Positions 1 through 64,000 of a DNA stretch of 64,000 bases are shown piece after piece. How positions within the stretch are numbered: the first letter of the stretch is position 1; the number at the start of each line of letters is the position of its first letter. The position numbers and the translations under genes are program-made. The stretch is from Isoetes taiwanensis (Eukaryota > Streptophyta > Lycopodiopsida > Isoetales > Isoetaceae). The notes under the pieces are model-generated. The model was not told the DNA's origin, did no database searches, and worked only from the letters and a program-made list of their open reading frames with translations. The stretch covers positions 21,416,833-21,480,832 of the forward strand of contig JAJEKV010000010.1 of NCBI GenBank assembly GCA_021234155.1, in the 5' to 3' direction.

Positions 1-91
1 CCTCAACTTAGAACCTGATGTCTAAGTTTCTGAATCTTCCTGGAACTAGATACTATACGAACTGTACACTCTTTGCATATAACAAACTACT

Positions 92-93
<2 letters not shown>

Positions 94-172
<79 letters not shown>
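94..172. repeat. (TA)n microsatellite
   Basis: Uninterrupted TA dinucleotide run of about 39 units. Similar TA runs occur at the outer ends of the two large direct-repeat elements that follow, so this may be another target or terminus of that family. Confidence 0.95.
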
Positions 173-173
<1 letters not shown>

Positions 174-798
174 AAGCCATCACCTGGGCCTTGTCCAAGG
201 ACTAAGACCAAGTTTAGACATCCAAAACCAGTCCAGGGTTAACCTGTGACCTAGTCGGATTTATCAGTCCCATTTTTATTATTGGGGAATCATAACCAGC
301 ATTCTACCTTTACCTTGTTCCCCTATTTGCATGTCTGTTCCAAAAGTGCTTTAATGTATTTCTTTGATATTTTCTGTAAATAATAAAGCTGTATTCATCT
401 GCCATGATAATAGACTATTTACATTATTTCAGGCAACTTTTTGTTTATATATCATGACAAATATTATTTCATTTAGATACAAAAGCATAATACAGCAGAC
501 TTTAGAAGCTAGATGCAGTGTATTTGAACTGTTTCATTCATGGCTGAAGCTAAATGTTCAGATTAAAAATCATGATATCAAAGAAGATAATTCCTATTGA
601 ACTTTGAGTCTTATAGTAATGATAACTCCAGAGCTACATATTGCTATGCTTAGACATAGTAGTATTGGAAAACAAGCAAATATTATGTAATAAACTATAG
701 CAAAAATCGAGGTTCAAAATATTCTGCTCAGGCCCAGACCTGATCTGCTTCTTTGCATCTAGCACAATAGTAATCAGGAAAATAATACCACCTGAACA
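173..798. other. unassigned AT-rich sequence
   Basis: No gene, RNA or element end is recognisable. Short open frames here have no familiar motif. Confidence 0.5.
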
Positions 799-1646
799 AC
801 TTTCCTTTGCCTAGGGTCTAATCTAGCCAAATCCATACTCCTAACTTGGTCACTTAACCGAAGCTAGAGAAATTCTGTCCTGGCACTACCCAGGCCCTAA
901 ACCAAATGAGTCCAACAAGAATACTAAATAAGCTCAATACTTGTCTGAAGCTGTTCATTATTTTCACATAAACAAGTTTTTCCTTTCAATGTGCAGCATA
1001 TTGAAAGTATATTTTTTCCATTAAGGCTACCTGGTAGAGGACTGATTTCTCAAGCCCCAAAACCATGTATTCTCAATGAAAAGTAGTTGCAAAATATTCA
1101 TAAACATAATTCAACACTTAACATTCAAGGCAACCTGGTAGAAGGCTGATTTCTCAAGCCCCAAAACCATGTAACCTTAATGCAAAGTTGTTGTAGCAAA
1201 ATTTTAAGCGAAAACATAAAGTAATATCGAGTAAATTGCAAAAATGCACTATTATTGAATTGAAATTGAATAGTTTAGACAATAACATACAAAGTGCATA
1301 GTATACAGTTACATTTTTTGCGTCATTCCATAACCTTCCACGTTAACACCAACCCGGTTTGCAAAATAGAGACAATTGGAGGAGAGAGCCCGTACCTGCA
1401 GCCAATCATGCAAACGTTAGCAGTAATCCCGGTAACGATACAAGGGCCAAAAGGTACATTGGGTCTCTCAGTTTATCACTGATCACCAATTGTATCTTTT
1501 GCCCTGAGTAAACGTTAACAAGAAAGAGAAATGGAATTAAAACTTGAGATTTTTCTTAAATCCCAAAAATTGCAGTTCAAAATATAATAGTATAATCAAA
1601 ATTACTGATAGCCTCCAAAAAAGTAGACGGAGAGCTACATAGTTTG

Positions 1647-1889
1647 TTATCTAAATGACAATAGCAAGAGATATAAGCAACCAAACTTCTCAAGAATAGA
1701 AGCAAAAGAAGCTCCTTTTCTGAGTCTACATTTTGACTTAGGTGCATCTCTCTGAAATTTTAAGTCTAAGCATGTCAAAAATGAAGAATAAGTATTTGCT
1801 GCCATGAAATAACAGCCCGCACAGAAACTGCCATAACTCTTAGCACAAGACTCTGTTTTTTTATTAATTATATGTTTCGGAAACGGCAT
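1647..1889 (-). CDS. small ORF in terminal repeat, 80 aa (twin 1)
   Basis: An 80-residue frame starting MPFPKHIINKK, with cysteines at about residues 15, 22 and 25 and a hydrophobic C-terminus (FGCLYLLLL). The internal duplication at 2348-2590 encodes a second 80-aa frame with the same start and length and no internal indel, differing at roughly a quarter of positions. No known family is recognised. It may be a spurious frame in duplicated non-coding DNA. The corresponding frames in the right terminal repeat are disrupted by small indels that look like sequence errors. Confidence 0.25.
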   Translation of the reverse strand: MPFPKHIINKKTESCAKSYGSFCAGCYFMAANTYSSFLTCLDLKFQRDAPKSKCRLRKGASFASILEKFGCLYLLLLSFR

Positions 1890-2347
1890 GATATGCTCTA
1901 TCCTCTCAAGGAAAAACAGTCAAGTTTTGAAGAGATTTGCTATGTCAGAAAACGATTTCTGAAATCCGACCTAATGAAATCTGCAGCTTTATTATGAAAC
2001 TTTTGCTTCAAAGTTTCTTTCTAGGATTTTCTACTCCATAACCCGGAGATATACAAAGTAGAACATAACTAGTTCAAGAATAATTTAGCCTATCAATGAA
2101 TTATCTCAGTTATGCATTTGCATTCTAAGAAACATTATTTCAAAGATGTATTTACATTATGTCTTATTTGGGTAGTTTCCAAGTTCTCAAATTAGATCAT
2201 TATTTTAAGAACTACCATTGATCTTAAAATCAGATCTGTAAGATAGTTTCAATCTTGATAAAGAGTGCCAAAGGCGCTGGCTTTTGCTCCAAGCCCATAG
2301 CTTAGCACCGTTTGCATTGAAAATCATATGTAAAGCTACATGATTTC

Positions 2348-2590
2348 TTAGTTAACTGACGATAGTAAGAGATATAAGCAACCAAACTTCTTGAGAATAG
2401 AAGCAAAAGAAGCCCCTTTCTTAAGTCTATATTTCATCTTAGGTGCATCTACATCAAATTTTAAGTCTAAGCTTGTAAAAAATGGAAGATAAGTACTTGC
2501 TGCCATAAAATGACAGCCCCTACAAAAACAGGCATAGCTCTTAGCACAGAGCTCTGTTTTTTTATTAATTATATGTTTCGGAAACGGCAC
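2348..2590 (-). CDS. small ORF in terminal repeat, 80 aa (twin 2)
   Basis: Paralogue of the frame at 1647-1889, with the same MPFPKHIINKK start, same length and the shared segment KGASFASIL.KFGCLYLLL. It was produced by the 701-bp-period duplication inside the terminal repeat. The function is unknown, and whether it is translated cannot be decided from sequence. Confidence 0.25.
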   Translation of the reverse strand: MPFPKHIINKKTELCAKSYACFCRGCHFMAASTYLPFFTSLDLKFDVDAPKMKYRLKKGASFASILKKFGCLYLLLSSVN

Positions 2591-3492
2591 AATACGCTCT
2601 ATCGTTTCATGAAAAAACAGTCAAGGTTTGACGAGATTAGCTATGTCAGAAAACGATTTCCGAAATCCGACCTAAATGTGATCTGCAGCTTTCTTATGAA
2701 GCTTTATTCTTCAAAGTTTCTTTCTGGGATTTCCTACTCCATAACTAGAGGATTTACGAAGTAGAAAAGAATGTAAGACACACCTGATATGTGTTCTTTG
2801 TGTGGCTTTGTATCGGTCGTGATAGAATCTTCCAGCTTCATCAAAGATGAGCAATGAGCATAAAATTCGAGATCTGGAGCTTTGTTTGCCATATCCGAAT
2901 CTTCTGGGTTGGTAACAACCAGCTGGGTTGGTAGCAACCAGGCGGTCGTTTGGCGCCCATGCCCTAAACCAATTTACATGATTGACATGAAAAATTTAAA
3001 GGTCAAAATTATACTTATTAATTTTGTATGGCATTAAGCCATTTTTCATGTTTTTGTCAATTTTGTTTAACAAAGCCTAAGCATATAGCCAAGGTCTCCA
3101 AATTATTTTTCTTGCCATACTCATTGCAGTATGCAAGGCAAGGGAGCATTCCGCCCTCGACAAGTCCGTCAATTACTATCATCAATTTTGTTGACCCTAG
3201 CCAAGATGTGCATGTAATGGCCAATGTCTAGGTGACCATAAATATCCAAGGAAAGTCTGGATTAAAAAAAGTCTGGACAATATGCAAAAAGCTCCAGATA
3301 AAACATAGCTCTAGTACTTTGAGCGTATGCAATAAAGGAGACTACCCAGCTCTTAGTATTTTGAGCCAGTGTTGTGAGAGTACTTTGACATCTCCTACAG
3401 CGGTATGAGCTTCACAAGTGCCGTAATTCAGCTCTTATGTTGCAACCGCCTCCAACCCTCGTATATATATATTTATATTTATATATATATAT

Positions 3493-3970
3493 AGCAACCT
3501 ACCTCCTACCGCAGGATGTAGGGTCCTAAAAGAAAATTTAGTATATTGCTAGGTAGCGTAGGGTCCTAGCAGAAGCGTAGGGTACCTAGCATTCTGCTAG
3601 GACCCTACGTTACCTGTAAATAGTTACAATGTTAAAAGATAAAAGATAAATCTCATAACAGATATTCATACCTTTATGGTCATGCTCAGTTTCAAGAAGC
3701 CCAGGTTTTTAATGTTCATAAACCATAGAAATCTGGTCATCATTCTCGCGGGGCTCGTTACTTGTCATTTTTAAATGTCCCAATGCATAAGTAAATAGCA
3801 AACAAGAAGTAAGTAGCAAATAAGTAATAGCCAATGTAATGGTAGAGCAAAGGTGCTAATGGAAAACATAATGTTCAATAAATCACGAGAGGTGTAATCG
3901 CTGGTTCAATTAATTCAGTGGACTCAAAAGGATAGAGTTTCATATCCTTGAATATGATAACAGATGTTTC
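3493..3970 (-). other. element A interior (no coding)
   Basis: About 480 bp between the two terminal repeats. It starts with CAACCTACCTCCTACCGCAGG, which also opens the interior of the autonomous relative at 9607. It contains a long hairpin (3557-3609) and ends with TTCAAAGATATATA before the right repeat. No ORF of note. Confidence 0.6.
3557..3609. repeat. perfect 18-bp inverted repeat (hairpin) at element interior
   Basis: The arm at 3557-3574 (CGTAGGGTCCTAGCAGAA) is perfectly complementary to 3592-3609, with a 17-nt loop that itself repeats GTAGGGTACCTAGC. The autonomous relative carries a degenerate version near 9670-9715 (GCCTAGCACTGCTGCTAGG). The position just inside the terminal repeat suggests an RNA structure used in processing or priming; this is inference. 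Confidence 0.7.
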
Positions 3971-9606
<5,636 letters not shown>

Positions 9607-9784
9607 AGAAAACCTACCTCCTTCCGCAGGTTTAAGGGTCAGGGGTGTAAAGACAACATAAAGCTGAGTACTAGGCAAAATAAGGTGCCTAGCACTGCTG
9701 CTAGGACCCTATAGAACCTGTACTAATGATTTAATTATAGTAAACAAAATCATAGCTACATAAAAACCTGAACAGTCATACCTG

Positions 9785-11860
9785 TTAGCGGATGTATCTG
9801 ATCAAGTCTTGAGCAGAGTACGTAAGGCCAGGAAAATCCTGCTTAAGAACGGTTGTCACATTTTTGCATATGGTTCTTCTGTCAAACCCATTATTGACGA
9901 ATTGTTGGATTATTTTTAACATGTCTTTTACAGCCCCACCAAGACTGCTGTGTACATATAGACAGGGCATCACCTGTGAGCAAATGACCTTACTTGCATG
10001 AAAGTAAGGGCGACAGCTATCCGCCTGAATGTATACTTTGGCATTGAAGGGTAAATTGTCTCTTTTATCAAACTTGGTAGTACAGTACACACCAGTGGCA
10101 GCATCTAAAATCTGAATCTTCATGTTTAAGAAACATGCACAAGTCCCGATTCTGTTGTTATTCCCATAGCCAATGAAATCCAAAGTTTCATTTTTTATTT
10201 CCAGGAAATTAAGGTTGTAAATCCAGGTACCAGCTTTTATATCAAAGAACTCATTTGGATTACCACAGTTAACTAGCAAGAGATCATCCATGTATCTATA
10301 AGAATCTCTAAATCTTTCTATATCAATGTATCTGCCCTCATCCACTAATCTTAGAATAAAGTTCACTTCATACCAGGCTAGATAAAGATTACACCAGCTG
10401 GGGGAGCAGGAAAAACCCATGGGTATACCACAAACTTGCTTCCAAGTTCTGCCATCATTACATAACCAGCAATTTTTGAGAAGCCAAATATTAATATCAA
10501 TAAATCTCTGGCAACTCATTTCTGACCAGCAGTCAGGTTGTTTACTTTTGCTATCCCACTTGCTCTTGAAGGCAACCTCGTTGCCATTAAATCGTTTTAT
10601 CCAAAGTTTATTTTTGGGATGTACTTTCCTTTGGTACTGGAATACTGTGTTTACAATATCATTCATGACCTGACACAAACCACTTTCACCCTCCACAGGT
10701 ATAGATTCATAGCATTTAGTCACATCAGCCACAAACAAACTATGTATCTTATTCGGGAGGTTGAGGGTCACGTCATAAATAGAGTTTACCAACCAGTTTG
10801 GGCTAAAGCCTTTCTTACAGAAAAGAGATATACCTCTACATAGATCTTTGGAAACTTCTGGCCATAGACCAATAAAGTTATTAAGACCTTCGGCTACAAG
10901 GCAAGCTATCTCAGAAAAAACAGAATTGTGAGCATTAGTGATCCATCGAAAGCTATTTTTGTGGGCCTTGTAAATGCACAGGAGATATGGTAGGGGCACA
11001 TCCTGTTCTGGTTCAAAATTTATCTCCCATAACTCTTGTATCCTTTCTATCATATTGTTTCTAACCTCGATAACTGGTATATCTGATGACATGAAGTCAG
11101 AGCTGGAGAGTCTATCAAGCGCTAAGCTTTTAGCTAGGAAGGGACACATAAAACTTGGGTTATTTGTAGCTTTGTCTATCCCAGCCACATAGAGGTTTCT
11201 CTTTACCCATTCTAGATCTTTAACAGCATCCACATCATCTTCGAGAGTGTAGTGTCTGATTTTACCAACCTCCCCTTTGAAATATTCTTTCATCATGCCC
11301 AGAGCCAGTTCACGGGCTGCTGTTTCAATGAGATGGTATTTATGGGCATCCAAAGGTCTGATAACAAACTTATGCAGAGCAAAGAACAACCTCAAACCAT
11401 CCAAGACTGAAATCATACACTCATTGATGTTGAGTTTTCGATGCGGGATGTGATTTAAGCCTTTTTTAAAGAGGCCTCTAAGGTTTTTGTTTTGAATAAT
11501 ATTCTCATCAGTGGTCAAAACATGCTGGTATTTAGGGTCAATATATCCTCTAAGAGCATTGCTAGAGCAGGGACATTTGGGTGTGCCTTTTTCAACAAAA
11601 GTATTAAAAGGCTTATAGACCATGTCTACTAATTTTGGCAGATATTTCCAGCTCAGGACAGTCTTGCTCAAGGCCAGATCACCCTCTTCACCACAAAATA
11701 GAGGAACCACCTGTTCTAGGATTTTTTTGAATCTAATAGAATCCATGAGACGAGAAACATAGGTAAGGTGAATAACGAGTTTTTTCTCAGCATTGCCACT
11801 CGTCACAATATTCAATCTGTTGTTGTGATCTTGTTTCAACCATCTACGAAGGTAGTCCAC
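9785..11860 (-). CDS. Penelope-like reverse transcriptase, 691 aa
   Basis: An intact frame encoding the RT that would copy the element. The N-terminal part carries a Cys pair (CPC, residues about 96-98) followed by QHVLTTDENIIQNKNLRGL and a KKG, the arrangement seen in Penelope-like proteins. A DK motif with ATNN follows (229-234). RT motifs then come in order: PYLLCIYKAHK (291-301), motif A DVTKCYESIP (Asp379), motif B GIPMGFSCSP (478-487), motif C YMDD (523-526), and FDKRDNLPF further on. The C-terminus ends soon after the thumb, with no GIY-YIG nuclease, so this would be an endonuclease-lacking type or need help in trans. The whole catalytic triad is present. The family assignment comes from motif order and wording; a distinct uncharacterised RT lineage is the alternative. 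The stop is followed by CAG|GTATGAC, a possible splice donor. Confidence 0.85.
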   Translation of the reverse strand: MDYLRRWLKQDHNNRLNIVTSGNAEKKLVIHLTYVSRLMDSIRFKKILEQVVPLFCGEEGDLALSKTVLSWKYLPKLVDMVYKPFNTFVEKGTPKCPCSSNALRGYIDPKYQHVLTTDENIIQNKNLRGLFKKGLNHIPHRKLNINECMISVLDGLRLFFALHKFVIRPLDAHKYHLIETAARELALGMMKEYFKGEVGKIRHYTLEDDVDAVKDLEWVKRNLYVAGIDKATNNPSFMCPFLAKSLALDRLSSSDFMSSDIPVIEVRNNMIERIQELWEINFEPEQDVPLPYLLCIYKAHKNSFRWITNAHNSVFSEIACLVAEGLNNFIGLWPEVSKDLCRGISLFCKKGFSPNWLVNSIYDVTLNLPNKIHSLFVADVTKCYESIPVEGESGLCQVMNDIVNTVFQYQRKVHPKNKLWIKRFNGNEVAFKSKWDSKSKQPDCWSEMSCQRFIDINIWLLKNCWLCNDGRTWKQVCGIPMGFSCSPSWCNLYLAWYEVNFILRLVDEGRYIDIERFRDSYRYMDDLLLVNCGNPNEFFDIKAGTWIYNLNFLEIKNETLDFIGYGNNNRIGTCACFLNMKIQILDAATGVYCTTKFDKRDNLPFNAKVYIQADSCRPYFHASKVICSQVMPCLYVHSSLGGAVKDMLKIIQQFVNNGFDRRTICKNVTTVLKQDFPGLTYSAQDLIRYIR

Positions 11861-12071
11861 ACTATCCTGTTATTTTAAGAGCCCTAATAAGTGTGTTTAT
11901 TCAATGGGGCAAACATAGAATAGGTAAAAAAGCATACATAAGACCAAGTAAAAACAACAATATAGACTGGAGTGAATACCAAATATAGCTGCTGATCATG
12001 AGTAAAAGTTGACTTGCTCATCAAAGTCTAAAATAAGACCATAAGGTAATAGATAAAAATTGCTAACCTTT

Positions 12072-13505
12072 TTAGATGTCGGACATGTCCATAGTAAAAG
12101 GTACAGATGACTCAGTCCTGTCCAAATTGCTTTTAGGCTTGGAAATAGACAGATCTCCCTGATCTGCTATGTTGTTGCCACAGTCCACGGTCGGGTATGA
12201 AGTAGATGTGACAAAGAGAACCGTATCCCCGTGCTGTTTACTCATTAATCGGGTCTCACTACGTGAAAACATCTTGGGAGGAAAGTAGCAAGCCGTCATA
12301 TTGCTGGCACTGGCTGATCCACTAGATGAGGCCCTTCTTCGGTTGTAGTTTGGAGGAGGAGCAGCATTATTCCCTTGCTGTTTGAGAACAAAAGCATCTG
12401 GATTCATCATCATTTCTGTTATAGTAACCAGATGGCTATCCCCATATTTCTTACTTAACATCAAAACTTGATCCCGCCCCAAGTCCATAGCCATACAATT
12501 AGCCGATATCTATACTTGATATAAGCAATATAAGCCTTCACAAATTTCTCAAGTGGTTGGTTGGACAAGAAGTTTACGACAAGAAGAAAAGCCCTCACAC
12601 AATCCAATTTAGGGTAGACAATGTCCAAATTATTGAGTACGAACCAAATGCCATGGTCCAGCCAAGTAATGTTCTCATTGCACGTATTCTTAGGTTGCAT
12701 ATCGCAGGCACACTTAAAATAAGGGCAGAATGATCTCCAAATTTTCTTAAGGTTATATTCCTCCTGCAGAGTGGGCAGTAAAGCCATATGGTTTTTTTGA
12801 TTGATGTACATACCATAGGGACAAACACAAGCTTTCTCAAACGTGACCATATCAAATGGTAAATCATCCAATGGTATTTTGTCCAAGCAATACTCACCTC
12901 GGTCCATCTTTTTGTTAAACTCCTCCATTTTCTTATCATCTAGATCTGCTAGAAACTTCCATGTCAGAATCGACACATGGGTGCAAGAACACCCAAGTTG
13001 CCACATTGCCACAAAACCCGGTCATTCCCCGAAGCAAAGCTTCTACCATGCTATGTGATAGCATAGGGAAATTGCCGGTATTATGCAGATCCAATCTATC
13101 TCTATAGTCACGAGCATTCTGCTCTAGATCATTTCCAATCTCTTCTCCACCTGTGACTATTGGTTCAGTAGGTTCAGGGTTATTCTCCAGCCCCATAGAC
13201 ATGCTGCTGAATAAGCTGTTACCCAAGGCTGTTCCACTTTCTTTCACAATTTTTTTGGGCGGAACTACCTTAGCCTTCTCTTTGTTCTTCTTGACCTTGC
13301 CATTCTCTAGAGGATAACTGGCTTTAAGTCTAGCTTCTGTTTTTCCAAAAACTTTCTCAAACTCCTCATCAATTTCAGTACGTACGCAGTGGATATCTCT
13401 AATACTTAGGTAAGTCTCCTCAACTATTCTTACGTACTGGGCAGGATTGCTTTTTAATTTTCTTGCCAAGACAGCCAGCCATTCATTAAAACCTAAATGG
13501 GCCAC
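12072..13505 (-). pseudogene. ORF1 of the Penelope-like element, split by two apparent frameshifts
   Basis: Three frames overlap head to tail: 13505-12936 (189 aa), 13012-12461 (183 aa) and 12494-12072 (140 aa). Each overlap (77 and 34 bp) is where the coding pattern switches frame, so they probably form one protein of roughly 480 aa. The N-terminal part is Lys-rich (KVKKNKEKAK); the central part is Cys-rich (ACVCPYG, FCPYFKCACDMQP), possibly metal-binding; the C-terminal part has a low-complexity Ser/Arg/Ala stretch. It lies immediately upstream of the RT, the usual place of a gag-like ORF1. The shifts may be true mutations or consensus errors, since nearby duplicated sequence shows such errors. 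A strong GAG|GTGAGTATT donor near 12893 also allows splicing. No known domain recognised. Confidence 0.55.
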
Positions 13506-13948
13506 GGCTGAGAGCCTACAACAAGAATCAGAGCTCTAGCTCAATGATCTTGTTATGCATGTCCTCATGATTGAGGCAACAGATCACAAGGTTGGCCAAA
13601 TTTTTGTTTGGAACAAGGCATCTAAGGTTGGCAAATCCAATCTTTTTGAGCTCCGGAATCCAGAAAGCATCAGTGCAGTTTTGTCCAGAGTAAAATTAAT
13701 AGTAGATCAAAAAATACTAGTTTATACAGATACAGATTAATCATTTAGCCAGCCAGTTCCACACATTCAAACACATATAATGGGGACCACTATCATGGCC
13801 CCAGACCATACAAGTCTGAAATGAAGAAGAGCTTTACTGTAGATAGCATGTTAAGAACTTATAAGTGTACAGAGCCATATACGGTGGAGTAGCTAACCAG
13901 AGATATATGGGGAATCAGTCCTAGAACGTAAAAAAAAGATGTTCCAAA

Positions 13949-16798
13949 GATATATACTATTTGCTAGCTAGGGTCTAATCTAGCTAACACTTCTACTCCA
14001 AAACTAACACTGTTAGAGTTTGAGATTAAGTCCGTCCCCGACATTACCCGGCCCATACCTTTCAACCTGGCTTGTATAGTTATGAGTCAAACTAGAGATA
14101 AACAAGACCACTACACCAAAGTCAAATCTGATGAAGACCAAGTATTTGGCCCAAAACCGAAGTTTAACCACGGGGAGTCTTATCCATATTGTATGGTTAA
14201 CCGTAATATGCCGCAAGTCCAAGGCGTACATCCTATTTACCATTCTAGGGTAGATTGATATGAAGAAAGTAGGTTTCCCGGACTCCAAACATACAAACTA
14301 TTCCTAGAAGGTAGTCAAAGAACCAAGCAAAGTTAAAAATTCTGTAAATGTCTAAACTTGACGAAGACCAAATATTTGGTCCCATATCGAGCTTAATCAT
14401 AAGAGAATTCTTCCAACATTGTATGGATAACACAGAAATATAGGCAAAATGTTACAAAATCCTTCTAGCAATCTAGATAAAGCCACGGTGGAGAAGATTG
14501 GTGTCCCAAACTCAAATCATCAAGGCTGTCACTAGAGAGCATACAAGAATGTGGATTATGCTAAAAAAAATTCTGTTAAAAGACCATGGCAGAAAAAACA
14601 GAGGCAAAAGGAACATAAGATAAATCCCTGATTGTATTTTTAGCTTTATTATTAAGAGCAATACAGCCAAATAGATCTGAAATAACTAGACAAAGGATAG
14701 AAAAAACAGCCTTGTTTTCAGAACTTATGTATAATGTATTATCAAAAGAGTGCAAAAACATCTATATGGCTAGAAGTCTAAAAGAGATAAAGACTTTTAC
14801 GCCATCCTGTTCTCACAAAATATCAAAGGATGATAATAGTGTACGTACCATCAAATGTTTTGGCAACAACAAAGGCTTGAAAAAAAGTTGTTACACAGGA
14901 CAAAAATAAGATGGGACCAGCACTATTTAAGTGGAGTATCATAGAAAAGTATAACAGTAAAAAACAGCCTGTTCTTTCTTTTGTAATTTTCAGATTTGTT
15001 GTATCATCCGTCTACGCACGTCCATAATCCACAAAAGGTGAGTTAAGCGTGTTACCTGCAGTGAAACCAAAGCAAATTAGCCTTAATCAGGGTAACATAC
15101 TAAGCCACTAGCAGGTAAGCGAAGCAAAACTCTGTTTTTATCCGTATCCTTTTGTTATATAAGCTAAGAAAACATAAAGAGCAACTCTAGATGGTCGTCT
15201 AGTTATGAAAACAAGCTTATATTGAGACATGCTTTAAGTAAATTGCTGCAGTAAGCAGACTCTATGCTAAAAGCCAAAATAAAGATAGGCTAAAAGAGCA
15301 AAACCAAGTCTTATGGTTCTGATCGCAAAGTTTACATTGTTGCAGACCCAAATCATACCGTCATACCTGTATCATGCACTTGGTGCTAAATCAAGGAAGC
15401 AAGAAACAAAGTAACCAGCAAGATAAAAAGGATGCTTGATCATGTTGAACTGATCTGAATGCCAAAATCTAAAAACCTTTAAGCAAAACAGAGGCAAAAG
15501 ACAAATTATTTGCAGAACATGCAAAGCCCGCAACATATCATAGCATCTCTGGCAGCTTTCTGTGCAAACCAGATCTTGAACAGAGGTCTCCAGAAACCAC
15601 CGTAAAAACAAATGATGAACTATTTCAAACCTGATTGGGGTCGTTGTCTAAACTGGTGTTGACGTCCAAATGCTCATAAGTGGTGATTTCAGGATTATTA
15701 TACACTGGATCATTCCCAGAAGCGGCTGCAGCGGCCCTCATTGTAGCAGACCTAATCACGCACCTCCTGAGGATGTTAGCTGCCTCAAGATTTTTGCTCC
15801 GTCCATCAGTGATATTTTTCCTAATACCTAAGCCATTCTTCAGGCCTTGTTTCTGAACTTTGTTCTTAGAACCAGGGGGTCGGCCAGCACCTCTTTTTGG
15901 CGCCATAGCAACAAAGCAGAAATCGTAACAGTGGAGAAAGAAAGAAAGCAAGCAAAAGACTTGCAATATGCATTTTCATCTACCTTAATGCCCTGCGGAA
16001 ACCCAAGCGGCATTAAATTCCCAGTCTTAAAGTTTGGCAGCTCGAAGCACATACGAAAAAGGCAAATCTAGAATGGATTCAGTCAAGCCCTCTGCCGAAT
16101 GTTGCAGTAACGCCGTCCACAATAAATTGTTGGCCATTCATAAAGTTTGCCACAAGGTCGGATAGTTATACATAGATTCTACCACTATTACTTATGGCTA
16201 TAGCTGGAACAAGCTATGAAACTACACTTCCAGATATTGTCAAGGATTTCCTATGGATACGGAAAGCACAAAGTGAAAGATACACTCAAAGACCATTATT
16301 TATCTATACTAGTTATGTAAATAAAAATAACCATGGGTATTAAACGTTCATGTTGCCCTTAAAGAAACGTATGGAAAAGAGCCTAAAATAATCTAAAGGC
16401 TTCGTCACGCCTTAAAGTATAGCAATGGTGTAGAACGTAAACCATGGCCAAAGATATCACACAGGTTATATATGAAAAAATGTAGCACAAACAAACTATG
16501 GACCCAAAGGTATCATAAAAGTGAAATTCCATGTTACTGCACAATGGGGGGATCAGAGCCCCAACCTGTTTCCAAGCTAATGTTTGAATGAAACAAACAC
16601 GTCTACCCTAGTAAGATCTATCTTGTGCTAAAGTTGTCAGGACAGCAAGGCCCACTATAACCAGACCTAAATAAAGTATCACAAAGGTCAGAGGTCTTAA
16701 AATACATAAATAACATGTATAACGCAAACTGTTAGACATTGGTCAGAGCTAAAACTGGCTGTAGAATGCAGCCACCCAACGGCCTTTATAGATATATG

Positions 16799-16820
<22 letters not shown>
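13949..16820 (-). repeat. right terminal direct repeat of the Penelope-like element
   Basis: Copy of 6739-9606. The first 300 bp (about 14030-14240) and the stretch 15985-16130 carry most of the differences; the middle is almost identical, implying a young insertion. The end merges with a TA run at 16803-16832. Confidence 0.85.
15625..15906 (-). CDS. AT-hook protein encoded in right terminal repeat
   Basis: Second copy of the AT-hook ORF, starting MAPKRGAGRPPGSKNK. Here the residue after RG is Ala, nearer the consensus AT-hook than the Asp of the left copy. The rest is the same as the left copy as far as read, including the CAG|GTTTGA donor before the stop. Because terminal repeats are copied together at insertion, the single-residue difference must be a later mutation or an error. 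Confidence 0.55.
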   Translation of the reverse strand: MAPKRGAGRPPGSKNKVQKQGLKNGLGIRKNITDGRSKNLEAANILRRCVIRSATMRAAAAASGNDPVYNNPEITTYEHLDVNTSLDNDPNQV

Positions 16821-16834
<14 letters not shown>

Positions 16835-16879
16835 AGTATTTATACTATGAGGGATTGTACAAATTCGACGGGAAACTAA

Positions 16880-18090
16880 CGTAGAGTCATCCAATGAAGA
16901 TTCTAAAAAGATTCCTCCAGATTCCCTTAGATTCTTCTATGTTCACAAAGATTCTTTATAGATTCTCCTAGATTCTCCAAGAGTTGATGAAGATTCTGCT
17001 AGATTGCTTTAGATTATATGAAGATTCTCCTAGATTCTCGAAGATTCCATGACGATTTCAAAAGATTCTCAAAGCTTTTAAAAATATTCCCTTAGATTCC
17101 CAAAGATTCTCTTAAGATTCTTCTAGATTCTCTAAGATCATGTGAAGATTCCCTTAGACTTTACATGATTCCATCAAGATTCTTGAAGATTCTATGAAGA
17201 TTCCCTTAGATTCTAAGATCATGTGAAGATTCTTTCGTGATTCCTATACATTCCCCAAGATTCCCCTAGATTCTATGAAGATTTCCCAAGATACTATCAA
17301 GATTGTTAAAGATTTTAAGAACATTCTCTTACTTTCCTAAGATTCTCTAGATTCCCCAAGATTCTATGTATTTATGAAGATTTCTATGAAGATTGCCGTA
17401 GACTTTACATGATTCCATCAAGATTCCTCTAGATTCTTGAAGATTCTATGAAGATTCCCTTGGATTCCTTTAAATTCTCAGGGATTCTCTCGTGATTCCA
17501 ATAGATTCCCCAAGATTCCCCTAGATTCTATGAAGATTTCCCTAGATTTCCCAAGATTCTATCAAGATTCTTAAAGATTTTATGTACATTCTCTTACTTC
17601 CCCAAGATCCTCTAGACTCCCGAAGATTCTGTGTATTTATGAAGATTCTTCTAGATCCCCTTAGCATTTCCTTAGATTCCTTAAGATTCTACAAAGATTC
17701 CCCTACATTCTTATGATTTTACAAAGATTCTTCAAAATTCCATCAAGATTACCCTAGATACTCAAAGATTTTAGGAAGATTCCCTTTGATTCCCAAAGAT
17801 TCTCTTGAGATTCCCATTGGTTCTCAAAGATTCTCTTGAGGTTCCCATAGATTCCCTAAGATTCTCTTGAGATTCGTTTAGATTCTCTAAGATTCTATGA
17901 AGATTCCCCTAGATTCTTTAAGCATCTATGAAGATTCCTTTAGATTCCTCGAGATTCTCGTGGATTCTCTTTAGATTCCCTAAGATTCTCTTGGAATTCC
18001 TCTAGATTCTCTAAGATCTCTAAAGATTCCCTAGATTCCTATAAATTACTACGGATTTCGTATCTAAGATTCCAAGAAGATTCTTAGAGT
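16880..18090. repeat. degenerate AGATTC array (copy 1)
   Basis: About 1.2 kb in which AGATTC recurs every 10-14 bp, separated mostly by CCTT, CTCT, TATGA and CCAA spacers. It is not a simple satellite: spacers vary, yet the array is almost base-for-base the same as that in copy 2, so it was copied as a block. Confidence 0.9.
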
Positions 18091-18447
18091 TAGATCACAT
18101 TGGCTCCAACTGCAACGGAACGATACCAAACCACCACTCATTGGAAAGCTCTCGACGAGAGAATCCAAAGGCGTGGGTCCCACCTTCATCCAACCCCTCT
18201 ACGGCAAATTACATGCCTTTGAAGACGATTTAAGAAAAGGAAGCTTCCCAGAAAATCCATTCATAAATGCTTTGCCACCTCAACACCTTTTTATTAATGA
18301 GGGTGCCACCTCACCACCTTTAAAATAAAAAATTCTAAGATCTGCTACACCAAATCCACTTTAAGGGACCTTCCTTGCACCTTCCTTACAAAAAATCAAG
18401 GGCTAGGATTTATCGTTCCCTTTTGATCCAACGGTCCAGGGATGTGG

Positions 18448-18492
18448 TGCATGCCCTCATGCATGACCCATGCATGCCTCCATGCATGCCCA
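18448..18492. promoter_or_regulatory. cluster of RY-type CATGCATG motifs
   Basis: CATGC/CATGCATG occurs four times within 45 bp (GTGCATGCCC, CATGCATGAC, CCATGCATGCC, CCATGCATGCCC). RY motifs of this form are bound by B3-domain seed regulators in plants. Whether they act here is unknown. The same cluster occurs at about 32212-32256 in copy 2. Confidence 0.4.
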
Positions 18493-18704
18493 TAAGGAAT
18501 GGATGGCTCTGATGCTGCCATCTCACTGGCCCCACCTCAAACGAACGGCATCCAGACATGTAAGAATCAAACACATTATATACCAAAGTTTTATGATATA
18601 CCTTTATATATATAACTGATATACAAGAAAATTAATACGTCCTACGGCGCATTGTTCCAGTTTTAGCATGTCCTTATATTCCCTTTAATTCTCCTGGATT
18701 CCCT

Positions 18705-18765
18705 TACATTCTAGAAATTTCTAGAATATTTTAGAACTTTCTGGAACATTTTGAAACTTTCAAAA
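18705..18765. promoter_or_regulatory. HSE-like array (copy 1)
   Basis: Alternating TTC and GAA triplets on a 5-bp grid (ATTCTAGAAATTTCTAGAA and onward), the layout of heat-shock elements (nGAAnnTTCn). It is slightly degenerate compared with the array at 33601. Confidence 0.6.
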
Positions 18766-18852
18766 CATCCTAGAATATTATAGTCTATTTTATCTTAATT
18801 AGAATATTACCCTTAAGTATATTTGAAACATAAATTATTCATAGAATTAATA

Positions 18853-18915
18853 TTTGGTCTAGTGGTTAGAGTGGGGGGTTTGGGGGGTTAAGGACCAGAG
18901 TTCGAATCCCCCCAA
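18853..18915 (+). repeat. tRNA-like segment with Pol III A and B boxes (copy 1)
   Basis: A box TGGTCTAGTGG at 18855-18865 and B box AGTTCGAATCC at 18899-18909 with tRNA-like spacing. The stems do not fold into a full cloverleaf, so this is a tRNA-derived SINE-like promoter rather than a tRNA gene. It is followed by a conserved AACATAAAAAATTTTAAAAG tail. Confidence 0.6.
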
Positions 18916-18980
18916 TAACATAAAAAATTTTAAAAGCCTTTCCTTAATGAACGAGCATTCAATATGAGCCTTAGGATCTT

Positions 18981-20640
18981 CAATATGAGCCTTAGGATCA
19001 AACCCCGTCCTTCCTCATGATTCGTTTCTTAGCTCTGCAAATTATGGTTGTGCCTGATAAGTTTTCTTTGGGTAGCCAGAGAGTGGAAGTTTGAGTCGAG
19101 GTTTCTCCTGTGAAGCTTGCCTTCTTCGATCCACCTCGATCTTGACGCCAGCCAAGTTGCTTATATTTTCGTAACGGCTCGGGAAGTATGAGGAAATCCA
19201 AAAAATTAGGTCTTTTGACATTTCAAATGAGCTTGAGCTATGTTTGCTTGCTCCCAATTCTTCGGTATTGAGAGATAATGAATCAATTCCGGAGGCTAGG
19301 TTACTTGAGTGGCGAGAGATTTTGAATGGCTGTCATTCGAGAAGAGGTATTATTCTTTTACCTTCCATCTTCGAAAAGATGTTACTTATAAAAATGCATC
19401 TGATAATACTTGCATGGTTGAGGGTACAATCCTACATTTCTATTTCACTTCAGATACTCCCATAGCCATGGAGATGGAAGCTTTAAGAATATAATGCACA
19501 TGTTTAGAAAGCCGAAAGCAGCATGTCAATGCATACATTGGTTCTAGAAATGGCCCAATACAACGTAGACTTTAACAAAGAATCTAGTTGTTTACTTGCT
19601 GGCAGTAGAAGAATTGGACTGCTTAAGAAGGATTTTGCACCATCTTTCTCCGAACTTATGTGTTTGATGAAGACATTTCGTTTTCTAAGAGGGGAAAAGA
19701 TATCCCCAGCTCACCACAAGAGAGAAAGCTAGAACTTTACCATGCATTCTCGTTAGAATGCCCTATGCATTAATTAAAAATGCATTCGACGTATTAATTT
19801 TAATTACTCATACTAGTAGAGACAAAAAGATATCATACTTTTTCAGGATATGCATATCATACTTTTTCAGGATATGCATGTAATTCTATTTTGTATATCA
19901 TAAACTACGACGCAGAACAAAAAGGGACGAAGCAAATAGATCTTATGTGGCTCAAACCACAGTCCCGATTCAGACTAGTTGAATAAGTGAGCAAATCTTC
20001 AATTGAGGTTGGATTAATAGCTAGTATTTTATCTTGAATTTTTGTTGTTGTAGATGAAAGTGATTTTGATAGACAGAAGTTTTGTACTGAGCTCAATGTG
20101 GCAGATCATTTACATGTGAAGAACATGGGGCATTAAGGCTTTCACTATGCAAGCTCGAAATGAAAGCAGAGAAGCCTCTGTTTCTCAGTATAATGACATC
20201 TCCTTTGGGCCACTTCAACATCGCCTTGATAGTTTTACCCTTCTCTAGGAAATCTTTGCAATTTTTTTAGCTCCTTTACATGTTTGTGAAGAATGATTGG
20301 AGTTAATTCAAGAGGTAATGGATAATTGCCCACGAATTAATCTAGGACAAACTCAGGAACCAGGATCTCCTACCAAGTAAGTGGAATCTCATAATTGTGT
20401 CTATGTTATGTGATGAGATCAATATAATAAGCGAAGTGTTTGTTGATGTCCAAACACTATATTTTGTTATTTCTTCTGTGCAGATTTGGTTCTAGTATTT
20501 TCTGCTAGATATTGTCTCAAATAGTGGGCTGCAGCTCATGATATTTTGCTTCAAGCCTCCCTTCACATGTTGGAAATTAATCTATTTCTTGTTTGTCTTA
20601 ACAAAATCAAGATTGAGCTTGCCAAGTTAGTTCAATATGC
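18981..20640. other. no recognisable gene
   Basis: Short open frames at 19244-19494 could be exon remnants but match no family I know. The rest is AT-rich sequence with a small local repeat (CATACTTTTTCAGGATATGCAT twice near 19836-19880). Confidence 0.4.
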
Positions 20641-21216
20641 TGCAGCAGGTTTACATGTTTAAGGGGGGCCAATAAATATAACAAATAGCTTCCCAGGAGT
20701 TGATTGTTTAGAAGATTTAACAGAACGTAAAATGATTCATGCATGTGGAATTTTAAAGGACCTGAATTAGGGATATTTGTAGCCAATGCACTTATTAGTA
20801 CGTATGCCAGATGTGAAAGTCATCATATGCTGAAAAAATGCTTGTTGAAATTGAAATTTCTTGGAATGCAATGATAGCGGCCGATTCTCACACTTAGATA
20901 AAGCCTTACAATTATTTGACAGGATGCAAAGCATAATGGCTGCATAATTGATCTCTTGAGGGCAACGAGATAACTAGATGAATCTTTTGACTTCGTTAAT
21001 AGTATGGAATTGCAATCATCTGGACAGACTTCTTTTCTCTTTTCATCCTACAAAGTTCAAGGGATGTGGATCAAGGGCCAATTGTGGCTAAGCATGTCTT
21101 TTATTTGGACCCAGAGAATGTATCACCATACATATTGTTATCTGGCATATATGTTGTAGCTAGAGGGTGGGATGATGTAAAAAAAGTGAGGAAAGCAATG
21201 TTGTGGCTTTTATCCT
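20641..21216 (+). pseudogene. PPR (pentatricopeptide repeat) gene remnant with E motif
   Basis: Fragments in shifting frames resemble a plant PLS-class PPR protein, an organelle RNA-binding factor. An early part reads like the HA...ANALIS.YARC repeat signature (20720-20815). The 3' part (21066-21210) gives LDPENVSPYILLSGIYVVAR followed by GWDDVKKVRK, the E-motif that follows the PPR array. Stop codons and frame changes separate the pieces and several repeats are missing, so it is a fossil. The PPR fragment at 45344 is the other relic of this family in the window. Family assignment is confident from the E-motif; the specific gene is unknown. Confidence 0.7.
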
Positions 21217-22440
21217 GCATAGTTTATCACATTCGTCAACATATTTTTTTCCATTCATTACATTTAAAATTTGCTTAATTGTTTATGCCATTTCCGGTTG
21301 TCTCTCTAGCGGCTGGAACTAAAGTTGATGCAGAACCTCTTGCATTCTGAAGCTTAGGCATCAAGGATACAAGTACTTTGCTTGATCCAGGCAGTCTGTG
21401 ATGTGAATTTTATTGTGGTTGCATCTCTAAGGTTTGCTGTAGATGATTTTCAACGTTTTATGCAATGGTTTGGAATTGTTTTTTTTTTCCAATGGTTTGG
21501 AATGCCCCTTTTGTAATGGTTCGATATGATTTTTCCCTTCTTTTTTTTAGAAATTAGGTTTCTTTCCCTTTTGGTCGCGGGCCTTAGGGCTACGATTCAT
21601 GCATCCGGCCTCATGGAGCTGCAAGTGGCTGCAGCAGAGTTGCCAGAATTGGCTGGGTTTCTTCTAGTTTTGTGCAGGGCATGGAGATGACATTTGCTCT
21701 GTTGCATCTGGGTCTTCCATCTGCTGGATCTACTGTGGGTTTTGGCATTGCTGGTAAAGCATTTACCGGGGTTCTATTCCCTGGCCAGTGGATCCTCTGT
21801 GTAGCCATGACTGTGCTCGTCAAATGATTTTCCTTCAAACGATCTTCCTTCCACCAACAGACGATTTTCCGTGCTTGCTTTAAATTTCTATTCCGGATTT
21901 CTTTCTGGATTTCCCTGTGTTATTCACGTTCTTATCTCAGGCCGGATCAGCCGTCTCTTTGCTTTCTTTATTTGCCTGCCTCTGCGTGATGTGCCACAAT
22001 GGGTTCACTGTCGATTATATTATCCACGTCATCCAATGGTTTATTGCATCCTTTAAAAAACAAGAAAAAGGTTGCACTTAGAGAAAGGTTGCACATCTCT
22101 AAGGGTGAGATTCCACTATGACGTTAAAACCATGACAAAAAGTTATAGCTGCGATATATTCCACTTGGCTGGAAGTTAAATTCAAAATACCCATGTGGCA
22201 TTGCCAAGCCCTTTTTAATCCGGACAAATCAATATTGGCCCCCAAAAAAAATAATATAATAACGTCCCTTTGCTTTCGGATGTCGCCATGTGGATTTTCA
22301 TTTTGGCTTTTTGTTCTATTTTTTTTCTTGGCTTTTTAATGTGTCTTACGTGGATTTTTTATAATTCACATGTGGAATCACCTTGTGAAAACCATTAACT
22401 TTTATTACGGAACTTTAATTCCACGTCCTCAAAGACGTCC
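21217..22440. other. no recognisable gene
   Basis: Contains a T-rich stretch (21480-21550) and GC-richer sequence at 21590-21800 without an identifiable domain. Nothing supported. Confidence 0.4.
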
Positions 22441-22930
22441 ATCCATTACCTCAGAATTGAAACAGGTCGCTGGGGGGTGAATGGCGGGCACGGGATCCCC
22501 AGGGAGGAGAGGATATGTCAGTGTTGTGAGATGCACGTGATAGAGGATGAGTACCATGCCCTCCAGCGATTGCCCGGCATATGCCCGTGTCCGGCGAAGG
22601 CACACCGATCTTAGATGCTCGACACACCGCTACATCGCCATTACTCGCATCACCTATGGTAGCGATGACCGGGAGCTTACATCCCGCAGATTTCGCCGTC
22701 CGACTTGCTCTTCTGGGGCATGGTATTTGAGAGCCTACTTGTTAGGGTTTTTCCTCCCAAGTGGGGGTTTTTCATCCCTGTAGTAGGGTTCTACCGCATG
22801 CAGTTACATTGTTTGTTTTTGGTGTTGGGGTTTTTGGCTTCTTTGCCTGTTCTCTGCATGTACCGTCTCATAGGCCTCTGGCCTCCGTGGACGTTAAAAT
22901 AAACTTCCTTCCTTCCTTCCTTCCTAGTCG
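22440..22930 (+). mobile_element. possible LINE 3' end with (TTCC)n tail
   Basis: The GC-richer sequence ends in GTT/GGGGTTTTTGG-rich DNA, TCTCATAGGCCTCTGGCC, GTTAAAATAAA and a (CTTC)n run at 22904-22924. T/G-rich 3' UTRs ending in a short microsatellite are usual for non-LTR elements. No RT coding is preserved, so the call is tentative. Confidence 0.3.
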
Positions 22931-23008
22931 AATCTCACCCTAAAGTATATTAAATAATTAAGGGAGATGATGTGGCATAAGGATGACGTAGCAAAGAAAT
23001 AATTCAAA

Positions 23009-23096
23009 GAATAGAATAGAATAGAATAGAATAGAATAGAATAGAATAGAATAGAATAGAATAGAATAGAATAGAATAGAATAGAATAGAATAGAA
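23009..23096. repeat. (AATAG)n pentanucleotide microsatellite
   Basis: About 17-18 perfect units of AATAG. The open frame on the minus strand across it is a repeat artefact. Confidence 0.95.
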
Positions 23097-23499
23097 GTTA
23101 GAATTAGAGAAGGAAACGTGAGAAAGAGGAAGGAAGAGATCTCGGAATAAAAAAGAGAGACAAGTAGGGATTCGAAGAAGCGAATTAGAGGTAGGACTAT
23201 GCTTAATGTTTTTTTTTTAAAAAGGGGGTAATCCATCTGATACAAGATATAGAAGAGGAGGAATAGCTATTAGCTGCTGCATCAGAAAACAATAGCGGGC
23301 TTAGAGATCTCGATTCTTTATTCCTGCTTTAAATCGTGAACTGATGGGTTCTTCTGTGAGCCCAAGGGCCGAAATCCCTATTTACTCCCAACCCTATAGT
23401 ACCCGACTGCCTAGCCTTCTTCCCAACCCTGCAGTTCGGCTAGTTTTTCTTTTTTTGCAAGAACTAGTATTAATGGCTTAACTGTGAGTTTATCACATG

Positions 23500-23680
23500 G
23501 TGCCTTTATAGGAGTATGCACAAGTGCACATGGGCCAAGCTATGCTAACAATATAAGTTCAAAGCTAATGGAGTAGACTTTGTTATACGCGTTTCAATTA
23601 ATGACCCATATGTTCTCAATGCTTGGACAGAGAAGATGGTTGTCAAAGAGATAATGCATGATACGTTTGGCTTGTTAAAT
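23500..23680 (+). pseudogene. type II peroxiredoxin pseudogene fragment
   Basis: The plus strand encodes GAFIGVCTSAHGPSYANNI and then, after a frameshift, GVDFVIRVSINDPYVLNAW followed by a Glu-Lys. This resembles the region of plant PRXII proteins running from the peroxidatic-Cys loop (PGA.TGVCS) through the G.D.V.C.S.NDPYV segment. These enzymes reduce peroxides using a reactive cysteine. The Cys is still present, but the frame is broken and both ends of the gene are missing. The sequence after 23680 shows no further similarity. Confidence 0.7.
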
Positions 23681-24199
23681 TTAGAATTTATAACTCTCTT
23701 GTTTCTTGCATATATATACTATCATTTTCTAAGTCCAATATAGACAACCCTGTGCTATTTTTTTGCGGACTAAATTCTATAGTAATATGATGCGAAGTTT
23801 CATAATTTACTTGGAATGTCATTTATCGAAGCAATCTCAGAGGTATGATCTTTTTCAGATATCTTAGTTTAGTTATTTAACTTTGTATAACAAATATTGT
23901 TCATAATGGTTTATTAGTTGCATGAAGTTCGTAAATTTGAACAATACAAGTGGTCTGCATTTGTGCATGATGGTGTCGTAGAAGTGTATTAACATTGAAT
24001 CCCATCTTTCTGAGCTGAAAGTTAGTGATGGTAAAAGTATGTTTAAGTTTAGAAAATGGCTATTAAAATAGGAGAACCGTAGAGTTTATCCAATTTGAGA
24101 TCTTCTGATATTTTGAACAAAATAAAGTTCATGTGAGGGCCTCCTTCAAAGAGGCCATTTGTAACTCCTACAAGCGGAAGAAGGCAAGAAGAGATGAAT

Positions 24200-24515
24200 A
24201 GCAACAAATGAACATGTCAAAGAATTTGCATGTACTAACTTCAAGGTTGAGTTCCCAAGACTTGCAAGGGTAGGGCTGCATTTGAATAATGGAAAGCAAA
24301 TGAGAATCTACATCTTCTGAAATATTTTTTTAATTTGTTTACAATATTCTACAGGCAGATGTAAATGGGCCAAATGCTGCACCTCTGTACCAGTATTTGA
24401 GAGAAGCTAAAAAGGAGTTACTCAGAGATGAAGTTAAGTGGAATTTTGGCAAGTTGTTGGTGAACAAGCTAGTTAAGAGATAGGCACCAACACAAAATCC
24501 ATCTAAAATAAAGGT
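24200..24515 (+). pseudogene. glutathione peroxidase (plant GPX) pseudogene fragment
   Basis: Two exon-like pieces flank an intron-like stretch ending in TTCTACAG. Piece one (24201-24262) gives TNEHVKEFACTNFKVEF; piece two (24355-24513) gives DVNGPNAAPLYQYLREAKKE, then DEVKWNFGKLLVNK, a stop, and APTQNPSKIK before a GTATAT donor. This order matches the C-terminal half of plant thiol-dependent phospholipid-hydroperoxide GPX, including the WNF segment holding the conserved Trp and Asn. The catalytic Cys exon is absent, and a TAG interrupts the last exon. The retained intron shows it arose by DNA duplication, not from mRNA. Confidence 0.75.
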
Positions 24516-25159
24516 ATATTGATTTTTTGGGTGAGTTTATTTACCTAATCTCACTGGCATGTTTGTGTGATTGTGTATATATTGTCATGCTATCCAACTC
24601 TAGTATGTCTGTGAATCTCTGTTAATGTGGATATCAAGGTGCGTGAGTACCCTTGTGGCCTAATATGTCTGAAAGCTTTTCTAACTCTCGCACAAGCGGT
24701 GAGAAGAAGATGGAATTAGTCTTGGTAAGCCAGTTTTAGAAATGGTAGACTTGTTTCCAGACTATGCCCAGGCATCTGTTTTATGTCCTTCAATTTTTAT
24801 TGGATATGCTAGATTTATTCAAAGATTGTACAACAAAGGATATTAAGATGGCTTTCAAAGCAAAGTTATGCTCCTTATTTTTATGTTTCTAAAAGTTCTA
24901 CTTGTAATTGCCTATCTTTGTCTTCTTAAATGATGTCCCATCTCGAGTGAAAATTTATCATCTTGATATGTACAAAGACCCTGAAAATGCTGAAGCTATT
25001 ACCCAGTGCCGTATAAATAAATATATTTCAATGAAGATATAAGTTCACTTGTAGTTAAATTCAAACTCATCAAGGTCATTAGCTTAACATTATTCAAACT
25101 TCAAGATAAGAGTCCCTTTTTTTTTGCAGCCTATCCAGACCTTAATATTTAATATATGG

Positions 25160-25985
25160 ATTATATTCACATATATATACAAGTTTTTTAATCGATCCTA
25201 CGGTGCATGTTCTAGTTTATGCATAATTCAGTTTATGCATATTCCAGTTTTCTAAGAGTTTGTGAAAATTCTCCCTTACATTTCCTTTGATTTTATGAGA
25301 TTTCTTTAGATTCCAGCCAGAAATTACTATTCTTAGGGACTTTTCAAAAGTTGCTATTCTTAGCAGCTTCTATTTTAGGTTGAGGTGTTCATCCGTGCTT
25401 GTTGACTAGTCAAAGTTCATTTTAGAACTTATATTCTCTTAAATTTTACGAGATTCCATTAAATTCTCTCAGATTCTCTTAGATTTTATGAGATTCCCTT
25501 AGATTCCCTTAGATTTAATGAATGTGCCCTTAGATTCTTTAAGATTAGCTTACATTTCATTAGATTTTATAAATTTCCTAAGATTCCCTTAGGGATTAAG
25601 AGGTTCGCTTGGATTTTTTGAAGATTCCTTTATATTCTATTGAATTCCATCCAAAAATTACTATTTTTATGGACTTTTCAATATCTACTATTTTTAGCAA
25701 CTTCTATCTTAGATTGAAGCGCTTATTCATGTTAGTTGACCAGTCAAACCTCATTCTAGAACTTTCTAGAATAATCCCTTAGATTTTATGACATTCCGTT
25801 AGATTCTCTTAGGCTCCAACAAAAAATTAGTAGTTTTAGGAATTTTTGAAAATATACTATTCTTAACAACTTCTATCTTGCTAATTGACCAATCAAAGCT
25901 CACTCTAGATTTTTCTACAACATTCCTTTAGAATTCATGAGGTTCTAGCAAAAAAGAAAATTACTATTTTTTACGAACTTTTTAA
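25160..25985. repeat. older relative of the AGATTC composite element
   Basis: Begins ATATATACAAG...ATCCTACGGTGCAT-GTTC, the conserved block seen at 18611 and 33025, followed by AGATTC/AGATTTTATGAG repeats and TTCTAGAAC pieces, with three copies of an AAAAATTACTATTTT-type interlude. More decayed than the copies at 16.8 and 30.2 kb. Confidence 0.6.
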
Positions 25986-28105
25986 AATTTAATGGGATTA
26001 GGAATTTGTGCATTAGAATGTAGTTACAGTTGTTGCATGTCAATGTGGTAAAGGATCTATATGAAATTTATCCATGGAATTGAAGCACCATTGGGTCCAT
26101 GTGAGAAGAGTTCATGAATAGGGTGCAACGTTTGTAATTATGTTGTTGTCATGATGGGAATGTAAATAGTAGTCTAAAGGCGTTTACTTTAGGTGCTTTT
26201 TATCGTTCATGGTCATAGTCAAGGTAGTTGTCTATTTTTTAAAGAACCTAAGGTGGTTAACAATCGATACTAGGACAACGTAAGTTAGTTATCCAAGGTC
26301 ATAAAAATTCTATCATTGAGCAAATAAGTGGGTTGCCACTAAAAGATCTAGTTGTTCTCATGAGTTTTACTCGTGCATTATTAGATTTGTGCAAGGCAAA
26401 AAAGGAGACCATATAAGCAAAATGCATAGCTTATTTAATATGTGTTTGTTCTTGAGGTATTTATTGAGCAAATAAGTGCATTGCCATTAGAAGATTTAGT
26501 TGTTGAATAGGATTGATTATTGGCAATTATATTGTTATTATGATGCAAGTGTGGGTAGTGGCCCAAAAAAGGGATACAAAATAGTAATCTTGAGTTAGCA
26601 TGAGGTGTACTGTGCTAGCAAAAATATATGTCTAGATCCACAATATATTGTAAATAGTCTGGGATGCTCATTCATCAAGAACAGAACAACTATGCTCCCA
26701 GCATCCAATGGATAAATAATTGGATGAAAGCCTGGGTCAAGAGCCTGAGTTGTTGCTCCTATTGAAGATTTCGTAGGCACACAACACCACCTACTGTCCT
26801 TTGGCAACATTTCACAACATTGTAAGGCAACCCAAGCAGTAAATACCCTTGAAACGCTTGCAAGTGAGATTTCAACATATTTGGCAAAATAAATGAAGCC
26901 TGATGATCAAAAGATCATGTTTTATATTAAACGCCAAAAAAATCTAGCCATCTGCAAGATGTTTTGCTTTACTCATTCTTTTCCATAACAATTCTTCACC
27001 TTGGAAATGCTAAACATTGTACTATGTAGCGCATTGTGACGGAGGCAAATAGTTGATACTATTTTTTCCCACGTGGTTAATTGGTTATTATGGAAAAACC
27101 TAACTTGACACTTCCATAATGCAAATTACATAGTCCCAAAGGACATTCATTAAATGTATCCGCTATTAGTTGGTATTATTTTTCCGGACGTGATTATTTG
27201 TCCATCCATAATACAGATTACATAGTCCCGAAAGGCATTCATCTAATGTATCTGCGAAGGACATTCATATTTGTGACAAAGCCTCACATTGCATCGAATG
27301 TCTTCGACAAAATTGTACCTAAATAAGTCTTACACATGACAGATCACTGCGAAGAAATAAATTCAAATGCTTGGTCTCTATTTGTATTTGGAACGTCACA
27401 CCAATTTCTCAAAAAGCATAGGCGGACATGGAAGATTTATTGGTCCCTCATAGCTTTGGGACTACACCTTTAAGCCAAGGTGTCCATTGTATTGCAATCA
27501 TGTTCCAAAGAGTGGTACCTTGCAAACCGTGGAAAACCCGTAACCGATAGGTACTTGCTTACTCTGTCGATCCCCATCGATTGTCTTTGGGCACCCTAAC
27601 CTTTGTGTCTTGACATTTTTGCCCCGCAAATGTACTAATATTGAGCATTTAAGAGCAACCAGAGGAATTATAACAAAGACATGTCAAGACACGCTTAACA
27701 TAACAAAGCATCTCTACACTTTTCCTTTTCTAATGAGCAAAAAAACTTCCTAGTAAAGTCGTGCTCGATAATCCTACAACATGCTACCTGAAATATTCTC
27801 CCAAAAGACACGCATTTGTGTTGGAATCATCGCCACCAATTACCACAACACCATCCAACCCAAGTTTTTGAACTGTTTCCTCGGCTTGTTTGAACTGCTC
27901 AAGATTAAAATGCCATTTAGCAAATTGCAAAGCAAAGTGTCTGTGGAAGCTTGAAAATAAATTTACAAATTTTAAATCCCTTCACTTCAAATAAAGTAAA
28001 CTAGCAATTCGAGGATATAACATAAACTAGAAGCCAAGAATATAATGTAAGCTAGCAAGTAAAATGGGCACTGTTGCGTGTCTCAATTTTGTCACGACCA
28101 CTTTA
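25986..28105. other. no recognisable gene; local duplications
   Basis: A segment near 27109-27170 (CCATAATGCAAATTACATAGTCCC) recurs at 27200-27260 in diverged form. No coding similarity seen. Confidence 0.4.
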
Positions 28106-28395
28106 CAAATGAAGTCAAAACTTGTCAACCGCAAAAGTCTTCAATTCCGTCGAAATCATGGCATGCTCGGACCATATCTAAGCACCGTGTAAATCTATCG
28201 CAGCTCCATAGGATCGCCTAAATCTGCCCTATGCCTATCTACACCTAAGCCGGCTTGTTTCAGGCAGATGCCATGTTAAAGGCTCACACCAAACGATACC
28301 AAGCACGCCCCGCTTTCGGTTAGAATTGCACCGTGCAAATGAAGTCAAAACTTGTCAACCGCAAAGTCTTCAATTCAATCGAAATTAACCGTAAC
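28106..28395. repeat. direct repeat unit, left copy (with nested duplication)
   Basis: The block 28165-28335 (CATGCTCGGACCATATCTAAG onward) recurs at 29838-30005 on the far side of the DUF212 pseudogene. In addition AAATGAAGTCAAAACTTGTC occurs twice, at 28106 and 28339. Differences between the two blocks again fall at CTG/CAG sites. Confidence 0.7.
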
Positions 28396-28737
28396 AATAA
28401 AGCATTGGTCTACTAAATCATGGCATGAAGCATTCGTTTTCAACCCTAAAGCGACTAAGAGCCGATCTTCGCCAAAACATAAAACAACATGAAACTCCAA
28501 CAGCTGAAAATCTAGTAGGTTCAAAGATAGGTAGAACTTAGAAGGGACAGAATAACCATTCCCCGGCAACAACAATACCATCGCAAAATATCGCAATGAA
28601 TCCTAGGGTAACTAGAGCCAAGATGGATTGGAGCAGAGACGAATGTCGAAAGCACCTTGAATATATATCTTAATGGCATAGAAGACAAAAAATAGAGTGA
28701 TAGAATAGTCAACCGAGCATGTTGATTTGACAGGGAT

Positions 28738-29666
28738 GAGAACACCAATAGCCAACTAGTATTCCCGGACAAGCACCAAAGAAAAACTTGCGAGGAGGAG
28801 TGTGGCCCAAAAGTTCTTTCAATTTCTTCTCACTAATTGGGTGCCCTTGGGACAGGTCCTTTATAATCGTATTTAACACCTGCAAGTCGCAAAGTGTTAG
28901 TCGGGAGAACATGTAAATAAGACCAAATGCATGTCTCCCGATCTATATTTCGACACAACAGTGTCCGATAGGAATGCAATCTTGAGACCAACAAGTTCTA
29001 GTAGGGAAGCAATGTCAAAGCGTGCAATTTCAGATCGTTGAAGTAATGTTTAGGCATATCTTGGTCAGCAAAATGTAGCGTTATACGTCTACTTATCATA
29101 TTAACTACATTATTTACATGTTGCAACCGTACAACAAACAACTATGCATAAGACTTTAGGAATCGCTTACCTCCTGCTTGCATACCAAAGATGGCGCCGA
29201 ACTCCAATTGCATCATCTTCGAGCCTAAATAGACAGGGAATAAGCAATCACTCAATCCACAACAAAAGGCCACCGAGGTGGTAAGACCAACGCACAGAGC
29301 TGAATGAGAAGAAGGCATGCCTCCGTAACCTAAAAGCTTTTCAAAATCCCAACGCCCTTCTACAAAATATGTGGTAAGAACCTTGGTAGTCCGAGCTATT
29401 GCCCATGCCGTAAATCCCGCCATGAATGTCTGATTAGCTCTCAAGGTAACAATTACAGGGCTTATATGATCTTTGGCCATGGTAGATGTGCTCAAATGGC
29501 GCCATGCCCAGCCTCCTTGCATCAAGAAAGCTTCATGTCCAGTTTTTCTCTTGAGCTTTTGCTCCAAATAACGGAGAAAAGAAGCAACTGCGTTCACAAC
29601 AATAATCCCTAGTGACAAAATTCCAAATTTACCATGAAACCAAAAAGGCTTGGACTGCCTTCTCAA
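28738..29666 (-). pseudogene. DUF212 (acid phosphatase/vanadium haloperoxidase-related) membrane protein gene, frameshifted
   Basis: The minus strand encodes a DUF212-type protein, a plant and bacterial membrane family named for weak similarity to acid phosphatase/haloperoxidase. The first piece (29666 to about 29171) contains TFMAGFTAWAIARTTKVLTT, then GGMPSSHSALCVGLTTSVAF and a hydrophobic end. The second piece (28879-28738) reads VLNTIIKDLSQGHPISEKKL followed by KELLGHTPP, after a fair intron (donor GGAG|GTAAGC, acceptor TTGCAG). Around 29205 the frame slips: DDAIGVRRH lies in another frame, and the reading returns for GMQAG, so at least two indels break it. The C-terminal hydrophobic helix decays after GILVGYW. 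It may be a pseudogene or a gene with consensus errors. It is flanked by direct repeats at 28165 and 29838. Confidence 0.75.
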
Positions 29667-29837
29667 CCCCGTTCATCGAATTAAACTCCCGAGAGCCGAA
29701 CACCTTGTTTTCATCTCTAATCGGCAAAAATGGCATTAGATAGGCTCAAGAGTCCGACCGAGAAGCTTGGCTATGGCGGCAAATCATTGCCGGAGAGAGA
29801 AGATTTAGTGCCCGACTGTGCCCTATCTACACATGGC

Positions 29838-30005
29838 ATGCTCGGACCATATCTAAGCACCGTAAATCTGTCCACGGCTCATAGGGATCTGTCTAAATCT
29901 GCCCTATGCCTATCTACACCTAAGCCGGCTTGTTTCAGGCAGATGCCATGTTAAAGGCTCACACCAAACGATACCAAGCACGTCCTGCCCAGTTAGAATT
30001 GCACC
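29838..30005. repeat. direct repeat unit, right copy
   Basis: Matches 28165-28335; together the two copies bracket the DUF212 pseudogene. Confidence 0.7.
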
Positions 30006-30176
30006 AGTCAAGCGTGTACCCACCGGCAGCAGAGGCAAAGTCCCCGAAGAGAAATCCAGCGGGAAACACTAGCAGGCCATCACAGCAGGCCATCACAGTC
30101 GTCGATTATGCCACGTGGCAGTTTAGAAGGCCTAGATGACCCCAATTATCAGTGTTAGGCAGCCCTCTATAATAAT

Positions 30177-30190
30177 ATATATATGTTAGA
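30177..30190. repeat. 14-bp target-site duplication, left (composite element)
   Basis: ATATATATGTTAGA, repeated exactly at 36299-36312 immediately outside the other end of the composite element. TA-rich, but the GTTAGA part makes chance less likely. Confidence 0.65.
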
Positions 30191-30224
30191 TATATACAAG
30201 TATTTATACTATGAGGGATTGTAC

Positions 30225-31855
30225 AAATTCGACGGGAAACTAACGTAGAGTCATCCAATGAAGATTCTAAAAAGATTCCTCCAGATTCCCTTAGATTCTT
30301 CTATGTTCACAAAGATTCTTTATAGATTCTCCTAGATTCCCAAAGATTATCCCAACATTCCTCTAGATTCTTCAAGATTCTATGCAGATTCTCCTAGATT
30401 CACCAAGATTATATGAAGTCATTCCTCTAAATTTCCTTATATTTCTATAGATTTCGAGAAATTCTCTTGATATTTTCATAGATTCCCTAAGACTCTACAA
30501 AGATTCTTTAGGATTCTACAAATATTCCTTTAGATTCTCCAAGATTCTATAGATATTCCTTAGATTGTATGAAGATTTCCCTAAATTCTCCAAGATTCTA
30601 TCAAGATTCTTAAAGATTTTATGAATATTCCCTTAATTTCCCTAGATTCTCAAAGATTCTTTTGATATTCACCTAGATTTTCAAAGATTATCCCAAGACT
30701 CCTCTAGACTCCCCAAGATTCTATGTAGTTCTACTGAATTCTCCAAGAGTTGATGAAGATTCTGCTAGATTGCTTTAGATTATATGAAGATTCTCCTAGA
30801 TTCTCGAAGATTCCATGACGATTTCAAAAGATTCTCAAAGCTTTTAAAAAGATTCCCTTAGATTCCCAAAGATTCTCTTAAGATTCTTCTAGATTCTCTA
30901 AGATCATGTGAAGATTCCCTTAGACTTTACATGATTCCATCAAGATTCTTGAAGATTCTATGAAGATTCCCTTAGATTCTAAGATCATGTGAAGATTCTT
31001 TCGTGATTCCTATACATTCCCCAAGATTCCCCTAGATTCTATGAAGATTTCCCAAGATACTATCAAGATTGTTAAAGATTTTAAGAACATTCTCTTACTT
31101 TCCTAAGATTCTCTAGATTCCCCAAGATTCTATGTATTTATGAAGATTTCTATGAAGATTGCCGTAGACTTTACATGATTCCATCAAGATTCCTCTAGAT
31201 TCTTGAAGATTCTATGAAGATTCCCTTGGATTCCTTTAAATTCTCAGGGATTCTCTCGTGATTCCAATAGATTCCCCAAGATTCCCCTAGATTCTATGAA
31301 GATTTCCCTAGATTTCCCAAGATTCTATCAAGATTCTTAAAGATTTTATGTACATTCTCTTACTTCCCCAAGATCCTCTAGACTCCCGAAGATTCTGTGT
31401 ATTTATGAAGATTCTTCTAGATCCCCTTAGCATTTCCTTAGATTCCTTAAGATTCTACAAAGATTCCCCTACATTCTTATGATTTTACAAAGATTCTTCA
31501 AAATTCCATCAAGATTACCCTAGATACTCAAAGATTTTAGGAAGATTCCCTTTGATTCCCAAAGATTCTCTTGAGATTCCCATTGGTTCTCAAAGATTCT
31601 CTTGAGGTTCCCATAGATTCCCTAAGATTCTCTTGAGATTCGTTTAGATTCTCTAAGATTCTATGAAGATTCCCCTAGATTCTTTAAGCATCTATGAAGA
31701 TTCCTTTAGATTCCTCGAGATTCTCGTGGATTCTTTTTAGATTCCCTAAGATTCTCTTGGAATTCCTCTAGATTCTCTAAGATCTCTAAAGATTCCCTAG
31801 ATTCCTATAAATTACTACGGAGTTTTCATCTAAGATTCCAAGAAGATTCTTAGAG
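30225..31855. repeat. degenerate AGATTC array (copy 2)
   Basis: About 1.6 kb of AGATTC repeated every 10-14 bp. Contains 30345-30746, absent from copy 1; the deletion junction shares AGATTCTCC microhomology. Confidence 0.9.
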
Positions 31856-32472
31856 TTAGATCACATTGGCTCCAACTGCAACGGAACGATACCAAACCAC
31901 CACTCATTGGAAAGCTCTCGACGAGAGAATCCAAAGGCGTGGGTCCCACCTTCATCCAACCCCTCTACGGCAAATTACATGCCTTTGAAGACGATTTAAG
32001 AAAAGGAAGCTTCCCAGAAAATCCATTCATAAATGCTTTGCCACCTCAACACCTTTTTATTAATGAGGGTGCCACCTCACCACCTTTAAAATAAAAAATT
32101 CTAAGATCTGCTACACCAAATCCACTTTAAGGGACCTTCCTTGCACCTTCCTTACAAAAAATCAAGGGCTAGGATTTATCCTCCCCTTTTGATCCAACGG
32201 TCCAGGGATGTGGTGCATGCCCTCATGCATGACCCATGCATGCCTCCATGCATGCCCATAAGGAATGGATGGCTCTGATGCTGCCATCTCACTGGCCCCA
32301 CCTCAAACGAACGGCATCCAGGCATGTAAGAATCAAACACATTATATACCAAAGTTTTATGATATACCTTTATATATATAACTGATATACAAGAAAATTA
32401 ATACGTCCTACGGCGCATTGTTCCAGTTTTAGCATGTCCTTATATTCCCTTTAATTCTCCTGGATTCCCTTA

Positions 32473-32533
32473 CATTCTAGAAATTTCTAGAATATTTTAG
32501 AACTTTCTGGAACATTTTGAAACTTTCAAAACA
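32473..32533. promoter_or_regulatory. HSE-like array (copy 2, unit 2)
   Basis: Same sequence as 18705-18765: TTC and GAA alternate on a 5-bp grid, slightly degenerate. Confidence 0.6.
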
Positions 32534-32618
32534 TCCTAGAATATTATAGTCTATTTTATCTTAATTAGAATATTACCCTTAAGTATATTTGAAACATAAA
32601 TTATTCATAAAATTAATA

Positions 32619-32680
32619 TTTGGTCTAGTGGTTAGAGTGGGGGGTTTGGGGGGTTAAGGACCAGAGTTCGAATCCCCCCA
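32619..32680 (+). repeat. tRNA-like A/B box segment (unit 2)
   Basis: A box TGGTCTAGTGG at 32621-32631, B box AGTTCGAATCC at 32665-32675. Identical to the copy at 18853. Confidence 0.6.
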
Positions 32681-32739
32681 ATAACATAAAAAATTTTAAA
32701 AGCCTTTCCTTAATGAACGAGCATTCAATATGAGCCTTA

Positions 32740-33018
32740 GGATCTTAGACTTGATCAACGGTCAAGATCTCACCATATAAAAGCAATATTCTATTACATA
32801 TAATTCCCAAAGCCACGTGGACCGTAGGATGTGTCCCCAAGCCACGTGAGCCGTCGGATCTCGGACCAACGGTCAGGATCAAATCAATCTGGACCGTAGG
32901 ACCATGGTACACATATTATATGTAAACTCCCAGGCCATCTGGGCCGTAGGATACGTCCCAAACCCACGTGAGCCGTCGGATCTCGAACGGACGGTCGGAT
33001 AAGCACGAAACATAAGAA
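32740..33018. repeat. CCGTAGGATC / G-box array (unit 2)
   Basis: Alternating GCCACGTGAGCCGTCGGATC and GGACCGTAGGAT phrases with ACGGTC in between. CACGTG G-boxes at about 32814, 32840 and 32965. Confidence 0.75.
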
Positions 33019-33600
33019 GATATATACTAGAAATTTAATGCGTCCTACGGCACATTGTTCCAGTTTTAGCATGTTCTTACGGTGCAAGGCCCTGTCGTGC
33101 TCTAGGTAATCAACGATTCTACTGAGATTCTCTTGTGATTCCTCTATATATTCTTCAACATTCTATGTACTATATTTAGCATTCATGAAGATTCCCCTAG
33201 ATTCTCTTAGAATTTTCTATTTTGATTGAGGTGCTTACCCATGAGCATTTAGAAGCTTACAAAATAATCTATTTTGGATCTGTGCAACATTTCTAAAACA
33301 CTTTCTATTTTTAGACTGAGGCGCTTACCCTGAGCATCTAGAACATTTTTTTTTCAAGATTTATATTGTACACCTTTATTATGAAACATTTTAGAACATT
33401 CTATTGTGGCTCTTTGCAAAATCTTAAAAAAACTCTAAGATTTCATCAAGATTTTCTTAGATTCCCTTCGATATTATGAAGATTCCCTTAGATTCAACTA
33501 GATTTTAAGAGATTCCCTTAGACTTGTAAATATCTTCCTAGATTCTCTTACAATTTATGAGATTTCCTTAGATTCCCTTTAATTCTCCTAGATTCCCTTA

Positions 33601-33655
33601 CATTCTAGAAATTTCTAGAACATTCTAGAACTTTCTGGAACATTCTGAAACTTTC
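33601..33655. promoter_or_regulatory. near-perfect HSE-like array with 10-bp period
   Basis: Successive 10-mers CATTCTAGAA, ATTTCTAGAA, CATTCTAGAA, CTTTCTGGAA, CATTCTGAAA, CTTTC: eleven consecutive 5-bp units alternating TTC and GAA (one degenerate). This is the layout that cooperatively binds trimeric heat-shock factors. More scattered units follow at 33783-33895. Confidence 0.7.
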
Positions 33656-33963
33656 AAAACATCCTAGAACTTTCTGGAAGTATTTCCCTATTTCCTTATA
33701 TTCCCGAAGATTCCCCTACATTCTAGAACTTATTAGAACAATTTGGGGCTTTCTGGAAGGATTTTCTTAGACCCCCCCTAGATTCTCTTATATTCCAAAA
33801 TATTTTAGAATTCTGGAGCTTTCTAGAAGATTTTAGAACTTTCTAGAGCCTCCAGAACATTCTAGAACTTTCTTGAACTATCTACAATGTTATATTCTAT
33901 TTTATCTTAATTAGAACATTACCCTTAAGTATATTTGAAACATAAATTTTTATAGAATTAATG

Positions 33964-34025
33964 CTTGATCTAGTGGTTAGAATGGGGGGCTGGGGCGTTA
34001 ATGACGAGGGTTCGAATCCCCCCAA
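33964..34025 (+). repeat. tRNA-like A/B box segment (unit 3)
   Basis: A box TGATCTAGTGG at 33966-33976 and B box GGTTCGAATCC at 34009-34019. The T-arm stem GAGGG/CCCCC is nearly paired, the best preserved of the set. Confidence 0.65.
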
Positions 34026-34094
34026 TAACATAAAAAAAACGTTCAAAAGCCTTTCCTTAAAATTTGTTGAAAATACCAAGGCCAGAGCATGCAA

Positions 34095-34440
34095 TGTGAG
34101 CCGTAGGATCTTGGACCAAGGATTATGATCAATTTGGACCGTAGGATCATGTAGGATATATCTAAAGCAACGTGAGCCGTAGGATCTCGGACCGGCGGTC
34201 AGGATCAGATCAACCTGGACGGATCTTGGACCAAGGATTATGATCAATTTGGACCGTAGGATCATGTAGGATATATCTAAAGCAACGTGAGCCGTAGGAT
34301 CTCGGACCGGCGGTCAGGATCAGATCAACCTGGACGATTATATATAAACTCCCAAGCCATCTGGGCCGTAGGATACGTCCCAAAGCCATGTGAGTAGTCG
34401 GATCTCGAATGGATGATCGGATAAGCGCAACAAACATAAG
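34095..34440. repeat. GTAGGATC array (unit 3), with 121-bp tandem duplication
   Basis: The phrase from GGATCTTGGACCAAGG to GATCAACCTGGAC occurs twice head to tail (from about 34107 and 34219). Confidence 0.75.
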
Positions 34441-34872
34441 AACATATAGAGACAAGAAATTAACTACGTCTTTCATCGCATTGTCCCAGTTCCAGCATGT
34501 TTCTACGGTAGAAGTTTCTGTCGTGCCCTACGTTCTAAAAGAATCTCTTGAGAATACTCTAAATTCATAGATTGTCTAAGAGTCTACTAAGGTTCTCTTA
34601 GAGGTTTCGTGAAGATTCCTCTAAATTTTATAAGATTCCATTAGATTCTCTTAGATTTTATAAGGTTCCTTGCATTCTATGAAGATTCCCTCTAGATTCC
34701 ATTAGAATTCCTTAGATTTCCCAAGATTCTATGAAGATCCCTTTAGATTCCCTTAGATCCCTTTAGATTTTATAAGATTGACCTAGGTTCCCTTACATTA
34801 TATGAGATTCAAAGAGATTCTATAAAGATTCTCTTATATACTCTAAGATTTCATCAAGATTTTCTTAGATTC

Positions 34873-35155
34873 CTAGAACATTCTAGGACTTTCTGGAACA
34901 TTCTGAAACTTTCAAAACATCCTAGAACTTTCTGGAAGTATTTTCCTAGATTCCCTTACATTCTCGTAGATTCCCCTACATATAAGAACAATTTGGAACT
35001 TTCTGGAAGGATTCTCTTAGATTCTCAGATTCTCTTATATTCTAAAACTTTCTAGAATATTCTGGAACTTTCTAGAACATTCTAGAAGATTCTAGGACTT
35101 TCGAGAGCCTTCCAAAACATTCTAGAACTTTCTTGAACTATCTAGAATGTTACTC
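34873..35155. promoter_or_regulatory. HSE-like arrays (unit 4)
   Basis: Two runs, 34873-34945 and 35038-35150, of TTCTAGAAC/TTTCTGGAAC units on the 5-bp grid, including ATTCTGGAACTTTCTAGAAC at about 35059. Confidence 0.6.
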
Positions 35156-35183
35156 TACTTTAGAATGTTACCCTTAAGTGTGT

Positions 35184-36298
35184 TCAAAATATAAATTATT
35201 TAATGAATTAATGCTTGGTCTAGTGGTTAGAATAGAGGGTTGGGAGGTTGATGTTCAAGGTTCGAATCCCCAATAGAACATAAAAATTTTAAAAGCCTCT
35301 CCTTAAGGGACGAGCATTCAACGTGAGCCGTAGGATCTTGGATCCGATCAAGGGTCGAGATCTCAACACGTGATAATAATTAAAGCAACATGAGCCATAG
35401 GATCTATTACATATAATTCCCAAAGCCATGTGCACCGTAGGATATGTGCCAAGCCACGTGAGTCGTAGGATCCTGGATCGACGATCAGGATCAAGAACAA
35501 TCTGGACCGTAGGATCTATTACATATAATTCCCAAAGCCATGTGCACCGTAGGATATGTCCAAAAGCAACGTGAGCTGTAGGATCTCGGACCGACGATCA
35601 GGATCAAATCAATTTGGACTGTAGGATCGTCTATATAGAATCTATATAGAAACTCCCAAGCCATCTCGGCCGTAGGATACGCCCCAAAGCCACGTGAGCC
35701 GTAGGATCTTGGATCAACGGTCGGATAAGTGCGACAAACATATAAATTGTTTAATGAATTAATGCTTGGTCTAGTGGTTAGAATAGAGGGTTGAGAGGTT
35801 GATGTTCAAGGTTCGAATCCCCCATAGAACATAAAAATTTTAAAAGCCTCTCCTTAAGGGACGAGCATTCAACGTGAGCCGTAGGATCTTGGATCCGATC
35901 AAGGGTCGAGATCTCACCACGTGATAATAATTAAAGCAACATGAGCCATAGGATCTATTACATATAATTCCCAAAGCCATGTGCACCGTAGGATATGTGC
36001 CAAGCCACGTGAGTCGTAGGATCCTGGATCGACGATCAGGATCAAGAACAATCTGGACCGTAGGATCTATTACATATAATTCCCAAAGCCATGTGCACCG
36101 TAGGATATGTCCAAAAGCAACGTGAGCCGTAGGATCTCGGACCGACGATCAGGATCAAATCAATTTGGACTGTAGGATCGTCTATATAGAATCTATATAG
36201 AAACTCCCAAGCCATCTCGGCCGTAGGATACGCCCCAAAGCCACGTGAGCCGTAGGATCTTGGATCAACGGTCGGATAAGCGCGACAAACATAAGAAC
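35184..36298. repeat. tandem duplication of about 557 bp holding tRNA-like box and G-box array
   Basis: 35184-35740 and 35741-36298 are almost identical. Each contains a tRNA-like segment (A boxes at 35216 and 35767, B boxes GGTTCGAATCC at 35259 and 35810), then ACGTGAGCCGTAGGATC phrases. It is a recent unit duplication at the element end. Confidence 0.85.
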
Positions 36299-36312
36299 AT
36301 ATATATGTTAGA

Positions 36313-37558
36313 TTAGATAATAAGATAAGATAAGATATAGATCAGATATAAAGGACGTCTTCTTTTTTTCTTGGAAGGACTTGACTCACTATAGAACTTA
36401 GAATTTCTGTATATGCGTGTAAACTGCAGATTGCTTCTAAAGTAACTCAGTACACCTAAAAGGGACATTGAAAATACTCTAGGATTTCCCATAAAGAAAT
36501 ATAAATGCCTACAATTGGTCATGAATATAGGGAGTGTCTGTGGCACACTTTAGTTCAAGATGATAAAAATGTGCAGAATATCAAGTTGACATGTTTGTGT
36601 TGGGCAAATTTTATGTTAGCACTTTTCTTGGTCAACATCCAAAGTTATTCTTGTGATCATTTACTTGTAAGTTTTTTGTAATGGTGTTTCGACCAAGTTG
36701 AGGTTTTGCTTCATACATGCTTAGGGATACTCTCCTAATTGCTCCTGGAAGGGTCCATTGTATTTCTAGTGTCAGCATCAACAAGCCCTTATGCATGGTA
36801 TTAAAACTTACTTGTGTTTTGTACAAGTAGTGATGTGCTTGTTATTTTGTTATGTAATGCAGGATAGTGGAGGATCATTTTCTGAAGAAACCGTGTTGCC
36901 TCATATCTTATGTTTGAAATGACTGGTGCATCGCACTCAAATTTCTAGCTAGTGGCAGTGTTCCAAATTTTCGAATTAAAACTGAACTCGGGGTTGCTTA
37001 CTTCACAGAAAAGGATAATTGACTCACATAAAGGATACTTGACAATTGAGAATTGTGCTTTGCCATCTATCATACAATTATCTTCCTTTTTTTTTTTTTT
37101 TTTTTTTTTTGGAAGGGCGTTGGTACTTGTGCTGGAACGCTGCATGCTTGCAGCTCTTCTGGCGGGACGGGGGAGAGGCTATCTGCATTCACTGCTAGTT
37201 TTTTTTGGAATTAGCCAGGGTCTTTGAATACTGGCACCTCCACGAATTTTAATACGAAATATCCTATCTTCCTTCCTCCCTGCTTTTCTATTTGGAGCTC
37301 AAGCTTGTGCTGGATCATGTGTAGCAGTTCGACATCTATATTATTTCAGTTTGGCAGTCACAAGTTCCTGATTTCAAGCTTCCTCTCGGTGGCAATGACA
37401 AGAGCTTTCTTGATTTGTGGGAGATCATTTTTGGAGCTTCATCTAGAACTTGATTATGGCGAGGGTTGTATATCCTACAGAGCAATATGGGTGCGCCTAT
37501 TCTTTGCCAACCGAATTTATGTTCTATTCCAGCTACTATTATGATTTGCATATTTCAG
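36313..37558. other. unassigned, possible decayed gene
   Basis: Contains a T24 run (37087-37112) and fragments such as VPDFKLPLGGNDKSFLDLWE (about 37358-37420, plus strand) that look coding but match no family I recognise. Confidence 0.35.
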
Positions 37559-37678
37559 GAAATTAGAAGCATGGAAAATGATTTCTATGATGCCATGGAA
37601 GCTCATGTGAAAAGAGCTACTTCTGTTGGCCATGATTGGATCACTATTTGTTATGAGGTGCACGAAGCAGTATCCCGG
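37559..37678 (+). pseudogene. exon-like fragment of an unidentified gene
   Basis: A 120-nt stretch is bounded by a good acceptor (CATATTTCAG) and donor (CCCG|GTGAGC), with an open frame (EIRSMENDFYDAMEAHVKRA followed by TSVGHDWITICYEVHEAVSR). It is helical and charged and looks like a conserved internal exon. I do not recognise the family. Upstream coding-like sequence (37340-37450) in the same direction may be the preceding exon but contains stops, so this is probably a gene remnant rather than a working gene. Confidence 0.4.
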
Positions 37679-38366
37679 TGAGCTGACAAGAATGTTTTCA
37701 GATTTCAAGCCTAGATAATCCGGTTTTAAGATTTTCCTATTTCGCTTGGAAGTACCAATACCTACTAACTAAAGTATGCAGGCACAAGATCCCCATTTGT
37801 TTCAGGTATCCTAAAGAATAATGTTATGTGCATCTATTGGTAGAACGAATATCTCGGTTAGATCCTTTATGTTTGAATTCCTTAGTGTAGTTTTTATTCA
37901 AAATTCAATGATGTAGAGTTACAGATTGTCTTTTCTAAGCTGCATCATATCATGAGATTATTGTCATATAATATGTTTTATTTTGTTCCATTTCCCGTTA
38001 TTGCATGATCTTTGCTTCTTCACGCTATTAGAGAGCTATATTTTTACTATGTCTAGCTATATTACAGTATTAGATTTCATAGTTACTAGAAAATTAGTGA
38101 CATAGAAATAGGTACCATGAACTTTGATATTTGGAACAGACATAGCTAGGTACCTTCCTTTAGAAGACCTTTGACAAATATAGCTAAATACTTTTCTCTA
38201 GAAGTCTTTATGTGACCTATTCCTTTCACATTGTGGATGTAAGCTTATAAACATGCTTTGAAGTCTACATTCTACTGCACCCACTTTGGCTCCTAGATTG
38301 ATAACGACTCATTTAGAGTTGTTGGAAATTTAATGTTCGATTAAAAGAATAAATGTTATCTAGGGT

Positions 38367-38962
38367 CCATATTATTGTTGATGCAGATGCAGGGGTGTAT
38401 CTGTTGGGCCATGCAAGATACAACTACAATAGTCTCCATATTATTGTTGATACGAATGTAGAGGTATTTTGTAACAGGCCCATGGTAGACCGCTCGAGTA
38501 TTCGAACCTTGAATGTGCCTGTGGGGCGTTCCTGAGACACCGGCATAAATGGGTAGAAGTGACTACTCATAAACATCTAGATGGTTTTGCCCAGTTGGTT
38601 AAGGGCATGTCGGTTAGGAACGTCACAGTTGGTATCAGAGCAGGTCTCGAGTTTGAGTCTCCATGGGTGCCTATATGCATGGGTAATTTGCAAAGTCTTG
38701 ATAATCATTGTGACATGGTATGGCATAGACATGGTATAGCCTTGGATGCTCGAGGACGAGCATAGTTCTAGTGGGAGAGACTGTAACGGGCCCATGGTAG
38801 ACCGCTCGAGTATTCGAACCTTGTGGGGCGTTCTCGAGACACCGGCATAAATGGGTAGAAGCGACTACTCATAAACGTCTAGACGGTTTTGCCCAGTTGG
38901 TGAAGGGCATGTCGGTTAGGAACGTTACATATTTCTGTTGGGTCATGCAAGGTACAACTATA
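38367..38962. repeat. tandem repeat split by a TRIM insertion
   Basis: CCATATTATTGTTGATGC...GGTGTATCTGTTGGGCCATGC (38367-38435) is repeated from 38436. The second unit is interrupted by the TRIM at 38470 and resumes at 38930 (TATTTCTGTTGGGTCATGC). Confidence 0.75.
38470..38929 (+). mobile_element. TRIM (miniature LTR retrotransposon), complete
   Basis: 5' LTR 38470-38627 (TGTAACAGGCCC...GTCACA), primer-binding site TTGGTATCAGAGC at 38629, about 150-bp interior, polypurine tract AGTGGGAGAGAC at 38770-38781, and 3' LTR 38782-38929 (TGTAACGGGCCC...GTTACA). Flanked by a 5-bp duplication TATTT (38465-38469, 38930-38934). No coding; it would depend on proteins of another LTR element. Confidence 0.9.
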
Positions 38963-40905
38963 ACAGTCTTACCGTCAGAATTTTTCACTGATCTACGTGA
39001 TGAACGAACATCTATTTCATTTAAATGTTTTATGGAGGCATATACATGATGCGTTCTTTTGGATTTTGCAGAGGATCTTATGTTCGTTGGATCGACTTTG
39101 GCATCAAATTTTGGGCATCTGGTCTTTTCTCTTGCACTTGAAATCTCTTTCCTTTTGAGATATTTTTAGTATTACTATTTCTCAGTTTGGCTTTAGACCT
39201 CTTTGATAATTAGGTTAAACTATAAAACTATTATTGTTAGGTACATTTGCCTTATTGGCAACAGGCATTACACTACCATTATTATGCATCACGCTATTGT
39301 CGGTTGGAAGCAGATTTTACTATTATGACAATGATGCATGAAATATTCATGAATTGAGCACAAAAGGAACGATGGCCTACATATTTCTGAAGCATCTTTC
39401 CTGATATTTCTTTTGAAATTTGTTCTACTTGAAGCTTAACTCTGTCTATGGTGCTTAAGGCTGTATTTTCATTCGAGGGAGCTTGGTTTTACTCAATGTG
39501 TTTATTCTATTTTGCATACATAAGCTTGTCACAAGTTGGAAAAACAAGACTAGGCATAGATAGATGATAAAAAGCAAGACCATATATGAGCTCATAGAGT
39601 TATTATGGTATTGCATAGATAATAGTTAAATAAGGATGAAGATACTAGAAAACAACGCCCAATGTTCTTATCATTGATGGCATTCCTAGAGGTAATACCT
39701 TCAGTAGGTTACCATATATTAATACGCGGCATGCATCGCTCAAGCTTCCATATTTTATCATACATAGTAACAAGGGTCGTTTTAGACCAAAGATTATTAA
39801 AAGTCAGCTTGTTTCTCTCAATTGCATTTGTGAGTAAAGGTGAAAAGCTTATTTCTCCCTGGCTGGCAATTGCTTCAGATGTGCATATCTTTGATTTAGT
39901 CATATGCAACGGTTTGACGCAGTAGCCCCTCTCTGTCGGCTACACTTGCAGGCAGGAAAACCAGGGAGGCTGCTCCAGTGTTGTGGATTATGTACTAGTC
40001 ACGTCTCTACTTTACTGTCCTTTTTTGTCTGCAGGTACTCTTCTACAAGCCAATTAAGCAATCAATGTGGATTATTGACTAGCTGAGTTTGAAGTAGAGG
40101 GCATTTAACATTTGTTTACTTATGGACATTAAGATGTCCAGGCCTTTGCAGAAGTAAGCAGCAAAGAGGGTGAATAACTGCAGCATGCCAGAACCATTGG
40201 TTAGCTTTGCACTCTCTTGTGGCACTTGGTCTTCCCCAACCATAAATTGTTTTTTGTAAAGTGTCAGTGATAGTCTAATGCAATGATATATCTTAGACAC
40301 AATAAGCATATATCATAACCAATATATCATTCCAATATATCTTTCCATGGTTATGATATATCTTTCCAATGATATATGGTTATGATGTATTTCAATATGA
40401 TCATATGTGTTAACCTTAAAAAAATATAATTTTTTGCTTATTTCTTATATATTTATATCGTAAAAGATGTATGAATGGGTTATCACTAGATAGATCTTGT
40501 GAAGACGAACCCATTGCTACAAAAAGTTTTTGAATCGGAGTTCTGGATCAAAAGTTATAATGAAAAAATGATACTACATAAGTTAGTTGCAGCTGCATTA
40601 ATTACAGGCTGCCACATAATACTGGAATGGGATATACTGGAGCTCTTCTCTTATTGGACAGTTTAAAAAGCTGACATGGCATTTAAGCATCCCTTAATGG
40701 GACAAAATGTGATCTCATTTTTCCTCTAATGTCTAATTCTGTGCAAATTTACCATGTTGCTTTGCCAAGTTACATGCTGACCCAGTTGTATATAGTACTC
40801 TTGCAGAAGCAAATAAGCATGTCTATCGTTTGAAATTAGTCGCAGATGTTTATATGTTAAAGGTTTTCAAATGTTAATGCTCACACGTTTTCAAATGATA
40901 TCATT

Positions 40906-41004
40906 GCAGTAGATCCAATAGTTTATGTAGTAGATCTAGTAGTTTATGCAGTAGATCCAGTAGTTTATGCAGTAGATCCAGTAGTTTATGTAGTAGATCC
41001 AGTA
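40906..41004. repeat. 21-bp minisatellite, about 4.7 units
   Basis: Unit GCAGTAGATCCAGTAGTTTA plus T, at 40906, 40927, 40948, 40969 and a partial unit at 40990. The unit length keeps reading frame and encodes a VDPVVYA heptad on the plus strand. Confidence 0.9.
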
Positions 41005-42120
41005 AAAACTTTTGCCATGATTCTCAGTTTAGTTAGTGACAGGACTAAAACATCATGGTAAGTTATTTTTGCTCTGTTAAAGGTTCAAAAAATTTGAGGG
41101 CAAATAGCCATATGATGTTAAAGCCACAAGAAGTAAATGGTCGATCCAATTGGATGGAGGAAGCAAGATTTGCGCAAACCGAATGCAAGAAATTGTTGAG
41201 ATAAATAAGATCAACACAATAAGCAATAGTCGATTTCTTCTATTTCGTATAGAGCCTCTCAACGTGTATATTCACTTTAAACAGTTTCTGGAACCATTAA
41301 AACATCACTAGCTATTCGTTTCTTTTTTGACCAATCACTATTCACAATTTGACAAAACAAAGTTTTATTAGATATTCTGGCATTCAATTCAACATCGGCA
41401 TCCCGGAATTCAATTCAACAAGTTTGTTGCCTGAATAAATCTGCCACCGAAATTACAAGGATTTCTTTGCTTCTACATTCCCCCCAATGCCTGAAAATAT
41501 GTTATGTACATGTCCTAATGCCTGAAAATATGTTTTTGCAGACAAACTATGTCCTAATTTTGAACCCATGTCCAATTAAGTATATATTTTAAAATCAACA
41601 GTGGTGAAGGCACATTATAAGTTCCACTTTCTTATACATGGCAGTATGGCAGTACGTACTATAGAAACGTCGTGCATAATAATGAAGATGCTGTACTGCA
41701 CACAAGATATAAGCTTAAATTAGATAATATTTAGTTTGTCCTAAAACAATTGAAAAACTTAAATCTAATGCCAACCTTGGACAAAAAGGACTCTTGCACT
41801 ATGAGTCTGTTTCTTTGGGTTTAATTATCTTTGGGTTTAATGACTTTCTATACAACTCCTCCGTACGGTTTTTCTTTTCCATATCAAGAGCACTTATAAA
41901 CCTCAGTAATGTTATACAACAAATATGACTGAAACTTCTCTTCTAGATAAACTTTAAGGCTGTACTTTGCCACATTCCTAATGGTCAATCCATACTCTTC
42001 ATTTGCACAAAATGTTAGCTTCTAAGATTATAGGCATGTCAAAATGCGTTATGGAACATGCTCAACTGTATTTGAGTTTCCCAATTTATGTATATAGAAA
42101 TGCCACATGGGCATTAGAAT
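41005..42120. other. no recognisable gene
   Basis: AT-rich, with a short local repeat (AATGCCTGAAAATATGTT at about 41487 and 41518). Nothing coding supported. Confidence 0.4.
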
Positions 42121-42123
42121 AAA

Positions 42124-43290
42124 AGATTCAAATAGATTGAAACTGAATCAAGGAATCAACAAGATAACACTTGTAGATACAATATCAGAAGAACTCAAAA
42201 GATCTCTTATTCAACTTATTGAGGTAGCCTCTTGGACTTGAGCTTAAATACAATGGATCATCTAACCTTGTGCCTTGAATTCTTCTATAACAAAAGACCT
42301 TAAATCTAGGAACATAACTTAAGAAAATAACTTGCATAATTAACGCTGCTCATTTTAGTAATCCTAATACCCCCACTTAAAATGAGAGCATTTAAGTCAC
42401 AATCATCCCCAGCTTCTGCAGAAATTCAGTGAACTTTAATCTCCCTAGTGCTTTTGTCATTTGATCTGCAATTATCTCAGATGTATGGCAGTATTCCAGC
42501 TTGATTAGTTCTTTTGCCATAATGTCCCGGATGAAATGGAATTTTATATCCACATGTTTCATTCTTTCGTGATTCCGGGGATCATTGGAGTCTATATTGC
42601 CTCTTGATTATCCATCATGACTGTCATCTCTGGACTTGTGTGAATTTGAAGTTCAATTGTTAACCTTTGAAGCCATAAACATTCATTAAATGCATGTGCA
42701 ATGGCATAATACTCAGCCTCTGCGGTTGATTGTGCCACACAACGTTGTTTATGATTGTGCCACACAGCGTTGTTTATGACTGCTTCAACTTATTGCTCCT
42801 CCAGCTAACATAAAGGTGTACCCTGAAATTGATTTTCTATCTGCATGTTGACCCCAATCTGAGTCTGACTAGCCAGTACTTGCTTTCCTCCATTGGCACT
42901 ATAATGAATTCCAAGCTTCAAAGACCCAGCTATGTAACAGAGGCAGCGTTTGAGTGAGACACATTGAGACTGTTTAGGGTCTGCAAAAAATTGGCTTAGT
43001 TTGGACAAGGGAAGGGAAAGGTCAGGACGTGTAGAGATGACAGCAAAATTAAGGGTACCAAGGATATGACGATAGTGATCATGAAAATAGGAATACGTCA
43101 TAGGAAACTTAGCCTTTGATCCTCTTTTCAATTCAATCCAATAGCATGCTTGAATCTGATCACAGCCTATGAAATCACAAATAGATCGGTGAAAAACCCC
43201 ATTTGAAAGAAAACACTTGATGTCGATCTTCATGCGATCTCCAAGGCCTTGCATGCTCAGTGTCTCTAATCCAATCCTTTTCTGCAAAAA
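42124..43290 (-). mobile_element. Ty1/Copia retrotransposon 3' fragment
   Basis: Minus-strand Pol remnants: LGTLNFAVISTRPDLSLPLS and SLKRCLCYIAGSLKLGIHYS (43080-42900), then VAQSTAEAEYYAIAHAFNE (42735-42675), then the ADQMTKAL region (about 42470), i.e. the end of the RT and the RNase H domain. The order and spacing are as in plant Copia Pol. A purine-rich tract (complement of 42369-42382) is followed by a probable 3' LTR (42369 down to about 42124). Frameshifts are present and the 5' three-quarters of the element is missing. Confidence 0.75.
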
Positions 43291-43811
43291 CTAGCTCTCC
43301 AAAAAGCTCTCTCTCCTATGCAAAAAATTGCTCTTAAAAAGCCTCAAAGTTTCCAAAAAGCTTTCCCAAATATCCTCTTTAATTAGCACAACCTTCAAAA
43401 ATCTATTTCTAATAAAAGGCAAAACCCTTGCTTATATGAGGCCTATATTGTATGCATGTCAAGCATGATACATAAGTAAATAATAAATAAGTATGTTGGC
43501 CCAGCAAGTGCCCAGAACCATTACAGTCTCCTCTTCTAAAATTTTACCCATGTCCTCATGGGTCGTTATTGTCTCAGATCCAACGTAGATCATCTCAAAA
43601 CTTCATTGTATCACAACTTACTCTACCAATCATCTTACTGAACATTCCATAAGAAAAACTTTACCTTCATCATCGTCAAAAATTTACTTCCCTTATCACC
43701 TTCATGCTAACCTTGAAGCCTTTAGATGTTGTTCTTCCTCCTGAGGATACCATCTGCAATTGTCTCTGTAATCTGTAAATCAATGTCAACAGCCAAACAT
43801 CCAACATGCTA

Positions 43812-44260
43812 TGCAACATTCTTAACCGACATGCCCTTAGCCAACTGGACAAAACCATCTAGACGTTTATGAACAGTCGCTTCTACCCATTTATGCCAGT
43901 GTCTCGGGAACGCGACACCAAGATCCACTCGAGTGGTCTCCCATGGGTTCGTTACAATCTCTGCCACTAGAACTATTCTCGTCCTCGAGCATCTCAAGAC
44001 CATAGACCACACCATCCCATGGTGTCTAAGACCAAGTCATGACCTACTGTCCAACGGTATTCCGAGTCATACTTGCCCCCATGGAGACTCGAACTCGAGA
44101 CTTGGCTCTGATACCAAATGTAACGTTCCTAATTGACATGCCCTTAGCCAACAACACAAAACCATCTAGTTTATGAGTAGTCGCTTCTACCCATTTATGC
44201 TGGTGTCTCAGGAATGCGACACCAAGATCCACTCGAGCGGTCTCCCATGGGTCTGTTATA
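43812..44260 (-). mobile_element. TRIM, second copy, reverse orientation
   Basis: Same family as 38470-38929. In minus orientation the 5' LTR is 44260-44119, the primer-binding site (complement of GCTCTGATACCAA, 44105-44117) follows, then the interior and the 3' LTR 43956-43812. No clear target duplication is seen, so the ends may have been altered. Both LTRs contain GGTCTCCCATGGG on the plus strand. Confidence 0.85.
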
Positions 44261-44535
44261 GGATGGGACTAAATGCATGGGCAATCAGGAGAAAATACAG
44301 ATGAATATGTAGCATAATAACAGGGGGTTTCTTTTGAATTTTTATACATTTTTTGCAATGGTTTTCCTATGATTTGATGGGCGTATTGCACAAGGCCTAC
44401 TAATCGGTACATCTAGAATGCGGATACACAATTTTAGTTATTAATGACATATTCCAATGGTCTAGCCCCTTGTTTTTTTTTTTAATATGAGCAGATGCTT
44501 ATGCTCTCTGCAATCAAGGGTCGAATTCTTTTTTT

Positions 44536-45073
44536 TTAGGGTTCGTGAGTGTAGACCTCGCCGTTGTTGTAAGCCCATGGAAGATCATCCTCTAATCATG
44601 TGGATTTGCTGCCTGAGTATTAAAAATCTGGAGCTTGAAGAATCTGAACTTTCCCTTTTCTGCAACATTTTGATTCCGTGCACAGATGGGCTTCGTGCAT
44701 TTGGATCCGCCTGCTGCAACAGACTTCCACAGCTTCATGTTTGTTGGGAAGGTCAGGATCGACCCATGCCCTTTTCAGATGGAGTTTGCAGACCATGATT
44801 GCTTTTAGGGTTCGTGAGTGTAGGCCTCGCCGTTGTTGTAAGCCCATGGAAGATCATCCTCTAATCATGTGGGTTTGCTGCATGAGTATTAAAAATCCGG
44901 AGCTTGAAGAATCTGAACTTTCCCTTTTCTGCAACTTTTTGATTCCGTTACGATGATGGGCTTCGTGCATTTGGATCCGCCTGCTGCAACAGACTTCCAC
45001 AGCTTCATGTTTGTTGGGAAAGTCAGGATCGACCCATGCCCTTTTCAGATGGAGTTTGCAGACTAGGATTGCA
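44536..45073 (+). repeat. 269-bp tandem duplication with a coding-like segment
   Basis: 44536-44804 repeats at 44805-45073. Each copy holds an open stretch reading GFVHLDPPAATDFHSFMFVG and then KVRIDPCPFQMEF on the plus strand. I do not recognise the protein. The identity between copies indicates a recent duplication of a gene fragment. Confidence 0.75.
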
Positions 45074-45343
45074 ATAACATACAGGAAAGCATGAAGCCAC
45101 AAGATTTGTTTGTTGCCATATGATTTGGTCGATTCAGGTTTCAAAACCATCGTTTACTCAGTGCAGAAAGCAATTTGGCATAGGAGCATAAGTTATAGTG
45201 CAGAGGAAGCACGATTTTTATTTTCAGGTCCAACTGCCATTATTCCAAGCAACATACTAGATTTGCTTATGTGCCAGGTCCTTTTCACCTTAAACCTGCA
45301 CATCAACTTGTTTCTTCCTTCCATGCATTTTTCCAGGTAGCAC

Positions 45344-45565
45344 GTTTGGCTTCTGGAGCACCTCCGAAAGCATTTTAAGTGGCTTGTGCGAATCCAACAG
45401 CACTAATAGCAGGTAAGGTTATTCATGTCAATATTATTCATGGTGCATTCGATTCAACTGTAGTGTTAGGAAATTCTCCTATCATGGCCTATGTTAAGTG
45501 TGGAAGTCCAAAAAGTGCAAAGAGATTATTTGAAAAACTGTTTGGACGTGATATAATTTCATAAT
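45344..45565 (+). pseudogene. PPR gene fragment
   Basis: Plus strand gives ACANPTALIAGKVIHVNIIH followed by GAF, then YVKCGSPKSAKRLFEKL and GRDIIS, matching consecutive L and S type PPR repeats (ACAN..AL..GK.IH, then KCGS...A...F). It is about two repeats long with a stop upstream and no continuation. It is a relic of an RNA-binding organelle protein gene. Confidence 0.7.
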
Positions 45566-46446
45566 TTCAGGGAATGATAGTTTACAGCATATGCTCAGGA
45601 TGGAACCAGTAAAATTTTACAGCAAATGCTATTGAAACATGGAACCATACACTATTGTATTATCTGCATATACTGAGCCTACCTGCACATTCAAGGATTC
45701 ACCTAGTTGGCAGCCTGTCCGTGTGCACATTATTCTAGCCACAAACGAGGTATTTTAGTTTGGCATGATGTTGAAAGCTATTGGTTTATCTCTGATTGCA
45801 GAATTAGATGGATGTATGTGGTCTCCTCGACTTGTATCACACCGGGTTTGGAATGCACCTGGTCCGGTTTGGTTTGCGGTGGGTTTGGAATGCAATTCTT
45901 GCATCGTGTCAGCGCAAGATGGCAATGCAACGGGTAGTCTTACCATCTTTCAACAAATGCCTTTCAACAAATGCAAGACAGGGATATTCGGATGGTGTGG
46001 ATGTTTATGTTGGTTCAAATCCAACAGACTGAATAGAGCATCTATGCTCCAATATATCCCATTTTCAATTCTAGTTCTTTATTTAAATAATTATTTCGTT
46101 ATACCTATTAGCTTAATCTGCAATGACGTGTGTTTCCACAAGTTCATAAGAACTATATGTGGTCGTTTCTTGCTGTCATCTGCAAACCTTATGTGATCGT
46201 TTCTTGCTTTACTTCTTGCTTCATAACCGTCCATTTATATAGTTTATAAGTTCTATTAATGCCTCAATGACTTAAATCCACACTTTTATTGTACATGGCC
46301 TTATTGAGCATATATCTACTTCGTTCAAGTTTAACTATGTTTGATTTTCTATGTTTGTTTTTTTTTGTAATGTAATGTTTTATACAATCTCTTGAATTAA
46401 TAATTAATATTTACGCCCTTAAAGTTTATCTATTTTTCCTTTTGTT

Positions 46447-46690
46447 AGGGCCCGAAGGGCCCAAATTTTTTTTTGATATAACAACCAACACATAATTACC
46501 ATTAATATTATTAATCAAACCATTGCATTCAATGCATTTAAATTAAGATCCCCCTGAAACCCCCTTTGGTTTGGGTGCATATTCACACGGGGGGTTACGT
46601 AGGGCAGCGAGAGCTGTCGGATGGGCATATTTGCCCTTTATTCCTCGATCTGGACCGTACATAGCGATCCTCGTTTGTGGGGTGCACCAT
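46447..46690 (+). repeat. single arm of a foldback element
   Basis: AGGGCCCGAAGGGCCC, ATAACAACCAACACATA and GGTTTGGGTGCATATTCACA match the left arm at 55257-55424. The distal part (AGAGCTGT.GGAT.GGCATATT and CCTCGTTTGTGGGGT) matches the reverse complement of 55540-55600. Confidence 0.65.
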
Positions 46691-46836
46691 TTCTTAATCA
46701 TTGATTTAGCTTTTTTTTTCAATGGTCCAACATCCAAGGGCTCACAACAAAAGCCCTCTTTTTATTTTAGGGGCTGAGCATGCAAGCCTCGTGGATAGCA
46801 TTTTAGGGCTAAAAATCATCTCTCAATGACTTGGCT

Positions 46837-47794
46837 ATGGCGCTTCAAACCACAGCCATGGCTTGGGGCGTCACAGTGCTCGTTGTGATGCTATTATCGG
46901 GCGCATCTGGAGCAGAAAGTGATGGATCACGACAATGTAAAGCTTAGCTTGTCCAATCCATTCCGACGGACATGCTTGAGCTTCTTGTGGTCCCTGGTGT
47001 TCTTCAAACAGGGGATGTGCTTCAATGGCTGGCTGGTAATGCCACACGAAGCCTAGATATAGTTGCCCAATATTGGCAACTCTTGGCTCAACCGCACATT
47101 CCTGAATCTGGGGAATATGGCTTTACACAGAGTGAGATGGAGCACTTTGGAGCCCCGATAGGTCAATCTGTGTTTAATTCGCTTGAAGCCGCTGCAGACC
47201 GAAAAATACCTATCAGGTATGTGATAAACAACCATTGCATTATTTACCTTAGCCCCCTCTTAGTTTCTCATGTGCTCATCCTTTAACAGGATCGTCCAGC
47301 ACTCAGGTTTCTCACCAGATTATGACACTGAATCTGCTCAGCTTGCATCTGGAAGACCAAATGTTCATAACAGAACCCTTTTGCTTGATGACTGGTTTGG
47401 CGTTGGAATAGTACATACCAAATTGTAGATAGCAGATAAATGTCATGTCTACATTGGATCAGCAAACAATGACTGGAAGTCTCTTACTCAAGTAAGTTGT
47501 GAAGCTACTAGAAATGTTCTTTTTCATGCCCTTTTAATAAGATCATAAGCCAAAAATGTGGTTTCTTTGGTTGATGTTCTAAAATTACAGGTAAAGGAGC
47601 TTGGCATATACATTGCCAACTGTTCAGAAGTAGCATCGCGTGCTGAAATTTATTTCCATAACCTATGGACCTTAACATCTTTAAATGCAAGCGTGTTCAC
47701 TAAGACTGTGTTTGATAAGCAGTGGCAAGTCAGTCGCAAATTGCCATGCTGGTCGCGCATTCTCAGTTCCAAAAAGCGGTGGCTCTTAGGCTGA
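46837..47794 (+). pseudogene. PLD3-like phospholipase D family pseudogene, 5' half
   Basis: Three exons with good splice sites (46837-47216, 47290-47491, 47591-47794) encode a secreted or lumenal PLD-superfamily protein. There is a signal peptide (MALQTTAMAWGVTVLVVMLL), then LVQSIPTD, GVLQTGDVLQWLAGNATRSL, DIVAQYWQLL, LASGRPN, and the first HKD motif VHTKL.IADKCHVYIGSANN. After DKQWQVSRKLPCWSRIL the frame ends at 47794. Plant relatives continue to a second HKD motif, absent here. Two in-frame TAG codons (46945 and 47426) stand where the family has Trp, one of them inside the HKD motif; both are explicable as TGG to TAG. The gene is thus dead and 3'-truncated, although the splice sites are intact. 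Confidence 0.85.
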
Positions 47795-48373
47795 CCTTTG
47801 CTCTGATATCTGCCATTCTGGTCACAGGAATTAAAAACCTTACCCCTAAAGGGTTAGCAGCCTATTGCTGGGTAACCTTTGGTACAAACTTGGCTTTCAC
47901 CTTGGATTTTCAACCATCAGAGTGGAGTTTGGTTTGATGTATTTGTTGGTTGCCAAATGCCAAAGTATATGTCTGATAATAAAATATATGCCAAAGTATA
48001 TGTCTGAGAACTGAAATTTTTGATGCTGTGGCTCTTTAACACTTCAAAGCTAAGGTACTGGTTTGGTGTCTTTAAGTTGCTTCTTGAATTTATAACATGG
48101 ATTTGAGGATTTTTAGCATGAGAAGCCTTATGTGCATCAAGCCTAGCACCTGAATGGAATGCTTATGTTGCAGTGCTGTTGATAGACCAGCATTATAATT
48201 AGAAGATGTCAGTTTTTTATTGAATAATCTATATAAGCTGGTGGATCGGCTGGAGATTTTTTTAGAATGGATTCTGGATAAGAGCAATACTTATCTAATT
48301 CTGGACTTGGAAGGCTAGCAGCAAAAATCACTTGATACCGGGGCAGACGTGCCATTGGTGTATCAAGATTGGA

Positions 48374-48377
48374 CATA
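48374..48377. repeat. 4-bp target-site duplication CATA (left)
   Basis: CATA immediately precedes the left inverted repeat and recurs at 54942-54945 after the right one. Confidence 0.6.
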
Positions 48378-48500
48378 GGGTGTAAATATGGTAATGCTAC
48401 CCAAAAAAACGCGAAAGCACTCAGCACCTAAAAGCACCTAAAGCACTTGTGGTCGACAGAATTCGTGACCGCACGGTATAAATACCTTCTAGTACCTCGA

Positions 48501-48666
48501 CCTCGGTTCCCGCGCCTAAAGCTTTTCCTCAATCATTCGATGTCCCAAATTTGATCTACTTTTCTATAGCAGAGTATCATTTTCCTCGGTTCCCGCGCCT
48601 AAAGCTTTTCCTAAATCATTTGATGTCCCAAATTTGATCTACTTTTCTATAGCAGAGTATCCTTTT
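48501..48666. repeat. 83-bp tandem duplication near transposon end
   Basis: CCTCGGTTCCCGCGCCTAAA begins both units (48501 and 48584), which also share CCCAAATTTGATCTACTTTT. It probably lies in the promoter or 5' leader of the plus-strand genes. Confidence 0.9.
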
Positions 48667-48771
48667 CCCAATTTCTTCGCCCGCCCACAACATAGATCGT
48701 TTATCCTGAACTGATCTTCGCCAATCAAGCGAAATGGTAGAAGAGGCAAGAATGAGGAGGATTTTGTTGCT

Positions 48772-49047
48772 TTGCATGGTTTGTCGAACGAGGGTCCGCA
48801 GCCCCATTTGAAGTACAGTTGGCTTACAAGTCAAGTTACAAAGGATCAATGGGAATCCGCTTTGGCGGGAACCTTTCAACTCAAAGTCTCAAATCAAGGT
48901 TCATTTTGTTCAACCACATTTGAGAGGAAAATTGGAAGCTTATTGAGAGTATTTTACCCGGATGGTGTTTGTAACAATGAAGTAAGAAAACAGGTTGCTT
49001 ATGCCTTTGTTTGGGAAAACCGCCTCAAGGATTGCTTGATCCCGTAG
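48772..49047 (+). CDS. short ORF upstream of the RING-like gene
   Basis: A 91-aa frame (MHGLSNEGPQPHLKYSWLTS, ending in VWENRLKDCLIP) lies 40 bp before the RING-like frame and in the same frame, separated by a stop. It may be a 5' exon of that gene or a separate small protein. No domain recognised; the frame is open upstream to 48714 without a Met. Confidence 0.35.
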   Translation: MHGLSNEGPQPHLKYSWLTSQVTKDQWESALAGTFQLKVSNQGSFCSTTFERKIGSLLRVFYPDGVCNNEVRKQVAYAFVWENRLKDCLIP

Positions 49048-49086
49048 GGTCATCGATAAATTGGGCTTCATATGGTGCAATGAGTT

Positions 49087-50076
49087 ATGATGTACAAGAA
49101 ATGCAGGCCGAGAAAAAATCCACAAAAAGCAAAAGCTGAAATTGATACCAAACCTGATATTTCTGCAAAAGAAAATCCTAAGCCTATTCTAGATCAGACC
49201 TATTTGAATCATAACTTGCAGTTAGTGACAGAAAACTTAAAGAAGCTTGAGATAAAAAAGGCTGAGATGGGAAAAGAAATGCAAGATATTGTTGTTAACC
49301 TGGCTGCTGATGAAGAATCAAATGATAAAATTTTCAAAAGGTTGTCTGAAAAAAGAAGTAATATGGAAAAGCTTAAGTCTAGTATTGCCGAAAAGAGAGC
49401 TTTGATTAGTACAAAGGAATTGGAGCTAGAAATCACAGAATTGGAAAAGAAATTGATGTTTGAAGAGTATGCCTGTGAATCTTTGGAGTTTGTTTGCAAA
49501 CCTGGAGATCCACTTCTGCTTGTGAAGAAGGAGTCATTGGAAGCTCAGATAACTGAAAATGATGTTGAGCTAAATGCAGCAAAAGAAAATGCTAGCCTTG
49601 AAAGTCTGAGGCAGATCACCAACTCTCCTTTCTGCATCAACACCATCAAAAGAAAGCTACCAGGTTTTTTGCAAAGTTATTGTATTGCTTGTGGTTTAAG
49701 TTTTCATGATAAATACAAGATGTCCATACTTCTTGATTGTGAACATGAATATCATGTGATGTATGCTGCATTGTTGAAGGAAGGGAGATGTTTGAAATGT
49801 GAATGTAATATTCCTGAAGACCTTTTTGTTGAACTTGGTATGAGTACTCCAACAGAATTAGAGCAAGTTGCTTCTTTTGATCCTAAATTTACTCATAAGA
49901 AATCTGATGTGGGATCAAAGACAGCTCGGGCTGATTTGGGATCAAATACAGCTCCGGCCGATATTGAAGGTCTAGTTGATGTTCAGCCTGAGCAGTTGAA
50001 GTCCCCTTCTAGTAGCAGAAAGAGGAGGCTGAGACATGCAAGGGATGCTGATTTTGAGCCAGATCTTGCGAGTTAA
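49087..50076 (+). CDS. coiled-coil protein with degenerate RING-H2 finger
   Basis: A 329-residue intact frame. Residues about 45-170 are a Glu/Lys-rich coiled coil. Around residues 198-238 the cysteines and histidines fall as C-x2-C-x15-C-x-H-x2-H-x11-C-x2-C (CIAC, CEHEYH, CLKC), the RING-H2 pattern of ubiquitin ligases, except that the sixth ligand (expected two residues after the second His) is Tyr (TAT, one base from the Cys codon TGT). The tail is basic (SSSRKRRLRHARD), nuclear-like. It sits between the transposon end and the FCP1-like gene on the same strand. It could be joined to that gene by a 47-bp intron (50072-50118) that keeps frame, but such an intron is unusually short for a plant. 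Ubiquitin-ligase activity is inference. Confidence 0.6.
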   Translation: MMYKKCRPRKNPQKAKAEIDTKPDISAKENPKPILDQTYLNHNLQLVTENLKKLEIKKAEMGKEMQDIVVNLAADEESNDKIFKRLSEKRSNMEKLKSSIAEKRALISTKELELEITELEKKLMFEEYACESLEFVCKPGDPLLLVKKESLEAQITENDVELNAAKENASLESLRQITNSPFCINTIKRKLPGFLQSYCIACGLSFHDKYKMSILLDCEHEYHVMYAALLKEGRCLKCECNIPEDLFVELGMSTPTELEQVASFDPKFTHKKSDVGSKTARADLGSNTAPADIEGLVDVQPEQLKSPSSSRKRRLRHARDADFEPDLAS

Positions 50077-50132
50077 GTGATCAAGTTCGATGTTGAGTTC
50101 AAGGCAATTGAGAAGTAGTGGTAAAATTGGGG

Positions 50133-51707
50133 ATGAGAAGGCGTGGTTCTGGATGCAGTCTTGTTGAGAGTGAAGTTGAATGTGTGTTGGATACTCCAAC
50201 CAGAAAGAAACAAAAGCACTCAGTACCAAACAAGGATGCTATGGTTGAGAAGAAGAAAGGTAAGGACAATAGCAAGACCAAAGGGGTTGAAGTTGGGACT
50301 GGCAAGAAAAAAAGGGACCGAGGCCGTGCGGGAACAAGAAAAAAAATTGGGGAGGGTAGAACGTATCCATTGAGACGGAGAATGCACATCGATGTGAATG
50401 AAGACAGGGAAGAAGAGGGTGTTGAGAAGACAATTATAGAGAATATAAGGTCCACCCTTGAAGATGTAGCAAATGTAGATCCTACTGGTGCAGATACAGG
50501 TTTTGAACAAGATGGTAATGCTGCAGCCAAATCTGTACACAATGAAGGTACAAATAGTAACTTTGCAGCAATTATGGATGCTCTTAGAGGAAATTCAAAT
50601 ATTTCTTTGAGAGCACTAATTCATAAATGATATTTTAATGTTCAGGGATTCACAAAGTAGTACAACTTGATAAGGATTTAACTGTTTCCAATTTAACTTC
50701 CAGGTTTATGACTTTTTAATTTAATTTGAAGTTTTTGTGGATCTATTGATCCTGTATTCACTTAATTAATTGTCTGAACATCAGGTCTACCGAGTTGCAA
50801 AGTACAATTGTAACTGATTTGCAACTCAGCAATTTAACTTCGAGGTTATTACTCTTAATTTTAATTGTACTCTTTTCTTGAATAATTCACTGAATTGCAT
50901 GTTATTTAACTTATTAGGTGTTCTGATGTGCAAGTTGTACCTATGAAAAAGAAGTTGTTGATACTAGATCTCAATGGCGTGCTGGTTAAGAGTTATAGAA
51001 GAACCAATCAAATAAGAGAAGACCTGAGACGGCTTAGCACTCAGCTTTTGAGAACATCAACCACTAACAAATTGGTTGTGTTGAGGCCAGGTGTTCACGC
51101 ATTCTTGGAGGAAGCCTCTAGACTATTCGACCTTGCAATTTGGTCATCCATGAATGCATTCAATGTTGCAGAAGTTATTGATGTTGTCTGTCCTTTTATC
51201 AAAGGTAAACTTGTATTTGTGTGGGACCAACAATATTGTGATGAGATGCCTTTCAAATGGCCACTCGAATCTGCAAATCCAATATTCATGAAGCCACTTC
51301 ATAAGGTGTATGAAGCTTTTCCAGAATATGGAAATAATGTGGTTCTTGCAGATGATGAAGTATACAAGACATACATGTCCCCACCATTCACATCCATCAT
51401 GGTGCCTACTTTCCAAAGCCATCCTCATGATGATATTCTTGACTCTTATTTGCTTCCAATGATTAGACAAGTTGCACAGGTTGAAGACGTTTCTGCAATT
51501 TTGAAGATAAATTCTAGGCCCGAGGCTTTTACAAGAACATCCCTAGGTGTTCTGGATGCACTATTTCAGCAACAAATTGGTCAGGATCAGAGTTTATTAG
51601 TTAGAGCTTACTGCAAGGGTCAGATTAAGTGGATAGTGGATGGTTTTGGGAAACATTTCAGTGCTGATCAGTTGGAGCAGATGAAGAAATATTTGACTAT
51701 TGCCTAG
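50133..51707 (+). CDS. spliced gene: basic N-terminus plus FCP1/SCP-like (NIF) phosphatase domain
   Basis: Predicted exons: 50133-50547, 50646-50703, 50785-50844 and 50918-51707, with canonical GT-AG introns of 98, 81 and 73 bp whose phases match. The first exon is Lys/Arg-rich (TRKKQKH, GTGKKKRDRGRAGTRKK), a nuclear type. The two small exons encode similar DL..SNLTSR segments. The last exon is a NIF/FCP1-like domain of the HAD superfamily: LLILDLNGVLV, LRPGVHAFLEEASRLFDLAI, WSSMNAFNV, KPLHKVYEAF, VVLADDEVYKTYMSPP. The family dephosphorylates protein serines such as those of the RNA polymerase II tail. Here the DxDx motif is DLNGV, with Asn for the second Asp, as in some plant homologues, so activity is doubtful. 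The last exon is fully open, unlike the transposase. The start is the first ATG after an in-frame stop; it could be fused to the upstream RING-like frame. Confidence 0.7.
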
Positions 51708-51724
51708 AAGAATACTTCTTGTAC

Positions 51725-51915
51725 ATACATGTGAATTTTGTGAAACCCTTGACATAGAGGCTTTGAGACCTCAATTTTGTGAAACCTGCTTTGTAATAGT
51801 ATATGAGTGCAGATATGCCTCAATTTTGTGAAAACTGTGACATAGAGGCTGAGACCTCAATTTTGTGAAACACTTTGTAATACTATACGAGTAAAACTTT
51901 GCCTCAATTCTGTTA
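51725..51915 (+). repeat. short direct repeats in 3' region of the FCP1-like gene
   Basis: CTCAATTTTGTGAAACC-type phrases occur four times with GACATAGAGGCT between, a small degenerate tandem repeat following the stop codon. Confidence 0.7.
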
Positions 51916-52170
51916 TGTTTTGTTATCTTGTTATTTTGTTATTCTTGCTTCAAGTTTGTCCAATACTTTGAAGACATTGCAGGCCTTAAGCTAACAGATT
52001 CACAGTTCAGCTCAATTTTGTGTGTTTGCTCTTTTAACATTGCAGATATGTGTATATCACTTTGAACACATTGCAGGCCTGGTGATAACAAATATGTGTA
52101 GTGCAGATATGTGGGATGCTCAATTTTGTGTGTCTTATTCTTTTGAACAGACTGTTGTACATATTACCTT

Positions 52171-54666
52171 CTATGAGGCAGGTGGAAGACTACTCATGAT
52201 CTGCTGGCAAGTGTCTTCTGCCATGATATACAAGTTTGAGCCTTCTGCATCTGCAATCATGTCAAATTTAGAAAGTCTAACAAGATGGCTATATACACTG
52301 GCAACTGGTTTGTTCTGCAATAGTTGAAACCTTAGACCACCATCGATTTGTTTGTAATAATGTCCCGTCACAATAACTTCTTCGACCCCGAATACATTTC
52401 CCCATCCATCCTTATAATTTTCTAGCAAAGTATTCTTTGCTTCAGTGCATTTAAGTACATGTTTTCCCATGTGAGCTAGCAAAAAAATTCCATAGAAGAT
52501 CCTTGCCCATTCTTCCATAAAATCTACCAAGAAAGTGGAATGGTCTCGAAGACTTGAATTGTGAAGAACATCCATCACTCCAAAACACATGTTTTTTATA
52601 TTCAACTCCAATACTTTGCAACCAATCAGCATGCATTTGTAGACAATGTTGGACATATTCTGTGTCATGTGTTTTGTCATCACTAATATAGAAATGAGTT
52701 TCCTTCACAATACCTTGGAGACTTTGTTTCCTTTTTTCTTTGGCCAAGTTCTTGTTCTTCTTGCATGAGTTCTCTTCCTCTTTCTTTTTTCTTTCTTCTT
52801 CTTCTTCCTCTTTCATCCTCCTGTAGGTTATATGCACTAGAATTGACACCTGGTCAGTATGCCAATGACAGGATTGAGCTTCTTGTTGGATCTTAAATCC
52901 ATAATTCTCAGCAAAATCTATGACAGAAACAATGGTATCATCTTGAAGTGTTGCCAAGCATTTCCTGAATTCCTTGGCTTGCCAATGAGCTCTATAATTA
53001 TGAGGTACAAAAGATTTCAAAGTATTTCTTGCATGCTCATTAAATTCAAAAGGGCTACCCAATTTGTAGGCCAATTTTGTAACCTTTGGAGGTTTCTTAG
53101 ATGACTTCAATGTCTTCTTTCTTTGGACTTCTACCTGCCATGTTAAGGCCAATTTATCAGCTCCTGATATGGAAGTCATATGATTGAATCATATTTAATG
53201 AAGTCACTAAATGCACTTTGTAATCTAATTTGAAAGTCATTACCTTCTCAAACACTTTCCAATTCACATTGTAAGTTGCTCTTATTCCTCTCCTTAGGAC
53301 ATGTTGGCAGCCTGCAATACATTATAGCAAACATGGTAAATAGAAAGCAAAATTATAGGTTTGAAACAAAGGAAACCATGTACTCACTTATTTAAACCAC
53401 ATTTTGTACAAGTCTGCATCAGACACGCATGCTTATGCCACTCATCACTCTCATCCTTTGGGCAGACCACCATTCTCCAATAATCACTACTTGATCTGAT
53501 GATCTCCTTAGCCATGCAGATTAGACCTGGTCCACAAACCTTGCACTGACACTTACAATCCTTATGAACACCATAAGGATCTGTCCTCATATTGTTGATG
53601 GCCTGCCTTGCAAATTCTGGTATTGGCAACAACAAGTCTCCCTTTCTTGAAGTTTTCTTACATAGCTTGGCGTCAGTTTTTCAAAAGCCTGCTGGGACAT
53701 CTTTATATTAGGATGTTCCTTCTTGAAAGCAAGGTACAATTGTACCTGAACACAATAACAATAATAAATTTAGTTATTTTATAAAGTGAATGAAAGAATT
53801 AGTGCACAACATTTCAAATTTCTGGTCGAAACTATTACCCGTAAATCTCTAGCAAATGAATAGGATGATCAATTTTATCACCATTTTCAGCCAAATGCTT
53901 CCTCACATGCTTCTTATAAGGTGAGACTCTAGTATTTTCATCCCAAAACTTCCTCACCGTGGATATTTCTTCACTGAAAAATCGTCACTTCTTCTCTTCC
54001 TTCCAAATATTGACCAAGGGCCGAGCTTCACACTCTGCAAAATATACATCTTCTAAATGCCATGGCAATAGTTTTTCTTGGAAATGATAGAACCCTTGAA
54101 ATTGCAGATTGATTAATCCCTCCCCGTCAAGATGCCGCCATTTGAAGGGTGCTCTTTCTTGCTTGGAGGACATCGGTTGTTCTTTGCATTTTTGTGCCTG
54201 CATTGTCTCCCCTAACATTCACAATCATGGTTTTCATTATAGCAATATCCCGGGATCCGGTACATCCGCTTCCAATGGCAAATGTTTGTTTCTCTTGAAA
54301 AGTCTTTGAAGAACTTTCCCTTTATCCAAATCCTCGAAACGTTCGACAATGTGATTAAAAGAATCATCTAACTCTTTTGAGAGTTCCTGCAATCTTCTTT
54401 CACTAAGCAATTGTTTTTCTTCCTCCGTTTGGTGGAATGTTTTCCTTTTCCCTTTCTTTCATTCTCTTTCTCGATTCTCTTTTCCTGTTGGCTTCAAATT
54501 CCAGATAAATTCTTCTATTCTGATCATCAAGGCTTTCAGAATTGGCCGTAAAATGGAGGTGCAATGGAAAACTGGAATTGGGATTGGGATTGGGATTGGG
54601 ATTGGGATTGGGATTGGGATTGGGATTGGAATTAGAATTGAGAATTGCCAGTGAATTTTCAGCCAT
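52171..54666 (-). pseudogene. DDE transposase gene (Sola-like?), multi-exon and frameshifted
   Basis: Minus strand. The N-terminal exon starts MAENSLAILNSN with an Asn-Pro repeat and a basic EF.ANRKRESRKRMKEREKE stretch (54666-54403). Middle pieces follow (54218-53985; 53635-53384), the second with paired cysteines (CKCQCKVCGPG and CTKCGLNK) ending at a GTGAGTAC donor. The core (53179-52451) carries DFAENYGFKIQQE, HWHTDQ, FYISDDKTHDTEYVQHCLQ, FWSDGCSSQFKSS and NFFASSHGK; the Asp residues of ISDD and WSDG are the likely catalytic ones. The frame then changes, and the C-terminal part continues from about 52450 to 52171. The enzyme would move the surrounding transposon. At least one frameshift breaks it. 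Exon borders are approximate; the superfamily is tentative. Confidence 0.7.
54579..54627. repeat. (GGGATT)n hexanucleotide repeat inside transposase exon 1
   Basis: About eight units; on the minus strand they encode alternating Asn-Pro. G-rich on the plus strand. Confidence 0.95.
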
Positions 54667-55256
54667 GGTAACGAAGCTTGGGAAGAATGACAATCTAAGA
54701 AAGAAAACTTTCCTCAAGAATCCCGCCAACTTGAGATCCCGCCAAACATAAGGATTGCTCTGGCAATTCGCGCGGGGACATCCATGTCATCGATCCCTCC
54801 CCAACCGGAACATGCATACTATTTCTGGAGTAACAACCCCCGAGGTTGTTGAACGAAAATTCATCGAGTAGAAAGCACCTCAAGCACCTAAAGCACTTGT
54901 CCGGATGGTGCTTTTTGGGTAGCATTATCATATTTACACCCCATACACGTTTGAATAGTAACGCAAGTTAATTGAAATAAGGTGGTTCTTATATTTTGCT
55001 TTAGTGGAAAAAGAGCAGCTATTTGATAGCTGTATCAAAAACACTCATACCAATATTTTGCCATACACTCATAGCTCAATGTTAAATATATTCTTGCTAT
55101 CTTTATATCTGCACAAATTGCATGTTCCTCTTGAAACTAATCCATGTTCTAGCATGAACCATGCTTTCTTATACATGTGTTCATCTAGAATATCCAAGCT
55201 TCTTAGTAATTAATATATAGATCCTTAAAGTTTACCTATGTTTGCTTTTGTTAGGG

Positions 55257-55750
55257 CCCGAAGGGCCCAAAAATTTTTTTGGTATAACAACCAACACATA
55301 ACTACCATTAACATTAATTAACACAAACCATTGAGTCCAACACATTTAAATTAAAATCCCCCTTAAACCCCCTTTGGTTTGGGTGCATATTCACACGGGG
55401 GGTGACGTAGGGCAGCGAGAGCCCGTATAATTACGTTTTGCACGTACAAAATCAACACCATATAGTATATTGCCTAAAATCTTATAGTATTTTACAAATT
55501 TTGTTATACAGTATAACAAATTCTGTACATCTATACCCCACAAACGAGGAACTTTGTGTACGGTGTAGATTAAGGAATAAGGGGTGAATATGCCTATCCA
55601 ACAGCTCTCATTCCCGGAGTCACCCCCCGTGTGAATATGCACCCAAACCAAAGGGGGTTGAAGGGGGATTTTAATTTAAATGTGTTGGACCCAATGGTTT
55701 GTGTTAATTAATGTTAATGGTTGTTATGTGTTGGTTGTTATGTGGGATAC
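55257..55750. mobile_element. foldback (long inverted repeat) element
   Basis: The arm from about 55284 to 55424 (ATAACAACCAACACATAAC onward, with GGTTTGGGTGCATATTCACA) is the inverse of about 55606-55744. The middle (55425-55600) is unique. A relative of one arm sits at 46447, each preceded by AGGGCCCGAAGGGCCC. No coding; the superfamily is undetermined. Confidence 0.75.
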
Positions 55751-55770
55751 AAGACATGAATTAGAAGGAC

Positions 55771-57240
55771 TTGGAAACACGGATTAGATGGCATATACGA
55801 ACGGCGATAAAAACTATTATGAGGTGCAGTCTATATGCGCAGAGCACATCATTTCAGACTGAGGAAGAAGAAATGCAGCAATGGGCAGAAAGGATGGGTG
55901 TAGACTTGTGGAGGAAAGTGGAGAACAAGCAGTTGCAGGAAGGGCAGAATAGCCTCAGGATACGACTAGTGAAACAGTGGATACAGAGACAATCGGACAC
56001 AAAACTTGGCCTGTAACATGAACCCCGAGGGCAGTTTCGGTTATCACGTATACGTAAATCTATAAGGGTAGTGATTGGAAGATTCAGAATGGGCAACCAC
56101 AAGCTTTGGATCGAGAAAAGTAGATGGCAGTGGCCATTGATAGAAAGGGAATGCATGACCTGCAAATTATGTGATCTTGGAGAAATAGAAGACGAAGAGC
56201 ACATATGGAATAGATGCCCGGCCTATGAATAGATCAGGAAAGAAGCCCAGGAGGTAGAGTGAGAAACATGAGTGGACAAAGGCACAAGGGATAGTTCCAG
56301 AGCAAAATCAAACGAATTTTAGAACATGAAAGCAGATACAAGGAATTGGAAAGGATAAATTACAATCCCGATGGCACAGATAATTTATGTGTGTCATAAG
56401 GTTAGAAAAGGGTTAATAGGTAGGGGAGGAGACCAGGGATAGGTTCAATACTGTATACGTTTTATACGTAATACGTATTTTTCGTTTGATACGGCACAAA
56501 TTTGACGTTTAATACGTCAAAAATACGTCCAAAAAAATTTCCGGCGTCGAAAAAATTTCGCGTCGAAAAAAAAAAAAATTTAATTATTATTATTATTGCG
56601 GTGACCCTCGCCTGGCGTGCCACATTGAACATGCCGAGGGTGGGCGTCATTGCTGACGCGAAAAAGAAAAAAAAAATTGATTTTTTTTTTCAAAATTTTT
56701 TTCACAGTAAGCGAAACCTTCCATTTAAACTTTCTCGAAGCCACAGCGTTTAAATCGATGGTTTAAACTACGCGCGAGAATTCAAAAAATAAAATAAAAT
56801 TCGGGACAACTTTTTTTTTTTTTTTTTTTTTATATTTTTTTATATTTCCGTGTAAGCGAAACCTTAAGTTTAAACTACGCCGAATCGCTTCTGCTGAAAC
56901 TTTTTCGCGTAAGGTAGAAAAACCGGTTCGCTTTTGAAAAAAAAAATAAATAAAAAAATTTGAATTACGCGAAATTTTTTTTTTCCGGCCGGTAGGTTAA
57001 AAATACGAAAAATACGTATTTAACCTAAAAATACGTATTTTTGGACTTTATACGTCTGAAAAAATAATTTAATACGTATAGAACCTATCCCTGGAGGAGA
57101 CATGAGACTAAAAACGGTCGCCCATCTTGTCAAAATCTATAAAAGATGTTAAATCTGGTGTGTGAAGCTGTGCTCACACCATGTACTCCAGTCATAGGGC
57201 CTCAGGGGCTAGTATGACGTTAATATACTTCTTCTAGAGT
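55771..57240 (+). mobile_element. LINE 3' end (zinc-binding tail plus 3' UTR), interrupted by a hAT MITE
   Basis: The plus strand reads RLVKQWIQRQ, a stop, then VVIGRFRMGNHKLWIEKSRW and CMTCKLCDLGEIEDEEHIWN followed by RCPAY (56060-56230), the Cys-His zinc-binding C-terminus of a non-LTR RT polyprotein. After a 3' UTR interrupted at 56434-57093, the sequence continues to a GGGCCTCAGGGGCTAGTATG, GTTAATATAC-type end near 57230. The RT domain is lost; several stops are present. Confidence 0.6.
56434..57093. mobile_element. hAT-type MITE, complete
   Basis: Terminal inverted repeats CAGGGATAGGTTC / GAACCTATCCCTG are perfect, and the 8-bp duplication GAGGAGAC (56426-56433 and 57094-57101) is exact; both are diagnostic of hAT. 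Subterminal regions are packed with palindromic ATACGTAT motifs. 660 bp, no transposase, many A/T homopolymers. Confidence 0.93.
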
Positions 57241-57574
57241 AGGAGAAAGTTGGGAGTTTCTTTGAAACAATTGTAGATTCTTGAGATAATCTTTATGCCA
57301 CATTCTAGATGAATATATGCATTTTCAATATAGGCTAAGGTGCTTTCCCATGGGACTAAAACCCGGAGATTTTCTTGAGGTCAGGCCGAAGGCTCCGGTG
57401 TTCCCATGAGCGCCTTACTTGCTTGATTCAGGTTTAGGACCTGAGTCGCAAAGTATTCTCCACACAATTCTGAGCCTCAGGTTTTTGACCTTAGTACGGC
57501 TGTTTCAGGTCTGCAAATTCATGGGAAAGCACCCTAATCAAACAAATTCAGTTAAAGCAAAAGTCTACCAAGAG

Positions 57575-57588
57575 AACAATCCCCGTGT
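57575..57588. repeat. 14-bp target-site duplication, left (L1 LINE)
   Basis: AACAATCCCCGTGT, repeated exactly at 62178-62191 after the poly-A tract. Confidence 0.9.
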
Positions 57589-60500
57589 TTCGCCTCTGCA
57601 AGTTTTTTATTTGCTTCCATTTCTTTCAGGTTCACTTCGGTTTCTACTTCTTCCATAGGTGAAGCTTCCATGGGTGATTCTGCCCTACTAGATTGTATGG
57701 GTTTTCCCTGTCCACATGCATTACCTCCTGTCCCTGCCCCTAACATTGCAGCTTTCAATTTTCGGATAGCTCCGATAGCGCTAACGCTTGCCTTGGCAGC
57801 CAGATCTTCCCCTGTAGTTGCTTTACCTACTACATTGTCTTTTGCTCCCTTTGGGGAATGGTTTATACTATGTGAAGCAGGAGTAGCAGCAAAAGGGCCT
57901 AGATTTATATCAGACAGTTTATGGAGATGATTTACCTTGTGCTGGGCAGAAGCCCCAATTACTGGGTCAGGATTGATAGAAGCCCCATCTTCTGGGGATG
58001 ATTTTCCGGCCCCTGAATCATTCCATTTGGCTATTGTCCAGCATGAACTAGCGTTGGCAGGGCGAGTAGGAGGCCATGGGGCCCCGTTGTGCACACCTGG
58101 GTCCAACCCAGGTCGGTTTCCGACAGCCTCCAAGGCTGCTACTACTGCTACGTTCGTTTCTTCCCTACTACTGCCAAGGGCTCCATTCTTCCCTTTGCTT
58201 CCTCCACTATTATTCTTTTCTGTCTCAGCATCTATCCTTGTCTGGAGCTCATCTATTCTCTTCCGGGCAACATGAAAAGGAAGAAAGGGTCTCCAAACAT
58301 CTCCCCATGAATTATAAAATCCTTAGCTGGAATATCAGGGGGGTAAAATCCTCGGAATACAAGAAAAGCAGATTATCAAACGCAATCAAGGAGATAAATC
58401 CAGACATCATATGCCTGCAGGAGCATAAATGTAAACAGGGGGAGATACACGGTTTGTTCAACACAATAGGTAAAGAATATGTGGGCGTTGCTGCAGTAAA
58501 AGATACCTCTAGTGCGGGCACTTTGATCGCCTGGAAGAAGGATGTAAAAGTATGTGAGCCACAGGTTGACAGGTTTGGTAGGTGGGCTATAATTCTATGG
58601 CAACAAGAAGGTAGAATATGGGGTCTGGTGAATATTTACGCCCACAACAACCCCAGGGGCAGAGGTGCTTTATGGGCCACTATCAGACATAGATTAAAAG
58701 GATTTGGAAGTCAGGTAGCTTGGCTAATGACAGGGGATTTCAACATGGTGGAGGCGGCCGAGGATAGACAAGGGGTGTCGTCAGAAATTGTACATGGGTT
58801 TGAGAAGCTTCAGTGGTGTAAATTGGTAGAGGATATGGGTTTTATGGAGCTGGAGGGAGATAAGGGATATACATGGTGTAATGGATGGCTGGGAGCAGGA
58901 AGGACGTACGCAAGGCACGATAGATGCTACATGAATGACGTGGCTTTCTCCATCCTTCCAAACCTTCAAAGGTCCAATCAATTAAAGAATGCTATCTCCG
59001 ATCATAATCCACAAGTGATATCGACTAAGAAGTGTCAGTTTAGAACTTCTAAGACAATATTCAAATTAAATACCAGATATTTGAAAGACCCAGATTTTGT
59101 GGAGACCTGCAAAAGCATATGGCAATCGGCTTTTAGAACAGGAACTGGTATGGAAACCATGATAACAGCTCTTGCAAATATTAAAAATTATGCTAAAAGC
59201 TGGGGTAGGGCTAAAGTGCAAAAAGAAAGGGAAGAACTGGATTCCCTTTATGGCCAACTTCTCTCACTTAGAGCATTGGGCCCCAATGATGGGATAGAGG
59301 AGAAAAGGATGATAGAACAGATCAAGACATTAGAAGAGGTCAAGATAGCTGAAAACAGATGTAAAGCTGGATTGACCTGGCTAAAAGAAGCTGACAAATG
59401 CACAAAGTTCTTCTTCCGGACAGCTAAAGAAAAGAAGAGATCTTCCACACTATCATCCATCACTCAAAATGACGGCACAATTCTCAAATCTCCAGGAGAT
59501 CTCAAAAGGTATCTATATAACCATTTCAATGCTTTCTTTGGAGAACATAACTTACCATTTCAAGAGACTTTCGAAGCGCTGGTGGTTTCAAAAGTCTCGC
59601 CCATAATGAACTCTAGCCAGCAAGATACGTTAAGTCTTCCCCTCTCTATTGAGGACCTTCAAAAGGCTACTCGTTTACTGGCTCCAAATAAATGTCCGGG
59701 TATGGATGGAATTCCCATAGAATTCTATCAATGCAATTGGGAATGGGTTAAGGATGATGTCTTCTTTATATACACAGACTTTATGCAAGCTGAAAATCTA
59801 AATCCAAGATTGAACACGGGTTGTATTTCCTTGGTTCCCAAGAGTAAGGAGCCAAGCACAATCAATGATTGGAGGCCCATCACACTTTTATCTGCATTCT
59901 ATAAAATCATAGCTAAGGCTATGGCAGAGAAGATCAAGCCAATTCTGGCTGAAGGCATCTCACAAGCCCAATCGGGTTTTCTACCAGGCAGGAGTATCCT
60001 GAGCAATGTCGTAGCAGCATTCGAAGGTTTGCACTGGGCTAGAAAAACAAGACACTTTACCAAAGCTTATGACAGTATCAGATGGAGTTTCCTGCACAAA
60101 ATGATGCTCAAGCTGGGTTGTGGAATTTTTTTTTCAGAAGGGGTCATGAAGCTTCTGCGATCTGCTCGAGCTTCAGTCCTATTCCAAGGTGAACCCTCTC
60201 CAATATTTGACATAAAAAGGGGCATCAGGCAAGGATGCCCCTTAGCCCCATTCCTCTTCAATATTGCAGCAGAAGCACTTTCACAAATATTCTGCAAGCC
60301 TCTAAGAAGGCGGTATGATTCAGGGGACTAGAAATGTTGGATGGCTCTCAACAAATATGTAACCAATATGCATCTACACATTTCTATTTATAGAGGCAGA
60401 GGAAGAGAATCATCATGTGCGAGGCAAATTACTAGCCTCCTTCTCAATAGCTTCGGGATGTCTCATAAATTGGAAGAAATGCGCAAGATAATGACCTCTC

Positions 60501-62177
60501 GAAGAACCACATCCCACATGCTTGACAATCCTACCATGGAAAATAATTCCGTAGGGCGAGCATTCCAACCCAAGTTAGGTGTTCCAAAGGGCATCAATAT
60601 CGCTAAGGCACAAATATGGGACGAAAAATACTACTAGGCCTTCGAAAACACCTAAATTGGTGGAAGGTGGCAAAGCTATCACTTGCGTGCCTGGATTACG
60701 GTGGCAAAACATGTGTTAAGCAATACTCATGTCTACACATCATCAATTTTACTAGCCCCGAAGGAGAAGGCACAAGAATTAGAAGGGCTAATCCGCAACT
60801 TTGTCTGGGGAGGGAATGAAGAAGGGGTAGTGGTCAAAATCGCTTGGTGGAAGTGCAAGAGAGATAAGACAGAAGGAGGAATTGGAATGGTTGACATATC
60901 ATTACAGAGCAAAGTTCTAATAGCCAAATTCATATGGAAGATCCTACGTAAAAGAGGTGAAGTCTCCGTGTATGCACCTCATCAACCGTGCTCTATCGGC
61001 CATGTAAGCATAGTAAGCCCTCCGTCAAAGTCTCACTCCCATGGTCACTCTTTTTTATCTTAAGCCATGTAGAGAAGCTTCTCCATTCCCTGAAGGGATT
61101 AATTTCAGCTTGAAAATCATAAAAACTATTTACGCTTGACATCAACAAATTTGAAGCGTAAACTTCCCTCCATGGTGGGTACGGTGGTTTTGCACAACAA
61201 ACAAAAATTTGGCCCTTAGGCATGGTGGTCGATGCAAGGATCGTAAAGAGGTGGAAAAATTGTGGAATAGATTCTTGTGCTCAATGGTACAAGGGAGAGC
61301 AATTAGTCGGGCTTAGGCGTAATTTCGTGCACGCTTTGCCTTAAAGGACGCAGATAAAATAATATGGGAAAGTGTGGCCACAGTACTTCCAAACACTATA
61401 ACTACAGGAGATCAAAATCCATGGGTTTTGCACCCCGCGATCTTGCCAAACAAGTTCGTGAAATCAAGTTACAGAAGTTTGAGGACTAAGGGTTTACTTC
61501 CAATACCAACCAAATGGGAATTAGTAATCACGGAGGAAAACCTCAAAAAACATCCGGAGAGATGCGTGGCGAAATATCTTCCCCTGATAAATGCTTTCCT
61601 CCGCAAGTGATACACGTGGCTCCAAGGGTTAATCGGCTAGTCTCAAAATGGGACAATAACGTCACCAAAGATGTCCCTTGTGCGAGGCCGAACAGGAATC
61701 CTTAGAACATTGTCTGGTGGAATGTGAGAAGCTGCAAGTAGTATGGGCATGGAGTTTGGATAGCTTTGAATACCCATTAGGTACCAAGGAACTGTTGTTG
61801 GGAATCCTTCCCCTTGAATGGTGCACCATGAAGAAGGTAGCCTTTCATATAGCTAGGGCCTGGATAATCTGGTCTATATGGAAAAGGAGAAACGCCTTGG
61901 TCTTCGATGAAAATCAAGAAGACATTTCACCACATCAGCTTCTACATATAGTACTTGAAAGGCTGAAAAAATTCAGGCTAGCCTTCGAAGGAGAAGAAGA
62001 AGTAAAGGTCGAAATATGGGAAACCTACCTAAGCTTACACTAGGAAGTACAAGGGAATAGTGCAAGTAGGAGCCATGTAGCTATCCTCATCTCATTTTTG
62101 CAGGTGAGAACACCCCTGCCATGTGGCTTTGCTTTAAAGTAAATAAAGTCTATTTTTTATCCCTCAAAAAAAAAAAA
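57589..62177 (+). mobile_element. L1-type LINE, 5'-truncated, 4.59 kb
   Basis: Bounded by the 14-bp duplication, ending in a poly-A run (62166-62179). It contains GC-richer 5' sequence (57589-58306), possibly the end of ORF1 but without a recognisable domain, then a broken ORF2. The intact duplications show that the copy inserted by target-primed reverse transcription and is fairly young. Confidence 0.93.
58307..62043 (+). pseudogene. LINE ORF2 (endonuclease plus reverse transcriptase), inactivated
   Basis: From MNYKILSWNIRG the frame runs intact to 60331. The AP-endonuclease domain shows QEHK, NIYAHN, GDFN, ARHDRCYM and SDHNP. The RT domain shows LVPKSKEPSTINDWRPITLL, QSGFLPGRS, a shortened motif A (TKAYDSI without the usual preceding residues) and GIRQGCPLAPFLFNI. 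Past 60331 the frame breaks. At the place of the catalytic YADD box (around 60366) the sequence gives QYASTH and a stop, so the acidic pair is lost. Later pieces include GGIGMVDISLQSKVLIAKFI (60870-60945) and a C-terminal zinc finger (CEAEQESLEHCLVECEKLQ, 61678-61735) with W.IW.RRN, ending at 62043. Dead copy. Confidence 0.9.
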
Positions 62178-62191
62178 AACAATCCCCGTGT

Positions 62192-64000
62192 ATCTTTTGC
62201 TTTTGTTCATATTACATCTTTCATCTTCCCTTGCCACAAGTCTGCCTTTCTAGTACATTTTGTGAAGTGAGGTTAAGTACGAAATATTGATGTAAAATCG
62301 ACAATTTCACAACAATGTGCGATCGATGCTTCTAAACTCGAGGATATCTCACTGCATCCTAGGCGGGTTCTTCATTTCGGGCTTCCCCTATAAGTTTGAG
62401 GGCGATTCCAACAGGCTTTGGCGCATTCGTTATGTTTTCTCGTCATACAGGTCGGTATATGCAGCTCGGAGCCTCAAGAAATGGCCTGCTGTTAAGCAGA
62501 AAGTTACTCGCGATTTGTAAAGGTGATTGATTGCTCAAGGATTGGCTGCTATTGATTATGTTATATTCAGGTGAATTCAGCTTGGAACTCTTTATGCAAC
62601 TGAACAGATCCAATTGCTAGAGATTTTCTAGAACATTATCCCATGGAAGCTCCACAGGTTTGATTCTGTCACATCTTGAGAAGTATTTCTATTTCTGTTG
62701 TCATTTATTTAAATTGGGATGGCGTTTGGTAAAGCATATGGGGTTAAACCAACATATGGCATTCTACAAAAGATCTTAACTGCATCCACCACTCTGGCTT
62801 CCGTGTAAATCTCAACAAGTATAATAACTGTGACTGTATCCACCATGACACATTGACTCGGAAAATATAATGGCCTTATGAACTTGCGAAGCCCATCAAG
62901 ATCAGGTTATATGAACTTTAAGGTTCTTAGGGTTATTCCGTTCTATCAAAACCAACTTGACTTGTCAATTTTAGTACTTCTCCTGTTCTATCAGAATTTA
63001 GAAACACTTGCTTTGTCAGAATCTATACCTAGCTGGCCATCTTTCCAAGCACTGTAATATTAGAACACTTCCACCCTAGTGAGCATATATGGCAACAAGC
63101 TGTGAATTCGTTGTGCTTCATCTGAATTCCCAGATTCCCATACGTAGGCTGGAGATCAGTTTCAGTTAATGCTTCATGTTACAGAAATTGCATTCCAAGT
63201 ATATACTGAATCAAGTTCATTGTGGACCATATGAAACTGCATCAACCTACATGATTATACTACCTTTTATTTGGAACATTCTGTGAGTTGGCAGAATGCA
63301 GGGTCTAGATAGAATGCTCTTCTTTCTGGTATTTGATTTCCTGATACTGAAAGAAACAAGTAGAATGTTCCAAGTAAGTGAGAGATACAATGCTGGAATG
63401 CGCCTGTGAACACAGATGAAAATGTTCGTATATAAGAGATGACATATCAGCATGTGATGACTCACCATAAGAGTCTAATCATCATCTCATAACTCTGCAC
63501 TCCTTCGACTATAAGCTTGGCAATGCTTCGTCTTTACTTTACGTATTGTAAGATCTGCAGCAAATGATGGTAGCATCAGGTATGAAAAGTATTTGAACAG
63601 CCATAGTATTAGCCATTAGGTCCTCGCAGTAGTAACCTGTGGAGCTGACCGTCGATGAAGATGGAAAGGTAAGCTACTGTTGAGTTTATGTTTGTATAAC
63701 TTTATTGTTATTGTCATTAATTAATTATGCAATAACGACTTTAATGCATCTGCAGTTGAAACTTTTATGCACTTTTACTTGGTTCATTAATAATAACTCA
63801 AATTCATCATTACATATCTTCTAAGTGGACTTTCACAAGAAAGGCTTGTTGACACAAATGGAGCTGGCAAAATTCATGATTTTAGTTCTTAAAAATGCAT
63901 CAAAAACTAATTTTTTATGAGACAATGGATCTGTTGGTCGATTTCTCACAGTTTGTTCAGGAGAAAGGAATTAGTGAATGCATCAGAGCAGAAACCTCTG
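62192..64000. other. no recognisable gene
   Basis: Sequence resumes after the LINE duplication. A frame at 62317-62520 (ending SVYAARSLKKWPAVKQKVTR) could be exonic but matches no family I know. The remainder is AT-rich without clear coding. Confidence 0.35.

Follow-up and report, generated by a model that had tools for sequence, protein, structure and literature searches.

The stretch of DNA analysed here (hereafter the window; 64,000 nucleotides from Isoetes taiwanensis) contains, at positions 48378..54941, a decayed member, 6,564 bp long, of a family of cut-and-paste DNA transposons. The normal equipment of this family is best explained—a picture that, taken as a whole, is somewhat favoured—as two convergent genes, one encoding a transposase in several exons and the other, an accessory one, combining a RING-H2 finger with a NIF domain, and it is very probable that the RING-NIF gene is standing accessory equipment of this transposon group. 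The element is bounded by 30-bp terminal inverted repeats, the left one at 48378..48407 on the plus strand and the right one, with one mismatch, at 54912..54941 on the minus strand, pairing at 29 of the 30 positions (0 matches in 100 shuffles), and the flank comparison places the target-site duplication CATA, as a feature without strand, on both sides (48374..48377 and 54942..54945). Both the repeats and the duplications had been described in an earlier note made from the letters of this DNA. Subterminal repeats are seen close to both element ends. The window copy is broken everywhere but in its NIF exon.

Concerning the transposase, the minus-strand gene claimed by the earlier note is recognizable as a series of transposase-like ORFs on that strand, from which about 0.63-0.66 kb has been lost in the window copy. 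They cover an N-terminal exon (53840..54666), frameshifted in the window but open in two other copies, L018 (313 aa) and L025 (349 aa); a Cys-rich exon consisting of two ORFs with one frameshift (53384..53769); the core ORF with the motifs DFAEN and SDGCSSQFK (52451..53188); and the remains of the last exon, corresponding to the C-terminal part (52171..52462), delimited from ORFs and the comparison of copies, all of them on the minus strand. The deletion junction, located without strand at 52460..52463 by comparison with several other copies, cuts the motif HGKGEHDG present in the transposase of other copies; the motifs DFAEN, SDG and HGKGEHDG are seen in the multiple alignment of the transposases. 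The window ORFs gave no Pfam match above the cut-off, and neither Pfam nor NCBIfam yielded a family for the transposase, the profile of which retrieved a single weak match among solved structures, a La-related protein (E=0.029). AlphaFold2 models of two single window sequences were both poor (pLDDT 37.6 and 40.5, the latter for the transposase), and none of the pattern candidates found in viral contigs (for transposase and NIF) or in prokaryote genomes (for transposase) was confirmed as a relative.

The transposon family is probably of the Sola kind, the motifs of its transposase presumably resembling those of Sola. Sola elements are described, in the available part of the source, as mostly 2-9 kb in size, with terminal inverted repeats of 11-1124 bp (PMC10741241). 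In the present family, the repeats measure 30 bp, the 15 near copies with both ends, the window copy included, are 3.4 to 8.1 kb long (seven of 7.13-7.48 kb, the others within 3.38-8.12 kb), and 14 of these 15 carry identical 4-bp flanks, L022 being the exception. The duplications, size and repeats fit, but no library match was obtained; the element is called here Sola-like, its membership being unproven.

The genome searched, a single one, comprises 1,658,258,908 bases in 1,110 contigs, the DNA search of which yielded at least 67 matching pieces. Twenty further places were fetched and, because most of them were picked for a match in both halves, the set of near copies is biased in that direction; among the 21 copies, i.e. 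the window and these 20, all 21 contain the NIF and the RING exon (that of L028 with 66 codons only) and 20 contain the transposase core, so that the presence of the cargo in other copies, proposed in the earlier note as a check, is borne out for this biased set. The copy lacking the core, L024, is 3.38 kb long, has both ends and the duplication AATA, and still possesses a RING frame that is open (598 aa) as well as a part of the NIF. The NIFs of L025 and L028 have diverged from those of L009 and L013 (dS 0.53-0.65), whereas their transposase cores are near-identical to those of the same two copies (dS 0.03-0.09), which means that the halves are exchanged between subfamilies, with the cargo keeping its place.

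The pairing extends over the genome. The protein searches listed the best-scored candidates, 150 matches for the transposase and 147 for the NIF; 70 of these 150 transposase matches have a converging NIF match within 15 kb, and none has one in another orientation. With an enlarged NIF set, adding most matches of a second NIF query and 34 Pfam matches, a converging NIF lies within 6 kb of 85 of the 150 listed transposase matches—uniform placement would give about 0.07 such pairs—and one nearby pair is not converging. Eight transposase loci, all without a listed NIF partner when chosen, were then read, and a NIF was found in seven of them (L031, L038, L039, L040, L042 and, partially, L030 and L032), the remaining one, L041, exhibiting none in the 1.8 kb read; a RING was detected by search in L031, L032 and L038, as a tail only in L040 and by eye in L030, the reads of L039, L041 and L042 being too short to judge it. 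The transposase, RING and NIF occur together in L029 (taken from a listed pair), L031, L032, L033 (taken from a NIF match without a listed transposase), L034 and L036. The last two belong to four loci chosen by Pfam NIF matches; in the vicinity of the other two, L035 and L037, there is no transposase.

The converging order is also found in relatives with only about 45% identity in the transposase and about 30% in the NIF. Compared with the near family, L034 and L036 show identities of about 45-47% in the transposase core when searched locally (the multiple alignment gives 55%), of 27-33% in the NIF and of 29-43% in the RING pieces. The element start GGGTGTAAAT is common to L029, L031, L032 and L033 and was not found in L030, L034 and L036; matching 4-bp flank duplications were seen also in L029 (TTAA) and L031 (TCTT).

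The RING-H2 finger of the window copy is located at 49681..49800 on the plus strand, with its sixth ligand changed from Cys to Tyr (codon 49762-49764). The pattern of eight ligands, C-x2-C..C-x-H-x2-H-x2-C..C-x2-C, is retained in full at 16 distinct places elsewhere, which correspond to 22 of the 42 fetched loci (six locus pairs represent the same place); 11 of these places belong to the 20 fetched near copies and five to the deeper subfamilies, the pattern having been lost in the remaining near copies, including that of the window. The window RING ORF has no Pfam match above the cut-off, and the RINGs of relatives reach at best 20.8 bits against Pfam zf-RING_2, below its cut-off of 27.3. Wherever the frame is open the ligands have been preserved, which suggests a RING function.

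With regard to the NIF, the exon at 50918..51707 (plus strand) is open up to its stop, as the earlier note had it, and matches Pfam PF03031 (E=5.6e-19, 68.8 bits, cut-off 21.8); the same cut-off is passed by the NIFs of L031, L035, L036 and L037. The attribution to an FCP1-like phosphatase, made in the earlier note, goes too far, the profile being nearer to UBLCP1 (2.1e-10), CTDNEP1 (8e-8) and SCP1 (2.6e-5) than to FCP1 itself (0.0047); in NCBIfam, the NIF of L036 matched dullard-like (9.3e-11) and HAD-IIID (8.8e-9), both below the curated cut-offs. Motif I reads DLNGVLV in the window, and each of the 11 transposon-type NIFs compared, among them those of L035 and L037, has DxNGV, none of them having the FCP1/SCP-type DxDx(T/V); DxD was seen in all three compared NIFs that were presumed, from their high Pfam scores, to belong to the host. 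In these enzymes, the general acid/base is the second Asp of motif I, and the Asn in its place makes a phosphatase activity of the transposon NIFs doubtful and a binding role plausible.

The persistent carriage beside the transposase suggests that a partner protein helps the transposon to survive in its host, and the suggestion of the earlier note that the cargo could be of use to the transposon gains support from both this persistence and the sequence constraint described below. The accessory protein would consist of an N-terminal domain, a coiled coil, the RING-H2 finger and the C-terminal NIF (HAD, SCP-like) domain; it might be a nuclear RING ubiquitin ligase, its NIF domain with DxN mainly binding those host proteins of transcription or silencing that are phosphorylated, which would allow the element to be expressed and to move. 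Such an anti-silencing mechanism, suggested by the domains and by the precedent of VANC and KIU in the Vandal MULEs, as presented in the accessible part of that work (PMC13317346), is put forward tentatively.

The accessory protein may also be a direct partner of the transposase, with RING and NIF as interaction domains devoid of enzyme activity and with a role in DNA binding at the subterminal repeats, nuclear import or complex assembly. This possibility, the probability of which is judged to be well short of even, is in agreement with the existence of the subterminal repeats, the constant position of the accessory gene beside the transposase, the basic stretches in its exon 1 and the doubtful catalysis of a NIF with DxN; however, the ligands kept in open frames point to a functional RING, and the pairing is not strict, the diverged cargo of L025 and L028 being found beside a near-identical transposase core.

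As far as the structure of the accessory gene is concerned, the RING-like ORF and the NIF exon reported in the earlier note as two plus-strand genes are both present, but they are probably parts of one spliced gene. Exon 1 (48734..50547, plus strand), the start and donor of which were set by reference to L013 and L024, covers the N-terminal domain, coiled coil, RING-H2 finger and a basic stretch; in the window it is broken by frameshifts and stops, with ORFs ending at 49047 and 50076, its frame being open in L024 (the above-mentioned 598 aa) and mostly so in L013 (561 aa, the stop coming before the exon end). Basic stretches were observed in this exon. It is followed, on the plus strand, by a predicted GT-AG intron 1 (50548..50645), derived from the comparison of splice sites, and by two predicted mini-exons, A (50646..50703; phase 1 to 2) and B (50785..50844; phase 2 to 2), preceding the NIF exon. 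In three divergent subfamilies, the donor GT directly follows Glu-Gly in phase 1 (GAAG/GTACAA, GAAG/GTATTC and GAGG/GTGAGT), the NIF exon is in phase 2 and a mini-exon between the two runs from phase 1 to 2, the second mini-exon, phase 2 to 2, being found in two of the three. Since the splice sites are phase-matched in three subfamilies, the two parts are suggested to form one gene, and a single spliced gene for a predicted RING-H2–NIF protein is the probable arrangement.

It is rather unlikely that the element has RING and NIF as two genes of their own that are never joined. This arrangement would accord with the ATG immediately upstream of the domain in the near-family NIF exon and with the stop of the RING frame after a tail, read into intron 1, that is identical at 76/83 positions between L013 and L025 and has a counterpart in a second subfamily; against it stand the phase-matched GT-AG sites after Glu-Gly in the three divergent subfamilies and the preservation of GT or AG at the six splice sites in 20, 19, 20, 17, 19 and 19 of the 21 near copies. 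The one-gene arrangement can itself accommodate the tail: the retained intron 1 would add a short tail ending at the stop 50628-50630 and lead to a RING-only form. The tail is better kept than introns 2 and 3 between L013 and L025 (65/80 and 52/69 for the introns) and between L013 and L028 (75/82 versus 66/80 and 55/74), no such difference being seen between L013 and L026 (76/83 versus 63/70 and 67/74). Between L013 and L025, mini-exon A is no better conserved than the introns (45/58), mini-exon B being better kept (36/36 of the part compared). The tail conserved in some pairs, together with its counterpart in the second subfamily, makes two predicted products, the full RING-NIF and the RING-only one, likely, although unproven. 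The most complete version of the proposal—that an old plant transposon lineage encodes a RING ligase fused to a phospho-binding pseudo-phosphatase, with two splice forms, which would mark host silencing or transcription proteins and thus allow an escape from repression—has to be regarded as unlikely in its entirety.

The mean dN/dS for pairs with dS of at least 0.2 was 0.25 for the NIF (55 pairs), 0.42 for the RING (22 pairs) and 0.28-0.42 for four transposase segments (15-17 pairs each), these pairs being not independent and drawn from few lineages—L025, L026 and L028 for the NIF, mainly L025 for the RING and mainly L026 for the transposase. Between subfamilies, the NIF ratio is 0.21–0.25, with 0.21 for the window and L025 (p=1e-17) and 0.24 for L034 and L036 (p=1e-19); for the RING, it is 0.39 between L025 and L013 (p=2e-11) and 0.69, not significant, between L034 and L036. 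Close pairs gave 0.61-0.83, and within the subfamily of L029, L031 and L033 the values for the NIF (0.69-0.87) and the RING pieces (0.52-1.05) were not significant; no significant constraint was found in the upstream part of the NIF exon. We read this as constraint acting between subfamilies and a near-neutral drift of copies after their insertion, i.e. the purifying selection on the cargo, named in the earlier note as a check, would apply to NIF and RING between subfamilies and not within one of them. A single, functionless capture of genes, or of parts of genes, from the host, the other origin that note had considered, would fit the broken window copy and the frequent gene capture by plant transposons (as stated in the available part of PMC13317346), but it is highly improbable and was rejected, the cargo being present, not absent, across deeply divergent relatives, including subfamilies with saturated synonymous distance, with a NIF constrained between subfamilies and of the DxN type, whereas the three presumed host NIFs have DxD.

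Long-kept accessory genes reveal the demands that a selfish element makes on its host, and a RING-NIF gene retained by three or more divergent subfamilies would indicate ubiquitination and phosphorylation as targets in transposon control, here in a seed-free vascular plant and with a testable list of domains. It should also be pointed out that dozens of NIF domains in this genome sit in such elements and may be miscounted as host genes. In the open-access literature, no paper joining Sola, FCP1 and transposon was found and no title concerned a transposon with a RING-NIF accessory gene; the sole paper containing both "NLI interacting factor" and "DNA transposon" deals, judging from the part available, with magnetic fields and promoters.

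Among known systems, the UBLCP1, CTDNEP1 and SCP phosphatases of the HAD superfamily resemble the NIF of the element by profile match, but have DxDx(T/V) in motif I, whereas the element NIF has DxNGV and is found beside a RING inside a transposon. Sola elements are similar in their 4-bp duplications, range of repeat length, size of about 7 kb and occurrence in seed-free plants; the available part of that source (PMC10741241) makes no mention of an accessory gene of the RING-NIF type. The Kolobok lineages with accessory nucleases, a helicase or KolX (PMC9587614) and the Sola2 elements with Fanzor1 (PMC3627910) are likewise DDE lineages with a kept second protein; in the accessible parts of both sources, however, the partners are mostly nucleases or helicases and none is a RING or NIF protein. 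The Vandal MULEs, as covered by the available part of PMC13317346, have a transposase of another superfamily, and the Ulp1 of their KIU gene is a protease, in contrast to RING and NIF here; their VANC and Ulp1-bearing KIU genes cause hypomethylation of related copies. They are nevertheless also plant DNA transposons with a long-kept accessory gene, and KIU adds to it a domain of a ubiquitin-like pathway, as the element described here has a RING (PMC13317346).

NIF ORFs of another type were found at two loci of the Isoetes taiwanensis genome that had been chosen by their Pfam NIF matches, namely at positions 3882-7928 of L035 (C1027:14498500-14506700; PF03031, E=8.5e-21) and at 3417-4391 of L037 (PF03031, E=2.4e-19), both carrying the motif DMNGVLL. 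The transposase of the window element's family was not found near either of them. Several more matches of this kind are present among the Pfam NIF matches of the genome, and these ORFs possibly represent a second mobile family with NIF. In L035, the NIF ORF is adjoined by several long ORFs without any match in the Pfam search; by eye, these resemble ParB-like proteins.

Within the genome, L024 (C1030:8322877-8327259) is an element of 3.38 kb with both ends present and an AATA duplication; its RING frame is still open and NIF is partly retained, but the transposase is absent. At L041 (C930:3013600-3015400), the expected NIF position beside the transposase match is occupied by a 128-aa ORF, perhaps a nested insertion or a different cargo; a DNA-methyltransferase-like motif was recognized in it by eye.

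Concerning the window itself, an inverted repeat of 123 bp (55284-55741; arms 98% complementary, 212 bp between them) lies immediately to the right of the element at 48378-54941. A GATTCY-rich repeat forms long arrays at 16899-18027 and 30263-31785, with spacing of 10 and 31 bp, stretches of the two arrays ~13.8 kb apart sharing 99-100% identity. The plus strand carries a LINE-type ORF of 753 aa (58070-60331) with endonuclease and reverse transcriptase domains. The minus-strand region 9785-13535, comprising a 694-aa reverse-transcriptase ORF (RVT_1, E=1.6e-4, under the cut-off) and three more long ORFs with no Pfam match, looks, by eye, Penelope-like.
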